Positions 1-64,000 of a DNA stretch of 64,000 bases are shown piece after piece; the first letter of the stretch is position 1, and the number at the start of each line of letters is the position of its first letter. A program made the position numbers and the translations under genes. Location: positions 372,001 through 436,000 of the forward strand of contig NZ_KB906253.1 of assembly GCF_000381265.1 (NCBI RefSeq), read 5' to 3'. Under the pieces are notes generated by a model, which ran no database searches, was not told where the DNA came from, and saw only the letters and a program-made list of their open reading frames with translations. This DNA is from Curvibacter lanceolatus ATCC 14669 (lineage in GTDB: Bacteria; Pseudomonadota; Gammaproteobacteria; Burkholderiales; Burkholderiaceae_C).

Positions 1-1
1 C

Positions 2-568
2 AAGTGGTACTTGCAGGTTGAAGACACCCTGGCCGGCGAGACCGGTGCACCTGCAGACGGTGAACCCCTGCGCAAGTTCGTGCTGGCGGCCTGCATCCAC
101 AACCCCTACGCAGGTCGCTACGAGCCTGACCTCAGCGCCTGGATCGAAGGCTCTGTGGCGCTGGGCCAGGAGTTCGGCCGCCGTATCCAGCAAGCCGCCA
201 ACGGGCAAGCCATCGAAAGCTATGGCAAGGCCATCCTGGTAGGCGCTGACGGTGAATACGAGCATGGCAACGCCCTGCTGACCAACCCGGCGGCCAATCC
301 GATCCGCGATGCACTGGGCGGTGCCAAGTCTTGGGTGCCCTCGACGGGCAAGCGCGGCGGGCCCGGCACGGTGCTGGACATCCCGCTGGCCCACAAGGAT
401 GCCCTGTATGTGCGTTCGCACTATGACTCGGTGAGCGCGCTGTTCAATGACGGCCCGAATCGCGACGAGGTCATTGTGTGCTGGAGCTTTGCCACTCGCG
501 GGCGCCTGAATGCGCGCCTGGGCGGCTTGAAGGCTTCCGAGGTCAAGGGCCTGGACGGCCTGGTCTGA
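2..568 (+). CDS. Amino acid synthesis (DUF1185) family protein, 5' end outside window
   Basis: The reading frame is open from the first bases of the window (codons K-W-Y-L-Q-V-E-D-T), so the true start lies upstream and this is a 5'-truncated view of about 188 residues. The body resembles the AA_synth/DUF1185 family, including the N-P-Y-A-G-R-Y segment and the later stretch with R-G-G-P-G and SHYD. The biochemical role of this family is not settled despite its name. The gene is 12 bp upstream of an alpha/beta hydrolase on the same strand and probably belongs to the catabolic operon that follows. The TTG at position 11 is not a credible start, because the family motif is already under way there. 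Confidence 0.75.
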   Translation, partial: KWYLQVEDTLAGETGAPADGEPLRKFVLAACIHNPYAGRYEPDLSAWIEGSVALGQEFGRRIQQAANGQAIESYGKAILVGADGEYEHGNALLTNPAANPIRDALGGAKSWVPSTGKRGGPGTVLDIPLAHKDALYVRSHYDSVSALFNDGPNRDEVIVCWSFATRGRLNARLGGLKASEVKGLDGLV

Positions 569-580
569 GCTGAGGCCGCC

Positions 581-1426
581 ATGGAACGTCGCGACGACAC
601 ACTGCCTCTCCAGGGGCTCAATTTCCACGTCACGGAGTGGGGTGACCCGGGCGCTCGACCCATTGTGATGATGCATGGCATCCGGGGCTATGCAGAGACC
701 TTTGCCGGTGTGGCCGCGGCGCTCCAGCCTGACTTCAGGGTCATTGCCTTTGACCAGCGCGGCCGCGGGCAAACCGATTGGGATCCGGCCTGGAACTACT
801 ACACCGATGCTTATGTGGCCGACCTGGCTGCCCTGGTCGATCACCTGCACCTGGCGCAGTTTGATCTGCTCGGGCATTCGATGGGGGGGATCAACGCGCT
901 GGTCTATGCCGCCGAACACCCGGGTCGGGTGGGTCGGCTGGTGATCGAGGACGCCGGCCCCGGCGCCTTTGACACCAGTGCCGGTGCGGTTCGGATCCGC
1001 AAGGAGCTGGCCACCACCCCCAGCGAGTTTGAGAGCTGGGAGCTGGCCGCAGACTTCATGCGGGCGCTTCGGCCCACCGTGTCCGAGGCGGCCAGGCATC
1101 AGCGTTTGCAGCAGATGCTCAAGCAGACCCCGCAGGGGCGATGGACCTGGCGCTATGACCATGCCGGCATCGCCGCGACACGGCTTGACCCCGACCCTGC
1201 GCGCGTGGTCGATCTTCGCCCCAGCGTGCAAGCCATCCAATGCCCCACCTTGGTGATCCGCGGCGGTCGTTCTGACTACCTGCAGCCCGAGATGGTGAGC
1301 GAGATGCTGCGCCTCAACCCGACCCTGCAGGCCACCGAGATTGCGGATGCGGGCCATTACATCCATGACGACCAGGCGGAGCGATTCAACCAGGTGGTGT
1401 GGCAATTCCTGTCGCGCCAGCCGTGA
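581..1426 (+). CDS. Alpha/beta-fold hydrolase
   Basis: This is a 281-residue alpha/beta hydrolase. Visible are the oxyanion HG motif (residues 32-33), the nucleophile elbow GHSMGG with Ser100, a candidate acidic residue in RGGRSD, and a C-terminal His in AGHYIHDD at about residue 259, together a complete catalytic triad. It probably hydrolyses an ester, amide or ring-cleavage intermediate in the cytoplasm, since no signal peptide is seen. It lies between the DUF1185 gene and a NIPSNAP gene upstream of a flavin hydroxylase, which fits a C-C, ester or amide hydrolase of an aromatic or heterocyclic pathway. The substrate cannot be told from sequence. Confidence 0.85.
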   Translation: MERRDDTLPLQGLNFHVTEWGDPGARPIVMMHGIRGYAETFAGVAAALQPDFRVIAFDQRGRGQTDWDPAWNYYTDAYVADLAALVDHLHLAQFDLLGHSMGGINALVYAAEHPGRVGRLVIEDAGPGAFDTSAGAVRIRKELATTPSEFESWELAADFMRALRPTVSEAARHQRLQQMLKQTPQGRWTWRYDHAGIAATRLDPDPARVVDLRPSVQAIQCPTLVIRGGRSDYLQPEMVSEMLRLNPTLQATEIADAGHYIHDDQAERFNQVVWQFLSRQP

Positions 1427-1475
1427 CCAAGCCGCCCCCCCTGATGCCCTTCCCGTTGGACGGAAACACCGAAAA

Positions 1476-1772
1476 ATGATCTACGAATTGAGAACCTACA
1501 CCCTGGTCCCCGGCGGCCTTAGGGACTATGTGAAGACCTACAACGAACTCGGGCGCGAGGTCCAGGTCGGCATCCTGGGCCAATTGGTCAGTCTGTTGCA
1601 GCCCGAGAGCGGTGACCTGAACGAGCTGAAGTTCCTGTGGGCATTCGACAGCTTTGAAGACCGCGCCAGGCGGCGTGCCGAACTGCTGCAAGACCCGCGC
1701 TTCACGGACTTCCGCAAGGCGGTCCGGCACCTGTTGATTCGTCAGGAAAGCCAGTTGCTGAGCCCGATCTGA
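1476..1772 (+). CDS. NIPSNAP family protein
   Basis: A 98-residue protein beginning MIYELRTYTL, the typical N-terminus of small bacterial NIPSNAP-family (ferredoxin-like dimeric alpha/beta barrel) proteins. The ATG at 1476 was chosen over an in-frame start at 1341 because the family motif begins there and the upstream part would overlap the hydrolase. Proteins of this type often sit in catabolic operons, but their biochemical role is usually unknown. It is followed after 30 bp by the FAD monooxygenase and is probably co-transcribed with it. Confidence 0.8.
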   Translation: MIYELRTYTLVPGGLRDYVKTYNELGREVQVGILGQLVSLLQPESGDLNELKFLWAFDSFEDRARRRAELLQDPRFTDFRKAVRHLLIRQESQLLSPI

Positions 1773-1802
1773 AACACCCCATCGCTACCACCCCCCCCCA
1801 AC

Positions 1803-3422
1803 ATGTCCCAAGACAAAAAAGAAGTTCCGGTCCTGATTGTTGGCGCTGGCCCCTGTGGGGTCACCATCGCCAACCTGCTGGGCAGCTACGGGATCGAAAC
1901 CCTGCTCATCGACCGCAGCCCGGCGATTCTGGATTTTCCGCGCGCGGTGGGTCTGGATGATGAAGCCTTGCGCACCTTCCAGGCCGCAGGCCTGGCCGAG
2001 GACATGCTGCGCGACATGATCCAGAACGTGCCCATGCGCATGTACACGGCGGCCAAGCAATGCTTCGCCGAGATCCTGCCCAGCACGCGTGAATTCGGCT
2101 GGTGTCGTCGCAACCTGTTTTCCCAGCCGCTGGGCGAGGCCACCCTGCGCAAGGGGCTGGCCCGCTACCCGCATGTCGAGATGGCCCTGGGGGTGGAGTT
2201 GCTCTCGCTGGTGCAGGACGAGCACGGCGTGGATGCCACCTTGCGCCAGGCCGATGGCAGCTTGAGCACGGTCCGTGCGCAGTACCTGGTGGCTTCGGAC
2301 GGCGCACGCAGCACCGTGCGCGAGGGCATTCTCAAAGTGCCCTATGAGGGCAAGACCCATTCGCACAAATGGGTGGTCATCGAGTGTGAGGATGACCCGC
2401 TCGACGCCCCCTACACGGCGCTGCATTGCGAGCCCCGCCGGCCCTATGTCTGCCTGCGCCTGCCCTATGGGCTGCGCCGCTGGGAGTTCATGCTGTTCCC
2501 CGGTGAGGATGGCGACCAGATGCTGACACCCGAGAAGGTGCAGATGCTGCTGAGCCACCACGTCGAACATCCCGAGCGCCTGAAGGTGATCCGGGCCCGT
2601 GTCTACACCCACAACTCGCGCGTGGCCAAGGATTTCGTGGTGGGCCGGGTGTGCCTGGCAGGCGACACGGCGCACATCACCCCGCCCTGGATCGGGCAGG
2701 GGCTCAATGCCGGCTTGCGCGATGCGTTCAACCTGGCCTGGAAGCTGGCCTGGATCGTGCGCGGCCGCATGAAGCCTGAATTGCTGGCCAGCTACCACGA
2801 CGAGCGTCATGCCCACGCCCAGGCCATGATTGACCTGGCTGACCTGTTCGGCTCGGTGCTGTCGCAGCGCAACCGCTTGGTCGCCTGGCTGCGGGACCGC
2901 TTCTTTCTGTCGATCAAGAACATTCCCAAGGTGCGCGACTACGTGCTGCAGATGAAGTTCAAGCCCATGCCGCGCTTCGTCAAGGGCGTGGTGCTGAACA
3001 GCGGGCATGCCGCTCGCGACGATCTGGTGGGGCGCATGTTCATCCAGCCCGTGGTCGAGCAGATTTCGGGCGAGCCGCGCAAGCTCGACGACGTGATCGG
3101 CGGGTGTTTTGCATTGGTCAGCTGGCGCTGCAATCCCTTGGCGCAGATGAGCCCCGCGTTGGCCGAACAGCTGCGGCTGCTCAAGTGCGATCAATTTGTG
3201 GCCGTCAGGGCCCGAAGCAGTGCCTGGGAAGTGAATCGCTGCACGGGTGAGGCGCCGATGGTCAACCTCATCCAGGACACCGACAACCTCTTGAACGCCT
3301 GGTTCCAGGCCCGTGGTGTGGACTGGGTGTTGATCCGCCCGGACCGGTTTGTGGCTGCGGCCGGCCTGGCGGCCAGCGCACCCGAACAATTGACCGAGTT
3401 CTGTCGCACGGTGGTGCGGTAG
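1803..3422 (+). CDS. FAD-dependent aromatic monooxygenase (MhpA-like)
   Basis: A 539-residue class A flavoprotein hydroxylase. The N-terminal Rossmann FAD motif GAGPCG is near residues 14-19. The DG motif reads SDGARSTVR and the GD motif reads CLAGDTAHITPPWIGQGL, in the expected order. A C-terminal tail of roughly 150 residues matches the thioredoxin-like extension of 3-(3-hydroxyphenyl)propionate hydroxylases. The family uses NAD(P)H and O2 to hydroxylate aromatic rings in the cytoplasm. With the hydrolase upstream and the semialdehyde dehydrogenases downstream it suggests an aromatic or heteroaromatic degradation operon. The specific substrate is not determined. Confidence 0.85.
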   Translation: MSQDKKEVPVLIVGAGPCGVTIANLLGSYGIETLLIDRSPAILDFPRAVGLDDEALRTFQAAGLAEDMLRDMIQNVPMRMYTAAKQCFAEILPSTREFGWCRRNLFSQPLGEATLRKGLARYPHVEMALGVELLSLVQDEHGVDATLRQADGSLSTVRAQYLVASDGARSTVREGILKVPYEGKTHSHKWVVIECEDDPLDAPYTALHCEPRRPYVCLRLPYGLRRWEFMLFPGEDGDQMLTPEKVQMLLSHHVEHPERLKVIRARVYTHNSRVAKDFVVGRVCLAGDTAHITPPWIGQGLNAGLRDAFNLAWKLAWIVRGRMKPELLASYHDERHAHAQAMIDLADLFGSVLSQRNRLVAWLRDRFFLSIKNIPKVRDYVLQMKFKPMPRFVKGVVLNSGHAARDDLVGRMFIQPVVEQISGEPRKLDDVIGGCFALVSWRCNPLAQMSPALAEQLRLLKCDQFVAVRARSSAWEVNRCTGEAPMVNLIQDTDNLLNAWFQARGVDWVLIRPDRFVAAAGLAASAPEQLTEFCRTVVR

Positions 3423-3558
3423 GGCGATCGCGCCGATCGCGCTGAAAGCGCCGGTGTCGCCGTGGCGGCATCGCCGCCGGGCCGCGCTTGGCTGCGGCCA
3501 GGCCTCGGCCGCCTGTGTTGTTGAGTTCCGTATCTCGTTCCCTCAAGAAAGCCCCCCC

Positions 3559-4533
3559 ATGAACCGCTCAAAATCCCGTCTTCTGGCCTTTTGCCTGCTG
3601 GCACTGGGTGCCGTGTCCGCCATGGCACAGTCCTGGCCGCCCGCCACGGTCCGCATCGTGGTGCCCTACCCACCCGGTACCGAGCCCGACGTGCTGGCCC
3701 GCGACCTGGGCAATGCCCTGAGCAAGCAGACCGGCAAGGCCTTTGTGGTGGACAACCGCCCCGGTGCCAACTCCATCGTCGGCACCGAGGTGGTGACCAA
3801 GGGAGATGCTGACGGAAGCACCTTGCTGATGGTGGATCGCCTGGCCGTGGTCACCAACCCGGTGCTGTACGCCAAGATGCCTTACCAGTGGGAGACGGCC
3901 CTGAAGCCGGTGTCCGATCTGGCGGGTGTCAACCTGTTCGTGGGGGTGCGCGAAGGTCTTCCGGTGAAGAACTTTGCCGAGTTCCTGCAGTACGCCAAGA
4001 CCGCACCGGGCGGTGTCAACATCGGCACCGGTGGCAACGGCCATGTCAACCACATCGGCATGGAGATGCTCAAGCAGGCGCACGGCCTGAACTTCTCCTA
4101 CGTGCCCTACCGGGGCGTGGCGCCCGCCGTGCTGGGCTTGTTGTCGGGTGAGGTGGATGCCGTGATGGCGGGCGGCATGGTGATGCAGGCCCACGCCAAG
4201 AGCGGCAAGATCCGCCTGCTGGCCATGGGCGACACGCAGCGCGCCATGTACCTGCCCGATGTGCCCACGCTGGCCGAGGCGGGCGGCAAGCCCGGCACCA
4301 TCCCCTCGACCGTCTTTGCCTTGTTTGCGCCCTCCAAGGTGCCCGATGCGGTGGTGACGCAGATCAACCAGGCCGTGGCCAAGGTCATGGACTCGTCTCA
4401 GGTCAAGGGCACTTATGCGGTGCGCGGCATGGACGTGGCCACCTCAACGCCTCAGCAAACCCTGGCATCCATGAAAAAGGACGCCGTGCGCTACGGAAAG
4501 ATCATCCGGGAGGCCGGCATCAAGCTGGAGTGA
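3559..4533 (+). CDS. Bug-family (tripartite tricarboxylate) periplasmic receptor
   Basis: A 324-residue periplasmic solute receptor. The signal peptide covers about residues 1-23 (MNRSKSRLLAFCLLALGAVS followed by AMA). Family hallmarks are IVVPYPPG near the mature N-terminus, VVDNRPGAN, and YVPYRG in the central region. ATG 3559 was chosen because it starts the signal peptide; the longer frame from 3454 adds an implausible tail. Bug receptors bind carboxylates or other small organic molecules in the periplasm. No TctA/TctB membrane genes are nearby. The gene sits between the hydroxylase and an aldehyde dehydrogenase, suggesting capture of the pathway substrate. Confidence 0.9.
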   Translation: MNRSKSRLLAFCLLALGAVSAMAQSWPPATVRIVVPYPPGTEPDVLARDLGNALSKQTGKAFVVDNRPGANSIVGTEVVTKGDADGSTLLMVDRLAVVTNPVLYAKMPYQWETALKPVSDLAGVNLFVGVREGLPVKNFAEFLQYAKTAPGGVNIGTGGNGHVNHIGMEMLKQAHGLNFSYVPYRGVAPAVLGLLSGEVDAVMAGGMVMQAHAKSGKIRLLAMGDTQRAMYLPDVPTLAEAGGKPGTIPSTVFALFAPSKVPDAVVTQINQAVAKVMDSSQVKGTYAVRGMDVATSTPQQTLASMKKDAVRYGKIIREAGIKLE

Positions 4534-4608
4534 CGAAGTTTCTGCCTGTGCCTTCTGCCCCGAACAGGGCAGGGCCCCCCGCTCCACCCATTCTCTGAGC
4601 ACCGCACC

Positions 4609-6036
4609 ATGTACCCCTCACTTTCTCTCTACATCAATGGCCGCTTCCTGAGTGCCGAAGGGCGCGAAGTCCAGACCATCCGGGATCCTGCAACGCAGGA
4701 GGCTTTGGGTGAACTGCCTTGGGCCACTGGCGAAGACCTGGATGCCGCACTTCTGGCCGCAGACCATGCCTTCCAGACCTGGCGGTGCAGCTCGCCCATG
4801 GAGCGCTCCGCCGTGTTGCGCCGGGTGGGTGAGCTGGCCCGCGAGCGCGCGAACGACATTGCACGGGCCATCACGCAGGACAACGGCAAGCCCCTGGCCG
4901 AGGCCGTGGCCGAGGTGCTCAACAGCGCCGAACATGCCGAATGGGCGGCCGAAGAGTGCCGGCGCATCTACGGCCGCGTGGTGCCGCCCCGCAACCCCCT
5001 CGTACGCCAGTGGGTGGTACGCGAGCCCGTGGGGGTGTGCGCGGCCTTCAGCCCGTGGAACTTCCCGATGGGGCAGGCCATGAAGAAGGTGGTGGCGGCC
5101 ATTGGCGCCGGCTGCACGGTGGTCCTCAAGGGGCCCGAAGAGTCTCCCAGCGCGGTGGATGCCCTGGCCCGCCTGTTCCACGACGCCGGATTGCCACCCG
5201 GCGTGCTCAATGTGGTGTGGGGCGTGCCTTCCACCATCTCCAAGCACCTGATCGAGTCGCCCATTGTGCGCAAGGTGTCGTTCACGGGCTCCGTGCCGGT
5301 GGGCAAGCACCTGGCGGCCATGGCGGGGGCCCACATGAAGCGGGTCAGCATGGAGCTGGGCGGGCATTCTCCGGTGCTGGTGTTTGATGATGCCGATGTG
5401 GAGCAGGCGGCCACCCTGCTGGCCCGCTTCAAGGTGCGCAACGCCGGGCAGGTGTGTGTCTCGCCCTCGCGCTTTTATGTGCAGAGCCGGGTGTATGACC
5501 GCTTTGTGAGCGCCTTCACCGAGGTCATCAACTCGGTGACGATGGGCCATGGCCTGCAGCCCGAGTCGCAGATGGGCCCCCTGGTGCACGCGCGTCGCCT
5601 CGAGGCCGTGCAGTCCCTGGTGGAAGACGCCCGGCGCCAAGGGGGCGAGGTGCTCAGCGGTGGCGGCCGTCTTCCGGGTGCCGGCCACTTCTTTGCCCCG
5701 ACCGTGATCACGGGCCTGCCCGACACCGCCCGTGTGATGAACGAGGAGCCCTTCGGCCCCCTTGCGCCCATCACCCGCTTCACCGATCTGGAGGAGGTGC
5801 TGCGCAGGGCCAACAGTGTGCCGTTTGGCCTGGCGTCCTATGTGTTCACCCACTCGATTCAGACCTCGACGCGGGTGGCCAACGGCCTCGAGGCGGGCAT
5901 GGTCAACATCAACCACTTCGGCATGGCCCATCCCGAGCTGCCCTTTGGCGGCATCAAGGACAGCGGCATTGGCAGCGAGGGCGGCACCGAGCTGTTCGAC
6001 GGCTACCTGGCCACCAAGATGATCACCCAGATCTAG
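4609..6036 (+). CDS. NAD(P)-dependent aldehyde dehydrogenase
   Basis: A 475-residue aldehyde dehydrogenase oxidising an aldehyde to an acid with NAD(P)+. Visible are the SPWNFP motif, the catalytic base Glu249 in MELGGHSP, the nucleophile Cys283 in NAGQVCVSP, and the late EEPFGPLAP motif. Length and motifs fit a full-length semialdehyde dehydrogenase. The usual GQ-x-C-T/V region is intact. It lies 75 bp after a Bug receptor and 129 bp before a second dehydrogenase (gabD). Overall it is nearest to succinate-semialdehyde-type enzymes, but the loop around Cys283 differs from GabD, so a different semialdehyde is likely. Confidence 0.88.
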
Positions 6037-6165
6037 CGCCTGGCGCGCCCCATGCCATGGGCAAGGCCCCGCCGGGCCTGCCTTTCACCCGATGTTTCAC
6101 GGCCTGTTCTCCAGGCTTTTCCCCAGGGCTTCAGGTCCTGGGGGTTTTCTCAAATTTCAATCGCC

Positions 6166-7617
6166 ATGTTGAACCTACAAGACCCCTCCCTGCTGCGCGA
6201 CCAATGCCTGATCGATGGCCAGTGGATCTCTTCCGAGCATCGCATCGATGTGACCAACCCGGCCACTGGGGCGCGCGTGGGCTCGGTGCCCCGCCTGGGC
6301 GCCGCCGAGACCGAGCGTGCCGTGCTGGCGGCCCAGGCCGCCTGGCCGGCCTGGCGCGCCCGCACGGCCAAAGAGCGTGCCGCCATCCTGCGCCGCTGGT
6401 ACGAGCTGATCCAGGCCCATGCCGACGACCTGGCCCGCATCATGACGGCCGAGCAGGGCAAGCCCCTGGCCGAGGCCCGGGGCGAGATCACCTATGCAGC
6501 CTCGTTCATCGAGTGGTTTGCCGAAGAGGCCCGGCGCGTCTATGGCGACACCATTCCAGCGCCCTTGAGCAGCCAGCGCATCGTGGTCACCAAGGAGCCC
6601 ATTGGCGTGTGCGCCGCCATCACGCCCTGGAACTTTCCGGCCGCCATGATCACCCGCAAGGCGGGCCCGGCCCTGGCTGCGGGCTGCACGATGGTGCTCA
6701 AGCCGGCCTCACAGACACCCCTGACGGCCTTGGCCTTGGTGGCGCTGGCCGAACGTGCGGGCGTGCCCGCGGGCGTCTTGTCGGTGGTGACCGGCTCGGC
6801 GGCTGACATCGGGCGGGTGTTGGCAACCCACCCGGCGGTGCGCAAGCTGAGCTTCACCGGCTCGACGGAGGTGGGGCGCACCTTGATGAAGCAGACCGCG
6901 GACAGCATCAAGAAAGTGTCCATGGAGCTGGGGGGCAATGCGCCCTTCATCGTGTTCGAGGATGCCGACCTCGATGCGGCGGTGGAGGGGGCGATGATTT
7001 CCAAATACCGCAATGCGGGGCAGACCTGTGTGTGCGCCAACCGCCTGTATGTCCATGCCAAGGTCTATGACGCCTTTGCCGCCAAACTGGTGGCCGCGGT
7101 GCAGGCCCTGAAGGTCGGCGACGGCCTGGCCGAGGGGGTGCGTGTGGGGCCTCTGATCGATGACAAGGCCCTGGCCAAGGTCGAGGAGCACATCGCCGAT
7201 GCGCTGGCCAAGGGGGCGCGGGTCCTGGCCGGTGGGCAGCGCCACGCCCTGGGGCGTTCCTTCTTCGAGCCGACCGTGCTGGCGGATGTCACCTCCGACA
7301 TGGCGGTGGCCCGCGAGGAGACCTTCGGCCCTCTGGCGCCCCTGTTCCGTTTCGAGTCTGAGGACGAGGTCGTGGCCCTGGCCAATGACACCGAGTTTGG
7401 CCTGGCCAGCTATTTCTACGCCCGCGACCTGGGGCGGGTGTGGCGCGTGGCAGAGCGTCTGGAGTACGGCATGGTGGGCGTCAACACGGGCCTGATCTCG
7501 AATGAAGTGGCGCCCTTTGGCGGCGTCAAGCAGTCGGGCTTGGGGCGTGAGGGCTCGCACTACGGCATGGATGACTACCTGGTCATCAAGTACATCAACA
7601 TGGCAGGTATCCAATGA
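6166..7617 (+). CDS. gabD: Succinate-semialdehyde dehydrogenase
   Basis: A 483-residue GabD-type succinate-semialdehyde dehydrogenase. The catalytic Glu254 (MELGGNAPF) and Cys288 ([11 protein letters not shown]) carry the same numbers as in the Escherichia coli enzyme, and the Cys-x-Cys redox loop (Cys288/Cys290) is kept. Start ATG 6166 gives [20 protein letters not shown], the normal N-terminus. An in-frame extension to 6052 reads through noncoding-looking sequence. The enzyme would feed a C4 semialdehyde into the TCA cycle as succinate. The stop overlaps the next ATG (ATGA), indicating translational coupling to the downstream Bug receptor. Confidence 0.92.
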
Positions 7618-8651
7618 GCACGGCCCCGGCCCTGCGGAGGTGGGTGCGGCCTGGCACCGCGGCCTCCAGTTGGCGCATCGGCCTGGCGGGGCTGGCCCTG
7701 GCCCTGGCGGGCTGGGTCGGCGTGCCGCACGACGCCCGCGCAGCCGATCTGGCCTACCCCCAAAAAGCCATCACCTTGGTGGTGCCCTTTGCCAGTGGCG
7801 GGGGCACCGACGCGCTGGCCCGCCTGCTGGGAACGCAGCTCCAGCAGGTGTTGGGGCAGCCCATGGTGGTGGACAACCGCCCCGGTGCCAATGGCACGGT
7901 GGCCTGGCGCAGCGTCCAGCGGCAGCCGGCCGATGGCTACACCTTGCTGTTGGGCAGCCATTCAACGCACGTCATCGCGCCCCTGGCCGCGCAGCCGCCG
8001 CAGAATCCGCAGGCCATGATGGCGCAGTTCGCCGTGGTCAGCATCGTGGGCCATGCCCCGCTGGTGCTGGCCGTGCGGGCGGATGCCAAGGAGCGCGATC
8101 TGGGGGCGTTCGTGCAGCGGGCCAAGGCGCCAGGCCTGAGCTACGGCAGTTTCGGGGTGGGGTCCTCAGGCCATGTCATGGGCGAGGTGTTGGCGGATGT
8201 GGCCCACCTGCAATGGGTGCATGTGCCCTACAAGGGCTCGGCCCCAGCACTCACGGACCTGCTCGGGGGGCACCTCGACAGTGTGTTTCTCACGGTGTCT
8301 GCCATCAGTGGCGGTGTTGAGAGTGCCCAGGTTCGACCGCTGGCCGTGACCGGCACGCATCGATTCCCGTCCTTGCCATCGACCCCCACTTTTGTCGAAC
8401 TGGGGTGGCCCCAGATGGCCGAGTCGGGCTGGTTTGCGCTGTTTGCACCTGCCGGTACACCGCCCGTGATCCAGGACACCTTGGCCAAGGCCTTGCACCA
8501 GGTGCTGCAGTCGAGCGAGCTGCGGTCGCGGTTGCTGGCGCAGGGGGTGGACCCGGTCGGCAGCACGCCCGAGCAGGCACGGCGCATCTGGGCGGAGGCT
8601 TTCCGCCAGGCCGAGCCGGTGGTCAAGCGGGCGCACATCGAGTTCCCCTGA
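7614..8651 (+). CDS. Bug-family periplasmic receptor
   Basis: A 345-residue Bug receptor with a long basic N-terminal region before a hydrophobic signal (about residues 22-44, ending DARA-A). Hallmarks are [12 protein letters not shown] and [10 protein letters not shown], with HVPYKG later. It overlaps gabD by 4 bp (ATGA), so it is part of the same operon. Binding specificity is unknown; a carboxylate is likely from the family and from the neighbouring dehydrogenases. No membrane subunits are encoded beside it. Confidence 0.9.
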
Positions 8652-8719
8652 GGCCGGTGGCCCATCGGGTGTCAGGTTGTCAGCAACGCATGGGCCCTGA
8701 AAGGCCCGAAAGGTACAGC

Positions 8720-9703
8720 ATGGAACTGAACAAGCGGTTTTGTCTGAAGGGTCTCGGCCTGGCCGGGTTGGCCGTGGTGTGCCCTTTGATGGCGCAACCC
8801 GTGGCGGGCAAGCCCGTCACCGTGATCGTGCCGTTTGCGCCGGGCGGCGCCATCGATGGGGTGGCCCGCCAGTTGGCCGCGCCGGTGGCCCAGTTGCTGG
8901 GGCAGGCCTGGGTGGTCGACAACGTCACGGGCGCCTTCGGCACCATCGGCACGCAGAAGGTCGCCCACGCTGCCGCCGATGGGCAGACGCTGCTCTTCGC
9001 GGTCAGCAGCCCGCTCAATGTGGCGCCGGTGCTGACCCCCAGTGCCGTGCGCTATGACAGCTTTCGTGATTTCTTGCCCTTGACTGCGGTCGGGCAGATG
9101 CCTTTTGCCGTGGTGGGGCGCCAGGGTTTGCCGGCAGACACGCTGGAGGGGCTGATCCGCTGGGCGCGCGCCCATCCCGGGGTGCTGAACTTCGGCACCG
9201 ATGGCCGGGGCTCGTTGCTGCACATCACCGGTGAACTGATCCACCTGCGCACCGGCCTGGACTGGGTGCATGTTCCCTACAAGGCGGCGCCCCAGGTGGT
9301 GACCGATGTGCTGGGCGGGCAGTTGGACCTGGCGATCCTGCCCGTGGCCCTGGTGCAGCAGCACGTGCAGGAGGGCCGAATGAAAGCCCTGGCCGTGAGC
9401 GCCGCGCAGCGGCTCGGTGTGCTGCCCCAGGTACCCACCCTGTCTGAACTGCCGGCCATGAAGGGCGTGGCCCTGAGCTCATGGTTGGGTCTGCTGGCGC
9501 CGGCGGGCCTGCGGCAGAGCGAGGCCGATCGGCTGAATCAAGCCGTCGGCAAAGTGGCGGGCAGTGAGGCCTTTCGGCAAATGCTGCAAGCCCGGGGCAT
9601 CGTGCCCCAGCTCATCCAGGGGCCTGAATTCGAGCGCCTGATGCGCAGCGAGCGCGCCCTGATTGCCGACGTGGTCCGGCAAAGTGGCATGTCGGCGGAG
9701 TGA
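8720..9703 (+). CDS. Bug-family periplasmic receptor
   Basis: A 327-residue Bug receptor and the third in this operon. Start ATG 8720 has a GAAAGG ribosome-binding site just upstream and begins a signal peptide (MELNKRFCLKGLGLAGLAVV). Hallmarks are VIVPFAPGGAID and HVPYKA. The usual VVDNRPGA motif is altered to VVDNVTGA, which may change ligand contacts. It is the last gene of the operon; about 300 bp of AT-richer sequence separates it from the first IclR-like regulator. Confidence 0.88.
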   Translation: MELNKRFCLKGLGLAGLAVVCPLMAQPVAGKPVTVIVPFAPGGAIDGVARQLAAPVAQLLGQAWVVDNVTGAFGTIGTQKVAHAAADGQTLLFAVSSPLNVAPVLTPSAVRYDSFRDFLPLTAVGQMPFAVVGRQGLPADTLEGLIRWARAHPGVLNFGTDGRGSLLHITGELIHLRTGLDWVHVPYKAAPQVVTDVLGGQLDLAILPVALVQQHVQEGRMKALAVSAAQRLGVLPQVPTLSELPAMKGVALSSWLGLLAPAGLRQSEADRLNQAVGKVAGSEAFRQMLQARGIVPQLIQGPEFERLMRSERALIADVVRQSGMSAE

Positions 9704-10004
9704 GGGCGTGGCCCAGCCGGTGGGCGGCCCAAGGCCTGGCGCTGAAAGGCCCGGGCAGCGGCGCCATGAAGCCTGCAGCGTAGGACGGTTGGAATATGCC
9801 TGAGGCCGCTGAGATAAAAATCGATGTGTTGATTTGGCATAAAAGTGCTTTATTTAATTGCAATACAATCAAATAGACAAAAATTTGCAATAAATTTGTG
9901 ACATGTTGCCCGGCGCGGCTTGGCTGTGCGGGCCCCTGGCATGTCGTTGGCAGGGCAGGGCCGAAGTGCCTGGCTGTCACCTTGTTGTTTTCAAAACCAA
10001 TGCC
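9704..10004 (+). promoter_or_regulatory. AT-rich intergenic region with candidate promoter upstream of the first IclR-like gene
   Basis: About 300 bp without a gene. The first part is GC-rich operon trailer; from about 9811 to 9900 it becomes markedly AT-rich. A sigma70-like pair TTGATT (9829-9834) and TATTTA (9851-9856) with 16-bp spacing is the best promoter guess. A direct repeat TTGCAATA occurs at 9858-9865 and 9885-9892, possibly a regulator site. The repeats are seen directly; the promoter role is inferred. Confidence 0.4.
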
Positions 10005-10745
10005 ATGAACAGCTTGCGCCGGATGCTCGATGTCTTGGGCCTCTTCAGGTCTGACCAGTCGGTGATCGACATCGACATCATCTCCCGTGAGTTGGGCTAC
10101 ACCCCGGCCAGCGCCTATCGCTACCTGCGTGAACTGGGGGCGGTGGGCTTGCTGGTGCGTCTGCCGCGGGGCTACGCTTTGGGGCCGCGCATCATTGCGC
10201 TGGAGCACCAGATGACAGCCTACGACCCCATGCTGCAATGGGGGCGGGACCTGGTGGCCGACCTGGTGGCCCAGACGGGCCTGGATGCCCTGATCAGCGA
10301 ATTCCATGGCCACTCCGTCATCAATGTGCTGCTGCAACGGGGCCATGACGCCGGGCCCGTGGGCGGTGGGCGGGGCTTGCCGATGGACTTGTTTCACAGC
10401 GCCACCTCACGCGTGGTGCTGGCCTACCTGCTGCCGCGCCAGATACGGCGCATCTACGATCAGCATGCCGAAAGCGCCCAGCTGCAGCACCTGGGGCTGG
10501 CCTGGAAAGACTACTCCCGCAGCCTGCTGGACATCCGCAAGAAAGGCTATTGTCTGAGCCGGGGCGAGCTTCACCCGGATCGCACCGGCGTTGCCGCGCC
10601 GGTGTTCGACGAGAAGCGCCGGGTGCTGGGCAGCATCACCCTGGTCGGGCGCAGCGAGCGCTTTCAAGCCTTTCAGGAAACCTTTCTGTGTGATCTGGTC
10701 GTGCGGGCCGCTGCGCGGTTGACGGATCGCATCGTGGCCCAATAG
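10005..10745 (+). CDS. IclR-like transcriptional regulator (tandem copy 1)
   Basis: A 246-residue regulator with an N-terminal winged helix (about residues 1-60, including LGYTPASAYRYLRELGAVGLL) and a C-terminal IclR-type effector domain. In that domain SATSRVVLAYL, the GYCLSRGELHPDRTGVAAPV region and the final GSITLVG are recognisable. ATG 10005 was preferred over an upstream in-frame ATG at 9903 because the downstream paralogue starts with the same MNSLRRMLDVL. It probably controls the catabolic operon upstream. Its ligand is unknown. Confidence 0.85.
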   Translation: MNSLRRMLDVLGLFRSDQSVIDIDIISRELGYTPASAYRYLRELGAVGLLVRLPRGYALGPRIIALEHQMTAYDPMLQWGRDLVADLVAQTGLDALISEFHGHSVINVLLQRGHDAGPVGGGRGLPMDLFHSATSRVVLAYLLPRQIRRIYDQHAESAQLQHLGLAWKDYSRSLLDIRKKGYCLSRGELHPDRTGVAAPVFDEKRRVLGSITLVGRSERFQAFQETFLCDLVVRAAARLTDRIVAQ

Positions 10746-10884
10746 AGTCCTCATTCCTGACCTTGGGGGCATGGGCTTGGTGCGGGCCTGTTGCTCTTCC
10801 TTTGGCGTTTCGTCACGGGCACTGCCCGCAGTTCGATTACGCTTGTCAACCTGAACTTCAACCCTCCCACAGAACAACGAATTG

Positions 10885-11625
10885 ATGAATAGCCTTCGAC
10901 GCATGCTGGATGTTTTGAGCCTGTTCAAGCCTGAGCAGGCCGTGATTGATGTGGAGTTGATCTGCTCCCAGTTGGGCTATGCGCCGGCCAGCGCCTACCG
11001 CTATGTGCGCGAGTTGAGCGATGTCGGTCTGCTGGTGCGTCTGCCCCGGGGCTACGCCTTGGGCCCGAGGGTGATCGAGCTGGATCGCCTGATGACCGAA
11101 TACCACCCGCTGTTGTCCAGCAGCCGCGATCTGACGCAGCACCTGGTGGAGCAGACCGGGCTCAGTGTGCTGATCAGCGAGTTGTATGGCTCCACCGTGA
11201 TTTCGATCTATCACCAGCCCGGGGCCAACGTCGACCCCCTGAATTTTGGTCGCGGGCGCCCCATGGATCTGTTTCGCAGCGCCACATCGCGGGTGATCCT
11301 GGCCTATCTGCTGCCGCGTCAATTGCGCAAGATATTCGACGCCCACACCGATCATCCCGGCGTGCAGCGCATTGGCGGCGACTGGAAAGTCTTCTCCAAG
11401 ACCATGCTGCAGATCCGCAAGCAGGGTTTCTGCATCAGCGTCGGCGAACTCGACCCCGAGAAGACGGGCCTGGCCGCGCCGATCTTCGACGAGAAGCAGC
11501 GCATTCTGGGCAGCATCACCCTGGTGGGGCCCAGCGAGCGCTTTGCGGCCTTCAACCAGGAGTTTCTCGCCAATCTGGTGGTGGGTGCGGCCGCCAGCAT
11601 CACGGCGCATATTTCAGCGGCCTGA
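10885..11625 (+). CDS. IclR-like transcriptional regulator (tandem copy 2)
   Basis: A 246-residue paralogue of the preceding gene, with the same length and nearly the same N-terminus (MNSLRRMLDVLSLF), helix-turn-helix and effector-domain motifs (SATSRVILAYLLPRQ, GELDPEKTGLAAP). The start ATG 10885 follows directly after an in-frame TTG. The two genes are a tandem duplication separated by 139 bp. The most divergent stretch is the middle of the effector domain, suggesting different inducers. Confidence 0.85.
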   Translation: MNSLRRMLDVLSLFKPEQAVIDVELICSQLGYAPASAYRYVRELSDVGLLVRLPRGYALGPRVIELDRLMTEYHPLLSSSRDLTQHLVEQTGLSVLISELYGSTVISIYHQPGANVDPLNFGRGRPMDLFRSATSRVILAYLLPRQLRKIFDAHTDHPGVQRIGGDWKVFSKTMLQIRKQGFCISVGELDPEKTGLAAPIFDEKQRILGSITLVGPSERFAAFNQEFLANLVVGAAASITAHISAA

Positions 11626-11649
11626 TCCCGGGCGGCGGCCCCAAGGCCC

Positions 11650-12246
11650 TCAGCTGTTGCTCTTGAAGCGGCCTTCGAAGGCCACGTCTGCCAGCGGCAG
11701 GCGCCCGTTCGGAGTCTCGCGCGCGCGCAGCGCTTCGGGCAAGCGATCCGGGCGGCCGGGTTTGCCGACCGCAATCACGGTCTCGATGGCGTGGGTCTCG
11801 GGCAACTGAATGGCTTCGCGCAGGCGGGGCTCGTCAAAGCCGGCCATGGCGTGGCTGGCCAAGCCAGACAAGGTGGCCTGAAAGGCCAGGCTGGCCCATG
11901 CGGCACCGCTGTCAAAAGAGTGCCAGGCATTGGGCGTCGCCGCGGGTTTTCCTGGAAACACGGCCTGTTTGGCCGACACCAGCACCAGAAGCGCTGCTGC
12001 GTGTTGTGCCCAGCCCTGATTGAACTCCACCAGCGACTCGAAAATGGGCGCCCAATGCGCCGTGTCGCGTCGCACGTGGATCCAGCGCCAGGGTTGGGCG
12101 TTGTACGCCGACGGCGCCCAACGCGCGGCTTCGAGCAGCGTCAGCAACTGTTCTTCTGAGATCGCTTCACCCGTGAAGGCGCGGGGTGACCAGCGTTGAG
12201 TGAATAGCGGATGGATGGGGTGCTCGGTTTCGCGGGTAGATGACAC
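11650..12246 (-). CDS. Nitroreductase family protein
   Basis: A 198-residue nitroreductase-fold FMN protein. Visible are RWSPRAF near the N-terminus, EAARWAPSAYNAQPWRW (the FMN-binding segment) and a C-terminal GKPGRPDRLPE. Reading minus, a GTG start at 12246 preceded by GGAGA seven bases upstream was chosen; the frame continues upstream to 12522 but without family similarity. Such enzymes reduce nitro compounds or quinones with NAD(P)H. It is convergent with the IclR copy 2 gene, 24 bp apart. The substrate is unknown. Confidence 0.8.
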   Translation of the reverse strand: MSSTRETEHPIHPLFTQRWSPRAFTGEAISEEQLLTLLEAARWAPSAYNAQPWRWIHVRRDTAHWAPIFESLVEFNQGWAQHAAALLVLVSAKQAVFPGKPAATPNAWHSFDSGAAWASLAFQATLSGLASHAMAGFDEPRLREAIQLPETHAIETVIAVGKPGRPDRLPEALRARETPNGRLPLADVAFEGRFKSNS

Positions 12247-12355
12247 AGGGTGGTCTCCGGTGGGTGAATTGACCTGCAGCGTGGTGCGCAGGTCGGGTGG
12301 GTGAAGGGGCAGGGTGAGTCGCGTGGGGGCCATTGCGGCGGGCGTGGCCCCGTGC

Positions 12356-13342
12356 TCACTGCACCCGGATGCCCCGTTCACGGATGAGCTTGCCCACGCG
12401 TTCTGAATCAATGGCAATCTGCGCGTCCAGTTCTGCCGGCTTCGACGCCGCCGCGTGCAGGCCCCGCTTGGCGGTCCAGGCTTGCAATTCAGGGCTGCCC
12501 AGCACTTTGAACAGGCTGGCATTCACCCTGGCCAGAATTTCCGGTGGCGTGCCCGCCTTGGCATGCAGGGTGTAGGAGGTCGAGAGCAGCATGTCGGCGC
12601 CGCCAGCCTCCAGGATGGTGGGCACCTGGGGTGTGATGGGCGCTCTCTTGGGGGCGCCCACCGCCAGCAATTTCAGGCTGCCCTTTTCAACATGGGGCAG
12701 CAATGCCTCCACACCACCCGAGGTCGCCTGCACCTGGCCACCGAGCATGGCGGGGATGACTTCCGCGAGGGCCTTGTACGGCACATGCAGAAACTCCATC
12801 CCGGTGCGGGCCTGCAGCAACTCCATGTTCAGATGCATGATGCTGCCCACCCCGCCCGTGCCAAAGGTGACCTTGCCAGGGTTGGCCTTCACGTACTGCA
12901 CGAACGAGGCGAAATCGCTCACCGGCAATTGAGCGCTGGTGACCAGGTACAGGTTCACATCGGCAATGTTGCTCACCGAGACCAGGTCTTTGCGGACATC
13001 AAACGGCAGTGGTTGATAGAGCAGCGGGTTCACCGACAAGGTCATGCGGTCCAGCAGCAAGAAGGTGTAGCCGTCGGCAGGCGCTTTCACCACCGCATCG
13101 GTGCCGATGATGGCGTTGGCACCCGGCTTGTTGTCCACGATGACACTGGTGTTCAGCTCTTTGGCCAGCCCCTCTGCGACCAATCGGGCCATCACATCGG
13201 GCCCGGTGCCCGGGGGGTAAGGCACCATGATTTTCACGGGTCGAGCTGGCCAATTCGTCTGCGCAACGGCCGATTCCGTCCATGCCGCGGAGGTGGCGAG
13301 CAGCAGGCCCAGCAAAGCCCATTTTTTGAGTGCAGCAAGCAT
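12356..13342 (-). CDS. Bug-family periplasmic receptor
   Basis: A 328-residue Bug receptor with a signal peptide (MLAALKKWALLGLLLATSAA onward, cleavage near AVAQ). Hallmarks are IMVPYPPGTGPDVMARL, IVDNKPGANAIIGTD and HVPYKAL. The PPGTGPD loop resembles that of the receptor at 3559-4533, so the two may share ligand type. It is divergent from an APC permease across a 396-bp regulatory gap, and downstream lies the nitroreductase. No membrane partner is adjacent. Confidence 0.88.
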   Translation of the reverse strand: MLAALKKWALLGLLLATSAAWTESAVAQTNWPARPVKIMVPYPPGTGPDVMARLVAEGLAKELNTSVIVDNKPGANAIIGTDAVVKAPADGYTFLLLDRMTLSVNPLLYQPLPFDVRKDLVSVSNIADVNLYLVTSAQLPVSDFASFVQYVKANPGKVTFGTGGVGSIMHLNMELLQARTGMEFLHVPYKALAEVIPAMLGGQVQATSGGVEALLPHVEKGSLKLLAVGAPKRAPITPQVPTILEAGGADMLLSTSYTLHAKAGTPPEILARVNASLFKVLGSPELQAWTAKRGLHAAASKPAELDAQIAIDSERVGKLIRERGIRVQ

Positions 13343-13738
13343 TCCGAGTCCTTTTCAAATCATCCTGGAAGACACTGGCTTGAGCTGTGATGGGCCAAGC
13401 CGTACGGTTTGTCATCCACGTTTTTCCCCGTGGATGCGTGAATGCAAAGTTATCACAATGAAATAAAAAAGCAAAACAAATCAAAAAATAATTGCGTGCA
13501 CGATGTTAAATTTTCGTTTTAAGAAATGCCGGCTTTTGGTGCGAAATTTTTAAGGCGCCTTCCCGGCGCACTTTTACGGTGCCTGGATCGGTGTTCCTGC
13601 ATGCCGATCTGGGCTATCGACTCCCAGATGGCCGGCCTAGACTTTGCGTCAGCCCTCAGACAACCGAGCGCGTGAACGCGACCTGAACCGTTCGCGTGGC
13701 CTCCGACAACAGACCTCACTTGCTGATCAAGAACACCT
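13343..13738. promoter_or_regulatory. Divergent intergenic region, AT-rich centre
   Basis: About 400 bp between the divergent Bug receptor and APC permease with no credible gene. The centre (about 13440-13550) is strongly AT-rich against a GC-rich background and probably holds both promoters. An 8-bp palindrome CGTGCACG lies at 13495-13502. No terminator or RNA gene was recognised. Confidence 0.4.
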
Positions 13739-15199
13739 ATGGATTCACCCACTCCTTCGATGCCCCGTCTGCCCGATGACGCCACGGGCCTGCGCTCAGG
13801 AACCCTGAGTTCATGGTTCATCACGCTCTTGGTGATCTCGGCGGCCAGCCCGCTGAGTGTGGTCGCCGGGGGCTTTCCCATCGGGATGATGCTGGGCAAT
13901 GGCGCCGGGACACCCGCGCTGGTGGTGCTGGCTTTGTTGCTGCTGCTGATGTTTGCTGCGGGCTATACCGCCATGGGCACCTGCGTCACCAGTGCCGGAG
14001 GCTTCTACGCGATGATCTCGCGTGGGGTGGGTGGTGCGGCGGGTGGCGCGGCGGCCTTCATCGCGATACTGGGGTCGCTGACCCTTCAATTTGGCTTGTA
14101 TGGGCTGCTCGGCGAGGTGGTCTCCGAATCCTTGCGCACGCAGTTTGATCTGAGCGTGCCCTGGTGGCTGGTGGCGGTGGCCGCGATTGCATCCGTGGCC
14201 TACTTTGGATTTCACCAGATCGATTTTTCGGCCAAGATCCTGGCCTGCTTTGTGGTGGCCGAATACGCCTTCGTGCTGCTGTTGGACGTGCTGATCCTGC
14301 ACCGCGGCGGGGCCCATGGCATCGAGTTTTCCTCGTTCCAGCCCGCAGCACTCAGTGCCGGCAATCCCTCCATCGGGATCCTGTTTTGCTTCGCGGCCTT
14401 CATCGGCTTTGAGGCCACCACCATCTACAGCGAAGAGGCCAAGGATCCGAAGCGCAGCATCCCGATCGCCACCTACTCGGCCCTGATCCTGGTCGGGTGC
14501 TTCTATTCGTTTTCGCTGTGGTGTCTGGTGATCGGCACGGGGGCCGAGCGCGTCCAGGAGACCATCACCGGGCTGAGTGATCCGACCAACTTCCTGTATC
14601 TGCTGTCTGATACCTACGCGGGCCAGCCCCTGACCCTTCTCTTGCGCGGCATGTTCATCGTCAGCATCTACGCGGGGCTGATCGCGTTTCACAACTCTAC
14701 CGCCCGCTACTTCTATTCGATGGGCCGGGAGCGCCTGCTGCCCAGGCGCCTGGGCTGCACCCATCCGCAGTACAAAAGCCCGCACGTGGCCTCGCTTTTG
14801 CAGACCGTGCTGTGCCTGGCCGTGGTGCTTTTGTTTGCGCTGTTCAAGGCCGACCCCGTTCTGCACCTTTTCTCGTGGCTCAGCAACATCGCCACGGTGT
14901 GCCTGCTGCTGCTGATGATGGCGACGGCGGTGGCGGTCATCGTGTTCTTCCGCCGGGATGCACATGCCTACAGCAGGTTCAGAATTTTCTGGATGCCACT
15001 CGCGGCTCTGCTGGGCCTGAGCTTTGTCTTCGCTCTCGCCGTGCCCAACTTTCAAGTCTTGACCGGGGCCAGCCAGGCCTTGTCCTGGGCCCTGCTCGCC
15101 TTGTTGCCTTGTGCGGGGCTTGCAGGGTGGGCGGCGGCTCTTCGATTGAAGGCCCTGGACCCTGTGGCCTACGCCACCTTGGGGCACGATCGAAAGTAG
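13739..15199 (+). CDS. APC-superfamily amino acid/amine permease
   Basis: A 486-residue polytopic membrane protein. At least eleven hydrophobic segments can be followed, from WFITLLVISAASPLSVVAGG through the C-terminal ALSWALLALLPCAGLAGWAA. The IGFEATTIYSEEAKDPKRSIP segment is the classic conserved loop after TM6 of amino acid-polyamine-organocation permeases. It likely imports an amino acid or amine across the inner membrane. Start ATG 13739 is the first in a clean frame. It stands alone, divergent from a Bug receptor and convergent with the sulfatase gene. Confidence 0.88.
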   Translation: MDSPTPSMPRLPDDATGLRSGTLSSWFITLLVISAASPLSVVAGGFPIGMMLGNGAGTPALVVLALLLLLMFAAGYTAMGTCVTSAGGFYAMISRGVGGAAGGAAAFIAILGSLTLQFGLYGLLGEVVSESLRTQFDLSVPWWLVAVAAIASVAYFGFHQIDFSAKILACFVVAEYAFVLLLDVLILHRGGAHGIEFSSFQPAALSAGNPSIGILFCFAAFIGFEATTIYSEEAKDPKRSIPIATYSALILVGCFYSFSLWCLVIGTGAERVQETITGLSDPTNFLYLLSDTYAGQPLTLLLRGMFIVSIYAGLIAFHNSTARYFYSMGRERLLPRRLGCTHPQYKSPHVASLLQTVLCLAVVLLFALFKADPVLHLFSWLSNIATVCLLLLMMATAVAVIVFFRRDAHAYSRFRIFWMPLAALLGLSFVFALAVPNFQVLTGASQALSWALLALLPCAGLAGWAAALRLKALDPVAYATLGHDRK

Positions 15200-15245
15200 G
15201 GTTCAGCCCCGCGTCAGCGTGCGTCGTCGTTGAAGCTCTGGGCGG

Positions 15246-16628
15246 TCAAGCCCGAATCCGCTGGCTCTTGTCTGGCGCGTAGCGGTCGGCCTGGATGTCG
15301 GGGGTGACGCCGTGGGTGAAGACCTCGTCGGTGATGGGCAGCTGGGTTTCGTTCCATTGGCCCCACAGGGTTTTCAGCTGCGCGAACACCTCGGGGTGTC
15401 GGTGCCGCAGGTTGGCGCGTTCGCGCTGGTCCTGCACCACATCGAACAGAAACTCATTGTCGTTGATCTTCAGGTACTTCCAGTCGCCCTGGCGCACTGC
15501 GCGTTGGGCTTGTGACTTGTAGCGCCAGAACAGGGTGCGTTGCCAGGGGCTGCGGTCGCCGGTCAGCGCGGGCAGGATGTTCTCGCCGTCGCTGGGGTAG
15601 TCGGGGTGGGGCGCCAGGCCCACCGCTGCCAGCAGGGTGGGCAGCCAGTCCATGGTGATGGTGACCTGGTCGCTGATCTGCGGCGCCAGGCGTTGCGGCC
15701 AGCGCAGCAGGGTGGGCACGCGCAGCCCGCCCTCCAGCAGCTCGGTCTTCTGACCCGTGAAGGGCCAGGTCTTGGAAAAGCGCTCGCCGCCGTTGTCGCT
15801 GGTGAAGACCACGATCGTGTTCTGGGCCTGCCCACTCTCATCGAGTGCCTTCAGCACCTGGCCCACGGCGGTGTCCAGCGATTGCACCATCTTGCCGTAG
15901 GTGGCGAGGTTGCCGCCGTCGTAGTGGAACAGGTCGCTCAGGCTGCGCGACACCGACTCGTTCTCAGGCCCCACCCAGGGCCAGTGCGGCGCGGTGAAGT
16001 GCAGCGACAGGAAGAAGGGCTTGTCGGCTCGGGCCTGTTGCTGCACATAGCGCGAGGCCTCATCGGCCAGGATCTGGGTGTAGTACCCCACGCGCTCAAC
16101 GGGCACATCGTCCTCCCACAGGTCGCGCGGCACATGTTCGCCCACGCCGGGCTTGTGGGTGAAATAGTCGATCACGCCGCTGTAGTTGCCGAAGAACTTC
16201 TGGTAACCGCTATTCAGCGGGCCGAAGTGCGGCAGGGCGCCCAGGTGCCATTTGCCGATCAATGCGGTGTGGTAGCCGGCGTCGGCCAGCAGCGAGGGCA
16301 GGGTGGGGTGCTCTGGCGGCAGACCCAGGTAGTGGGCGGGCTTGGCGATCGGCTCTTCCAGGCCGCCACGCAGGCGGTACTGGTAGCGCCCGGTGATCAG
16401 CGCGAAGCGGGTGGCCGAACACACGGCCGAGTTGGAATAGGCCTGGGTGAAGCGCACCCCCTGGTCGGCCAGCCGGTCCAGGTGCGGGGTGGGGTAGTCG
16501 GTCTGGCCGTACACGCCCAGATCGGCCCAGCCCAGGTCATCGGCCACGATGAAGAGGATGTTGGGGCGCCTGTCGTGCAGGGGGTCGTGGGTGTCGGCTG
16601 GGTGCTTGGTGTGGCGGCTCTGGCTCAT
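15246..16628 (-). CDS. Sulfatase (arylsulfatase-like)
   Basis: A 460-residue alkaline-phosphatase-superfamily sulfatase. Metal ligands are seen in IVADDLGWAD (Asp30/Asp31), and the modified-cysteine signature reads AVCSATRFALITGR with Cys70. The usual C-x-P-x-R is C-S-A-T-R here, the C-x-A-x-R variant. A GKWHLG segment and a TSDNGGERF segment supply further active-site residues. It would release sulfate from organic sulfate esters. No signal peptide is visible, so it may be cytoplasmic. Its start overlaps the stop of the upstream SsuA-like gene by 4 bp, showing a two-gene operon for sulfur-ester capture and cleavage. Confidence 0.88.
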   Translation of the reverse strand: MSQSRHTKHPADTHDPLHDRRPNILFIVADDLGWADLGVYGQTDYPTPHLDRLADQGVRFTQAYSNSAVCSATRFALITGRYQYRLRGGLEEPIAKPAHYLGLPPEHPTLPSLLADAGYHTALIGKWHLGALPHFGPLNSGYQKFFGNYSGVIDYFTHKPGVGEHVPRDLWEDDVPVERVGYYTQILADEASRYVQQQARADKPFFLSLHFTAPHWPWVGPENESVSRSLSDLFHYDGGNLATYGKMVQSLDTAVGQVLKALDESGQAQNTIVVFTSDNGGERFSKTWPFTGQKTELLEGGLRVPTLLRWPQRLAPQISDQVTITMDWLPTLLAAVGLAPHPDYPSDGENILPALTGDRSPWQRTLFWRYKSQAQRAVRQGDWKYLKINDNEFLFDVVQDQRERANLRHRHPEVFAQLKTLWGQWNETQLPITDEVFTHGVTPDIQADRYAPDKSQRIRA

Positions 16629-17719
16629 GGCAGGGGGCGTCCGTTGCGGTCCAGTGCGGGCCAGAACTTCTCGGCCTTCAACTCTTTCAGGGCGGCTTCG
16701 ACAAACTGCGGTGCCACCCAGGCGTCCACGTCCACGGGCTGCTTGATCAGGCCCAGCTTCAGGCCATCGGCCACCACTCCCTTGTAGACCGACACCGCGG
16801 CCTCGTCGATGCGCGGCGAATGGCGCGACTTCAGCGATTCACCGTCGAACTCGGCCTTGTACACCGCCTCGCCCTGGCCGCTCTGGTCGCCCCACAGTTG
16901 CAGCAGTGCGGCGCGGTTGGCTTCGTCGCTGGCCCATTGCGAGGCGCGGATCAACTGCTTGACCAGGCGCGTGGTGTGGGCCGGGTAGCGGGTGATGAAG
17001 TCATCGGTGGCCAGCAGGCTGGCGTAGATGCTGAAGGCCGGGCCCTTGCCCTTGGTGCTGACGGGCAGGGTCACGCCCTTGTCCAGCAGCAGGTGCAGGT
17101 CGGCGCCGCCAAAAGTGGCGTCGATGTCGCGGTTGACCACCGCCGCCTTGGAGCCGGGCCAGTCGAGGTTGACCACCTTCAGGTCTTTTTCGGTCAGGCC
17201 GGCTTCGGCCAGAAAGGCATCGAAGGGGCGCTGGTAGGCCGTCCCCTTGAGCACCGACACCTTGCGCCCCTTGAGGTCGGCAAAGCTCTGGATGCCCGCC
17301 CCCGGTGCCACCGCCAGGTAGCTGTTCGAGTTGCGCCCCACCACGGCGATCAGCCGCGTGGGCAGGCCGCGCGACTTGCCGATGACCGAGGCCAGGTCGC
17401 CCAGGAACACCACGTCCAGCTGCTTGGCCGCCACCGCTTCGTTCACGGCCGGGCCGGCGCCGCGGAAGGTGGTCCATTCGATCTTGATGTGGTCGGCCTT
17501 GAATTCTTCCTCCAGCCAGCCCCGGGCCTTGACCACCGCCAGCGGGTTGGCCCCCGGGAAGGGCTTGGTGCCGGTGCCCAGTTCGGGCGAGCCGATGCGG
17601 ATCACGGTGGGGGCGGGCTCGGCCTGGGTGAAGGTGGCGGCAGCGGCCAGCAGCAGGCCGGCGCTGGCGATCAAGGCGCGACGGGGCAGGGCCAGTCGCT
17701 TGGCGAGGGTCAAGGGCAT
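16625..17719 (-). CDS. ABC sulfonate/sulfate-ester substrate-binding protein (SsuA-like)
   Basis: A 364-residue periplasmic binding protein with a signal peptide (about residues 1-33, ending FTQA-E). Features of the SsuA/TauA family are ARGWLEEEF, IEWTTFRGAGPAVNEA and DVVFLGDLAS. It overlaps the sulfatase gene by 4 bp, so imported sulfonate or sulfate ester and the hydrolase are coupled. No permease or ATPase gene lies alongside, so it must share a transporter encoded elsewhere. Divergent AraC regulator upstream. Confidence 0.87.
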   Translation of the reverse strand: MPLTLAKRLALPRRALIASAGLLLAAAATFTQAEPAPTVIRIGSPELGTGTKPFPGANPLAVVKARGWLEEEFKADHIKIEWTTFRGAGPAVNEAVAAKQLDVVFLGDLASVIGKSRGLPTRLIAVVGRNSNSYLAVAPGAGIQSFADLKGRKVSVLKGTAYQRPFDAFLAEAGLTEKDLKVVNLDWPGSKAAVVNRDIDATFGGADLHLLLDKGVTLPVSTKGKGPAFSIYASLLATDDFITRYPAHTTRLVKQLIRASQWASDEANRAALLQLWGDQSGQGEAVYKAEFDGESLKSRHSPRIDEAAVSVYKGVVADGLKLGLIKQPVDVDAWVAPQFVEAALKELKAEKFWPALDRNGRPLP

Positions 17720-17917
17720 GAAATGGGGGCTTGAAGTCGTTGAAACACCGGGGCGGCCTTCAGGCGCGCTCCCGTCATGGCGAAATGTTATGAAAACCCG
17801 ACTTCATAGCCAAAGAAGTTTGATGCATAAGCAAGCAGGGTCTTGGCTGGGCCGGCCTGACAGGCCCGCCTGCGTGGCATCATCCGTGTGATCCCAGTTC
17901 TGGGCCACCGGCTGACC

Positions 17918-18850
17918 ATGTACCCACCTGACCCGCGTTTTGATGCTTCCCGGCGCGTGCCCAGCGGCTTTGACGTGGGCCGCTGGCAGGCCTTGGAGCA
18001 GGCGGCGCCCGATGCCCCTCCCTGGAAGCTGCTGCCGCACACCGTCAAACGCTCCAGCCAGGATCGGCCCTGGCCCGGCCTGGTGTTCTGGCACCAGGTG
18101 GGGCCGGAGGGCGATCTGTATGTGCCGCCCACGGCCAGTCACAGCATTCTGGTGCGGCGGGCGCAGCCCACCCAGCTGTTGCAGCGCCAGGGCAGCGTGA
18201 CCGAGTCCTTGCGCTGGCAGCCGGGGCAGGCCGTGGTGGTGCCGGCCGGGCTGCCTTCGTTCTGGCGCAGTGCGCAGCCGCGCGACAACCTGCACATCGA
18301 CCTCTCGCCCGCCTGGCTGGAGCGCGTGGCGCACGCGCAGGTGTCGCTGCAAAGCTGCTTCGGGCGCGACGATCCGCTGCTGGCCGGGTTTGCCCAATTG
18401 CTGCTGGCCTCGCTCGATTCCAACACCTCGCTCGACAGCCAGTTCGGCCAGCACATCGCTGAAGCCATAGCCTTGCACCTGATGCAGCACTACGTCGGGG
18501 CGCGGACCAGCTCACGGGCCCAGGCCGGGCTCTCACGGCGCCAGATGCAGCGCGTGGAAGAGGCCTTGCGCGCCGACCTGGCCGGCCACTGGACGGTCGA
18601 GCGCCTGGCCCAACTGGTCGACCTCAGCCCGTTTCATTTTTCGCGGGCCTTCCGGGCCTCGTTTGGTGCGGCGCCCCACGCCTGGCTGAGGCTGCAGCGC
18701 ATGGAGGCGGCCGCGCAAGCGGTGCGGGAAACCCGGCTGAGCTTCGAGGAGATCGCCCGCCAGACGGGCCACCGCTCGGCCTCCCATTTCGCGCAGGCCT
18801 TCCGCCAGCACTGGGGCCTGACGCCGACGGCCTACCGCCGGGCGGGCTGA
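17918..18850 (+). CDS. AraC-family transcriptional regulator
   Basis: A regulator of about 310 residues. The C-terminal double helix-turn-helix is clear: WTVERLAQLVDLSPFHFSRA and then LSFEEIARQTGHRSASHFAQ, ending GLTPTAYRRAG. The N-terminal half is a cupin-like sensor domain. The start is uncertain: ATG 17918 is used, but GTG 17888 in the same frame is possible; neither has a strong ribosome-binding site. It is divergent from the SsuA-like/sulfatase operon and is the obvious candidate regulator for it. Confidence 0.82.
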   Translation: MYPPDPRFDASRRVPSGFDVGRWQALEQAAPDAPPWKLLPHTVKRSSQDRPWPGLVFWHQVGPEGDLYVPPTASHSILVRRAQPTQLLQRQGSVTESLRWQPGQAVVVPAGLPSFWRSAQPRDNLHIDLSPAWLERVAHAQVSLQSCFGRDDPLLAGFAQLLLASLDSNTSLDSQFGQHIAEAIALHLMQHYVGARTSSRAQAGLSRRQMQRVEEALRADLAGHWTVERLAQLVDLSPFHFSRAFRASFGAAPHAWLRLQRMEAAAQAVRETRLSFEEIARQTGHRSASHFAQAFRQHWGLTPTAYRRAG

Positions 18851-19024
18851 GGCCAGGGGCGGGGTTTTCCCTGGGCAGCGCAGGGTTTCGACAGGCGCAG
18901 CAATCCGTCGACAGTGGGCCATGGGGCCCTGGGGCACATTCGCAGTGGCCGGGGCCAGGCCTCCGCTTCGAGAAGCCATGCACCCCGGGCACCCCACCAG
19001 ACCCCTGCCGAAGGAGACAACACC

Positions 19025-20011
19025 ATGAGCACCCGCCGTCAATTCACCGCCCGCCTGGGCCTTTTGGGCGCCTCTGGCCTGCTGGGCGGCCTGCCCCATG
19101 CCGCCTGGGCCCAGCAGCCCGAACTGGCCCGCCTGCTGGTGGGCTTTCCGCCCGGGGGCAGCACCGACAACGTGGCGCGCCGGGTGGCCGACCGATTGCG
19201 TGGCACCTACGCCGGCCAGGTGCTGGTGGACAACAAGCCTGGTGCAGGAACCCAGATCGCGGTGGCGGCACTCAAGGAGTCCCCGGCCGACGGCTTGACG
19301 ATGCTGTTGTCGCCGCCAGCCCCTTTCAGCATCTACCCCTTCACCTACCGCAAGCTGCCCTATGGGCCCGAAGACCAGGTGCCAGTGGCCATGGTCTGTT
19401 CGTTTCCCTTTGCCTTTGCGGTGGGGCCGGCGGTGCCGGAGAGCGTGCGCAGCATCCCCGATTTCATCGCCTGGGCCAAGGCCAACCCGGGCAAGGCCAG
19501 TTTTGGCTCGCCGGCCGCCGGCTCCACACCCCACCTGGTGGGCAGCCTGCTGGGCTTGATGGCTGGCGTGGAGCTGACCCACGTGGCCTACCGCGGCGAT
19601 GCCCCGGGCCTGCAGGACCTGATGGGCGGGCAGTTGGCGGCCTACTCCTCGGTGCTGGGCAGCTTCTTGCCCCAGCTCAAATCGGGCCGGATCCGTCTGC
19701 TGGCCGTGTCGGGCAACGAGCGCAGCAGCTTCATGCCCGCCCTGCCCACCTACCGTGAACAGGGCTACGAGCTCGACATGACCGAATGGTTCGGCCTGTT
19801 CCTGCCGGGCAAGACCCCCGCACCGGTGGTGCAGCGCCTGGCCGACGCAGCCCGTGCCGTGGTCGGGCAGGCCGACTTTGCCCGTGGCCTGGCCGACTTT
19901 GGCATGACCCCGCGCTACCTGGGCCCGCGCGAGCTGGCGGCCCAGTTGCGTGCCGAGACAGAGATGTGGCGCGGCAACATCAAGAAAATCGGTTTCACTT
20001 CGGAATCCTGA
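19025..20011 (+). CDS. Bug-family periplasmic receptor
   Basis: A 328-residue Bug receptor beginning MSTRRQFTARLGLLGASGLL, an N-terminus with a twin-arginine-like RR followed by a hydrophobic stretch ending AWA-Q. A GAAGGAG ribosome-binding site lies upstream of ATG 19025. Hallmarks are LVGFPPGGSTDNVARR, VLVDNKPGAGTQI and HVAYRG. It is 8 bp upstream of acetoacetyl-CoA synthetase, so the ligand may be acetoacetate or another beta-ketoacid; this is inference from context. Confidence 0.88.
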   Translation: MSTRRQFTARLGLLGASGLLGGLPHAAWAQQPELARLLVGFPPGGSTDNVARRVADRLRGTYAGQVLVDNKPGAGTQIAVAALKESPADGLTMLLSPPAPFSIYPFTYRKLPYGPEDQVPVAMVCSFPFAFAVGPAVPESVRSIPDFIAWAKANPGKASFGSPAAGSTPHLVGSLLGLMAGVELTHVAYRGDAPGLQDLMGGQLAAYSSVLGSFLPQLKSGRIRLLAVSGNERSSFMPALPTYREQGYELDMTEWFGLFLPGKTPAPVVQRLADAARAVVGQADFARGLADFGMTPRYLGPRELAAQLRAETEMWRGNIKKIGFTSES

Positions 20012-20019
20012 AAATCACC

Positions 20020-22062
20020 ATGACAGACCACTTGCCTGTTGCCGTCCCTTTGTGGGTGCCTGACGAAGCACGTCGATCACAGGCCTTGATCACCGCCTTC
20101 GAAGCCTGGCTGGCGCGTGAGCGCGGCCTGCGTTTCGACCATTACGAAGAACTTTGGCGGTGGTCGGTCGACGATGCGGAGGGCTTCTGGTCTGCCATCC
20201 TGCAGTTTTTCGATCTGCGCTTCGACCCGCCGCCGCAGCGCATGCTGGGGCGCTCGCAGATGCCGAACGCCTCTTGGTTCCCGGGGGCGCGGCTCAATTT
20301 TGTCGAGCAGATGCTGCGGCACACGGCGCTGGCCACACCGGCCGTGGTCTACGAGAGCGAAGCCATGGGCGCGGGGGAACTGAGCTGGCCGGAGCTGCGG
20401 CGCCAGGTGGCCTCGGTGGCGGCCACCCTGCGCGGGCTGGGGGTGGGTGAGGGCGACCGCGTGGCGGGCTACCTGCCCAACATCCCGCAGACGCTGGTGG
20501 CCTTTCTGGCCGCTGCCAGCCTGGGCGCCGTCTGGACGCTGTGCGCACCCGACATGGGGCCCTTGAGCGTGGGCGACCGTTTCCGCCAGATCGCGCCCAA
20601 GGTGCTGGTGGCGGTGGATGGCTATCGCTTTGCCGGCAAACCTTTCGACCGGCGCGCCGCCCTGGTTGAGATCCTGGCCGGCCTGCCCAGCGTGCGGGCT
20701 GTGCTTTGGGTGACGCACCTGGATGCCCAGGCCGAGCCCCCGCCCACTGCGGCCCCTCTGCACTGGCTGCCCTGGGCGCAGGCCGTGGCCGGCGAGCACG
20801 AACTGCGGCCGCAGGCGCTGCCGCCCGAGCACCCGCTGTGGATCCTCTATTCCTCCGGCACCACCGGCCTGCCCAAGCCCATCGTGCATGGGCATGGCGG
20901 CGTGCTGGCCAACGGCATGGTCAACATGGTGTTGCACAACGACCTGCACCCGGGCGACCGCGTTTTGTGGGCGGTGAACACCTCCTGGATGGTCTGGAAC
21001 GCCCACATCATGAGCCTGCTGGGCGGTGCCACCGTGGTGCTGTACGACGGCAGCGTGACGGGCGCCGGGCCCGAGCCCGACTGGGGCCACCTGTGGCGCC
21101 TGGCCGGGCGCACCCGGGTGCAGTTCTTTGGCGCGGGCGCAGCCATCCACCAGCAGTGCATGAAGGCCGATGTCATGCCCGCCCGCATTGCCGATCTGTC
21201 GGCCCTGAAGACCGTGGGCTCCACCGGCTCGCCGCTGTCACCCGAGGCTTGCGCCTGGCTGTACAGCGCCGTCAAGCCCGAGCTCTGGCTGAACGTCGTC
21301 TCTGGCGGCACCGACCTGGCCGGGGGCTTTCTGGTCGGCCTGCCCACCTTGCCGGTGTACCTGGGCGAGATGCAATGCCGGACGCTGGGCGCCCGGGTCG
21401 AGGCCTGGAGCGACGAGGCCCGGCCCGTGATCGACGAGGTCGGCGAGCTGGTCTGTGTGAACCCGCTGCCTTCGATGCCGCTGTACTTCTGGGGCGACGA
21501 CGATGGCAGCCGCCTGCGTGAAAGCTATTTCGAAACCTTCGAGAATGAGGCCGGCCAACCGGTGTGGCGGCATGGCGACTGGCTGCGCCTGGTGCCTCGG
21601 CCCGAGGCCATCGGCGGCGTGATCTATGGCCGCTCCGACGCCACCATCAACCGCCAGGGCGTGCGCATGGGCACGGCCGAGCTGTACCGCGTGGTCGAGC
21701 AGCTCGAAGAGGTGGCCGACAGCCTGGTGGTCGACCTGGAGTACCTGGGCCAGCCGTCCTGGATGGCCTTGTTCGTGCAGTTGCGCCCCGGCCTCACGCT
21801 GGACGAGCCGCTGCGCCAGCGCATCCGCCAGGCCTTGCGCACAGGCCTGTCGGTGCGGCATGTGCCCGACGACATCGTGCAGGTGGCAGCCATTCCGCGC
21901 ACCATCACCGGCAAGAAGCTCGAGTTGCCCGTCAAAAAACTGATGCTCGGCCATGCGCCCGACAAGGTGGTGCGGCGTGACGCATTGGCACAGCCCGAGA
22001 GCCTGGACTGGTTCATTGAGTTTGCCGCCCGCCACCTGAGCCAACGCAGCGCCTTGGCCTGA
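20020..22062 (+). CDS. aacS: Acetoacetyl-CoA synthetase
   Basis: A 680-residue acyl-CoA synthetase of the ANL superfamily activating acetoacetate (or a similar short keto/acyl acid) to the CoA thioester with ATP. The phosphate-binding loop SSGTTGLPK spans residues 278-286. The N-terminal ACAS-type segment (WRWSVDDAEGFWSAI) and C-terminal GVRMGTAELYR and TGKKLELPVKK (with the catalytic Lys) match acetoacetate-CoA ligases. Length matches the family. Start ATG 20020 avoids overlap with the receptor gene. Together with the receptor upstream it suggests uptake and use of acetoacetate or a related acid. Confidence 0.88.
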   Translation: MTDHLPVAVPLWVPDEARRSQALITAFEAWLARERGLRFDHYEELWRWSVDDAEGFWSAILQFFDLRFDPPPQRMLGRSQMPNASWFPGARLNFVEQMLRHTALATPAVVYESEAMGAGELSWPELRRQVASVAATLRGLGVGEGDRVAGYLPNIPQTLVAFLAAASLGAVWTLCAPDMGPLSVGDRFRQIAPKVLVAVDGYRFAGKPFDRRAALVEILAGLPSVRAVLWVTHLDAQAEPPPTAAPLHWLPWAQAVAGEHELRPQALPPEHPLWILYSSGTTGLPKPIVHGHGGVLANGMVNMVLHNDLHPGDRVLWAVNTSWMVWNAHIMSLLGGATVVLYDGSVTGAGPEPDWGHLWRLAGRTRVQFFGAGAAIHQQCMKADVMPARIADLSALKTVGSTGSPLSPEACAWLYSAVKPELWLNVVSGGTDLAGGFLVGLPTLPVYLGEMQCRTLGARVEAWSDEARPVIDEVGELVCVNPLPSMPLYFWGDDDGSRLRESYFETFENEAGQPVWRHGDWLRLVPRPEAIGGVIYGRSDATINRQGVRMGTAELYRVVEQLEEVADSLVVDLEYLGQPSWMALFVQLRPGLTLDEPLRQRIRQALRTGLSVRHVPDDIVQVAAIPRTITGKKLELPVKKLMLGHAPDKVVRRDALAQPESLDWFIEFAARHLSQRSALA

Positions 22063-22078
22063 GGTTTGGGGGCGCCCC

Positions 22079-23080
22079 TCAGCGCAGCGAAATCCCCGCC
22101 GTGCGAATCGCCCGGCTGTAGCGCGGGCGCTCTTGTTGCAGGCTGGCGGCCAGGTCGGCGGCGCTGCCGCCGGCCACTTTGAAGCCCATGTCCTCAAGTT
22201 TGCTGCGCAGCTCGGGCGAGTGCAGCACGGCGTCGATATCGTGGTTCAGGCGTGCCACCACGGCGGCGGGCGTGCCGGCGGGCACAAAATAGCCTTGCCA
22301 GCTCTCCACCGAGAAGCCCGGCACGCCGGCCTCGGCCATGGTGGGCACCTGGGGCAGGGCGGGTGAGCGGTAGCTGGTGGTCACCGCCAGGGCGCGCAGC
22401 TTGCCGCTGCGCACATGCTCGGTCACGGCAGCCAGCGTGATCAGGGTGGCCTGGGTGTGGCCGGCCAGCACATCCAGGGCGGCTGGGGCACCACCCGAAT
22501 AGGGGATATAGCGCACCTTTGCGCCGGTCTCCTGGCTCAGGATCTCGTGCGCCACATGGGCGATGCCCCCGTTGCCGGGCAGGCCCAGGGTGAGGGTGTC
22601 GGGTTGGGCCTTGGCGCGTGCCAGGTAGTCGGCGAAGGTGTTCAGGCCGCTGTTCGGGTTCACCACCAGGATCTGCGGGTTCACCACCGCCTTGATCACC
22701 GGGGCAAAGGCCTTGTTGGCGTCGTAGGGCAGTTCGGTAAACAGGATGTTGTTCAGTGTCAGGCCCTCACCCTGCTGCAGCAGGGTGTAACCGTCAGGGG
22801 CGGCCCGGGCCACCTTGGCGGCACCGATGTTGCCGCTGGCACCCGGCACGTTGTCCACCACCACGGGCTGGCCCCACAGTGCGCTCAGCTTCTCGGCCAG
22901 GGCGCGTGTCAGCTTGTCGGCACTGCCGCCTGCGGCCACGGGTACCACGATGTGCACGGGCCGGTTCGGGAAGGCCGGTGGCTCGGCCGCTGCCGCTGCA
23001 GCACACAGGCCCAGGGTGGCCAGCAGGATCAAAGGGGTGTGCAGCAGGCTGCGGCGGGGCAGGGTGGGGGTGGCGTGCAT
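22079..23080 (-). CDS. Bug-family periplasmic receptor
   Basis: A 333-residue Bug receptor, taking the start at ATG 23080 (MHATPTLPRRSLLHTPLILL, a signal peptide). An in-frame start at 23140 would lie inside the palindromic regulatory region. Hallmarks are IVVPVAAGGSADKL and VVDNVPGASGNIG. It is convergent with aacS (16 bp apart) and divergent from the cupin-rhodanese gene across a region carrying a 16-bp perfect inverted repeat, suggesting joint regulation with sulfur metabolism. Confidence 0.87.
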   Translation of the reverse strand: MHATPTLPRRSLLHTPLILLATLGLCAAAAAAEPPAFPNRPVHIVVPVAAGGSADKLTRALAEKLSALWGQPVVVDNVPGASGNIGAAKVARAAPDGYTLLQQGEGLTLNNILFTELPYDANKAFAPVIKAVVNPQILVVNPNSGLNTFADYLARAKAQPDTLTLGLPGNGGIAHVAHEILSQETGAKVRYIPYSGGAPAALDVLAGHTQATLITLAAVTEHVRSGKLRALAVTTSYRSPALPQVPTMAEAGVPGFSVESWQGYFVPAGTPAAVVARLNHDIDAVLHSPELRSKLEDMGFKVAGGSAADLAASLQQERPRYSRAIRTAGISLR

Positions 23081-23127
23081 GGTGGGCGCCACTCTAGGCA
23101 GGCCGGGTCGAACCGTGAACGAAGTTC

Positions 23128-23172
23128 TTCGGCTAACCATATGCGTGCAAGGCGTACATATGGTTAGCCGAA
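23128..23172. promoter_or_regulatory. 16-bp perfect inverted repeat in divergent promoter region
   Basis: Two arms, TTCGGCTAACCATATG at 23128-23143 and its exact reverse complement at 23157-23172, are separated by 13 bp. Each arm includes the self-complementary CATATG. It lies 48 bp upstream of the Bug receptor start and 88 bp upstream of the cupin-rhodanese start. No T-tract follows, so a terminator is unlikely; an operator for a dimeric or tetrameric regulator is the better reading. Confidence 0.65.
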
Positions 23173-23259
23173 ATCATTCCTTGGGCAGGGCGTCGGGCGC
23201 TTTTAGCCTCAAGCAACCGCAACACTGCCTTTGACCCCAGCATCCGAAAGACCCATCGC

Positions 23260-25473
23260 ATGAGCCAGACCGACCTCAGCCTCGACTTCAGCGGCACTGA
23301 CCTCGCCAGCCTCCGCACCCGTGCGGTGCTTGATTTCATTGCCCATGCGCGCCGCACCGTGCCCGACCCTGGGCAGGCCAGCGACGCCCAATTGGCCGAG
23401 GTGGCGCAGGCCCTGGCGCAGCTGGGCCTGCGCCGCGAGCTGTTCCCCGAGGCGCACTTTCCACTCAGCGAAGAGGCCCCGGCCCGGGTCTACCGCCTGT
23501 ACGAAGACCTGGATGGCCACTATGCCCTGTACGTGTCGGCCGGCCAGCCTGGCAAGGCCCAGCCGCCGCACGACCACACCACCTGGGCCATCATCGCCGG
23601 CATCCAGGGCCACGAAGAAAACGTGCTCTACCAGCGCAGCCCCACGGCCGACCCGGCGCGTGACAGCCTGAGCCCCATCCGCACGGTGGACGTGGCCCCT
23701 GGCAGCTACATCACCCTGCAACCCACGGATGTGCACACCATCGAGCTGGTGGGGGCCGAGACCGGCCTGCACCTGCACTTCTACGGCCTGGGCCTGGACC
23801 GCCTGCCCGGGCGCGTGGTGTTTGAAAGCCGCAGCGGCGGCAGCTACCGCACCTTTGCGCCCCCGGCCCTGATCCGCCATCCCCTGATCAGCCCGGCCGC
23901 CCTGCGCGAGGCCCTGCGCGACGGCGAAGAGATCGCCGTGCTCGATGTGCGTGAAACCGGCGTCTACACCCACGGCCACCTGCTGCTGGCGGCCTCGGCG
24001 CCGCTGTGGCGGCTGGAGCTGCTGATCGACCGCCTGGTGCCGCGCCGCGGCACCCGCATCGTGCTGGTCGATGGCAACGAATCGCTGGCCCATGAGGCGG
24101 CGCGCAAGCTGGTGCGCCTGGGCTATGCCCAGGTGTCGGTGCTGGAGGGCGGCACTGAGGCCTGGGCCGCCGCCGGCTTTGAGATCTTCAGCGGTACCAA
24201 CGTGCCCAGCAAGGCCTTTGGCGAGGTCATCGAGCACGACAAGCACACCCCCTGGATCGACGTGGCCGGCCTGCGCCAGGCGCTGGATCAGGGGCAGAAC
24301 CTGGTGGTGGTGGACAGCCGCACCCCTGAAGAGTTCAAGCAGTTCAGCCTGCCCTTTGCGCACAGCCTGCCCGGTGCCGAGCTGGTCTACCGCATCCATG
24401 AGCTGGCGCCCGACCCCGACACCCTGGTGGTGGTCAACTGCGCCGGGCGCACGCGCAGCATCGTGGGCGCCCAGACCCTGATCGACGCCGGCATCCCGAA
24501 CCGCGTGGTGTCGCTCAAGGACGGCACCATGGCCTGGCTGCTGGCCGGGCAAAGCCTGGCCCAGGGCCGCAGCACGGCCCTGCCCGAGCCCTCGCCCCAG
24601 GGCCTGGCCCAGGCGCGTGAGCAGGCCGCCCGCGTGGCCGAGCGCGCCGGTGTACAGCGGCTGGAGGCAGCGGGCCTGGCACGCCTGCAGGGCCAGCGCC
24701 ACGAGCGCTCGCTGTACCTGTTTGACGTGCGCACCCGCGAGGAATACCAGGCCGGCCACCTCGAAGGCTGGCGCTGGGCCCCCGGGGGCCAGCTGGTGCA
24801 GGCCACCGACGAGTACGTGGGCACACGACGCAGCCGCATCGTGCTGGCCGACTGGGACGGCGTGCGCGCCCTCACCACCGCCGCCTGGCTGGCCCAGCTG
24901 GGTGGGCATGAGGTGTACGTGTACAGCCCGGCCGCCCAGACCACCACGGTGACCGGCCCCGAGCCGGTGCGTGTGCTGGCCTCGCAGCCCGCTGCGGCGC
25001 GCCTGTCGCCCCTGCAACTTCAGGCCTGGCAACAACAGGGCGAGGTGCTGGTGTTCGATGTGGACCGCCGTGCCGACCACGAGCGCCGCCACCTGCCCGG
25101 CGCCCGCTTTGCCGTGCCCGACCGCCTGCACGAGTTTGTGGGCACCACCGACGACACCCGCCCCATCGTCATCACCTCGCCCGACGGCGTGCTGGCCGCC
25201 ACCGTGGCGGCAGAACTGGCGCGGCGCCTGCCCACCCGCACGGTGCGCAGCCTCGCCGGGGGCACCGAGGCCTGGGCCACTGCCGGCCTGCCTCTGCAAA
25301 GTGGTGCCGATGGCGTGCTGACGGGGGACGACGACCACTGGTACAGCCCCTATGCCCATGCCGACCTGGCCCAGCGCGATGCGGGCTTCAAGTCCTACCT
25401 GGACTGGGAGCTGGGCCTGGTGGCCCAGCTGGAGCGCGAAGGCGACATCGGCATCCAGTTGATTGCGGCCTGA
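23260..25473 (+). CDS. Cupin (cysteine-dioxygenase-like) protein fused to four rhodanese domains
   Basis: A 737-residue cytoplasmic fusion. Residues about 1-200 form a cysteine-dioxygenase-like cupin with His104 and His106 (PPHDHTTW) and a late HLHFYG (His171/His173) as likely iron ligands. Four rhodanese-like domains follow at roughly 215-315, 335-440, 465-560 and 585-690. Only the second has an active-site cysteine, Cys394 in NCAGRTRS; the equivalent loops of the first, third and fourth read VDGNES, ADWDGV and TSPDGV without Cys. The likely role is oxidation of a thiol or persulfide coupled to sulfur transfer. The nitroreductase gene follows after 29 bp in the same operon. Confidence 0.82.
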   Translation: MSQTDLSLDFSGTDLASLRTRAVLDFIAHARRTVPDPGQASDAQLAEVAQALAQLGLRRELFPEAHFPLSEEAPARVYRLYEDLDGHYALYVSAGQPGKAQPPHDHTTWAIIAGIQGHEENVLYQRSPTADPARDSLSPIRTVDVAPGSYITLQPTDVHTIELVGAETGLHLHFYGLGLDRLPGRVVFESRSGGSYRTFAPPALIRHPLISPAALREALRDGEEIAVLDVRETGVYTHGHLLLAASAPLWRLELLIDRLVPRRGTRIVLVDGNESLAHEAARKLVRLGYAQVSVLEGGTEAWAAAGFEIFSGTNVPSKAFGEVIEHDKHTPWIDVAGLRQALDQGQNLVVVDSRTPEEFKQFSLPFAHSLPGAELVYRIHELAPDPDTLVVVNCAGRTRSIVGAQTLIDAGIPNRVVSLKDGTMAWLLAGQSLAQGRSTALPEPSPQGLAQAREQAARVAERAGVQRLEAAGLARLQGQRHERSLYLFDVRTREEYQAGHLEGWRWAPGGQLVQATDEYVGTRRSRIVLADWDGVRALTTAAWLAQLGGHEVYVYSPAAQTTTVTGPEPVRVLASQPAAARLSPLQLQAWQQQGEVLVFDVDRRADHERRHLPGARFAVPDRLHEFVGTTDDTRPIVITSPDGVLAATVAAELARRLPTRTVRSLAGGTEAWATAGLPLQSGADGVLTGDDDHWYSPYAHADLAQRDAGFKSYLDWELGLVAQLEREGDIGIQLIAA

Positions 25474-25502
25474 CCCACTTCACACCACCCACCGGAGAAC
25501 CC

Positions 25503-26345
25503 ATGAGTCAGAACCTCTTTGACCTGAACCCGGCGCTGGCCGCCCGCTATGCCAACGCCCAGGCCGCACTGCCCACGCCACCGGGAGGGGCCAACACCGC
25601 AGTGCTGCAACACCTGCTGGCCCACCGCTCGGTGCGGGCCTACCTGCCCGATGCCCTGCCAGATGGCACGCTGGCCCACCTGGTGGCGGCCGCCCAGTCG
25701 GCTCCCACCTCGTCCAACCTGCAGGCCTGGAGTGTGCTGGCCGTCACCGACCCCGAGCGCAAGGCGCGCCTGTCGGAATGGTCGCGTGATCAGGCTCACA
25801 TCCGCCAGGCGCCGCTGTTCCTGGTCTGGCTGGCCGATCTGTCGCGCCTGGACCGCGTGGCCCAGGGCCTGGGCCTGCCCTCGGATGCGAACCAGTACCT
25901 GGAGCAGTTTCTGGTCGCCAGCATCGATGCCTCGCTGGCCGCCCAGAACGCTGTTGTGGCGGCCGAGGCCCTGGGCCTGGGCACCGTCTACATCGGTGCC
26001 TTGCGCAACCGGGCCCCCGAAGTAGCGGCCGAGCTCAAGCTGCCGGCGCACGTGTTTCCGTTGTTCGGCCTGTGTGTGGGTCACCCCGATCCGGCCCAGC
26101 CTGCCGCCGTCAAGCCGCGCCTGGCCCAGTCTGTGGTGCTGCACCACGAGCACTACAGCGCCGAGGCCGAAGCCGGCGAGGTGCCACGCTACGACCAGGC
26201 CATCCAGGCCTTTCAGCGCGATCAGGGCCTGCCCCCGGTGCCCTGGTCGCAGCAGGCCAGCCAGCGCGTGGCCGGGCCGCAAAGCCTGTCGGGGCGGGAT
26301 CATCTGCGCCGCTTCATCACCTGGCAGGGGTTTGAGCTGACCTGA
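25503..26345 (+). CDS. NfsA-like NADPH-dependent oxidoreductase (nitroreductase family)
   Basis: A 280-residue flavin oxidoreductase of the NfsA/FRP type. The LLAHRSVRAYLPDALPDG segment, SAPTSSNLQAW (FMN contact) and GLGTVYIGALRN are characteristic, and the extra C-terminal 60-70 residues fit the NfsA subfamily. It would use NADPH to reduce FMN, nitro compounds or quinones. A ribosome-binding site (GGAGAA) precedes ATG 25503. In operon with the cupin-rhodanese gene it may provide reduced flavin or reduce an organosulfur compound; this is inferred. Confidence 0.83.
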   Translation: MSQNLFDLNPALAARYANAQAALPTPPGGANTAVLQHLLAHRSVRAYLPDALPDGTLAHLVAAAQSAPTSSNLQAWSVLAVTDPERKARLSEWSRDQAHIRQAPLFLVWLADLSRLDRVAQGLGLPSDANQYLEQFLVASIDASLAAQNAVVAAEALGLGTVYIGALRNRAPEVAAELKLPAHVFPLFGLCVGHPDPAQPAAVKPRLAQSVVLHHEHYSAEAEAGEVPRYDQAIQAFQRDQGLPPVPWSQQASQRVAGPQSLSGRDHLRRFITWQGFELT

Positions 26346-26373
26346 AGCCGGGTGCTCGATGGCTGCCCTTTGG

Positions 26374-26397
26374 ACCCGGCCAGGTGCCGGGTTTTTT
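26374..26397 (+). terminator. Rho-independent terminator of the cupin-rhodanese/nitroreductase operon
   Basis: The stem ACCCGGC/GCCGGGT (26374-26380 and 26386-26392) with a 5-nt loop is followed by a T-run. It begins 28 bp after the nitroreductase stop codon on the same strand. Confidence 0.8.
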
Positions 26398-26430
26398 GAT
26401 GTCTGGCATTCGCATGGTTGAGTGCTGGAT

Positions 26431-26500
26431 GATTATCTCCAACAATGGATATGCAAAATGATAATCACCTGATTTTCCATTCCGGGCAGAATATCCATTG
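26431..26500. other. Two interleaved inverted repeats in the gap before the porin terminators
   Basis: GATTATC (26431-26437) pairs with GATAATC (26460-26466), and CAATGGATAT (26443-26452) pairs with ATATCCATTG (26491-26500). The two pairs interleave, so they cannot both form in one strand as simple hairpins. The region is AT-richer than its surroundings. It may be a regulator site or promoter for a short transcript ending at 26634; no protein frame is credible. Confidence 0.35.
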
Positions 26501-26578
26501 AGCGCAGGGCCGGATTATTTTGAGGAAAATGTTTCGGTGGGCCCAAAAAGCCGCCTGCGCTTTTGCGATGTCTCCTAG

Positions 26579-26634
26579 CTCTGACTTTCGTCAGTTGAAT
26601 CCCTCAGTCTGAAATCAGTCTGGGGGATTTTTTT
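26579..26634 (+). terminator. Strong plus-strand terminator with no upstream gene
   Basis: A small hairpin CTGAC-TTTC-GTCAG (26581-26594) is followed by a long stem: AATCCCTCAG (26598-26607) pairs with CTGGGGGATT (26620-26629) with one wobble, plus three inner pairs, then seven Ts (26628-26634). The nitroreductase operon already ends at 26374-26397, so this terminator serves readthrough or an unannotated short RNA starting in between. Confidence 0.6.
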
Positions 26635-26642
26635 GGCCGCTC

Positions 26643-26675
26643 GAAAAAAAGCCGCCACCCGAAGGTGGCGGCTTT
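26643..26675 (-). terminator. Rho-independent terminator of the porin gene
   Basis: A perfect 12-bp stem AAAGCCGCCACC (26648-26659) with its complement at 26664-26675 and a 4-nt loop, followed on the minus strand by a run of Ts (complement of the A-run at 26644-26650). It lies 25 bp beyond the porin stop codon. Confidence 0.9.
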
Positions 26676-26700
26676 GGCGAGACGGCGCTCTCGACGAAGA

Positions 26701-27903
26701 TCAGAAGCGCACGCGGATACCGGCGTCAATACCGGTGGACGAGCCGTTCACGTTGGCCGCACCGTTCACACCGCCAAAGCCGGCCGAGCTGAACGAGGCC
26801 GCATTCAGGCTGGCACCACCCGAATTGCTCACGCGTGCCACGGTGCCGTACACCGCGGTGCTCTTCGAGAAGTTGTAGACATAACCCACGGCAAACTTGT
26901 TGGCCTTGCCGGCGCTGTCGAGCTTGGCGCTGCTCAGCTGGGCCAGCACGTTGCCCGCACCCACCGGTGCGTTCACGCCCAGCGACCAACCCTTGACGGC
27001 CTTGGTGTTGCCCAGGCTGATGAAGTCGTTGTACTTCTGCTGCGACACCGTGGCCAGCAGCTTGGCCACGCCAAAGTCGTACGAGCCGCCGAAGTTGGTG
27101 TCGGTGTAGTTGCCGAAGCTGCCAAACGCGCCCAGGCTGTTGGTGGCGTTGCCGAAAGACTGTGCGCCATTGTTGATGTACTTGGTCTGGCCGTAGGCAG
27201 CGGCCACGTCGATCGGGCCCTTGGCATAACCGGCACGCAGGCCGTAATACCGGCCGTTCTCCGACGAGTCCACCGTGGTGCCGGCGCTGTTGGTCTGGGT
27301 GGCGGTGCTGGCCTGGTTGCCGAAGGCGACGGTGCCCTGGCCATAGAAGCCCCCCAGATTGCTGGGCAGCAGGTAGCTCACGCCGTTGGAGGCACGCACA
27401 AAGGTGGTGGCCGCACCGGTGTAGTTGGTGATGATGGCGCCCACGCTGCCGGCCCCGAAGGGATCGAAGACGGTGTAGTTCCAGAAGCTGGGCACGATGT
27501 CGCGACCCAGGCGCACTTCACCGAAGTTGCCCGACAGGCTCACGGTGGCCCGGCGGTTGAAGGTCAGGCCACCGGCGGCCACGGCGCCTGTGGAGGTGGC
27601 GCCGTTGTTGGTGTTGGTACCGCTGCTGCCGATGCCGCTGTTGGCCGCGATCGCGGCTTCCAGCCAGAAGCTGGCAGCCAGGCCACCGCCCAGGTCTTCG
27701 GTGCCGCGAAAGCCCAGGCGGCTGGCGGTGTTGCCCGAGGGCGCGATGCCGCTCTGGCGGCCGGCATTGCTCTTCACGCTTTCAAAGGCCAGGTCGACCA
27801 CACCGAACAGGGTGACCGACGACTGGGCGTGGGCGCTGGCGCCCAGGGCCAGGGTCAGCACGGCGGCGGTGGAAAGGGCTGAGCGGACAAATCGAATCTG
27901 CAT
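26701..27903 (-). CDS. Gram-negative trimeric porin
   Basis: A 400-residue outer-membrane porin. The signal peptide is MQIRFVRSALSTAAVLTLAL and on to SAHA, followed by QSSVTLFGVVDLAFE, the standard first beta strand of Burkholderiales general porins. RLGFRGTEDLGGGLAASFWLE and the C-terminal ending in Arg-Phe (IRVRF) are typical. ATG 27903 with AGGAAA upstream was chosen over an extended frame to 28041. It forms diffusion channels for small solutes. A strong terminator follows it. Confidence 0.95.
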   Translation of the reverse strand: MQIRFVRSALSTAAVLTLALGASAHAQSSVTLFGVVDLAFESVKSNAGRQSGIAPSGNTASRLGFRGTEDLGGGLAASFWLEAAIAANSGIGSSGTNTNNGATSTGAVAAGGLTFNRRATVSLSGNFGEVRLGRDIVPSFWNYTVFDPFGAGSVGAIITNYTGAATTFVRASNGVSYLLPSNLGGFYGQGTVAFGNQASTATQTNSAGTTVDSSENGRYYGLRAGYAKGPIDVAAAYGQTKYINNGAQSFGNATNSLGAFGSFGNYTDTNFGGSYDFGVAKLLATVSQQKYNDFISLGNTKAVKGWSLGVNAPVGAGNVLAQLSSAKLDSAGKANKFAVGYVYNFSKSTAVYGTVARVSNSGGASLNAASFSSAGFGGVNGAANVNGSSTGIDAGIRVRF

Positions 27904-28398
27904 GGGTTTTCCTGAATGAGTTAATAGGTGAATCGAGGTGAAAAGCGATTTCAAGGCCCGAACCCCGATAACGGGGGTGGTCAGGTGGTTTGCGCCGACT
28001 GATTTCGGTCGTGTGCCACTGCTCGGGTTTGAGGTTCTCACTCTAGAGAGGGCTCGGTTCTGGCTATATCAGGAATTCGTAGATGCATGGATGCATATTT
28101 TTCGCGCGCATCGGTTTTTGGAAGTGAGCGTCGAATATTCGTCCGCATGGCCTTTTGAAACACCTTTGCATTTGATTTGAAAATGCTCAAAGGTGTTGTA
28201 TCAGGTGGGCGAATGAAATGATGTATTCGCCGGTATTTATTGAATATCGATATTCGCATCGCCTGTCGCCGGTACACCACAGTGTTGGCGGGCTCACGCG
28301 CTGAACAAGGTCCACCGACCTTCGATCTGGAGGGCCGTGGGCGGGCCTGGCAGGCAGCGTACCCTGCGGGTGGGCGCGTAGCCTGTCTGCTGCTGGCG
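27904..28398. promoter_or_regulatory. Long intergenic region between porin and LysR gene with hairpins and palindromes
   Basis: Nearly 500 bp without a credible gene. It holds a hairpin CCCCG-ATAA-CGGGG (27963-27976) in the porin leader. It also has a 10-bp perfect inverted repeat AACACCTTTG (28159-28168) with CAAAGGTGTT (28188-28197), whose loop can extend the pairing. A 14-bp palindrome GAATATCGATATTC lies at 28242-28255 and GAATATTC at 28133-28140. The porin promoter and controls are probably here; the exact promoter was not resolved. Confidence 0.45.
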
Positions 28399-29322
28399 TC
28401 AGCGATCCCGGCGGGAGTGCAGGGTATGGGGGTCGAGAAACAGCTGACGGAAATAGTCGCGCAGCACAGCCATGGGGGGCGACAGCTCGATGCCATGCTT
28501 CCAACCCAGGCCGATGTTCATGGTGGGGATCGGGTCGCTCAGGTTGATGGTTTCAATGCGTTTGCCCTCCAGTGACCAGGGGCGGTACACCATGTCGGAC
28601 AGGATGGTCACCCCCAGGCCATTGGCGACACTGCTGCGCACGGCCTCGACCGAACTGGTGCGCATGCGCACGCTGGGCTGATGGGGTGTCTGAGTCCAGT
28701 ACTTCATGGTGCTCTGGGCTGCCTCATCCACCGTGAGCATGATGTAGGGCTCATGGGCCACATCGGCCAGTGACACCTCCGATTTGCTCAGCAGCGGGTG
28801 CTTGGCAGGCACCCAAAGGCGTCGTTGCGAGCCAAAAAAGGTCTCCAGCGAGAGCTCTCGCATCACCACGTTCGAGGTCAGCAGCAAGGCCATGTCGTAG
28901 CGGCGCGTGATCAGGCCTTCTTCGATGGCATCGCGGCTCACTTCATGCACCTTGAGCTGGATATTGGGGTGCAACTGCTCAAAGCGCTGCAGGTGGTGCG
29001 GCAGAAAGTAACCCAGCACGGTGTAGCTGGCCGCGATGGTGAGCACCCCGCTGACCTCAGCGCGGTTGTCCCGCACGCGCAACGCTTCGTCAGCGGCCGA
29101 GAGCACGGCATAGGTGTGCTCCAGAAACCGGCGCCCGGCAGCCGTCATTTCCACGCCATGGGGATGGCGGTCCAGCAGGGGCTGACCCACCATCTCTTCC
29201 AGCTCGCGGATCGCGGTGGTCACGGCCGACTGCGAGATGTTCAATTTGAGTGCAGCGTGCGAAATACGCCCCATCTCTGCCACCGAGGCGAAGTATTTCA
29301 GCTGCCTGAGTGTCAATGACAT
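28399..29322 (-). CDS. LysR-family transcriptional regulator
   Basis: A 307-residue LysR regulator. The N-terminal winged helix reads LRQLKYFASVAEMGRISHAA and then LNISQSAVTTAIRELEEMVG; the remaining two-thirds is the periplasmic-binding-like effector domain. It is divergent from pxpA with a 228-bp gap that contains repeated ATCTG/CAGAT half-sites, so it most likely controls the oxoprolinase operon. The inducer is unknown. Confidence 0.88.
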   Translation of the reverse strand: MSLTLRQLKYFASVAEMGRISHAALKLNISQSAVTTAIRELEEMVGQPLLDRHPHGVEMTAAGRRFLEHTYAVLSAADEALRVRDNRAEVSGVLTIAASYTVLGYFLPHHLQRFEQLHPNIQLKVHEVSRDAIEEGLITRRYDMALLLTSNVVMRELSLETFFGSQRRLWVPAKHPLLSKSEVSLADVAHEPYIMLTVDEAAQSTMKYWTQTPHQPSVRMRTSSVEAVRSSVANGLGVTILSDMVYRPWSLEGKRIETINLSDPIPTMNIGLGWKHGIELSPPMAVLRDYFRQLFLDPHTLHSRRDR

Positions 29323-29371
29323 GGTGCCTCCGTTGTAAAGCTGCGATGGCAGCCTGAAGATCGCAGAAATT

Positions 29372-29441
29372 CAGATGGACTGACCCAGTATCTGCGGGTT
29401 TTCACCTTGTTAGAAGAGGTTTTGCCATCTGTTTTTCAGAT
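29372..29441. promoter_or_regulatory. Candidate LysR operator, four CAGAT/ATCTG half-sites
   Basis: CAGAT at 29372-29376, ATCTG at 29390-29394, and the perfect 15-bp dyad ATCTG-TTTTT-CAGAT at 29427-29441 lie between the divergent LysR gene and pxpA. The T-N11-A type spacing of the last dyad fits LysR-family binding sites. The role is inferred from position and symmetry. Confidence 0.45.
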
Positions 29442-29550
29442 ACCTATATCGTTGAAAACAATGCTTTTCGATGAAGGGGGCTCTCTTTAACCTTGCGGCA
29501 CTGTCACACCAAACGGAGATGTGTATGTGTTGCAAGAAGGGCGTTGGCCT

Positions 29551-30336
29551 ATGAAAGCCCAGATTGATCTGAATTCGGACATGGGAGAGGGATTTGGTCC
29601 CTGGCGCATCGGCGATGGGGTGGATGAGGCGCTGATGCCCTTGATCACCTCAGCCAATATCGCAACCGGCTTTCATGCCGGGGATCCGAACATCATGCGG
29701 CAGACCGTCCGCATGGCGCGTGAGCAGGGCGTCGGGATCGGGGCTCACCCGGGCTTTCGGGATCTGGTGGGCTTTGGCCGTCGTTTCATCACGGCACCGC
29801 CCGAAGAACTGGTGAACGACATGATCTACCAGTTGGGTGCCTTGCGTGAGTTGGCAACGCTGGAAGGTGCCAGTCTGCAGCACATCAAGCCTCACGGCGC
29901 CCTTTACTTGCTGGCCTACCGCGACGAGGCGCTGTCGCGGGCCTTGGTCACGGCCTTGCAACGCGTCGAGCCGGGTCTGCGCCTGTTCTGCATGGCCTCG
30001 TCCGTGACCTGCCGCGTGGCGATGGAGATGGGCCAACCCGTGGTCCGTGAGTTCTATGCCGACCGCGACTACGACCAGAGCGGGGCGCTGGTCTTTGTGC
30101 GCCGCGCAACTGCGCTGGACCCGGCGGCGGTGGCCGCCAAGGTGGTGCGGGCCTGCGTCGAGGGCACGGTGCGCACGGTGGATGGCCCGGATATTGCCGT
30201 TGATTTCGACTCCGTCTGCATTCACAGCGACACGCCCGGGGCGCTGGCCCTGGTTCAGGCCACGCGGCAGGCCCTGCAGGAGCGAGGCATCCGTGTCATG
30301 GGGCTGCCCGCCGATGCGGCAGCGGCGCTGTGTTGA
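29551..30336 (+). CDS. pxpA: 5-oxoprolinase subunit A (LamB/YcsF family)
   Basis: A 261-residue LamB/YcsF protein starting [18 protein letters not shown], with [40 protein letters not shown] and a final CIHSDTPGA, all strongly conserved. ATG 29551 is preferred; a GTG at 29521 in frame is possible but adds ten non-family residues. PxpA with PxpB/PxpC opens 5-oxoproline to glutamate with ATP. It is the first gene of an operon that also encodes a biotin carrier and a biotin carboxylase, hinting at a wider role than plain 5-oxoprolinase. Confidence 0.9.
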
Positions 30337-30381
30337 AGCGGTGTTGAGTTCAAGTTCATCCATTTTTTCCGGAGTGCATCC

Positions 30382-30630
30382 ATGTCTGTTACCCATGAAG
30401 TCTTGAGTCCCTTGCCCGGCACGTTTTACCGCAGTGCCGCGCCTGACGCCCCGCCCTTCAAGCAGGAGGGCGAGCGGGTCGAGATCGGCGATGTGGTCGG
30501 TCTGATCGAAGTGATGAAGCAGTTCAGCGAGGTCACGGCCGAGGAGGCCGGGCGCCTGCAGCGCTTTCTGGTGGCCAATGCCGACCCGGTCGAGCCCGGC
30601 CAGGTCTTGTTGCTGATTGAAGTTGATTGA
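30382..30630 (+). CDS. Small biotin/lipoyl carrier protein (BCCP domain)
   Basis: An 82-residue single-domain biotinyl carrier. The target lysine lies in LIEVMKQF (about residue 46), with V-M-K in place of the A-M-K-M of canonical AccB. The N-terminal LSPLPGTFYR and C-terminal PGQVLLLIEVD are the two halves of the flattened beta-barrel. It lacks the long N-terminal part of AccB. It sits between pxpA and a biotin carboxylase, so it should carry carboxybiotin for that complex and not for fatty-acid synthesis. Confidence 0.85.
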   Translation: MSVTHEVLSPLPGTFYRSAAPDAPPFKQEGERVEIGDVVGLIEVMKQFSEVTAEEAGRLQRFLVANADPVEPGQVLLLIEVD

Positions 30631-30648
30631 GCCAGGGTGGGTTTTCAC

Positions 30649-32037
30649 ATGTTTCCTGCTTTCAACAAGGTGCTGGTGGCCAACCGGGGCGAGATTGCGG
30701 TTCGCATCATCCGGGCGGCCCGCGAATTGGGCCTGACCACCGTGGCGGTCTACAGCGATGCGGATGCCGAGAGTCTGGCCGTGCAGATGGCCGATGAGGC
30801 GGTGCGCATCGGCCCGGCGCATGCCAGCAAGAGCTACCTGAGCATGGACGCGGTCCTGCAGGCGGCGCTGGACACCGGTGCCGGTGCAGTGCATCCGGGG
30901 TATGGCTTTCTGTCCGAGAACGCCGCGTTTGCCGAGCGGGTCGAACAGGCGGGCCTGGTCTTCGTGGGGCCCACGCCGCACGCCATCCGCACCATGGGTG
31001 ACAAGGCGGCCGCCCGGGCCGCGGCCATGGCGGCCGGCGTGCCGACGGTGCCTGGCAGCGTCGGCGTGGTGGAGGATGCCGAGGAGGCCGTGGCGCTGGC
31101 GCGTGGCATCGGGTACCCCATCATGATCAAGGCTTCGGCCGGGGGCGGTGGTCGGGGCATCCGGGTGGCGGCCGACGAAGCGGCGCTGCGCCAGCAGTTT
31201 GTGCTGGCCACCACCGAGGCCCAGGCCGCGTTCGGGCATGGTGCGGTGTATCTGGAGCGCTTCATCCGGCGGGCCCGCCACATCGAGGTGCAAATTTTGG
31301 GTGATGGGCAGCAGGTGCTGCATTGCTTCGAGCGTGAATGCTCGCTGCAGCGGCGCCGGCAGAAAGTCTGGGAGGAGGCCCCTTCAGCAGCCATCGATGC
31401 CGCCACCCGGGCCGCCCTGTGCGAATCGGCGCTGCGCCTGGCGCGCGCCGTGTCCTACCGCGGGGCGGGCACCTTGGAGTACCTGTACGACGAGGACACC
31501 GGCGAGTACTTCTTCATCGAGATGAACACCCGCATCCAGGTGGAGCATCCGATCACCGAAATGGTGACCGGCATCGATCTGGTGCGCGAAATGCTGCGCG
31601 TGGCTCTGGGGCACCCGTTGTCGCTGCGCCAGGAGGACATCCGCCTGCAGGGGGCGGCCATCGAGGTGCGCATCAATGCCGAGAATCCCGCCAAGGGCTT
31701 TGCGCCCAGCCCCGGTCGGGTGTCGGGCCTGCGCGTGCCGGGGGGCCCGGGCGTGCGCTTCGACAGCATGCTGTACGCGGGCTACACGGTGCCTGCCTAT
31801 TACGACTCGCTGTTGGGCAAATTGATCGTGCATGACGTCGACCGGCCGTCTGCACTGCGCCGCCTGCGGCGCGCTTTGCGCGAGCTGCAGGTCGAGGGGG
31901 TGCAGACCACCCTGCCTCTGCACCAGGCGCTGAGCTGCGACCCCGATGTGGTGGCCGCCCGGTTCCACACCGGCTTTCTGGAAAGCTGGCTGACCGACAA
32001 CCCCCTTCAAACCCCTTCGACGGAGTCTGTTGCATGA
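30649..32037 (+). CDS. Biotin carboxylase (AccC-like)
   Basis: A 462-residue biotin carboxylase. Visible are NKVLVANRGEIAVRIIRAAR at the start, HPGYGFLSENA, the glycine-rich ATP loop KASAGGGGRGIR, and FIEMNTRIQVEHPITE with active-site residues. It makes carboxybiotin from ATP and bicarbonate. ATG 30649 was preferred over GTG 30637. Its stop overlaps the pxpB start by 4 bp (ATGA), so the enzyme is tightly tied to the PxpB/PxpC pair, which are homologous to carboxyltransferase domains of urea carboxylase. Confidence 0.9.
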   Translation: MFPAFNKVLVANRGEIAVRIIRAARELGLTTVAVYSDADAESLAVQMADEAVRIGPAHASKSYLSMDAVLQAALDTGAGAVHPGYGFLSENAAFAERVEQAGLVFVGPTPHAIRTMGDKAAARAAAMAAGVPTVPGSVGVVEDAEEAVALARGIGYPIMIKASAGGGGRGIRVAADEAALRQQFVLATTEAQAAFGHGAVYLERFIRRARHIEVQILGDGQQVLHCFERECSLQRRRQKVWEEAPSAAIDAATRAALCESALRLARAVSYRGAGTLEYLYDEDTGEYFFIEMNTRIQVEHPITEMVTGIDLVREMLRVALGHPLSLRQEDIRLQGAAIEVRINAENPAKGFAPSPGRVSGLRVPGGPGVRFDSMLYAGYTVPAYYDSLLGKLIVHDVDRPSALRRLRRALRELQVEGVQTTLPLHQALSCDPDVVAARFHTGFLESWLTDNPLQTPSTESVA

Positions 32038-32930
32038 GTGAAGACACGCTGCCTTCCCAGGCCCGCTACACCTTTGGTGGCGACGAGCACCTGTTTGTCG
32101 AGATCAGCGAGGCCATGTCATTGCCCGCGTTTTTCAAGGGCATGGCCATCTGCACCGAGTTGCAACGCCGGCAGTTGCCCGGTGTCACCGAGATCTGCCC
32201 GGCCAATGCGGCCTACCTGGTCCGCTTTGATCCCGATCTGATCGCGCCAGACGCGCTGCTCGCCGCCTTGAAGGACATCGAGGCCGGTCTGGGGCAGGGT
32301 GAGCTGCAGCTGCAGACCCGCCTGATCGAGATCCCGGTGCTGTACAACGACCCCTGGACCCATGAGACCCTGATGCGCTTTCGCGAGCGGCACCAGGACC
32401 CCACCAGCACCGACATCGAGTACGCGGCGCGCGTCAATGGCCATGCCTCGGTGGAGGCCTTCATTGCCGCCCATTCCGGCTCGCCCTGGTTTGTGTCAAT
32501 GGTGGGCTTTGTGGCCGGTCTGCCGTTTCTGTTCCAGATGGTGGAGCGGGCCCAGCAGATCCAGGTGCCCAAGTACCTCAGCCCACGCACCGACACGCCC
32601 CGCCTCACGCTGGGCCACGGCGGCTGCTTCAGCTGCATCTACTCGGTGCGCGGTGCGGGCGGCTACCAGATGTTCGGCGTCACGCCGGCACCCATCTTCG
32701 ATCCGGCCCAGCGCCTGCCGTATTTCAAGGACCTCATGGTCTTCTTCAAGCCTGGCGACATCGTCAAGTGGAAGCCCATCGACCGGGCCGAGTACGACCG
32801 CCTGCTGCTGGAAGTCGAGGCCGGCAGTTACGAACCACGTTGTGTGCCCGTGTCGTTCTCCTTGAACGACTTCCTGGCCGACCCTCAAACCTACAACCAG
32901 CAACTCCTGGAGGCGCTGAATGAGCATTGA
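32034..32930 (+). CDS. pxpB: 5-oxoprolinase subunit B (KipI/allophanate-hydrolase subunit 1 family)
   Basis: A 298-residue KipI-type protein with IEIPVLYNDPWTHE, FVAGLPFLFQM, and GHGGCFSCIYSVRGAGGYQM region typical of subunit 1 of the family. It is longer than minimal KipI at both ends. Overlaps the biotin carboxylase by 4 bp and pxpC by 11 bp, so it is co-translated with both. Homologous to half of the carboxyltransferase domain in urea carboxylase. Confidence 0.87.
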   Translation: MSEDTLPSQARYTFGGDEHLFVEISEAMSLPAFFKGMAICTELQRRQLPGVTEICPANAAYLVRFDPDLIAPDALLAALKDIEAGLGQGELQLQTRLIEIPVLYNDPWTHETLMRFRERHQDPTSTDIEYAARVNGHASVEAFIAAHSGSPWFVSMVGFVAGLPFLFQMVERAQQIQVPKYLSPRTDTPRLTLGHGGCFSCIYSVRGAGGYQMFGVTPAPIFDPAQRLPYFKDLMVFFKPGDIVKWKPIDRAEYDRLLLEVEAGSYEPRCVPVSFSLNDFLADPQTYNQQLLEALNEH

Positions 32931-33897
32931 TGTGATCAAGCCGGGTCTGGCCACCAGCGTCCAGGACAAGGGCCGCCCGGGCTTCTACCACCTGGGCATT
33001 CCGCTGTCCGGCGCACTCGACCAGCAAAGCTACCAATTGGCCAATTGGCTGGTCGGCAACGAAGACGGTGCCGCGGTGCTCGAGTGCACGCTGATGGGGC
33101 CCGAGCTGAGCTTCGATGCGCCGGCCGTGCTGGCCGTCACCGGCGCCGAGGTGGCCGTGCGCCTCAACGGGCAGGCGGTGGAGCGCCATGCTTCCTTTGC
33201 GGTCAAGGCGGGCGACGTGCTGAGCTTTGGCGTCATGAAGCTGGGGGCCCGGGCCTATGTGGCGGTGGCCGGCGGTATCGATGTGCCACCGGTGCTGGGC
33301 AGCCGCTCCACCTATGGCTTGGGCGCCTTCGGCGGGCTGAACGGGCGCAAATTGCAGGCGGGTGACCGATTGCCCGTGGGCCAGGCGTCACCTGCGGCGC
33401 GGCCGGGCTACCGGGTGCCCACGCCCTTGCTGCCGGTTCTGCGCAAGGAGGTCGAGCTTCGCGTCTTGCCGGGGCTGTATTTCCACCGCCTTGAAGACAG
33501 CTCGGCGCAGAGCTTCTTTGCGGACACCTGGTCGGTGGCTGCGGAAGCCGATCGCATCGGCTACCGCTACAAGAACGGATCGCCACTGGCCTTTCGTGAG
33601 CGCACCCCGCCTTTTGGCGCTGGGCACGACCCCTCCAACATCGTGGACGCCGGTTACCCCTATGGCTCCATCCAGGTGCCTGGCGGGCGCGAGCCCATCA
33701 TCCTGCACTGCGACGCGGTCTCGGGCGGTGGCTACGCGATGGTGGGCACGGTGATCAGTGCCGACATGGACCTGATTGCCCAGATGCAGCCCAACCACAA
33801 GGCCCGCTTCGTCGCCGTCGACATGACGCAGGCCCTGCAGGCGCGCGCTGAAAGACGCCTGCAACTGGAGCGCCTTCGGCACGCGCTGACAGCTTGA
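32920..33897 (+). CDS. pxpC: 5-oxoprolinase subunit C (KipA/allophanate-hydrolase subunit 2 family)
   Basis: A 325-residue KipA-type protein. It begins MSIDVIKPGLATSVQDKGRP and contains the family signature DQQSYQLANWLVGN, AVAGGIDVPPVLGSRSTY and a late GRGS-like D-A-V-S-G-G-G-Y-A-MVG. It overlaps pxpB by 11 bp. Together PxpB/PxpC form the ATP-dependent amidohydrolase partner of PxpA; the same folds act as the carboxyltransferase of urea carboxylase. Confidence 0.9.
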   Translation: MSIDVIKPGLATSVQDKGRPGFYHLGIPLSGALDQQSYQLANWLVGNEDGAAVLECTLMGPELSFDAPAVLAVTGAEVAVRLNGQAVERHASFAVKAGDVLSFGVMKLGARAYVAVAGGIDVPPVLGSRSTYGLGAFGGLNGRKLQAGDRLPVGQASPAARPGYRVPTPLLPVLRKEVELRVLPGLYFHRLEDSSAQSFFADTWSVAAEADRIGYRYKNGSPLAFRERTPPFGAGHDPSNIVDAGYPYGSIQVPGGREPIILHCDAVSGGGYAMVGTVISADMDLIAQMQPNHKARFVAVDMTQALQARAERRLQLERLRHALTA

Positions 33898-33963
33898 GTG
33901 CAGGAGCGCGCTGCGGCGCCTCCTGATCTGGTTTTCCAATTTCTTTCAACCATGGAGTTCATC

Positions 33964-35043
33964 ATGAACGGATCGACCCTGCGCGCTTTCTTTGTGACCG
34001 CTACCTTGAGCACGGCCCTGGGCTGGCATGTCGGCGCTTCGGCGCAATGGTTTCCCTACCAGGCCGAAGCCACCGAGCCGGCCTTTGCGGCCGATGGCAA
34101 GAAGACTCCGCTGGCCTACAGCCCGCTGCCCAAGGCCGCCAAGAAGTGGGACATCTGTGTCTCGTTTCCGCACATGAAGGATGCCTATTGGCTGGGCGTG
34201 GACTACGGCGTGGTCGAGGAATCCCGGCGTCTGGGGGTGAAGATGCAAGTGCTGGATGCCGGGGGCTACACCAACCTGGGCAAGCAGATTTCCCAGATCG
34301 AAGACTGCGTGGCACGGGGGGCCCAGGCCGTGGTCATCGGTGCGATATCGGCCGATGGCCTGAACCAGGTGCTCAAGACGGTGGCGGCCAAGAAGGTGCC
34401 GGTGATCGATCTGGTCAACGGCATCAACTCGCCCGACGTGTCGGCCAAGTCGTTGGTCTCGTTCTACACCATGGGCCATTCCACGGGTGAGTACCTGGCC
34501 AGCAAACACCCTGCGGGTTCACCCGCCGTGAAGGTCGGTTGGTTCCCTGGCCCAGCCGGGGCCGGTTGGGTGGAGGCGGCCCACAAGGGCTTCATGGACG
34601 CCGTCAAGGGCAGCGCGGTCAACGTGCTGGAGCCCAAGTACGGTGACACCGGCAAGGAGGCCCAATCCAAGCTGATCGAAGACGTGCTGCAAGGCCAGCC
34701 CGACCTGGCCTATGTGGCCGGCACAGCCGTCACGGCCGAGGCGGCCACCAGCATCCTGCGCGCGCGCGGCCTTGACAAGAAGGTGCAGGTCTTGTCCTTC
34801 TACATGACACCGGGCGTCTACGACGGCATCCAGAAGGGCCGGATCGTGGCCGCTCCAGCCGACTCGATGGTGATCCAGGGCCGCATCGCGATCGATCAGG
34901 CCGTGCGGCTGCTGGAGGGCAAGGAGGTCCACCGCCACGTGGGGCCGAAGATCTTCGTGGTGGACAGCGGCAACCTCAAGAGCATCCGCATGGAAGACAT
35001 CCTGCCGCCCAATGGGTTCAAGCCTGCTTTCGAGGTGAAATAA
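33964..35043 (+). CDS. TorT-like periplasmic sugar-type binding protein
   Basis: A 359-residue periplasmic-binding-protein-fold receptor with a signal peptide (MNGSTLRAFFVTATLSTALG, cleavage after GASA). The mature part resembles TorT and ribose-binding proteins: WDICVSFPHMKDAYWLGVDYG, QISQIEDCVARGAQAVVIGA, and a late PADSMVIQGRIAIDQAVRLL. ATG 33964 has GGAG eight bases upstream; an ATG at 33952 is in frame but weaker. It is followed by an ABC ATPase and permease, so here it is the receptor of an ABC transporter and not of a sensor kinase. Confidence 0.82.
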   Translation: MNGSTLRAFFVTATLSTALGWHVGASAQWFPYQAEATEPAFAADGKKTPLAYSPLPKAAKKWDICVSFPHMKDAYWLGVDYGVVEESRRLGVKMQVLDAGGYTNLGKQISQIEDCVARGAQAVVIGAISADGLNQVLKTVAAKKVPVIDLVNGINSPDVSAKSLVSFYTMGHSTGEYLASKHPAGSPAVKVGWFPGPAGAGWVEAAHKGFMDAVKGSAVNVLEPKYGDTGKEAQSKLIEDVLQGQPDLAYVAGTAVTAEAATSILRARGLDKKVQVLSFYMTPGVYDGIQKGRIVAAPADSMVIQGRIAIDQAVRLLEGKEVHRHVGPKIFVVDSGNLKSIRMEDILPPNGFKPAFEVK

Positions 35044-35046
35044 GCC

Positions 35047-36579
35047 GTGGCCACCTCTGGCATGAGTGCCGCACAGACGCCGCCGCTGTTGTCCACCGTC
35101 GGCTTGTGCAAGCGCTACCCCGGCGTGGTGGCGCTTGACGGCATGGACTTCGAGTTGCGAGCCGGCGAGGTGCATGTTCTCTTTGGTGAGAACGGTGCCG
35201 GCAAGTCGACCCTGATCTCGATGCTGGCAGGGGCCAACCAGCCCAGCAGCGGGGAGATCCGGCTGCACGGCCAGGCCTTGCGCCTGGGCAGCGTGCACGA
35301 GGCGCGCCGCCACGGCATCAGCGCGGTGTTTCAGGAGTTCTCGCTCGTCCCGACGCTGAGCGTGGCGCAGAACCTCAGCCTGGGCGACGAGCCCTGCCGC
35401 GCCGGCTGGCTGCAGACGGTGGAGGTGCGGCAGCGGGCTCGCCGCATGCTGGACGGCCTGGGCTTTGACATCGACCCGGATGCCCTGGTGTCGGAACTCA
35501 CCCGCGCCCAGCAGCAGATGGTGGAGATTGCCAAGGGCTTGCGCGGCGAGGTGTCCGTGCTGATTCTGGACGAACCCACCGCCTCGCTGACGGACCGCGA
35601 GGCCCAGCGCCTGTTCGAGCTGGTGGCGCGGCTCAAGGCCAGCGGGGTCGGCATCATCTACATCTCGCACCGGATGCAGGAGATCGAGCAGATTGCCGAC
35701 CGCATCACCGTGCTGCGTGACGGTCGCAAGATCACCACCCTGCAGGCCGCGCAGACCGACGCCGATGCCTTGATCGAGTTGATGAGCGGGCGGGCCATCG
35801 AGCAGATCTACCCGCACATCGCGCACCAGCCGGGTGAGCCCGTGCTGGAGGTGCAGGGCCTCAGCTCTACCAACGGCGTGCGTGCTGCCAGCCTGGTGGT
35901 GCGGCGTGGCGAGGTGGTCGGCTTGGCTGGCCTGGTGGGCTGTGGCAAGTCGGAGTTGTTTCGCGCCATCTACGGGCTGGACCCGATCAGTGCCGGCCAG
36001 GTGCGCTTTCTGGGCCGCCTGCTGACCGGCGCCCGGCCACGCCAATGGTTGCGCGAAGGGCTGTTCTACCTGCCGCCCGATCGCAAGGCGGAAGGTCTGG
36101 TGCTGGGCTTCAGCTCGCAGGCCAACATGGCCTTGCCGCTGTTGTCCACGGTGCTGCGCGGGCGCGGTGGCTGGCTGCGACGGCGGCTTGGTCGGCACCT
36201 GACCGCGGAGGCGGCCCGCCAGGTTGAACTGGCCCCACACAACCTGGACAAGCCGGTTGGTCTTCTGTCGGGTGGCAACCAGCAAAAGGTGCTGTTTGGC
36301 AAAGGCATGACCCGTGAGGCCGCCTTGTACGTGCTGGACGAGCCGACCGTCGGGGTCGATGTCGGGACCCGAACCGCCCTGTACCAATTGGTGCAGCGGC
36401 TGTGCGAGCAAGGTGCCGCCGTGGTGGTGATCTCGTCCGATCTGCCCGAGGTGTTGCACCTGAGTCACCGTGTCTATGTGATGCGCCACGGCGAGATTGC
36501 CGGCGAATTGCAGGGCGAGGCCATCGGTGAAAAGCCCGTTCTCAATCTGTTCTTTGGTTCCAGCGAAAGTCGTTCATGA
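35047..36579 (+). CDS. ABC transporter ATPase, RbsA/MglA type (two nucleotide-binding domains)
   Basis: A 510-residue double ATPase. The first domain has Walker A GENGAGKST and Walker B VLILDEPTASL; its signature loop is poorly conserved (VSELTRAQQQMV). The second has a degenerate Walker A (GLVGCGKSELF), the signature LSGGNQQKV and Walker B YVLDEPTVGVD. This is the arrangement of ribose/galactose-type importers. Start GTG 35047 is 3 bp after the receptor stop; ATG 35062 is a possible alternative. It powers import of the TorT-like receptor's ligand. Confidence 0.9.
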   Translation: MATSGMSAAQTPPLLSTVGLCKRYPGVVALDGMDFELRAGEVHVLFGENGAGKSTLISMLAGANQPSSGEIRLHGQALRLGSVHEARRHGISAVFQEFSLVPTLSVAQNLSLGDEPCRAGWLQTVEVRQRARRMLDGLGFDIDPDALVSELTRAQQQMVEIAKGLRGEVSVLILDEPTASLTDREAQRLFELVARLKASGVGIIYISHRMQEIEQIADRITVLRDGRKITTLQAAQTDADALIELMSGRAIEQIYPHIAHQPGEPVLEVQGLSSTNGVRAASLVVRRGEVVGLAGLVGCGKSELFRAIYGLDPISAGQVRFLGRLLTGARPRQWLREGLFYLPPDRKAEGLVLGFSSQANMALPLLSTVLRGRGGWLRRRLGRHLTAEAARQVELAPHNLDKPVGLLSGGNQQKVLFGKGMTREAALYVLDEPTVGVDVGTRTALYQLVQRLCEQGAAVVVISSDLPEVLHLSHRVYVMRHGEIAGELQGEAIGEKPVLNLFFGSSESRS

Positions 36580-37622
36580 GTACCGCTCTGTCTTCCCCAT
36601 CCACCTCTCGCTCGCCCAAGGGGGCGCTGGCGTCGGCCACGGCCGTGTTACGCCGTCTGTTCCTGCAACTCGGGGTGCTGCCCTTCATGCTGCTGGGGGC
36701 CTTGCTGGTGTTCACCTGCCTCTCGGATCAGTTTCTGACCTCGCAGAACCTGGTCAACCTGCTGCGCCAGTCGGTCTACCTGATTCTGGTGTCCATGGGG
36801 CAGATGCTGGCCCTGGTCACGGGGGGCTTCGATCTCTCCGTCGGCACGGTCATGGCCATCACCTCGGTGGTCTCTGCCCTGGCCATGAACGCGTTGGCAG
36901 CCTCCTGGCCGGATGCGCTCTGGCTGGCCGTGCTGGGCGGGTGCCTGGTGGGGGTGGCGGCAGGCCTGGTGGTCGGGCTCATCAACGGTGTGGGGGTGGC
37001 TTTCATCGGTGTTTCGCCCTTCATCATGACGCTGGGTGTGCAATCCATCGGCTTTGGCCTGGCCCTGTTCCTCACCGGCGGCGTGCCCGTGTCGGGCCTG
37101 CCGGCCGCCTTCAGTGACCTGTTCGGCTTTGGCACCGTGCTGGGCATCCCGATCCCGATTGCCGTCACGGCCGCGTGTGTGCTCGGGGTGCTGATCGTGA
37201 TGGCGCGCCTGCCGCTGGGAACGCACCTGCTGGCCGTGGGCGGCAATGCCAAGGCCGCGGCCTTGTCAGGCATCGAGACCCGGCGGGTGCTGATGCTGGC
37301 CTACCTCTTGTGTTCCGGGCTGTCGGCCATCAGCGGCCTGCTGTTGACCGCCCGCGTTGAAACCGGTGAGGCCAACCTGGGCGGCACCGTGGCGCTGGAG
37401 TCGATCGCGGCCTGCGTGATCGCCGGTGTCAGCCTGCGTGGTGGCTCGGGCCGCGTGCCCAGCGTGGTGTTGGGGGCCATTTTCATCGGGGTGGTGCAAA
37501 ACGGCATGAACCTGGCCAGCGTGGGCTCCTACCTTCAGATGGTGGTGTTGGGGGCCTTGCTGATCGTGGCGGTGGTGGCCGATCAACTGCGCCATCGCCT
37601 GTCGGCCTCCGGCCGGCTTTGA
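36576..37622 (+). CDS. ABC transporter permease, RbsC type
   Basis: A 348-residue inner-membrane permease of the BPD_transp_2 family. Eight to ten hydrophobic segments are visible, with GGFDLSVGTVMAITSVVSALAM typical of RbsC-like proteins. It overlaps the ATPase gene by 4 bp (ATGA). Completes the three-gene importer downstream of the oxoprolinase operon. The ligand may be an amide or cyclic compound linked to the Pxp enzymes; this is inferred from context only. Confidence 0.9.
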   Translation: MSTALSSPSTSRSPKGALASATAVLRRLFLQLGVLPFMLLGALLVFTCLSDQFLTSQNLVNLLRQSVYLILVSMGQMLALVTGGFDLSVGTVMAITSVVSALAMNALAASWPDALWLAVLGGCLVGVAAGLVVGLINGVGVAFIGVSPFIMTLGVQSIGFGLALFLTGGVPVSGLPAAFSDLFGFGTVLGIPIPIAVTAACVLGVLIVMARLPLGTHLLAVGGNAKAAALSGIETRRVLMLAYLLCSGLSAISGLLLTARVETGEANLGGTVALESIAACVIAGVSLRGGSGRVPSVVLGAIFIGVVQNGMNLASVGSYLQMVVLGALLIVAVVADQLRHRLSASGRL

Positions 37623-37687
37623 AAAGCGGGCCGCGGTTTGCTCAGAAAGGACTCAGGCGGGTGCCCGCTGTGGCGGGCCGGTCGGGT

Positions 37688-38884
37688 TCAAGCCTGGTCC
37701 GAGAGCTTGGCCCGCCGCGGCACGCCGCCGCGCCGATCCAGCGCGCCGCTCCAGCAGGTCAGCCCCAGTGACACCAGAACCACCAGCGCACCGATCCACG
37801 GCGTGTGCATCAAGCCGAGGTGGGTGACGATCAAGCCGCCGGCCCAGGCGGCGCCCGCGATGCCGAGGTTGAAGGCGGCGATGTTCAGGCCCGAGGCCAC
37901 GTCCACGGCGTGGGGGGCAACGCGCTCGGCCTGCTGCACCACGTAGACCTGCAGCCCGGGCACGTTGCCGAAGGCCACCGCGCCCCACAGCAACACCGTC
38001 GCAACCGCAAGCCAGGGGTGTGGCGCGGTGAAGGTCAGCGCCAGCAGCACGGCGGCCAGCAGGGCGAAGATGATCTGCAGTGCGGGAATCGGCCCCTGGC
38101 GGTCGGCCAGCCTGCCACCCCAGAGGTTGCCGACGGCCACGGACACGCCATAGACCAGCATCACCCAGACCACCGCGCCGGGTGTGAAGCCCGAGATGTC
38201 CTGCAGGATCGGTGCCAGAAAGGTGAAGGGAATGAAACTGCCCCCGTAGCCGATCGCGGTCTTGGCGTAGACCAGCAGCAGGCGCGGCTCGGCCAGCACT
38301 CGGGCCTGCTGCGCGAGGGACGCCGGCGGGGTGTGGCGAAGCTGGCTGGGCACGAACAGCAGGCTGCCGATGAAGGCGATCACACCCAGCACCGACACCG
38401 CAAGAAAGGTGGCGCGCCAACCGAAATGCTGGCCGATGAAGGTTCCCAGCGGCACGCCGGTGACCAGCGCCACCGTCAAGCCGGTGAACATGATGGCGAT
38501 TGCGCTGGCGGCCTTTTCCTTGGGCACCAGGCCGGTGGCGATGGTCGAGCCGATGGAGAAGAACACCCCATGCGCCAGACCGGTCAGCACGCGGGCCGCG
38601 ATCAAGGTTTCGTAGCCGGGCGCCTGCCAGGCCATCAGGTTGCCCAGCGTGAAAAGCGCCATCAGCGACAGCAGCACCTTCTTGCGCGGCAGCTTGCCGG
38701 TCAGGGCGGTGAGCACTGGTGCGCCGACAGCCACGCCCAGCGCATACAGGCTGACCAGCAGGCCGGCAGAGGGCAGGCCGATGGCCAGATCGGTTGCGAT
38801 GGTGGGGATCAGGCCGACGATGACGAACTCGGTCGTTCCGATGGCGAAAGCGCTGAGGGTCAGCGCGAACAGGGCAAGTGGCAT
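37688..38884 (-). CDS. MFS transporter (DHA1, AraJ/YdhP type)
   Basis: A 398-residue twelve-segment major-facilitator protein starting MPLALFALTLSAFAIGTTEF, the standard N-terminus of the AraJ/YdhP/PbuE group, with GLLVSLYALGVAVGAPVLTAL and GKLPRKK (motif A loop). The frame runs upstream to 39148 but ATG 38884 fits the family. Likely an efflux pump for arabinose-like, purine or drug compounds. Divergent from a LysR regulator, which probably controls it. Confidence 0.88.
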   Translation of the reverse strand: MPLALFALTLSAFAIGTTEFVIVGLIPTIATDLAIGLPSAGLLVSLYALGVAVGAPVLTALTGKLPRKKVLLSLMALFTLGNLMAWQAPGYETLIAARVLTGLAHGVFFSIGSTIATGLVPKEKAASAIAIMFTGLTVALVTGVPLGTFIGQHFGWRATFLAVSVLGVIAFIGSLLFVPSQLRHTPPASLAQQARVLAEPRLLLVYAKTAIGYGGSFIPFTFLAPILQDISGFTPGAVVWVMLVYGVSVAVGNLWGGRLADRQGPIPALQIIFALLAAVLLALTFTAPHPWLAVATVLLWGAVAFGNVPGLQVYVVQQAERVAPHAVDVASGLNIAAFNLGIAGAAWAGGLIVTHLGLMHTPWIGALVVLVSLGLTCWSGALDRRGGVPRRAKLSDQA

Positions 38885-38963
38885 GGGGGCTCCTATCAAG
38901 ATGGGGAGCGCGCAGTATCCGGAGCCGATTGATTCCGATAAAGCCGGTATCAGGCAGAATTCT

Positions 38964-38980
38964 CTTGACTCGGAGTCAAG
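38964..38980. promoter_or_regulatory. Palindromic operator overlapping the LysR gene ribosome-binding site
   Basis: CTTGACTC-G-GAGTCAAG is an 8-bp perfect inverted repeat around one base, ending 1 bp before ATG 38982. Its right arm contains the GGAG ribosome-binding site of the LysR gene. It may be an autoregulatory operator or an mRNA hairpin that hides the ribosome-binding site. Confidence 0.6.
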
Positions 38981-38981
38981 A

Positions 38982-39869
38982 ATGAAAATCAGCCTCGAAG
39001 AACTTCTGGCCTTCACCGCCGTGATCGACAGTGGCTCGATCACGGCGGCGGCCGAACAGCTCGAACAGACCGTCTCCGGCATCAGCCGCGCCCTGGGCCG
39101 GCTGGAGCGCAAGCTCGGCACCACGCTCATGCGGCGCACCACACGCAAGTTGGAGCTGACCGAAGAAGGCGAAGTCTTTCTTCAGCACGCGCGCAACATC
39201 CTCGATGCGGTGGAGTCGGCGGAAGATCAGATGGCCTCTCGCCACCAGCGTCCGGCAGGGCGCTTGCGCGTGAACGCGGCTTCGCCGTTCATGCTGCATG
39301 TGGTCGTGCCCCTGGTCGGGGCGTTTTGCGAACGCTATCCCGACATCGAGCTGGAGCTGCACAGCAGTGACAACATCATCGATCTGATCGAGCAACGCAC
39401 GGACGTGGCGATCCGCATCGGCCGGCTGAATGATTCGACCTTGCATGCCCGTGCTCTGGGGAGCTTTCGGCTGCGTGTGCTTGCGGCACCGGCCTATCTC
39501 GAAGCGCATGGGCGGCCCAAACAGGTCGCCGACCTGCGCCACCATCGGCTGCTCGGCTTCACGCAGCCGGAAAGCCTCAACCACTGGCCCTTGCGCAGCG
39601 AACAGGGCGACACCTGCCTGACGCGGCCGAGCATCAAAGCCTCCAGCGGCGAGACCGTGCGCCAGCTTGCGCTGGCAGGGCAAGGCATTGCCTGCCTGGC
39701 CGATTTCATGACCCGCGACGATCTCGCACGCGGCGACCTCGTCCCCCTGCTGGTGAAGGACACGGTCGAACACCTGCAGGCCGTGCATGCGGTGTACTAC
39801 CGCAACACGCAGCTCTCGGCGCGGATCCAGTGCTTTCTGGATTTTCTGGCGCAGCGCATGGCCCCCTGA
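38982..39869 (+). CDS. LysR-family transcriptional regulator
   Basis: A 295-residue LysR regulator. The HTH reads LLAFTAVIDSGSITAAAEQL and then TVSGISRALGRLERKLGTTL; the effector domain follows. Start ATG 38982 has GGAG inside a palindrome; the frame continues upstream to 38640 antisense to the MFS gene and is rejected. It lies 97 bp from the divergent MFS exporter and probably regulates it and itself. Confidence 0.9.
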   Translation: MKISLEELLAFTAVIDSGSITAAAEQLEQTVSGISRALGRLERKLGTTLMRRTTRKLELTEEGEVFLQHARNILDAVESAEDQMASRHQRPAGRLRVNAASPFMLHVVVPLVGAFCERYPDIELELHSSDNIIDLIEQRTDVAIRIGRLNDSTLHARALGSFRLRVLAAPAYLEAHGRPKQVADLRHHRLLGFTQPESLNHWPLRSEQGDTCLTRPSIKASSGETVRQLALAGQGIACLADFMTRDDLARGDLVPLLVKDTVEHLQAVHAVYYRNTQLSARIQCFLDFLAQRMAP

Positions 39870-40012
39870 TTCAAGTGCCCGGGCGGCGATCGGCCAGGCT
39901 GCGCTGATGTCGCGGCCAACCCTGCGCAGACCTGAACTTGACTCAAGGGCGGCCTCAGTTGCTGCCGGGCTGTGCGTCGCCGGGCCTCATCACCCACCCG
40001 GCAGGGAAGGTC

Positions 40013-40468
40013 TCAGTGCTGCGGCACCGTGAAGCCCACGGTCTGGCTGTGCAGCACCTGATGTTGGGCATCGGCGAGGTCGATGCGCAGGGTGTGCGGC
40101 CCCGCATCCAGCCCCTGGAGCACGATGAGGTCGGGGCTTGCCTGTACCCAGTGCCAGGCCGCGTTGTCCACGGTCAGGTGCAGGTGACCGATGCGTGGCA
40201 CCACTTTGGCGGCATCGCTTCCATAGACCGGAACGATCTGCAAGTGCTCGGCCTGGAAAGGAACCACCACCACACCGCGTGTGAGCGGGCCCGCCAGTGG
40301 CGCATCGACCCGCAGCCGGGGCGCTGCAACGGGGGCCTGCGCGGCCGGCTGCTCCGCTCGGGGGGCCTCCGTCTCGTGGGCGGCGCTGGGGGACTGGCAG
40401 GCTGCGATGACTGCCAGACCGATCAAGGTCTGAACTGCTAGCCGGCTGGTGATGAGAAGACTTGGCAT
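40013..40468 (-). CDS. DUF6130-family lipoprotein/secreted protein
   Basis: A 151-residue protein with a hydrophobic N-terminus ending in a lipobox-like VIAAC (Cys about residue 24), so probably a lipoprotein. The C-terminal part HLHLTVDNAAWHWVQASPDL and the VLQGLDAGPHTLRIDLADA stretch match DUF6130, a small beta-sandwich-like domain of unknown role. ATG 40468 begins the signal sequence; the longer frame is rejected. Divergent from a TetR regulator with paired operators between them. Confidence 0.72.
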   Translation of the reverse strand: MPSLLITSRLAVQTLIGLAVIAACQSPSAAHETEAPRAEQPAAQAPVAAPRLRVDAPLAGPLTRGVVVVPFQAEHLQIVPVYGSDAAKVVPRIGHLHLTVDNAAWHWVQASPDLIVLQGLDAGPHTLRIDLADAQHQVLHSQTVGFTVPQH

Positions 40469-40488
40469 GGGCGCTCCGTGAAGTCGAA

Positions 40489-40537
40489 GTAATCGGTGAT
40501 TACATTTTGGGGAATGTAGCATGTAATCATTGATCAC
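40489..40537. promoter_or_regulatory. Paired TetR-type operators
   Basis: The dyad GTAATC-GGT-GATTAC (40489-40503) is perfect; a second, GTAATC-ATT-GATCAC (40523-40537), is imperfect. Between them TACATT (40501-40506) and AATGTA (40513-40518) form another inverted repeat. All lie in the 89-bp gap between the divergent DUF6130 and TetR genes. Confidence 0.6.
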
Positions 40538-40557
40538 ACACCACCAAGAACCCCACG

Positions 40558-41184
40558 ATGCCTTCACCCACCAGCCCCGATGAACGCGCCTACCACCATG
40601 GCGATCTGCGGCGCTCACTGATCGCCGCCGCCTTGCAACTTGTTGAAGAACAGGGCCTGGAGGCCGTCAGCGTGCGCGAGGTGGCACGACGCGTGGGTGT
40701 GTCGCCCGGGGCGCCTTTCCGGCATTTCGAAAACCGCACCGCCTTGCTGACCGCCGTGGCGGAGGAGGCGCAGGATCGCTTGTTGCAAGCGGTGGACGAG
40801 GCCCAGCGCCAGGCAGCGCCTGACGATCCCCTGGCAGCATTCCGTGCCATTGGCGAAGGCTTTTTGCGTTGGGCTTTCGCGAACCCGGCTCATTTCCAGG
40901 TGGTGTCAACCCGGGCCATGATCGACTACGACAGCCCCGGGCTGCGGGACCGCAACGACCATTTGCGGGCGGGCATGCGCGCCCTGATGCAGCAGGCTGC
41001 GGAGCAAGGCCGACTTCGGCCAGGCGAGCTGGACGCTTACGTGCTGGGCCTGCGCGCGCTGGTGTATGGCTTGGCGCGCATGCACATCGACGGACAATTC
41101 GCCAGTTGGGGCCGCGAGCCGCAACGCGCCCTGGAAGACAGCCTGGCTGTGCTCGACCAATTCATGTTGGCCCTGCAGCCCTAG
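40558..41184 (+). CDS. TetR-family regulator (WHG-type C-terminal domain)
   Basis: A 208-residue TetR regulator. The N-terminal HTH is YHHGDLRRSLIAAALQLVEE and then VSVREVARRVGVSPGAPFRH; the YHHGDLR start and the C-terminal domain are typical of the WHG subgroup. It probably represses the divergent DUF6130 gene and itself through the GTAATC dyads. Confidence 0.88.
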   Translation: MPSPTSPDERAYHHGDLRRSLIAAALQLVEEQGLEAVSVREVARRVGVSPGAPFRHFENRTALLTAVAEEAQDRLLQAVDEAQRQAAPDDPLAAFRAIGEGFLRWAFANPAHFQVVSTRAMIDYDSPGLRDRNDHLRAGMRALMQQAAEQGRLRPGELDAYVLGLRALVYGLARMHIDGQFASWGREPQRALEDSLAVLDQFMLALQP

Positions 41185-41374
41185 CAACGTTGGCAAGGAC
41201 CAGCACAGGCCTTGAGGCGCATGCGAAGTGGCAGCCACCTTTCAAGCGCAGCCGGCCGTCAGACTTCTTGCCGACGGCATGGGCTGGCAAATGCACATCG
41301 GTACCTGCTCACCGGATTCGCGGTTGTGCGCCAACGATCGCTCCCAGTGGGACGTGAAAGCCGCCGAACAAGCC

Positions 41375-42259
41375 TCAGTTGACAAGCAACTCACGCAAGA
41401 ACCCATCCGGCCCGTCCAGTCGGCGGGCCGGCCGCCCCAGGGTCTGGGCCACGGTGTCGGTCACCGGGGCGGCCACGCCGGTGCTGATCCAGTGGTGGAA
41501 CTGGGCGTGCACCTGTTGCAGGTAGCTGGGGTGGTCCGGCGCTGGGGCCGGGGCCGAGGCCTGCCAGCGGATCGGCCGGCCGGCCAGGGCGCTCAGGCGC
41601 TGGGCCAGCTCGGCATGGCTCAGGGCCTCAGGCCCGGTCAGTTCCAGGGGCATCGCGGGCAGGGGGCCGGGGCTGAGCAAGGTGTGCACGGCCACGTCGG
41701 CAATGTCGCGGATGTCGATGTACGACACCTGGGCGGGCCCGAAGCCGCCGCCCAGCACATCGCCGGCGCGCAGCGCGGCGGCCAGCGGGGCCAGCACCAC
41801 CTGGGCCCAGGCGTTGGGGCGCAGCACCGCGTGCGGCAGGCCGCTGTCGCCCAGCGCCTGCTCGACCTGCCGGTGGGCGTCGCCGCTCCAGGTGCGACCT
41901 GCCGGTGACAAGGTCCAGGCCGAGCCCGAGAGCTTGATCAGCCGTGGCACGCCGGCCTGGCGTGCCGCCTGCACAAAGTGGCCCTGGTGCTGGGCCAGAT
42001 CGGGGCTGATGGGCGACAGCAGAAAGGCCGCCCGCACCCCGCTCAAGGCGCGTTGCAGGGTGCCAGGCTCGGCCAGCTCGCCCTGGCTCAACTCCACCCC
42101 GGCTTGCGCCAGGTGGGCAGCCAGGGTGCTTTGCCGGCTCAGCACCCGCACCCGCACGCCCTGGGCCAGCAGGCCGGCCACCACCAGGCGGCCCAGCCGC
42201 CCGCTGCCGCCGCCCACCAGCACCGGGCGGGGGTCGTCGCCGCGCAGCTGCGGGCTCAT
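41375..42259 (-). CDS. NmrA-like NAD(P)-binding reductase
   Basis: A 294-residue atypical short-chain dehydrogenase. The N-terminal dinucleotide motif reads VLVGGGSGRLGRLV, followed by FLLSPISPDLAQHQG and PNAWAQ, as in NmrA/quinone-reductase-2-type proteins. It overlaps the DszB-like gene by 4 bp and is the last gene of the minus-strand organosulfur operon. It may reduce a quinone or an oxidised product of the pathway; the substrate is unknown. About 190 bp of unassigned sequence separates it from the TetR gene. Confidence 0.8.
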   Translation of the reverse strand: MSPQLRGDDPRPVLVGGGSGRLGRLVVAGLLAQGVRVRVLSRQSTLAAHLAQAGVELSQGELAEPGTLQRALSGVRAAFLLSPISPDLAQHQGHFVQAARQAGVPRLIKLSGSAWTLSPAGRTWSGDAHRQVEQALGDSGLPHAVLRPNAWAQVVLAPLAAALRAGDVLGGGFGPAQVSYIDIRDIADVAVHTLLSPGPLPAMPLELTGPEALSHAELAQRLSALAGRPIRWQASAPAPAPDHPSYLQQVHAQFHHWISTGVAAPVTDTVAQTLGRPARRLDGPDGFLRELLVN

Positions 42260-43344
42260 GCGGCCTCCAGCACAGGCGCGCCCAGGCGGTGCAAGTGGCC
42301 CGCGTCCACCCAGTCGGCCACGCTGAAGTCGGCGCTCAAAAAGCCCTGCTGCAGCAAAAAGCCCTTGAAATGGTCCACCGCGTCCAGCAGCTCAGGGGCC
42401 AGGCTCAGGCCCAGGTGCCGGTGCACCTCGGGGCCGTTGCTGGCCAGCACGGCTTCTTCGGTGCTGCCGATCTCGCGCGCCACAAAGCGCAGGGTCTCAT
42501 CGGGATGGGCCTCGGCCCATTCGGCGCCGCGGCTCACCACGGCCAGCAGGCGCTGCACCAGGTCGGGCCGGTCGCGGGCCAGGGCCTCGTCCACCGTCAG
42601 CAGGCGGGGCGTGCCGTTGTTGATGCGCACGCGCGGGTCCGGGTGGTGCCCGGTTTCGACCACGGTCTGGGCGCCGATCAGGTTGGCCACCACGATGCCC
42701 TCGGCCCCTTTCACAAACACGGCATCCACCTCGCCGCGCTCCAGTGCGCTGATCTCGGCCGAGTAGGGGTGGCGCCGGCGCAGCCCATGCAGGCTGGCGT
42801 GACCGGGGCCCAGCAGCACGGGCTCGGTGATAGTCAGATCCACCGGCACGATGTCGGCCCAGCCCAGGCCGGCCGTGCCCAGGGCGGAGTGCAGGCCCTT
42901 GAGTGCGGTGGCGCGGTGAAAGTCGATCTGCTCGCCCACGCGCAGCGGCACGCCCAGGCGGCGCCCGGCCAGGTCGGCGGCACTGCGCAGCGGACTGTCG
43001 CGGCGGGCGATCACGGCCTGGAACTCATCGGTCCAGGTCAGGGCCACCAGCCGGGTGGCAGCCCCCTGGGCACGCGCCCACAGTGGCGGGATGTTGCCGC
43101 CCTGGCGGAACGACCAGGCCAGGTGGTGGCTGAAGTGGCTCTCGCGGATGGCCTTGACCGGGCTGTCGATGATCGACTTGACCTGCAGGCCCAGGGGCTG
43201 GAACTCGGCCTCCAGCCAGCCCAGGCGGGCCGCGATACCCAGGGGCGAGGGCACGGGGCAGCGGGTGTACCAGAGCACGGTGCCGGGGGCGTCCGTGGGG
43301 TCGCCGGCACGGGGGGTGGCCGGTGCGGCCAGGGGTTCACTCAT
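42256..43344 (-). CDS. DszB-like sulfinate desulfinase / substrate-binding-fold enzyme
   Basis: A 362-residue protein with the periplasmic-binding fold but no signal peptide. It resembles DszB (2'-hydroxybiphenyl-2-sulfinate desulfinase): TRCPVPSPLG places Cys29 where DszB has Cys27, SHFSHHLAWSFRQGG gives His70 and Arg80 where DszB has His60 and Arg70 with identical spacing, and NIPPL and LAGRRLGV also align by eye. It would release sulfite from an organic sulfinate. ATG 43344 has AAGGAAG upstream. It overlaps the NmrA-type gene and follows an SBP gene by 19 bp. An alternative is an ABC nitrate/sulfonate-type binding protein that has lost its signal. Confidence 0.78.
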   Translation of the reverse strand: MSEPLAAPATPRAGDPTDAPGTVLWYTRCPVPSPLGIAARLGWLEAEFQPLGLQVKSIIDSPVKAIRESHFSHHLAWSFRQGGNIPPLWARAQGAATRLVALTWTDEFQAVIARRDSPLRSAADLAGRRLGVPLRVGEQIDFHRATALKGLHSALGTAGLGWADIVPVDLTITEPVLLGPGHASLHGLRRRHPYSAEISALERGEVDAVFVKGAEGIVVANLIGAQTVVETGHHPDPRVRINNGTPRLLTVDEALARDRPDLVQRLLAVVSRGAEWAEAHPDETLRFVAREIGSTEEAVLASNGPEVHRHLGLSLAPELLDAVDHFKGFLLQQGFLSADFSVADWVDAGHLHRLGAPVLEAA

Positions 43345-43363
43345 GGGGTCTTCCTTCGGGGTC

Positions 43364-45058
43364 TCAGGCGGCCAGCCAAACGTGGGCCAGGTTGCCGGCC
43401 ACACCCAGCGCACCCACGGTGTGCTGGTGCACGCGCGGGCTGGCCACGGTCAGGTTGTCGGGCGCCACCAGGGTGATGTCGGGCAGGTCACGCACGATGG
43501 CTTTCTGGATGGCTATCCACAAGGCCTGGCGTTTGGCCAGGTTGGTTTCGACGGCGGCGGCCTCCAGCCACTGGTCGACCTCGGGGTTGGCGTAGCCCGA
43601 GCCGTTGGAGAAGGGCAGGCCGCGCTTGAAGTTCTTCGACCAGTACAGGCGCTGGATGCCCACCGTGGGGTCGAAGGTGTTGCTCATGCCGCCAAAGTTG
43701 AAGTCGAAGTCGCGGTCGGTGTAGATGCGCTTGATGTAGGTGCTGAAGTCGCTGCTGCGCAGGCTCACCTCCACCCCCACCTTGCCCAGCGCCTGCTTGA
43801 TGTACTCGCTGGTGCGCAGGCCGCCCTCGTGCGGCATGGGGTCGTGGGTGAGGCGCACCCGCGCGCCATCGGCCCCGCGCGGGTAGCCCGCCTGGTCCAG
43901 CAGGCGGCCCGCGCGTTCGGGGTCGTACACCGGCACAGCCAGGTCGGCGTGGAAGAAGCGCTTCAGGCCCGGCGCCACCGGCCCCGGGGGCGAGCTGGCC
44001 AGGCCGTACCAGGCTGTCTTCACGATGGTCTGGCGGTTCAGCGCGTGGGCAAAGGCCTGGCGCACCCGCACATCCTTGAAGAAGGGGCGCTCCAGGTTGA
44101 ACTCGAGCCGGAACACCGAGTTCACGTACTGGTAGCCCTCGCTGCTGAAGCTCAGTTTGCCCGCAGCGCGCAGGCGGCCCACATCGGCCAGCGACACCGG
44201 CGTGTTGGGCGCCAGGTGCACCTCGCCGGCCTCCAGTGCGGCGCTGCGCGCGGCGGCATCCGGGATGAAGCGGATCACCAGCCGGTCCAGGTAGGGGCGG
44301 GGCTTGTCCCAATAGTCGGGGTTGCGTTCCAGCACCAGGTGGCTGCCGCGCACCCATTCCTTGAAGCGGTAGGGGCCTGTGCCGATGGGGGCGTTGTTCA
44401 CCGGGTTGGATTCGGCGCGCCCGCTGCTGTACAGGTGCTTGGGCACGATGGGTGATTCGGAGGCCGCCAGCGCATTCAGCAGGTAGGGCACGGGCGCCGA
44501 CAGGCGCAGCTCCACCGTCAGCGGGTCGGGCGTGCGCACCTCGCTGAGGTTGGCAAAGGTGGCGCGACCACGCGGGTGCACCTCTTTGAGCAGGTTCAGC
44601 GAATGCGCCACATCGGCCGAGGTGAAGGGCTGGCCGTCGTGCCACAGCACCTTGGGCCGCAGCTTGAACACATAGCGCAGGCCATCGGGCGACACCTGCC
44701 ACGACAGCGCGAGTTGCGGCTGGGGGTTCAGATCAAAGTCGTAGTCCAGCAGCCCTTCGGTGAGCTTGGCGCTCACGAAGTAGCTGTTGTTGGCGGTGTG
44801 GGCGATGGTGGTCAGCACCGGTGGCTCGGGGTAGATGGCGAGTACCAGGGTGCCGCCGCGTTGGGGCGTGGCGGTGTTGGGCGTGGCGGTGTGGGGGGTG
44901 GTCGCTGCGCGGGCCGGGGCCCAGGGCAGCAGGGCGCCGAGACCGGCGGCGCTGGTCTGGGCCAGCAGCCGGCGGCGCGACAAGCCGGCGTCGGCGGCGT
45001 GGGGCTCAGGCGCGGCGCTGCCGCCGGAGGCGGTCCAGGGGGCGTGGAAAGGGTTCAT
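43364..45058 (-). CDS. Peptide/nickel-type ABC substrate-binding protein (SBP_bac_5), Tat signal
   Basis: A 564-residue extracytoplasmic binding protein. The N-terminus has a twin-arginine motif SRRRLLAQ before a hydrophobic stretch, pointing to Tat export. Family features are LTEGLLDYDFDLNPQPQLAL, WHDGQPFTSADV and PIGTGPYRFKEW. A low-complexity TATPNTATP stretch follows the signal. No permease or ATPase is nearby. It sits between the amidase and DszB-like genes, so it probably delivers the organosulfur substrate. Confidence 0.85.
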   Translation of the reverse strand: MNPFHAPWTASGGSAAPEPHAADAGLSRRRLLAQTSAAGLGALLPWAPARAATTPHTATPNTATPQRGGTLVLAIYPEPPVLTTIAHTANNSYFVSAKLTEGLLDYDFDLNPQPQLALSWQVSPDGLRYVFKLRPKVLWHDGQPFTSADVAHSLNLLKEVHPRGRATFANLSEVRTPDPLTVELRLSAPVPYLLNALAASESPIVPKHLYSSGRAESNPVNNAPIGTGPYRFKEWVRGSHLVLERNPDYWDKPRPYLDRLVIRFIPDAAARSAALEAGEVHLAPNTPVSLADVGRLRAAGKLSFSSEGYQYVNSVFRLEFNLERPFFKDVRVRQAFAHALNRQTIVKTAWYGLASSPPGPVAPGLKRFFHADLAVPVYDPERAGRLLDQAGYPRGADGARVRLTHDPMPHEGGLRTSEYIKQALGKVGVEVSLRSSDFSTYIKRIYTDRDFDFNFGGMSNTFDPTVGIQRLYWSKNFKRGLPFSNGSGYANPEVDQWLEAAAVETNLAKRQALWIAIQKAIVRDLPDITLVAPDNLTVASPRVHQHTVGALGVAGNLAHVWLAA

Positions 45059-45069
45059 GGTGCGCTCCC

Positions 45070-46605
45070 TCAGTCGGTGCTCTGCCAGCCTGGGGGCACG
45101 ATGAAGCCAGGCTGTTGGGCCTCCAGCAACTCGGCAAAGCGGATCGGCGTGAGGTCTTCCAGGAAGGGCCCCACGGCCTGGCCGCCAATCGGCAGGCCAC
45201 TCTCGTCCAGTCCCAGCGGAAAGCTGGTGGCCGGCAGACCGGGCAGCACCGGCAGACCAGCCCAGGTGAACAGGTCCAGAAAGCGCACCGGGCGCACACC
45301 CTCGGCAAAGGCCACAGGGTAGTGGCGCTCGTCCTTGGGCTCTTGCTGGTTGTGCTCGAAGGCGGGCAGGGGGGCGACCGGGCTCAGCACCAGGTCAAAC
45401 TGTTCAAACAAGGCCTCCCATTGGGCGCGCAATTGCAGGCGCGCTTCGTTCAGGCGCAGCCAGTCGCGGTGGCTCAGCGAGAAGGAGCGCAGCCAGGCTG
45501 TGTCCGCGTCGGTGTTGGCGCTGTGGTCGTCGGGTTGCAAGGCCGCCAGGCGTTGCTGGGCCCCAGCGCTGAGGGTGGGTGGGTCAGCCAGTGACGAGCC
45601 CAGCAGGCTGCGGTACAGCGTGTGCGAGGCCACCAGATCGGGCAGCAGGCCCGGTGCCAGCTCGCTCACGCGGGTGACCTGGCCGCCACCGGCCTGCACG
45701 GCCTGCGCCAGGCGCTGGCTCACCAGTTGTTCGGACAGGCTTTGGCTGGTGCCCGGCCAATGGTCGATCAGCAGCAGGCGGAAATCGCTCAGGCGGTTGT
45801 GCCGTGGGGCGGGCAGGGTGGCGCGCCAGGTCTTGTTCTGCCGCGGGTCGCGGTTGAGCAGCAGGGGCAGGGCCAGGGCCAGGTCGGCGGCGCTGCGCGC
45901 CAGCGGGCCGGCCACGGCCAGATCGCGCTCGCCTTGGCGGCCTGCGGGCAGGCCGGTGCCCAGCAGGCTGATCAGGCCCTGGCTGGTCTTGTGCCCGTAG
46001 ACCCCCGTGAAATGGGCCGGGATGCGGATCGATCCGCCGATGTCGGTGCCCAGCTCCAACGCCACAAAGCCGGCCGCCAGCGCCGCCGCCGAGCCGCCGG
46101 ACGAACCGCCCGGCGTGCGCGCCGGGTCCCAGGGGTTGCGGCTCAGGCCATAGACCGCGTTGTAGCTTTGCAGATCGGCCAGTGCCAGGGGCACATTGCT
46201 CTTGCCCAGCACGATGGCGCCCGCCTCGCGCAGGCCGGCCACGGCGGCACTGTCTTGCGCGGCCAGGTTGCCGGTCTGGGCTGGGCTGCCCACCGTGGTG
46301 GGCAGGCCGGCGACATCAAAGTTCTCCTTCACGCTGACCGGCACGCCCAGCAAGGGGCGGCGCTCGCCGCGGGCCAGTGCAGCATCGGCGGCCCGGGCGT
46401 CGGCCCGGGCGCGCTCCAGGTCCAGCACCACCAGGGCGTTGATGGCGGGGTTCAGGCGCTCGATGCGGTCGATGCTGTGCTCCAGCAGCTCGCTGGCGCT
46501 GACCTGGCCTTCGGCCAGGGCGCGCGCCTGCTCGGTGGCCGAGGCATGGCTCAGGCGCTTCAGCAAGGCGGTCTTGAGGTGTTGGGTGTCGGCGGGTGCG
46601 TTCAT
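45070..46605 (-). CDS. Amidase (amidase-signature family)
   Basis: A 511-residue amidase. The Ser-cisSer-Lys triad is intact: Lys in GVPVSVKENFD, the first Ser in GGSSGGSAA, and the nucleophile Ser in GTDIGGSIRIP. It hydrolyses a carboxamide in the cytoplasm. It is 11 bp upstream of the second SBP gene and 55 bp downstream of the first, within the LLM/DszB operon. It could remove an amide from a taurine-, thio- or sulfonamide-like substrate; this is inferred from context. Confidence 0.88.
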   Translation of the reverse strand: MNAPADTQHLKTALLKRLSHASATEQARALAEGQVSASELLEHSIDRIERLNPAINALVVLDLERARADARAADAALARGERRPLLGVPVSVKENFDVAGLPTTVGSPAQTGNLAAQDSAAVAGLREAGAIVLGKSNVPLALADLQSYNAVYGLSRNPWDPARTPGGSSGGSAAALAAGFVALELGTDIGGSIRIPAHFTGVYGHKTSQGLISLLGTGLPAGRQGERDLAVAGPLARSAADLALALPLLLNRDPRQNKTWRATLPAPRHNRLSDFRLLLIDHWPGTSQSLSEQLVSQRLAQAVQAGGGQVTRVSELAPGLLPDLVASHTLYRSLLGSSLADPPTLSAGAQQRLAALQPDDHSANTDADTAWLRSFSLSHRDWLRLNEARLQLRAQWEALFEQFDLVLSPVAPLPAFEHNQQEPKDERHYPVAFAEGVRPVRFLDLFTWAGLPVLPGLPATSFPLGLDESGLPIGGQAVGPFLEDLTPIRFAELLEAQQPGFIVPPGWQSTD

Positions 46606-46660
46606 GGGCGGCTCGCTTTCGGTGAATCTCGGGTGGGATGGCGTTGCGGGCAGGGGCGGC

Positions 46661-48274
46661 TTACTTGCCGCCTTCCACCCAGGCGTCGGACCAGTCGCCC
46701 GCGTGCAGGTCGATGCTGTTGAAGAAGTTGTGCACGCGCTTGTTCAGGGCCGAGGGGCCGGGCACGGTGACCAGCGGGTACACCGGCAGCTCGCGACCCA
46801 CGATCTGCTGGATCTGCTTGAACTGGCCGGCGCGCTTGCCCTCGTCCACTTCCACCGCAGCCTGGCGGAACAGCTCATCCACCTGGGGGTTGTTGTAGTG
46901 GGCGGCGTTGATCCAGATCAGCGGGTTCTTGATGCCGTCGGACCAATAGATGCGCTGCACGCCGACGATGGGGTCGAACAGGCGGCCCAGGCCGTTGATG
47001 TTCAGGTCGAAGTCGCGGGCGGTGTAGACGCGCTTGAAGAAGCTGGCCATGTCGCCGTCCTGCAGCTCGGCCTTGATGCCCACACGCCCCAGCGCATTGC
47101 GCAGAAACTCCGAGCTGCGCTTGAAGTCGGCGCCCGGGATGTTGGTGATGCGCAGCGCAAAGCGCTGGCCATTGGCCTGGCGCGGGTAGCCGGCCTGGTC
47201 CAGCAACTGGTTGGCGCGGGCCACGTCGTAGCCGTACTGGAAGGTGCTGTCGTCGTAATAGCTCGACAACACGCTGGGCACGGGCGAGTTGACCACCTCG
47301 GCACGCTTGTAATACACCGTGGTGCGCAGCGCATTGCGGTCGATGGCGTGCGCAATCGCCTGGCGCACCTCGGGCTTGGCCAGGATCGGGTGCTCGACGT
47401 TGAACTCGAGGAAGGCGGCGTTGTTCAGAAAGCCGTCATAGCTGTCGTCCACCTGCACCTTGGGGTTCTGGGCCAGGCGGTCCAGGTCAGCCAGGTTGAT
47501 GTTGGTCGCCACGTCGATCTCGCCCGCCTCCAGCGCGGCCACGATGCCGGCGCGGTCGCCGATGAACTTGATCACGGCGCGGTCCAGATGGGGCTTGCCC
47601 GCTTGCCAGTAATGGGGGTTCTTCTTGAGCAGCAAGTGGCTGCCGCGCACCCACTCTGCAAACACAAAAGGCCCGGTGCCGATGGGCGCGCTCTGGTTCG
47701 GGCTGGTCAGAGGGTCGGCCTCGGTGTAGCGGTGGGCCGGCACGATCGGCAGCTCGGCCGACGACAGCGATTTCAGCAGGAACGGTGTGGGCTTGCTCAG
47801 CACCAGCACGGCGGTCAGCGGGTCGGGCGTGTCCACGCGCTCCAGGTTGGCCAGGGTGATGCGCCCGCGCGGGCCCTGCTTTTTTTGCGCCAGCAGCGAG
47901 AAGCGCACATCGGCCGCGGTGAAATCCTTGCCGTCATGCCACTTCACGCCGGGGCGCAGCTTGAAGGTGTAGCGCAGGCCATCGGGGCTCACGCTCCAAC
48001 TGGTGGCCAGCAGGGGCTGGGGCTTGAACTGGCTGTCGTAGCGCAGCAGGCCCTCGACGATCTTGGCGCTGATGTTGCGGATGCGGGTGTTGGTGTCGAG
48101 AAACGACACCAGCGACGGCGGCTCCAGGTCGGTGGCCAGGGTCAGGGTGCCGCCGCTTTGGGGTTTGGCCGTGCTGCCTTGGGCGCTGGCGCTCAGGCTG
48201 GCGCCCGCCAGGGGCAGGGCGGCCAGCAGCAGGGCGAGCAGGCGGCGGTTGAGTTGGGGCAGGCGCTGGGTCAT
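46661..48274 (-). CDS. Peptide/nickel-type ABC substrate-binding protein (SBP_bac_5), Sec signal
   Basis: A 537-residue binding protein paralogous to the one at 43364-45058. The signal peptide is MTQRLPQLNRRLLALLLAAL and on to SASA. It shares LVEGLL-type, WHDGKDFTAADV, PIGTGPFVFAEWVRGSHLLL and late YWSDGIKNPL segments with its paralogue. ATG 48274 was chosen; the frame extends to 48394 without a signal. It is the second gene of the operon, after the LLM monooxygenase. Confidence 0.88.
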   Translation of the reverse strand: MTQRLPQLNRRLLALLLAALPLAGASLSASAQGSTAKPQSGGTLTLATDLEPPSLVSFLDTNTRIRNISAKIVEGLLRYDSQFKPQPLLATSWSVSPDGLRYTFKLRPGVKWHDGKDFTAADVRFSLLAQKKQGPRGRITLANLERVDTPDPLTAVLVLSKPTPFLLKSLSSAELPIVPAHRYTEADPLTSPNQSAPIGTGPFVFAEWVRGSHLLLKKNPHYWQAGKPHLDRAVIKFIGDRAGIVAALEAGEIDVATNINLADLDRLAQNPKVQVDDSYDGFLNNAAFLEFNVEHPILAKPEVRQAIAHAIDRNALRTTVYYKRAEVVNSPVPSVLSSYYDDSTFQYGYDVARANQLLDQAGYPRQANGQRFALRITNIPGADFKRSSEFLRNALGRVGIKAELQDGDMASFFKRVYTARDFDLNINGLGRLFDPIVGVQRIYWSDGIKNPLIWINAAHYNNPQVDELFRQAAVEVDEGKRAGQFKQIQQIVGRELPVYPLVTVPGPSALNKRVHNFFNSIDLHAGDWSDAWVEGGK

Positions 48275-48335
48275 GGTGGGTTCCAAGGTCGGTTTCACGT
48301 GGTGTGGGTGGGGTGTTTTTGGTGGGGCTGCACGT

Positions 48336-49523
48336 TCACAGGCGCAGGCCAGCCTGCTTGAGCAGGGGCAGGATGCGGTCGCCGAAGTACTCAAGATCGG
48401 GCTTGAAGTCGTAGAAGCTCAGTTGCAGCCCATCCACGCCGGCGCGGTGCAGCTGCACAAACTGCTCCACCACCTGCTCGGGCGTGCCCACCACTTCGAT
48501 GTTGCCGCCGATGGCGCGGCGGCTCGGTGGGTCGATGCCGACCCGGCCCTTCCAGGCGTGGGCATCGCTGGCCAGGCTGTTGAAGCCCTGGGGCGTGGTC
48601 GGGTCCTGGTGGGCCACGATGGCGTCGTAGTAGGCGCGTGTCTCGGCCTCGGTGTCGCGGCTGATCACCAGCGGGTTCAGCAGGGTGCGCACTTCGCGGC
48701 CCTGCTGGCGCGCGCGTGCCTTCAGGTCGGCGATGTGGGCGGGCAGGGCCTGCACGGCGCTCGCAAAGTCCGAGCCCGCCGGGCTGGTGATGAAGACGAT
48801 GTCGGAGTAGCGCGCTGCGTACTCAAAGCCCGCGACCGAGCCCGTGGCATTGACCAGCACCGGGCGCCCGTAGCGGGGCTTGGGGCTGGCAAAGGCGCCT
48901 TGCAGCTTCCAGCTCGATTCGCGGCCTTCGTAGCTGAAGTTCTCGGGGTCGCTCCACAGGCGCTGCACCACCTCGATGAACTCGGCCGTCAGGTCATAGC
49001 GATGGTCGTGCTCGATGCGCTCCCAGCCGAACATGCGGTGCTCCACCTCGCGGTGACCGGTGACCACGTTGATGCCCCAGCGTCCGCCCGAGATGTGGTC
49101 CAGGGTGGCACCCCACTTGGCCAGGTGCAGCGGGTGCAGCGGGCCGTACAGCACATGCAGGGTCGAGATCAGGATGATGCGCTGCGTCACCGAGGTCAGC
49201 GCCGCGGTGGTCATGAACGAGTCCAGCGCATTGCCGTCGAACACGCCGCCATAGCCGCCCTTGGGCAGCCACTGCGACAGCGCGAACACCAGGTCAAAGC
49301 CCAGTGACTCGGCTTTCAGCACCAGGTCGCGGTTGTAGTCGAAGCGCCAGTCGGTGCTGCGCGGCAGGGTCGAGGCGCTCCAGCCTCCGGCCTGGATGGG
49401 CAGGAACAGGCCCAGCAGAACGGGTTGCTTCAGGGCTTGCGACAAGGGGCTGTCCGGGAAATCGGTGGGGGCGGCAAAGCGGTCCAGGCCGACCAGGGCC
49501 CCGGCATGAGATGGCAGTGACAT
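48336..49523 (-). CDS. LLM-class FMNH2-dependent monooxygenase (SfnG/SsuD-like)
   Basis: A 395-residue luciferase-like flavin monooxygenase, first gene of the minus-strand operon. WRFDYNRDLVLKAESLGFDL, LHLAKWGATLDHISGGRWGI and NVVTGHREVEHRMFG are typical of dimethylsulfone/alkanesulfonate monooxygenases, and the C-terminal VVGTPEQVVEQF is the conserved final helix. It would oxidise a C-S bond with FMNH2 and O2, giving a sulfinate or sulfite. The DszB-like desulfinase further down the same operon could act on such a sulfinate. Confidence 0.86.
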   Translation of the reverse strand: MSLPSHAGALVGLDRFAAPTDFPDSPLSQALKQPVLLGLFLPIQAGGWSASTLPRSTDWRFDYNRDLVLKAESLGFDLVFALSQWLPKGGYGGVFDGNALDSFMTTAALTSVTQRIILISTLHVLYGPLHPLHLAKWGATLDHISGGRWGINVVTGHREVEHRMFGWERIEHDHRYDLTAEFIEVVQRLWSDPENFSYEGRESSWKLQGAFASPKPRYGRPVLVNATGSVAGFEYAARYSDIVFITSPAGSDFASAVQALPAHIADLKARARQQGREVRTLLNPLVISRDTEAETRAYYDAIVAHQDPTTPQGFNSLASDAHAWKGRVGIDPPSRRAIGGNIEVVGTPEQVVEQFVQLHRAGVDGLQLSFYDFKPDLEYFGDRILPLLKQAGLRL

Positions 49524-49600
49524 GGTGTTTGAAGCGTGCGCTCGCAGGTGAAGAATTCAGGTGCATTCAGGTGGCATGAGAGAGCGCATTCTGGGTCGCA

Positions 49601-49613
49601 GCATTTCAAATGC
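49601..49613. promoter_or_regulatory. Palindrome between the LLM operon and the aldo/keto reductase
   Basis: GCATTT-C-AAATGC is a perfect 6-1-6 dyad, 78 bp upstream of the LLM start. A wider GCGCATT (49584-49590) and AATGCGC (49609-49615) pair surrounds it. TTCTAGAA occurs at 49683-49690 on the aldo/keto reductase side. They are candidate operators in the 242-bp divergent gap. Confidence 0.4.
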
Positions 49614-49765
49614 GCTATGCCGATTTCGGATGTCGATCCTTGGAAATCGTTGCTGGGCGCGGCTTCCAAAGGGGCGTCTGGTTTCTAGAATGAAAAAGAG
49701 CCCCACCACGACGGGCTTGCGGTGCGTGACCGCCGCGCTTCTTTTCAAACCCGGAAACCCATCCC

Positions 49766-50788
49766 ATGACCTACCGTTACCTGGGCCGCAGCGGCCTGCG
49801 CGTGTCCCGCCTGAGCCTGGGCACCATGATGTTCGGCGGTGCCACCGACGAGCCCACCTCGCACCGCATCATTGCCAGTGCCCGCGAGCAGGGCGTCAAC
49901 TTCATCGACACGGCCGACGCCTACCAGAAGGGCCGCACCGAAGAGGTGGTGGGCCGCGCCCTGCAGGGCGACCGCGACCATTGGGTGCTGGCCACCAAGC
50001 TGTCCAACCCCATGGGGCCGGGGCCCAATGAGCGCGGCACTTCGCGCAAGTGGATCGTGCAGGCGGTGGAAGGCAGCCTGAAGCGCCTGGGCACCGACTA
50101 CATCGACCTGCTGTACCTGCACCGGGCCGACTTCGAGGCCCCCTTGGGGGAGGCTGTGCGCGCCCTGGGCGATCTGGTGCGGGCCGGCAAGCTGCGCTAC
50201 TTTGGCCTGGCCAACTTCCGGGGTTGGCGCATTGCCGAGGTGGCCCACCTGGCCGATGCCGAAGGCATTGACCGTCCGGTGGCCAGCCAGCCCCTGTACA
50301 ACCTGGTGGACCGCAGTGCCGAGGTGGAGCAGCTGCCCGCGGCCGCCCACTACGGGCTGGGCGTGGTCTCGTACAGCGCGCTGGCCCGCGGTGTGCTGAC
50401 GGCCAAGTACGACCCCGATGCCCCGCCCCCCGCCGGCTCGCGTGCAGCGCGCAGCGACAAGCGCCTGCTGGAAACCGAATGGCGCCCCGAGTCACTTCGC
50501 ATTGCGCGCCAACTGCGAGAGCATGCCGAGGCGCGCGGCATCACCCCGGCCGAGCTGGCCGTGGCCTGGGTGCTGAACAACCGCCTGGTCACCTCCTTCA
50601 TCGCCGGTCCACGCACCGAGGAACAATGGCAGGCCTACGTGAAGGCGCAGGATGTCGAGCTGACGCCTGAGGACGAGGCGCTGGTGAATCGCCTGGTGCC
50701 CGCAGGCCACAGCTCCACCCCGGGCTACACCGACCCAGGTCACCCGGTGGAGGGGCGCGTGCCCTTTGTGCTGCCGACAGCCGCCTGA
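49766..50788 (+). CDS. Aldo/keto reductase
   Basis: A 340-residue NADPH-dependent aldo/keto reductase of the YghZ/Tas type. The N-terminus MTYRYLGRSGLRVSRLSLGT, INFIDTADAY with the catalytic Asp/Tyr, ATKLSNPMGPGPNERGTSRK (catalytic Lys early in it) and YIDLLYLHRAD (with the catalytic His) are all present. It reduces aldehydes or ketones in the cytoplasm. Divergent from the LLM operon; it may detoxify or reduce a carbonyl released by monooxygenase desulfonation. Confidence 0.9.
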   Translation: MTYRYLGRSGLRVSRLSLGTMMFGGATDEPTSHRIIASAREQGVNFIDTADAYQKGRTEEVVGRALQGDRDHWVLATKLSNPMGPGPNERGTSRKWIVQAVEGSLKRLGTDYIDLLYLHRADFEAPLGEAVRALGDLVRAGKLRYFGLANFRGWRIAEVAHLADAEGIDRPVASQPLYNLVDRSAEVEQLPAAAHYGLGVVSYSALARGVLTAKYDPDAPPPAGSRAARSDKRLLETEWRPESLRIARQLREHAEARGITPAELAVAWVLNNRLVTSFIAGPRTEEQWQAYVKAQDVELTPEDEALVNRLVPAGHSSTPGYTDPGHPVEGRVPFVLPTAA

Positions 50789-50827
50789 GCCCTGAGCCCT
50801 ACGCGCAGGGCTGTGCTCGGGTAACGG

Positions 50828-51988
50828 TCAGCCCAGGCTCACCTGATTGCGGCCTGCCGCCTTGGCCTGGTACAGCGCCCGGTCGGCCCGGCCCACCACC
50901 GCGTCGCAGGAGGCATCACCCGCCTGAACCCGTGCCACCCCGATGGATACCGTGCAGGCGGGCGTGTCGGTGTCCGCTGGCAGGCCTTCCACCCGCGCCC
51001 GCAGCCGCTCGGCCATCCGCTGCGCCGACGCCAGATCGCTGATCGGCAGCAGGGCGACGAACTCTTCGCCGCCGTAGCGACCCACCCGGTCGAGCGGGCG
51101 CAGGCCTTGTTGCAGGGTGGCGGCCACCTTCACCAGGGTGCGGTCGCCGGCCTGGTGGCCGCGGCTGTCGTTGATGTGCTTGAAGTGGTCCAGGTCGAGC
51201 AGCAGCAGGGCATAGGCCTGACCTTCGTGCTGCCAGCGGGCATGCGCCTGCTCGGCCAGGCGCAGGATGGCCCGGCGGTTGAGGGCGCCGGTCAGCTCGT
51301 CGTGGCTGGCCAGGTGTTCAAACTCCTGCCGCACCCGCTCGCTGGCCATCAACTGGGCGCTTACCAGCACCAACAAAATGGAGAAACTGAAAGTGGCTAC
51401 AAACACCATGTGGATGACCGAGCCGGCGTCAAAGCGCTGTGTGTCGGGGGCGTCGATCCAGTAGGTGCTCAGGGCCCGGGTCACCAGCACCAGGGTCTGC
51501 CAGGCCATGGCCAGCAGCATCAGCCGGGCGGCAAAGCCACGGCCATGGCGGGCCAGCACCTGGGTGTGGGCGGCGCAGATGGCGGCCATGCCCAGGCCGA
51601 AGATCAGCATGCGCGGTCGGTAGTCGGGCCAGACCACAAAGAACACAGTCAAGCCCGCCAGGCACCCCAGCACCAGGGCCACCCAGGGCCACCAGCGCCA
51701 GGGTTGGCCCAGAAACTCACGCGTGCCGGCCAGCAGGGCCACGGTGCAGGCCATCAGCAGGCCGTTGCCTCCCAGGCCCACCAGCACCGCGGGTGCATGC
51801 CCCAGCAACGCATAGAAGCCGGTGGCACCAAGCGCCAGCAGCGGGGCCAAACCCCAATACCGAAGGCCCTTGATGTTGCTCGGGAAGTTGTGCCGGATGC
51901 CCAGCAGCACGGCGCCCATCACGGCGCCCATCACGGCGCATTGAAGAGCGGCCAGAAAATTGAAACTGCGCAGGTCCAGAGACGTCAT
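50828..51988 (-). CDS. Membrane-anchored diguanylate cyclase (GGDEF)
   Basis: A 386-residue protein with six to seven hydrophobic segments in the first 200 residues and a C-terminal GGDEF domain. The active-site motif is GGEEF at residues 306-310, and an RPLD inhibitory site lies five residues before it, so product feedback is expected. LDLDHFKHINDSRGHQAGD is the metal/GTP-binding part. It makes cyclic di-GMP from GTP. A tandem 12-bp repeat at 51911-51934 encodes the repeated AVMG near its N-terminus. Confidence 0.92.
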   Translation of the reverse strand: MTSLDLRSFNFLAALQCAVMGAVMGAVLLGIRHNFPSNIKGLRYWGLAPLLALGATGFYALLGHAPAVLVGLGGNGLLMACTVALLAGTREFLGQPWRWWPWVALVLGCLAGLTVFFVVWPDYRPRMLIFGLGMAAICAAHTQVLARHGRGFAARLMLLAMAWQTLVLVTRALSTYWIDAPDTQRFDAGSVIHMVFVATFSFSILLVLVSAQLMASERVRQEFEHLASHDELTGALNRRAILRLAEQAHARWQHEGQAYALLLLDLDHFKHINDSRGHQAGDRTLVKVAATLQQGLRPLDRVGRYGGEEFVALLPISDLASAQRMAERLRARVEGLPADTDTPACTVSIGVARVQAGDASCDAVVGRADRALYQAKAAGRNQVSLG

Positions 51989-52034
51989 CGGGCAGGTGGC
52001 CGGTGGTTCATGATTCGTGGCAGTTTAGCCGCCA

Positions 52035-52050
52035 GCACCTGGCCAGGTGC
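52035..52050. promoter_or_regulatory. 16-bp perfect palindrome upstream of the disrupted monooxygenase
   Basis: GCACCTGGCCAGGTGC is fully self-complementary. It lies in the gap between the divergent diguanylate cyclase and LLM monooxygenase genes. Pyrimidine-rich sequence follows but no clean T-tract, so an operator is more likely than a terminator. Confidence 0.4.
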
Positions 52051-52199
52051 TTCCCCTCTCTTTTTCAACGTTCCTTCTCTGAAATCCGTCTAAGTCGACG
52101 CAGCATGCGCCGATAGGATTTGCGCCAGCCAGCCGCCTTCAACGATTCCTTTGCCGAGCTGTACCTGGCGCCCTGAGCGCCCTTCCCGGAGACTGACCC

Positions 52200-53787
52200 A
52201 TGGCCAAACGATCTGGCTTTTTGCGCTTTGGCGCCTTTCTGTACCCCACCGGCCACCACATCGCGGCCTGGCGCCACCCGGACACGGTGCCCGGTGCGGG
52301 GCTCAACATCCGTCACTACCGTGAGCTGGCCCAGATCGCCGAGGCGGCGCGCTTTGACCTGCTGTTTCTGGCCGACGGTGTGGGCACCCGGGGCGACCGG
52401 CCTGAGGTACTGAGCCGCACCGCGCACAGCTATGTGTCGCAGTTCGAGCCTCTCACGCTGCTGGCGTCTCTCTCGGCCGTGACCGAGCGCATCGGCCTGG
52501 TGGGCACGGCCTCGACCAGCTTCAATGAGCCCTTTCACATTGCGCGCAAGTTTGCCTCGCTGGACCACCTGAGCGGCGGGCGATCGGGCTGGAACCTGGT
52601 CACCTCGTCCAGCGAGTTCGAGGCGCGCAATTTCAACCTGGAGCACCACCTGGCCCATGCCGACCGCTACGAACGTGCCAGCGAGTTTGCCGATGTGGTG
52701 CAGGGCCTGTGGAACAGCTGGGACGCCGACGCCTTTGTGTGGGACAAGGCCGGTGGTCGGGTGTTCGACCCGGCACACCGCCATGTGCTGAACCACAAGG
52801 GCAAGCACTTTTCGGTGCAAGGCCCCTTGAACGTGGCCCGCTCTCCACAGGGCCGGCCGGTGCTGGTGCAGGCCGGCTCGTCCGAGGCCGGTAAGGCCCT
52901 GGCCGCGCGCACGGCCGAGGTGGTCTTCACCGCCCAGCAGACCCTGCAGGACGCGGTGGATTTCTATGCCGACCTGAAGGGCCGCCTGGCCGCCCACGGG
53001 CGCGACCCGGCCAGCCTGTTGGTGATGCCGGGCGTGTTCCCGGTGGTGGGCAGCAGCGAGAGCGAGGCCCGCGAGAAGTTCGAGCAACTGCAGTCGCTGA
53101 TCGACCCGGTGCTGGGCCTGTCGCTGATCTCGGGGCTGACCGGGGGGGTGGACCTGTCGGGCTACGACCAAGGGCCTGTTAACCCTGATTTCGCCGGATG
53201 CGTTGGAGGTCCAAAAGGCCTAGCGCAAGGCGCCAACCGCAGCTGGGTCGGTGACCCAGCGAGGATTGGCAACGCCGCGATCGGCCTTTTGGGCTCCAAC
53301 CCGAAGGGAAGCCGGCTGGCCAAGCGCCACTCGGCGTTGCGTGTCTTGCCCAGACGCCCGGTCTGGGCTGCGACACGCGCCTTGATTGGCGCTTGGCCAG
53401 CAGGCTTCGCACCGGCGAAATCAGGGTTAACAGGCCCTATGCGGCCCCATCCCCGAACTGCCCGAAACCAACGCCAGCAAGAGCCGGCAGGACCTGACAC
53501 TGAAGCTGGCCCGCAGCGAGAACCTGAGCATCCGCCAGCTCTACCTGCGCGTGGCGGGTGCCCGGGGCCACTGGCAACTGGTGGGCACGCCCGAGCAGAT
53601 CGCCGACCAACTCGAAGAGCGCTTTGTGAACTACGGTGCCGACGGCTTCAACGTGATGGCCCCGGTGCTGCCCAACGGCCTGCGCGACTTTGCCGAGCGG
53701 GTGCTGCCCGAGCTGCGCCGGCGCGGGCTGGCACGCACCGAGTACGACGGCGCCACGCTGCGTGCCAATCTGGGCCTTCAGGCCTGA
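52200..53787 (+). pseudogene. NtaA/SnaA/DszA-type LLM monooxygenase, interrupted by a MITE-like element
   Basis: The 5' part (52200 to 53170) encodes 323 residues of a typical NtaA/DszA-family FMNH2 monooxygenase (FGAFLYPTGHHIAAWRHPD, then HLSGGRSGWNLVTSS). At 53171 a 268-bp element interrupts codon 324. The 3' part (53439-53787) continues in another frame with PIPELPETNASKS to the usual C-terminus (LVGTPEQIADQL). Removing exactly 268 bp restores one frame of 439 residues, the normal family length. As it stands the gene reads through the element into a wrong frame ending at 53963, giving a 587-residue chimera unlikely to work. GGAGA precedes ATG 52200. Confidence 0.85.
53171..53438. mobile_element. 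268-bp MITE-like element with perfect 27-bp terminal inverted repeats
   Basis: The left end starts AGGGCCTGTTAACCCTGATT at 53171-53197 and the right end (53412-53438) is its exact reverse complement over 27 bp. The interior holds no transposase; only short frames exist, open through most of the element on both strands. It lies inside a monooxygenase gene. No obvious target duplication is seen: left flank ends in CCA, right flank begins ATG. Precise removal of 268 bp restores the host frame. It is probably moved in trans by a transposase that recognises GGGCCTGTTAAC-type ends. Confidence 0.85.
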
Positions 53788-53821
53788 AGCGCTGTCAGCG
53801 CTGTTGTGCGCCCGCCAGCCT

Positions 53822-55652
53822 TCAGCGCCGGTACAGGGCCTCGATGTCGCTTTTGAAGTGCTGGGCCAGGTTGTTGCGCTTGAGCTTGAGGGTGGGCGTC
53901 ATCAAGGTGTTCTCGATGGTCCAGGGCTCGAGCGTGAGGCGCACGGCCCGGGGCTGGGCGTAGTACGGAAAGCTGGCGGTGAGGGCCTTGATGCGCTCCA
54001 GCACCGCCTTGCTGGCCGCACTGGCGGTGAGGGCGGCCGGGTCATCCGGGTTCAGATCCAGCGTGTGGGCCAGGGCCTGCCACTGGGCTGGGTTGAGCAC
54101 CACGATGCAGCCGATGAAGGGGTGGTTGTCGCCAAAGGCGTAGGCCTGGTCGAACAAGGTGTCCTGGGTGATGGCCAGCTCCAGGTCGGCCGGGGCGATC
54201 TTCTCGCCGGTGGAGGTGACGATGATCTCCTTGACCCGGCCCAGGATGCGGATGCGGCCGTCCTCCAGCGCGGCCTGGTCGCCGGTGCGCAGCCAGCCGC
54301 CCTCGAGCAGGGCGGCGCGGGTGTCGTCTTCGCGCTTCCAGTAGCCGCGCATCACGCTGGGGCCGCGCACCTGCAGCTCACGGTTGTCGGCAATGCGCAC
54401 TTCCAGGCCCTGCAGCGGCCGGCCGACGGTGGCGGGGTGGTTGTCCTCCAGCGTGTTGACGGCGATCACGGGCGACGATTCGGTCATGCCATAGCCCTGG
54501 GCAATGGGCACGCCCAGGCTGTTGAAGCAGCGCGCCACGGCAGGCGAGAGCGGGGCGCCCCCCGCTGACGGCCAGGCGCAGGCGGCCGCCGAAGCCGGCC
54601 TGCAGGCGGCGCGCCACCAGGTGCTCCAGCAGCGGCCAGGCCAGCCGCGCCAGCGGGCCCGGTGGTGGGGTGGGCTGGCCCAGCGCGTCAGTCATGCCCT
54701 GGGCTGCGGCAAAGCGCTGCCAGCCGATGTCCTGCGCGGCGCGGGCCAGGCGGGTGGTCAGGGGATGGCCGGCCAGACGGGTCTCGAAGCCGGCATGCAC
54801 CCGCTCGAAGATGCGCGGCACCGACACCAGCACCGTGGGGCGCACGCTTTGAAAATCCTGCATCAACTGCTGGGTGGAGCGCGCAAAGGCCACGCTGGCC
54901 CCCACCGCCACGGGCAGGTAATAGCCTGCGGTGCGCTCGAAGGTGTGCGACAGCGGCAGAAACGACAGGAATACATCGCTGTCACGCGCCTGCACGCGCT
55001 GCACGCAGGCCTGAACATTCGACAGCACGTTGCGGTGCGTCAGCATCACGCCCTTGGGCTTGCCGGTGGTGCCCGAGGTGTAGACCAGCGCGGCCAGGTC
55101 TTCGGCCTGGGGCGGCTGGCTGGGCACAGCACCGTTCAAGGCATCGCCCCGTGCCAGCCAGTCGGCCAGCGAGCACAGCGGCACCGTGCCGGGTGGGGCG
55201 GCCAGCGGCGTGCTGCCGGGCTGCACCACCACCACCTGGCGCAGGGCGGGCAGGGCCAGGCCCACGCTGGCGATGGAAGCCCACTGGGCCTCGGTCTGCA
55301 ACACCAGCAGGCTGGCATCGCTGTCGGCCAGGATGTAGGCGATGCTGTTGGGGTTGTCCAGCGCATGCATGGGCACGGGCACACAGGCACGGCGCAGGGC
55401 GGCCTGGTCCAGGCACACCGCGTTCAGGCCATTGGGCAGCAGCAGCCCGATGCGCTCACCCCGGCGCAGGCCCAGGCTGGCCAGGGCGGCCGCATGGCGG
55501 GCCACCTGGGCGTCCACGGCCTGCCAGCTGAGGCGGTCCCATTGCTCGGTGCCTGGGTTGTACGCCTGGTAGGCCTCAGTCTGCGGGCTTTGGGCCACGC
55601 GCCAGTCAAACAGCTCAGAGAGGGTGTGCAGGTCGGCCAGGGAGGGGGTCAT
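53822..55652 (-). pseudogene. Long-chain acyl-CoA synthetase with a one-base frameshift
   Basis: Two overlapping minus-strand frames together make one AMP-forming acyl-CoA ligase. The first (from ATG 55652) carries VYTSGTTGKPKGVMLTHRN and runs to RLRLAVSGG; the second continues with RCFNSLGVPIAQGYGMTESS through RTGDQAALEDGRIRILGRVKEI to the C-terminus. The switch is at a run of six Cs on the plus strand (54558-54563); with five Cs the protein reads AVSGGAPLSPAVARCFNSLG and is 609 residues, the normal length. It is either a real inactivating mutation or a homopolymer sequencing error. A following Lrp gene is 128 bp upstream. Confidence 0.82.
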
Positions 55653-55780
55653 GACGGTTCGAGGTCGGGGGGTGGGTCGGCACCACCGCAGCGGTGGCGG
55701 CCCCATTGTGGCGCGGCAAACTGGATGGGGCTTTGCGCCAGATCGACCGGGGGCGCCATGGCCACGGACCAGGCCCAAGT

Positions 55781-56206
55781 TCAGGCCAGCTTGTGGGTGG
55801 ACAGCAGCAGGCTGGTCTCGGTGTTCGAGATGCCGTGGATGGAGCGCAGCGTGCTCAAGACCTTGTCGAAGGCTTCCAGGCTGTCGGTGCGGATCTCGGC
55901 CAGCAGATCCCAGCGGCCATTGGTGCTGTGCAGGGCCACGATGTTGGGGTGGCCGCGCAGGATGCGCAGCACCTCGGCACCGTGCGGGCCCTCTACCGCG
56001 ATGCTGGTCATGGCGCGGATGCGGTGGGCCTCGGCGGCCGGTCGCAGGCGCACGGTGTAGCCCACGATGGTGCCCTCGGCCTCCAGCCGGGCGATGCGGT
56101 TCTGCACCGTGGCGCGGGCCACGCGCAGCTTGGCGGCCAGGGCCACCACGGGCAGGCGGGCGTTGTCACGCAGCAGGGCGATCAGTTCGCGGTCGATGTC
56201 ATCCAT
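55781..56206 (-). CDS. Lrp/AsnC-family transcriptional regulator
   Basis: A 141-residue Lrp/AsnC regulator. The N-terminal HTH reads MDDIDRELIALLRDNARLPV and then VALAAKLRVARATVQNRIAR; the C-terminal RAM ligand domain follows (ALHSTNGRWDLLAEI). ATG 56206 is preferred to a TTG two codons upstream. It is divergent from ornithine cyclodeaminase and ctlX and most likely controls them in response to an amino acid such as citrulline or ornithine. Confidence 0.88.
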   Translation of the reverse strand: MDDIDRELIALLRDNARLPVVALAAKLRVARATVQNRIARLEAEGTIVGYTVRLRPAAEAHRIRAMTSIAVEGPHGAEVLRILRGHPNIVALHSTNGRWDLLAEIRTDSLEAFDKVLSTLRSIHGISNTETSLLLSTHKLA

Positions 56207-56292
56207 GAACAAATTGTCACTTGTTCAGCGCATGTTGGCCAATGGATCGTAAAAATTGGCAGATTGAAGGGTTCATTTTGGCGCGTCCTAAG

Positions 56293-56306
56293 GGAAGAAT
56301 TCTTCC
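56293..56306. promoter_or_regulatory. 14-bp palindrome upstream of ornithine cyclodeaminase
   Basis: GGAAGAATTCTTCC is a perfect palindrome 48 bp before the ornithine cyclodeaminase start, in the divergent gap with the Lrp gene. TTGGCCAA at 56235-56242 is a second, shorter one. Both are candidate Lrp sites. Confidence 0.45.
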
Positions 56307-56354
56307 ATTCCGAGTGATTCCCCGCTGGCTGAAAACAGCCCGAAAGACCCCGCC

Positions 56355-57404
56355 ATGACCCGTTTCATCGATGTTCCCACCATGTCCCGCCTCGTGCAGG
56401 AGATCGGCGTGGCCCGCTTTGTGGGCGAACTGGCCGACGCCATCCGCGACGATTTCGTGCGCTGGGCCGACTTTGACAAATCGGCCCGCGTGGCCAGCCA
56501 CTCCGACATCGGCGTGATCGAGCTGATGCCCGTGTCCGATGCGCAGCACTACGCCTTCAAATACGTCAACGGCCACCCGGGCAACACGGGCCGGGGCCTG
56601 TACACCGTGATGGCCTTCGGGGTGCTGGCCGAGGTGGCCACGGGCTACCCGGTGCTGCTGTCGGAGCTGACGCTGGCCACCGCGCTGCGCACCTGCGCCA
56701 CCTCGCTGATGGCCGCCCGCGCCCTGGCGCGGCCCGACGCGCGCCGCATGGCCCTGATCGGCAACGGCGCCCAGAGCGAGTTCCAGGCCCTGGCCTTTCA
56801 CCACCACCTGGGCATCGAGGAGATCGCGGTGTTCGACCTCGACCCCCGGGCCACCGACAAGCTGGTGCGCAACCTGGCGCACTGCCACGGGCTCCGCATC
56901 CGGCGCGCCAGCTCGACCGCCGACGCGGTGCGCGGGGCCGATGTGGTGACCACCCTCACCGCTGACAAGGCCTACGCCACCATCATCACCCCCGAGATGA
57001 TCGAGCCCGGCATGCACCTGAACGCCGTGGGGGGCGACTGCCCGGGCAAGACCGAGCTGCATGCCGATGTGCTGCGTGCCGCCCGCGTGTTTGTCGAGTA
57101 CGAGCCCCAGACCCGGGTGGAGGGCGACATCCAGCAACTGCCGACCGACTTTGCGGTGGTCGACCTGTGGCGCGTGCTGGCCGGCACCGAGGTCGGGCGC
57201 CAGAGCGCCGAGCAGGTCACAGTGTTCGATTCGGTGGGTTTTGCGCTGGAGGACTATGCCACCCTGCGCTATGTGCTGGACCAGGCCAGCCGCCGGCAGC
57301 TGGGCGTGGAGGTGGAGTTGGTGCCCGAGGCCGACGACCCCAAGGATTTGTTCAGCCACACGCGCTCTGGCAGCGTTCGGGCCGCTCTGCGCCGCGTGGC
57401 CTGA
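56355..57404 (+). CDS. Ornithine cyclodeaminase family protein
   Basis: A 349-residue ornithine cyclodeaminase/mu-crystallin protein. KYVNGHPGNTGRGLYTVMAF, the NAD-binding ALIGNGAQSEFQALAF, and HLNAVGGDCPGKTELHADVL (with the catalytic Asp) match bacterial ornithine cyclodeaminases of full length. It converts ornithine to proline and ammonia. Followed after 51 bp by ctlX, which yields ornithine from citrulline, giving a citrulline-to-proline path. Confidence 0.88.
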   Translation: MTRFIDVPTMSRLVQEIGVARFVGELADAIRDDFVRWADFDKSARVASHSDIGVIELMPVSDAQHYAFKYVNGHPGNTGRGLYTVMAFGVLAEVATGYPVLLSELTLATALRTCATSLMAARALARPDARRMALIGNGAQSEFQALAFHHHLGIEEIAVFDLDPRATDKLVRNLAHCHGLRIRRASSTADAVRGADVVTTLTADKAYATIITPEMIEPGMHLNAVGGDCPGKTELHADVLRAARVFVEYEPQTRVEGDIQQLPTDFAVVDLWRVLAGTEVGRQSAEQVTVFDSVGFALEDYATLRYVLDQASRRQLGVEVELVPEADDPKDLFSHTRSGSVRAALRRVA

Positions 57405-57455
57405 GTGCCCGGCCTTGCTTCGCACCCCCGACCTCTTCATCTGCACCTTCCGCCC

Positions 57456-58391
57456 ATGCCCCCTCTGCCTTCGATCCAGGCCCCTGCGGCCGTCGTGATG
57501 GTGCGTCCGCACCGCTTCACCCCCAACCCCGAAACCGCGGCCGACAACGCCTTCCAGCAGCCGGCCGAACGCGAGGCCGCCCAGCGCATCGCCGAGGCGG
57601 CGCGCGACGAGGTGACGGCCGCCGCGGCCCGGCTGGAGGCCGAGGGCGTGCGCGTGCACTTGTTTGAGGACCCTGGCGAGCGCGACACGCCCGATTCGGT
57701 GTTTCCGAACAACTGGTTTTCCACCCACCCGGGCGGGCATGTGGCGCTGTACCCCATGCACTCGCCCAGCCGGCGGCGCGAGCGGCGCAGCGATGTGATC
57801 GAGATGCTCAAGACCTGTTACCGCGTGCAGGACGTGATCGACTATTCAGGCCTGGAGCCCGACGGCCTGTTTCTGGAGGGTACCGGCGCCATGGTGCTCG
57901 ACCACCTGGCCCGCGTGGCCTACACGGCCCGCTCCAACCGGGCCGACGCGGTGGCCCTGGAGCGCTTCTGCACCCATTTCGGCTTTGAGCCCCTGGTGTT
58001 CGACACTGCCGATGCCCAGGGCCAGCCCATCTACCACACCAATGTGCTGATGTGCATTGCCACCCAGTTTGCGCTGGTGGGCTTGGAGCTGATCCCGGAT
58101 GCGCGGCGCGCCGCCGAGCTGCGGGCCCGCCTGGAAGAATCAGGCCGCGAGGTGATCGCCCTGAGCGCGGCCCAGATTGCCGACTTTGCCGGCAATGCGC
58201 TTGAGCTGTCGGGCCGGGATGGGCGCCTGCTGGCCCTGTCGCAGCGCGCCCACGACAGCCTCACCCCCGCCCAGCGGGCCACCATTGGCCAGAGCGCGCG
58301 CCTGCTGCCGCTGGCCGTGCCCACGGTCGAGATGGCGGGCGGCTCGGTGCGCTGCATGCTGGCGGGGATTCACCTGGCGCCCCGGCGCTAA
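57456..58391 (+). CDS. ctlX: Citrulline-utilisation hydrolase, arginine-deiminase-related (CtlX type)
   Basis: A 311-residue member of the amidinotransferase/arginine deiminase superfamily. PAAVVMVRPHRFTPNPETAA, DTPDSVFPNNWFSTH and LEGTGAMVLDH supply the guanidine-group site, and a C-terminal GGSVRCML gives the nucleophile Cys300. ATG 57456 begins the family's N-terminus; the longer frame from 57405 is rejected. It probably hydrolyses citrulline to ornithine, feeding the upstream cyclodeaminase. Confidence 0.85.
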   Translation: MPPLPSIQAPAAVVMVRPHRFTPNPETAADNAFQQPAEREAAQRIAEAARDEVTAAAARLEAEGVRVHLFEDPGERDTPDSVFPNNWFSTHPGGHVALYPMHSPSRRRERRSDVIEMLKTCYRVQDVIDYSGLEPDGLFLEGTGAMVLDHLARVAYTARSNRADAVALERFCTHFGFEPLVFDTADAQGQPIYHTNVLMCIATQFALVGLELIPDARRAAELRARLEESGREVIALSAAQIADFAGNALELSGRDGRLLALSQRAHDSLTPAQRATIGQSARLLPLAVPTVEMAGGSVRCMLAGIHLAPRR

Positions 58392-58415
58392 GGGCTCATC
58401 GGGCGGTGGCGGTCG

Positions 58416-59630
58416 CTAGAGGGCATCTGGCGTCAGCGGGGCTGCTGGGTCCGAGGCCAGACCGTGAGTCCAGCCGGGTACCTGGATGTAGTAGCGGATG
58501 GCCTTGCCTTGTCCGTGGCTCCGGAGCTGGCCGGCGAGCACCATCTGTGAAAGGTCTCGGGTGGCCGTGGCCTTGGAGACGCCTGTCATCTTCATGTACT
58601 TGTCGGCGTTCAGGCCACCCAGAAAGCCGCCATCGCCGTCGTCGAGCAAGCGTTGCAGCACTTTGCGTTGGCGATCCGGCAAGGTGTGGCTGGGATGCTG
58701 CTCCCAGAACCGGCGTTTCTCAAGGGCCTGGTCGATGATCCGCACCGTGCTCAGGTAGGCGTCTGCACACTGGGTCACAAACCAATGCACCCAATCCGTG
58801 ACGTCACAGGAGCCGCGCTGGGCGCGGTTCAGCGCGTCGTAATAGGCGGCGCGAGACTTCAGCAGTTGCCGCGACAGGCTGTGCAAGCGCACCTCCCGCG
58901 GCCCGTGCTGGGCCAGTGCCAGGTCGACAATGGCGCGGCCGATGCGGCCATTGCCGTCCTCGAACGGGTGGATGCTCTCAAACCAAAGGTGCGCCATAGC
59001 GGCGCGGGCCAGCCCGTCGCCCAAGGGCCATTCGCCAAGGTCGTGCCTTGGCTGGGGCGCGGTCTTGTTGAACCATTGAAGGAATTGCTGCATCTGCCCG
59101 GGCACGTCAGCCGACGGTGGGGCCTCGAAGTGAACCTGCTCGCGCCCTGGAGGCCCACTGACGATCTGCATCGGATCCAGGTGTTCCCGGTAGCGGCCCA
59201 CCGCGATGCGACGCAGGCCGGAGGTGCCGCCTGGAAACAGCGCCGCTTGCCACCGGCACAGTCGATCCGTATCCAGCACCTGGTCAAACCCTGACCAGGC
59301 ATCGCTGATCACGTCGAGCAGGCCTTCCACATGGCGGTCGGTGGGTGGAGGCCCTGGCAGGCCCAGCCGACGCATGACCGAGGATCGCACCACCTCCAGC
59401 GCCAGCCGCTCTCCCTCGATGGCCGCCGTGGCCATCATCTCGTCAGACAGAGCGGCCAGGGCGACCGGGTGTGTCTCATTCAGGCCGATGGCTTGGGCCC
59501 TGCCCACCATCTGCCCGTGCAGCGAATGGGCCCGGGCCAAAGCGGGGGCCAGGGCCGCAGGGTCATAGCGGAGATGGGGCCATTCGGGGTGGGCCCAGAT
59601 CCAGGGGGAGCGAGAGGACATGAGCCGCAT
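58416..59630 (-). CDS. Fic-family protein with C-terminal winged helix
   Basis: A 404-residue Fic protein. The catalytic motif HPFEDGNGR starts at His221, with the N-terminal inhibitory motif TAAIEG (Thr68-Gly73, fitting S/T-x3-E-G/N), so it is a class II, self-inhibited AMP-transferase. The last 90 residues hold a winged-helix-like segment (YMKMTGVSKATATRDLSQMV) that could bind DNA. The likely activity is AMP transfer to a protein target. Two dyads overlap and flank the start codon, suggesting that it regulates its own gene. Confidence 0.88.
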   Translation of the reverse strand: MRLMSSRSPWIWAHPEWPHLRYDPAALAPALARAHSLHGQMVGRAQAIGLNETHPVALAALSDEMMATAAIEGERLALEVVRSSVMRRLGLPGPPPTDRHVEGLLDVISDAWSGFDQVLDTDRLCRWQAALFPGGTSGLRRIAVGRYREHLDPMQIVSGPPGREQVHFEAPPSADVPGQMQQFLQWFNKTAPQPRHDLGEWPLGDGLARAAMAHLWFESIHPFEDGNGRIGRAIVDLALAQHGPREVRLHSLSRQLLKSRAAYYDALNRAQRGSCDVTDWVHWFVTQCADAYLSTVRIIDQALEKRRFWEQHPSHTLPDRQRKVLQRLLDDGDGGFLGGLNADKYMKMTGVSKATATRDLSQMVLAGQLRSHGQGKAIRYYIQVPGWTHGLASDPAAPLTPDAL

Positions 59631-59681
59631 TTTGCCTGATACGGCTCATTTGGTGAGCCGTAATTTGTGAAATGCGGCTCA
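59621..59681. promoter_or_regulatory. Double 28-bp dyad over the fic start codon
   Basis: Four half-sites of TGAGCCGYA alternate in orientation: 59621-59629, 59640-59648 (reverse), 59654-59662, and 59673-59681 (reverse). They form two dyads TGAGCCGYA-N10-TRCGGCTCA (59621-59648 and 59654-59681), identical in geometry and separated by 5 bp. The first covers the fic start codon. This looks like a strong operator, probably for the Fic protein's own winged helix. Confidence 0.75.
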
Positions 59682-59735
59682 AAACCAGGGTTGCTTACGC
59701 CTCAGGCGCCCCTCCGTCCCGCGCTCAGCCCACGC

Positions 59736-60833
59736 TCAGGCCGCCACAGCGTCCAGCGTGGGGTAGTCGGTATAGCCTTCGGCGCCGCCGCCGTACAGCT
59801 TGTCGGCGCGCAAGGGGTTGAGCGGGGCGTCTTCACGCAGGCGGCGCACCAGGTCGGGGTTGGCGATGAAGGGGCGGCCGAAGGCCACCACGTCGGTGGC
59901 GCCGCTGGCCACGGCCTCCAGCGCCTCGCTGCGGCTGAAGCCGTTGTTCACGATCCAGGTGCCGGGGAAGGCGCGGCGCAGCGCAGCGTAGTCGAAGGCC
60001 GGGGCGCCTTCGGGTTGGCGGGCGCCACCGGTTTCACCCTCGATCACGTGCAGGTAGGCCAGGCCCAGCGAGGCCACCTGCTGCACCACGTAGCCGTACA
60101 GGGCTTGGGCCTGGCTGTCCACCGGGGCGCTGCCGCCAAAGGTGGTGGTGGGGCTCAGGCGCAGGCCGGTGCGGCCGGCACCGATCTCGGCGGCCACCGT
60201 GCGCACCACCTCCAGCAGCAGGCGGGCCCGGTTTTCGATCGGGCCGCCGTAGGGGCCGCTGCGGTCGTTCACGCTGTCGCGCAGGAACTGCTCCAGCAGG
60301 TAGGTGTTGGCGCCGTGCACTTCCACGCCGTCAAAGCCGGCTTCGATGGCGTTGCGTGCGGCGCGGCGGTAGTCCTCCAGCAGGGCCGGGATTTCGTCGT
60401 CGCCCAGGGCGCGTGGCGTGGAGACCGGCACAAAGCCTTCGGCGGTGAAGGTGTGCGCCTTGGCCGCCACGGCGGTGGGCGACACGGGCGCGGCGCCACC
60501 GGGCAGCAGCGAGCTGTGCGAGATGCGACCCACATGCCACAGCTGAAGCACGATGCGCCCGCCCTTGGCGTGTACGGCGGCCGTCACTTGGCGCCAGGCC
60601 GCCACCTGCTCGGGCGAGTGGATGCCCGGGGTGTCGAGGTAGCCTTGCGCCATGGGGCTGATCTGGCTGGCCTCGGCAATGATCAGGCCGGCGCTGGCGC
60701 GCTGGCCGTAGTACTCGGCCATGGCCGCGGTGGGCACACCGCCGGGGGCGCGGTTGCGCGTCAGCGGGGCCATGGCGATGCGGTTGGACAGGGCGATGTC
60801 GCCGGCTTGGATGGGGTCGAACAAGGTGGTCAT
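59736..60833 (-). CDS. nemA: N-ethylmaleimide reductase / old yellow enzyme family
   Basis: A 365-residue flavin alkene reductase. MTTLFDPIQAGDIALSNRIA is the typical start; NRIAMAPLTRNRA, LQLWHVGRISHSSL, and VEVHGANTYLLEQFLRDSVN (His/Asn ligand pair) are conserved. It reduces electrophilic alkenes, nitro esters and maleimides with NADPH. It is downstream of a NemR-like TetR gene on the same strand, with its own copy of the NemR operator 181 bp upstream and a short in-frame upstream ORF between. Confidence 0.92.
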   Translation of the reverse strand: MTTLFDPIQAGDIALSNRIAMAPLTRNRAPGGVPTAAMAEYYGQRASAGLIIAEASQISPMAQGYLDTPGIHSPEQVAAWRQVTAAVHAKGGRIVLQLWHVGRISHSSLLPGGAAPVSPTAVAAKAHTFTAEGFVPVSTPRALGDDEIPALLEDYRRAARNAIEAGFDGVEVHGANTYLLEQFLRDSVNDRSGPYGGPIENRARLLLEVVRTVAAEIGAGRTGLRLSPTTTFGGSAPVDSQAQALYGYVVQQVASLGLAYLHVIEGETGGARQPEGAPAFDYAALRRAFPGTWIVNNGFSRSEALEAVASGATDVVAFGRPFIANPDLVRRLREDAPLNPLRADKLYGGGAEGYTDYPTLDAVAA

Positions 60834-60965
60834 GGGGTCAAGGTCTTTCAGGTTGAAAGGGCCACTGGGGCCCGGGTTGAGGCTGGCAGGGGGTTGAAAC
60901 AGGTGTTGGTGGGCGGGTAGGTTGGCGTGTTCGTGGGCCTGTTGCCACCGCTCGAATGTCGAAGA

Positions 60966-60992
60966 TCAACAGGGCAGGGTGGTTTTGAACAT
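60966..60992 (-). other. Short upstream ORF in the nemA leader
   Basis: An ATG at 60992 with a GAGAGG ribosome-binding site starts MFKTTLPC followed by TGA. It is in frame with nemA, and the 44 codons between the TGA and the nemA ATG have no further stop. It lies just after the nemA operator, so it would be near the start of the mRNA. A leader peptide ending in Cys could be regulatory; chance is also possible. Confidence 0.35.
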
Positions 60993-61013
60993 GGGGTGCC
61001 TCTCTGTATTTAA

Positions 61014-61028
61014 TAGACCGGTCGTCTA
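61014..61028. promoter_or_regulatory. NemR-type operator upstream of nemA
   Basis: TAGAC-CGGTC-GTCTA, a 5-5-5 dyad. The same 15-bp element with one base changed in the spacer (CAGTC) lies at 61676-61690 upstream of nemR. Two matched copies beside the nemR/nemA pair strongly support repressor binding here. Confidence 0.75.
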
Positions 61029-61066
61029 GTTGGGTTTCAAAAAAGCATGCAAAACGCAAAGCGGCC

Positions 61067-61651
61067 TCAGGGGGTGATCAATTGCTGCGTGAAGGCCATG
61101 GCCTGCTGCAGCGACTGGGTCTGCCGGTGCACCTTGCCCAGCAGGCTGGCGCCCAGCCACAGCTGGTACAGCAGGCTGGCGCTGGCCTCGGGGTCAAGCA
61201 CGGGCATCGAGCCATCGGCCTGCCCCGCCCGGATGACCTCGGCCAAGCGCGCGGTGATGCGGTTGGTGCCGTCCTGCAGGGCCATGCGCATGGGCTCTGA
61301 CAGGTCGGACACCTCGGCGCTCAGCTTCACCACCTGGCAGGGTTGGTCGTCGCAGCCGGGGCACTGGGTGGCCTGCCATTGCTGCCAATAGGCCAGCAGG
61401 CGTTCGCGGGCGTTCAGGTCGGTGCGCGCAAACAGGCTGTCGATGCGGGCCAGATAGGCTTCAAAGAAGGACTCGAGCAGGGCCTGGCCGAACTGTTCCT
61501 TGGATTTGAAGTAATGGTAGAACGAGCCCTTGGGCACCTCGGCCGCCTGCAGGATCTCGTTCAGCCCCACCGCCGAAAAGCCCTTGCTCGCGATGATGCG
61601 GTTGCCCGTGTCCAGGATGTGTTGGCGGGTGTCTGCGTGGGCGGGCTTCAT
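61067..61651 (-). CDS. nemR: NemR-like TetR-family electrophile-sensing repressor
   Basis: A 194-residue TetR regulator. HTH: TGNRIIASKGFSAVGLNEIL and VPKGSFYHYFKSKEQF. A cysteine cluster CPGCDDQPC (Cys97, Cys100, Cys105) in the ligand domain is suited to sensing electrophiles or reactive chlorine, as in NemR. It is upstream of nemA in the same direction, and the TAGAC-N5-GTCTA dyad stands before both genes. Confidence 0.85.
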   Translation of the reverse strand: MKPAHADTRQHILDTGNRIIASKGFSAVGLNEILQAAEVPKGSFYHYFKSKEQFGQALLESFFEAYLARIDSLFARTDLNARERLLAYWQQWQATQCPGCDDQPCQVVKLSAEVSDLSEPMRMALQDGTNRITARLAEVIRAGQADGSMPVLDPEASASLLYQLWLGASLLGKVHRQTQSLQQAMAFTQQLITP

Positions 61652-61675
61652 GGGAACGGATGTTAGGCTTTTTAT

Positions 61676-61690
61676 TAGACCAGTCGTCTA
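61676..61690. promoter_or_regulatory. NemR-type operator upstream of nemR
   Basis: TAGAC-CAGTC-GTCTA, 25 bp upstream of the nemR start, matching the site before nemA at 61014-61028. It indicates autoregulation. Confidence 0.75.
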
Positions 61691-61926
61691 GGCTGCTGAA
61701 AATGACCGTTGAAAGCAGGGGGGTATCCCGATGCAGCTGCACCGACGGGGCTGGGCCCGGTTGGGTAACGATGCGCAGGCGATGGCGGACCGACAGCTTG
61801 CTGTACCCCAGAGCCCGTGCGTGCCGGCACCCGTGCGCCAGCGCAGAGACCGGGTCACGGATCGGGCGTATAACAAGCTCATGGTCACCACCCCGGTGGG
61901 CGCTGCCTCGCCCCACAGCACCTGAC

Positions 61927-64000
61927 ATGTCCGATCCCAATCCCACCCCACCCACAGGTCTGGACCCGGCCGTGGCCGCGCAGCGCCTGCGCGACGAAGG
62001 CCCCAATGAACTGGGCATCAGCCAGCGCCGCACCTTGCGCGACATGGCCTGGGACGTGGTGCGCGAGCCCATGTTCCTGCTGCTGCTGGGCGCCGGGGCC
62101 ATCTATCTGACCATGGGCAACGCCCATGAGGCGCTGATCCTGCTGGGCTTTGTGCTCATCATCATGACCCTCACGGTGCTGCAGGAGCGGCGCACCGATC
62201 AGACCCTGAACGCCTTGCGCGACCTGTCCAGTCCGCGCGCGCTGGTGTTGCGGGGCGGTGTGGCGCAGCGGGTGGCCGGGCGCGAGGTGGTGCGCGAAGA
62301 CCTGTTGATGATTGCCGAGGGCGACCGCGTGCCGGCCGATGGCACCTTGTTGCAAGCGCATGAGCTGGCCACCGACGAGGCCATGCTCAGCGGCGAATCC
62401 GAGCCTGTGGCCAAGCAGGTCGGGCAGCCCGTGTTTGCCGGCACCCTGGTGGTCAGCGGCCAGGGCCTGGTGCAGGTCACGGCGGTGGGCCGGCGCACCG
62501 AGCTGGGCCAGATCGGCCAGTCGCTGGACACGATTGCGCTGCAGGCTTCGCCCTTGCGCGAAGAGATGGCCCGGCTGACGCGCCGGCTGGTGTTCATTGG
62601 CCTCGCGCTGTGCGCCCTGCTGGTGGGCCTGCTGGGCGTGCTGCGGGGCGATTGGCTGCAGGCCGTGCTGTCGGGCATCACCCTGGCCATGGGCGTGCTG
62701 CCGCAGGAGCTGCCGGTGATCATGATCGTGTTCCTGGCCCTGGCCGCGCGGCGCCTGGCGGCCCAGCAGGTGCTGACCCGGCGCCTGAACGCCATCGAGA
62801 CCCTGGGCCAGACCACGGTGCTGTGCGTCGACAAGACCGGCACCCTGACGCAGAACCGCATGGCCGTGGCCGCCTTGTGTGCCGGCGACCAGACCCTGAG
62901 CACCCTGGGCCCGATGCCAGAGGGCCCCGATGCGCTGCCCGAGGCCTTCCACGAGCTGCTGGAGTACGCCGTGCTGGCCAGCGAGATCGACCCGCACGAC
63001 CCGATGGAGCAGGCCTTCCACCGCTTTGCCGGCGCGCACCTGGTGGGCACCGAGCACCTGCACCCCGAATGGCGCCTGGTGCGCGAGTACGAGCTGTCGC
63101 CGGGCCTGCTGGCCATGTCGCACCTGTGGCGCGACAAGAGCGGTCAGGTGGACCGGGTGGCCTCCAAAGGGGCACCCGAAGCCGTGGCCGACCTGTGCCA
63201 CCTGCCCGAGGCCAAGCGCGCCGCCGTCAGCGCCCAGGCCGCGCAACTGGCCGATCAGGGCCTGCGGGTGCTGGGGGTGGCCAAGGCACGCCACCGCAGC
63301 GCCCAGGACTGGCCCACCGGCCAGCACGATTTCGAATTTGTCTGGCTGGGCCTGGTCGGTCTGGCCGATCCGCTGCGCCCCGAGGTGCCGGCGGCCATCG
63401 CGCAATGCCGCCAGGCCGGTATCCGGGTGGTGATGATCACCGGCGACCACCCGCGCACCGCCAGTGCGGTGGCGGCCCAGGCGGGCATTGCGCGCGATCA
63501 GGTCATCACCGGCGATGAGCTGGCCGGCCTGACGCCCCCCGAGTTGGCCAGCCGGCTGGCCGAGGTCGATGTGTTTGCGCGCATCAGGCCACAGCAGAAG
63601 CTGGCCCTGGTCGAGGCGCTCAAGGCCCGCGGCGAGGTGGTCGCCATGACGGGCGACGGCGTCAACGATGCGCCGGCGCTCAAGGCCGCGCACATCGGCA
63701 TTGCCATGGGCCAGCGCGGCACCGACGTGGCCCGCGAGGCTGCGGCCCTCGTGCTGCTGCAGGACGATTTTTCGGCCATCGTGCAGGCCATTGCCCGCGG
63801 GCGACTGACCTTTGCCAACCTTCGTCAGGCCATGGTCTACACGCTGGCGGTGCACGTGCCCATCATTGCGCTGGCGCTGTTGCCGGTGCTGTTCGGCCTG
63901 CCACTGGTGCTCGCCCCCTTGCACATCGCGTTTCTGGAGCTGGTGATCGATCCGGCCTGCTCGATCGTGTTCGAGGCCGAGCCCGCTACGGCCGGCCTCA
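61927..64000 (+). CDS. Cation-translocating P-type ATPase (3' end outside window)
   Basis: A P-type ATPase of at least 691 residues, cut by the window end. The actuator-domain motif SGES is at residues 155-158, the membrane motif PQELPV at 259-264, the phosphorylation site DKTGTLTQ starts at Asp302 and TGDGVNDAP is at 575-583. The short N-terminus without metal-binding domains and the TM4 motif PQELP (usually PEG/PEE-x-P) suggest a calcium- or other-cation pump of the P2 type, not a copper/zinc exporter. ATG 61927 was chosen; the 275 bp before it hold the nemR operator and no credible gene. Confidence 0.9.
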   Translation, partial: MSDPNPTPPTGLDPAVAAQRLRDEGPNELGISQRRTLRDMAWDVVREPMFLLLLGAGAIYLTMGNAHEALILLGFVLIIMTLTVLQERRTDQTLNALRDLSSPRALVLRGGVAQRVAGREVVREDLLMIAEGDRVPADGTLLQAHELATDEAMLSGESEPVAKQVGQPVFAGTLVVSGQGLVQVTAVGRRTELGQIGQSLDTIALQASPLREEMARLTRRLVFIGLALCALLVGLLGVLRGDWLQAVLSGITLAMGVLPQELPVIMIVFLALAARRLAAQQVLTRRLNAIETLGQTTVLCVDKTGTLTQNRMAVAALCAGDQTLSTLGPMPEGPDALPEAFHELLEYAVLASEIDPHDPMEQAFHRFAGAHLVGTEHLHPEWRLVREYELSPGLLAMSHLWRDKSGQVDRVASKGAPEAVADLCHLPEAKRAAVSAQAAQLADQGLRVLGVAKARHRSAQDWPTGQHDFEFVWLGLVGLADPLRPEVPAAIAQCRQAGIRVVMITGDHPRTASAVAAQAGIARDQVITGDELAGLTPPELASRLAEVDVFARIRPQQKLALVEALKARGEVVAMTGDGVNDAPALKAAHIGIAMGQRGTDVAREAAALVLLQDDFSAIVQAIARGRLTFANLRQAMVYTLAVHVPIIALALLPVLFGLPLVLAPLHIAFLELVIDPACSIVFEAEPATAGL

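Follow-up and report, generated by a model that had tools for sequence, protein, structure and literature searches.

The gene at positions 42256..43344 (minus strand) of the window, the whole 64,000-nucleotide stretch of Curvibacter lanceolatus ATCC 14669 DNA analyzed here, encodes a 362-amino acid protein (P0002) that is probably a sulfinate desulfinase of the DszB family, with desulfination as its candidate activity. The assignment draws on homology, an active-site motif, tree position, the fold match of a structure model, and the gene neighborhood. Motif conservation and the branch of the tree on which the protein falls speak for a member of the DszB desulfinase family and against a role in transport. 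The closest relative among the matches listed is a protein of Curvibacter gracilis ATCC BAA-807 with 98% identity.

When searched with phmmer against the sequences of the PDB, the protein matched DszB (2DE2, E = 1.2e-17; 2DE3, E = 3.5e-16), and the four non-DszB sequences found up to E = 1 all scored 0.022 or worse. The phmmer alignment with DszB pairs the Cys, the HF and R-x-GG motifs, IPPL (residues 85–88 of the window protein), and DLAGRR (with LAGRR at residues 125–129), which bears out the claim of the earlier note that a DszB-like Cys29, His70, and Arg80 are present together with the IPPL and LAGRR segments. Cys29 (codon 43258..43260), which is the single cysteine of the protein, His70 (43135..43137), Arg80 (43105..43107), and Gly83 (43096..43098, all on the minus strand) correspond to Cys27, His60, Arg70, and Gly73 of the DszB active site (PMC12168087). 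The same note had placed these residues at the positions and spacing of DszB. This holds for the His–Arg distance, which is 10 in both proteins, but not for the Cys–His distance (41 residues in the window protein versus 33 in DszB), so that the correspondence is one by alignment and not by equal spacing. Thr27 of the window protein aligns with Ser25 of DszB, which is part of the DFT model in PMC6100217.

The six peptide patterns used to collect relatives all avoid the Cys, His, Arg, and Gly active-site residues. Among 90 sequences (the window protein and 89 relatives from 80 loci, the best 80 of 114, tandem copies included and one sequence being 98% identical to the window protein), Cys and His are each kept in 89, and Arg and Gly83 in all 90. 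The exception in this count is a third Devosia copy (L052 1876–2919), which carries Ser and Tyr in place of Cys and His. In a Sphingobium copy (L104 4198–5250), the His is absent in the alignment. Given this degree of conservation, and identities to the window protein of 38–69% among the remaining 39 sequences in alignment A1, we rejected a chance origin of the motif.

The AlphaFold2 model of the protein (40 sequences; pLDDT 85.9, pTM 0.85, low confidence for residues 1–17) assumes a two-lobed fold that is nearest to DszB by Foldseek ranking. Three DszB chains, with 26–27% identity, occupy ranks 1–3 (2.6e-21 to 6.9e-20) and are followed by SsuA (1.9e-15). TM-scores on query length are 0.69–0.71 for DszB and 0.60–0.63 for the SsuA entries 3ksx, 2x26, 3ksj, and 3e4r; because the SsuA-like 3uif reaches 0.70, the TM-score alone does not discriminate between DszB and SsuA-like proteins. 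In the model, Cys29 follows strand 23–28, His70 is located toward the end of helix 64–72, and Arg80 is found within strand 78–82, ahead of helix 85–92. The blocks that carry the three residues have a mean pLDDT of 85–92, and the residues are predicted to sit at the cleft of the fold.

In a tree of 63 rows, in which DszB is represented by a homolog from M. yongonense, this homolog and the family, 35 rows together, fall on one side of a branch with support of 100/100. After removal of the motif columns and of the long-branch row L109, 34 DszB-family rows are still separated from 28 binding-protein rows (100/99), and this split is present in all 200 bootstrap trees (unrooted). Left out of the trees were two neighbor genes (L108_6853 and L108_5786), the repeats L099 and L101 (of L003 and L002, respectively), L114, which is the window itself, and the short rows L003, L124, and L125. 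At the motif columns, the Cys, His, and Arg are absent from all 33 binding-protein rows (31 distinct); in two of these rows, L003 and the repeat L099, the Cys column is empty. A profile of the family likewise leaves a wide gap in score. Among 398 Pseudomonadota genomes, including that of the window, seven score 403–650 bits and the other listed best matches 72 or less, and among 299 genomes of the family to which the window belongs, 12 score 257–611 bits and the next two 81 and 79; because at most five (398 genomes) or six (299 genomes) candidates were scored per genome, weak extra copies may be missed in these counts.

A gammaproteobacterial genus (g40) harbors the family in tandem: 15 of its 25 genomes contain two adjacent members, each scoring above 370 bits. 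Each of the 15 pairs combines a WYTRCP copy with a WYTHSP copy, both of which retain His, Arg, and Gly, and an identical Cys/Ser pair is found in a different genus of the same taxonomic family (G387). The four Ser copies included in the 63-row tree form one starred group. The C27S mutant was used for the DszB–substrate crystal, as given by a structure title among the Foldseek matches; the Ser copies, a natural counterpart of this laboratory mutant, therefore probably bind without the usual chemistry. These pairs raise a clear mechanistic question.

The N terminus of the window protein is devoid of a hydrophobic stretch, the maximum 13-residue Kyte–Doolittle mean being −0.11 (the two binding proteins of the operon reach 1.28 and 2.45), in agreement with the earlier observation that a signal peptide is absent. 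For the 90 members, this maximum ranges from −1.67 to 1.89 (median 0.40) with script-chosen starts, some N termini thus being fairly hydrophobic. By simple hydropathy, the window protein clearly lacks an export signal, a conclusion confined to this one protein.

The desulfinase gene is the fifth in a run of six on the minus strand. The run opens with an LLM flavin monooxygenase (48336..49523), followed by an SBP_bac_5 binding protein (46661..48274), an amidase-signature hydrolase (45070..46605), and another SBP_bac_5 binding protein of the Opp/Dpp/Gsi type (43364..45058), and it ends with an NmrA/SDR-type NAD(P)-binding protein (41375..42259), the gene for which shares 4 bp with that of the desulfinase. 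The gaps along the run, from the LLM gene onward, are 61, 55, 11, 19, and −4 bp. An aldo/keto reductase gene (49766..50788, plus strand) diverges from the operon across 242 bp. The hydrolase scores above the NCBIfam PRK06170 cut-off and has urethanase-like relatives in the PDB. The nearest solved relative of the LLM protein is the dimethylsulfone monooxygenase SfnG, but its score with the SfnG model TIGR04021 (201.6 bits) lies below the cut-off of 382.95, and we rejected it as SfnG proper. An SfnG-like monooxygenase, an amidase, and two SBP_bac_5 proteins are thus the neighbors that had been named from the first reading of the sequence.

The adjacency to dszA and dszC that belongs to DszB sensu stricto (EC 3.13.1.3) was not found in this operon. 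Nor does the operon contain an SfnB/DszC-related gene, for which there was no match anywhere within the window; the route discussed below is therefore locally incomplete. The genome (6.8 Mb) contains four SfnB-like matches (262–343 bits), all outside the window, and by hand calculation the chance of such a match is about 0.012 per 21-kb stretch. Locus L005 is likewise without an SfnB/DszC-related gene.

Neighboring genes were counted at set bit thresholds in 80 loci (the best 80 of 114 relatives), an uneven sample of 15 Burkholderiales and 65 Rhizobiales-type loci as assigned from record titles, with class sums made by hand; because 14 of the 80 are shorter than 20.6 kb, some of the absences are cut-offs. 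A peptide-type binding protein (SBP_bac_5) is encoded in 79 of these 80 loci and an Opp-type permease in 76. Of the four flavin-enzyme types sought, at least one was found in every locus and at least two in 76. The ACAD2 type is present in 70 loci (10/15 Burkholderiales and 60/65 Rhizobiales-type), the SfnB type in 64 (5/15 and 59/65), the LLM type of the window in 52 (15/15 and 37/65), and an NtaA/DmoA-type LLM in 35. Grouped into classes, an SfnB/DszC-related gene (of either the ACAD2 or the SfnB type) occurs in 78 of the 80 loci and an LLM-class gene (the LLM type of the window or the NtaA type) in 69. The two classes occur together in 67 loci, and 11 show no gene of the LLM class within the stretch covered. 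An aldo/keto reductase accompanies 68 loci (5/15 and 63/65) and an amidase 12 (12/15 and 0/65), whereas NmrA (11/80), sulfurtransferase (9/80), and cysteine dioxygenase (2/80) genes are less frequent, and no sulfite oxidase gene was found in the 80 loci searched.

The two types within the SfnB/DszC-related class differ in their matches. With the model TIGR04022 (cut-off 430.9), the SfnB-type gene of locus L020 reaches 284.6 bits, and it matches the structures of MsuC and DszC. Four ACAD2 members score 104–129 bits with the same model, and their nearest structure is of the acyl-CoA-dehydrogenase type; a role of ACAD2 in S-oxidation is putative only.

Two loci illustrate the setting. In Sinorhizobium meliloti AK83, two desulfinase-like genes flank an ACAD gene and are followed by genes for NmrA, an FAD oxidoreductase, an NAD(P)-dependent oxidoreductase, an NtaA-type monooxygenase, and a sulfite oxidase, with sulfate transport genes near the cluster. 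The region of Variovorax VAI-C comprises SfnB, aldo/keto reductase, LLM, ACAD, SBP, amidase, two SBPs, desulfinase, SDR, and sulfurtransferase, and a cysteine dioxygenase further along. We therefore rejected an operon peculiar to the strain of the window, as the gene setting is common to Comamonadaceae and Rhizobiales. The operon had earlier been called unfamiliar, a label that calls for revision; in these groups the setting mostly includes SfnB/DszC-related genes, which are absent from the operon of the window. The related loci are predicted to represent a 4S-like gene set for an imported organosulfur compound, in other words a sulfur-scavenging cluster common to soil and root bacteria and distinct from dsz.

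A distinctly improbable alternative is that the protein is an SsuA/TauA/NMT1-type binding protein whose signal peptide has been lost, or a cytosolic subunit with a ligand-binding or regulatory role, in either case non-catalytic. The fold is common to both groups, Pfam reports NMT1, “ABC transporter substrate-binding protein” is a frequent annotation among the relatives, and the conserved Ser29 paralogs in one genus indicate that the fold can persist without the Cys. The window protein also matches SsuA_fam (TIGR01728) with 77.3 bits, below the cut-off of 163.5, but the DszB homolog L106 does so as well (65.4 bits, also sub-threshold), which deprives the match of discriminating value. Six members scanned against NCBIfam gave 45–77 bits with SsuA_fam and reached the cut-off of no model. 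NCBIfam cannot tell desulfinases from binding proteins, and this is the likely source of the name that the relatives carry. SsuA and TauA lack the Cys/His/Arg set and are separated from the family by a branch with strong support, 89 of the 90 members retain the Cys, and the SBP_bac_5 genes, present in all but one of the best 80 of 114 loci, already fill the transport role. Tree, motif, and the gap in profile scores led us to reject a binding-protein identity. The earlier note had named a position among ABC binding proteins with scattered residues as the outcome that would speak against a desulfinase; the 34/28 split without the motif columns and the retention of Cys, His, and Arg in 89, 89, and 90 of 90 members do not refute its reading.

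Thi5 has the same fold, carries a CCCFC motif, and draws on PLP and a histidine of its own to form a precursor of thiamine. Pfam NMT1/THI5 and Foldseek matches to Thi5 from 5.6e-13 onward point in this direction; however, Foldseek scores DszB and SsuA better, the neighboring genes are of the sulfur type, and CCCFC is impossible in a protein with a single Cys, which makes a Thi5-like enzyme extremely unlikely. Somewhat less remote, but still unlikely, is a desulfinase for an amide-linked sulfinate trimmed by the neighboring amidase, which would be a special case of the desulfinase reading and which the earlier note had favored. The amidase does lie inside the operon of the window and in 12 of 15 Burkholderiales loci, but it is found in none of the 65 Rhizobiales-type loci (best 80 of 114), in which most of the other genes are kept. 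We thus rejected the amidase as the definer of the substrate; an amide-linked sulfinate is not supported as the core substrate, and the amidase would be a local extension at best.

For the DszB-family desulfinase, we propose a 4S-like route of sulfur scavenging, which as a whole and as written has about an even chance of being correct. A soluble organosulfur compound would be imported by the peptide-type ABC uptake system and, where an amidase is present, trimmed by it. The SfnB/DszC-related flavin enzymes would then S-oxidize the compound; in the strain of the window, these may be encoded elsewhere, or the substrate may arrive already oxidized. The SfnG/DszA-type LLM monooxygenase would cleave the C–S bond of the sulfone to a sulfinate and a carbonyl fragment, the latter being handled by the aldo/keto reductase, and the cytosolic desulfinase would end the route by releasing sulfite from the sulfinate. 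In this last step, Cys29 would give a proton to carbon, with His70, Arg80, and Gly83 holding the sulfinate; calculations on DszB favor proton transfer from Cys27 to carbon (PMC6100217). We infer catalysis, cell location, order of steps, and sulfite as the product. The chemistry of DszB also makes an aryl, heteroaryl, or vinyl sulfinate a likelier substrate than a simple alkyl sulfinate.

Other members of the family are found next to other kinds of LLM genes. An NtaA/DszA-type LLM gene directly adjoins the M. yongonense DszB homolog and the family gene of Sphingobium TomTYG65, there named soxB. SsuD-like LLM genes, which score below the cut-off of the SsuD model, adjoin the family gene in Rhizobium ACO-34A and, as seen in G058, in a gammaproteobacterial genus, and one lies in the same gene run as the family gene in Streptomyces SAT1. 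No LLM gene is annotated in the vicinity of L109 or L183, two distant members of the family, the former of which lies between genes for 2-hydroxyacyl-CoA dehydratases and activases. We tentatively suggest, at slightly less than even likelihood, that DszB represents a single twig of a broad family of sulfinate desulfinases, most of them unlabeled, that serve as an exchangeable last step. They would be coupled to at least three kinds of C–S-cleaving LLM enzymes (DszA-like, SsuD-like, and SfnG/RutA-like) and, in rhizobia, Comamonadaceae, and their relatives, complete a 4S-like pathway that acts on a soluble thioether or sulfone after its import, with active Cys subunits paired with non-cysteine Ser subunits in one gammaproteobacterial genus.

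DszB, known mainly from actinobacteria, catalyzes the slow last step of fossil-fuel desulfurization. As the 2'-hydroxybiphenyl-2-sulfinate desulfinase of the 4S pathway (2DE2, 2DE3, 2DE4), it shares with the window protein the fold, the Cys/His/Arg/Gly set, the CPVP, IPPL, and LAGRR segments, and an LLM monooxygenase gene in the same run, at about 26–30% sequence identity. In contrast to the dsz system, the LLM partner in the window is SfnG/RutA-like and not DszA, the host belongs to the Proteobacteria, and the cluster includes peptide-type binding proteins, aldo/keto reductase, NmrA, and amidase. The dimethylsulfone route of SfnG and MsuC oxidizes methanesulfinate to the sulfonate and, to our knowledge, uses no desulfinase. 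Its enzymes (PDB 8t0u, 6u76) are nevertheless akin to those discussed here, SfnG being the nearest solved relative of the LLM protein and MsuC, like DszC, being related to the SfnB-type gene of the related loci. The bdsABC genes of Gordonia terrae C-6, which serve benzothiophene desulfurization (PMC3868597), also combine a desulfinase with DszC-like and DszA-like genes at low similarity to Dsz; compared by description only, they differ as a three-gene actinobacterial operon with a known substrate.

No published account of the proteobacterial family was found in the titles and abstract openings among the matches listed. The family is a source of candidate genes for the benzothiophene desulfurization by Sinorhizobium sp. 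KT55, for which the reference list of PMC3868597 gives a report of 2001; the abstract of PMC3868597 itself (2013) states that genetic components of benzothiophene desulfurization had not been reported until then. If the family is catalytic, it would supply many natural alternatives to DszB, and desulfination would belong to the ordinary sulfur scavenging of Proteobacteria from soil and roots, frequently concealed behind the label of an ABC transporter substrate-binding protein.

A Cys version and a Ser version of the DszB-like protein are encoded next to each other in 15 of 25 genomes of the gammaproteobacterial genus g40 (loci L117–L119, L156–L167, and L175–L182), and one such pair is found outside this genus (locus L115, genome G387). 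The arrangement is conserved as a pair across these 15 genomes and G387, and both copies of the g40 pairs retain the active-site His, Arg, and Gly. The Ser copies of g40 and G387 are a natural counterpart of the DszB mutant C27S. Elsewhere in the family, a Devosia copy (L052, 1876–2919, minus strand) has lost active-site residues, with Cys replaced by Ser and His by Tyr, and a Sphingobium copy (L104, 4198–5250) appears in the alignment without the active-site His.

The window contains a 737-amino acid ORF (23260–25473, plus strand) with a rhodanese part recognized by Pfam, of which the stretch 23875–25431 is 40% identical to a Variovorax sulfurtransferase. Upstream in the same frame, 23386–23841 shows 38% identity to a second Variovorax protein, which carries a cysteine dioxygenase family annotation. 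The Pfam scan of this ORF gave no dioxygenase domain. From these matches, the ORF is apparently a fusion of a cysteine dioxygenase-like and a rhodanese part. In Variovorax VAI-C, homologues of both parts lie close to the desulfinase cluster.

The window also carries a broken NtaA/DmoA-type LLM gene (52200–53553). Its first part, up to 53180, matches residues 41–368 of the homologue at locus L078, and its second part, from 53437, matches residues 364–402; the two lie in different frames, ∼256 bp apart. Further NtaA-type LLM genes occur elsewhere in the same genome (contig C6, ∼300–306 kb, L099), close to an ACAD2-like gene (46% to Comamonas) and a sulfonate-binding-protein-like gene, making this region a candidate second organosulfur locus.

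Curvibacter gracilis ATCC BAA-807 possesses an additional ∼3.3 kb between the NmrA and TetR genes (L005, 12000–15320) that is absent from the window. Visual reading of the translated segment suggests genes for a metallophosphoesterase, a cytochrome c, and a sigma factor, plus one further ORF.

A distant family member (25.8%) is located on a Rhizobium leguminosarum plasmid (L109, 5950–7116), where the alignment reveals the C, HY, and R-x-GG residues. The gene sits between a pair of 2-hydroxyacyl-CoA dehydratase-type genes and a pair of activase genes, and the locus also contains rhodaneses and a SulP permease. This neighborhood is a candidate reductive, non-oxygenase setting for desulfination.
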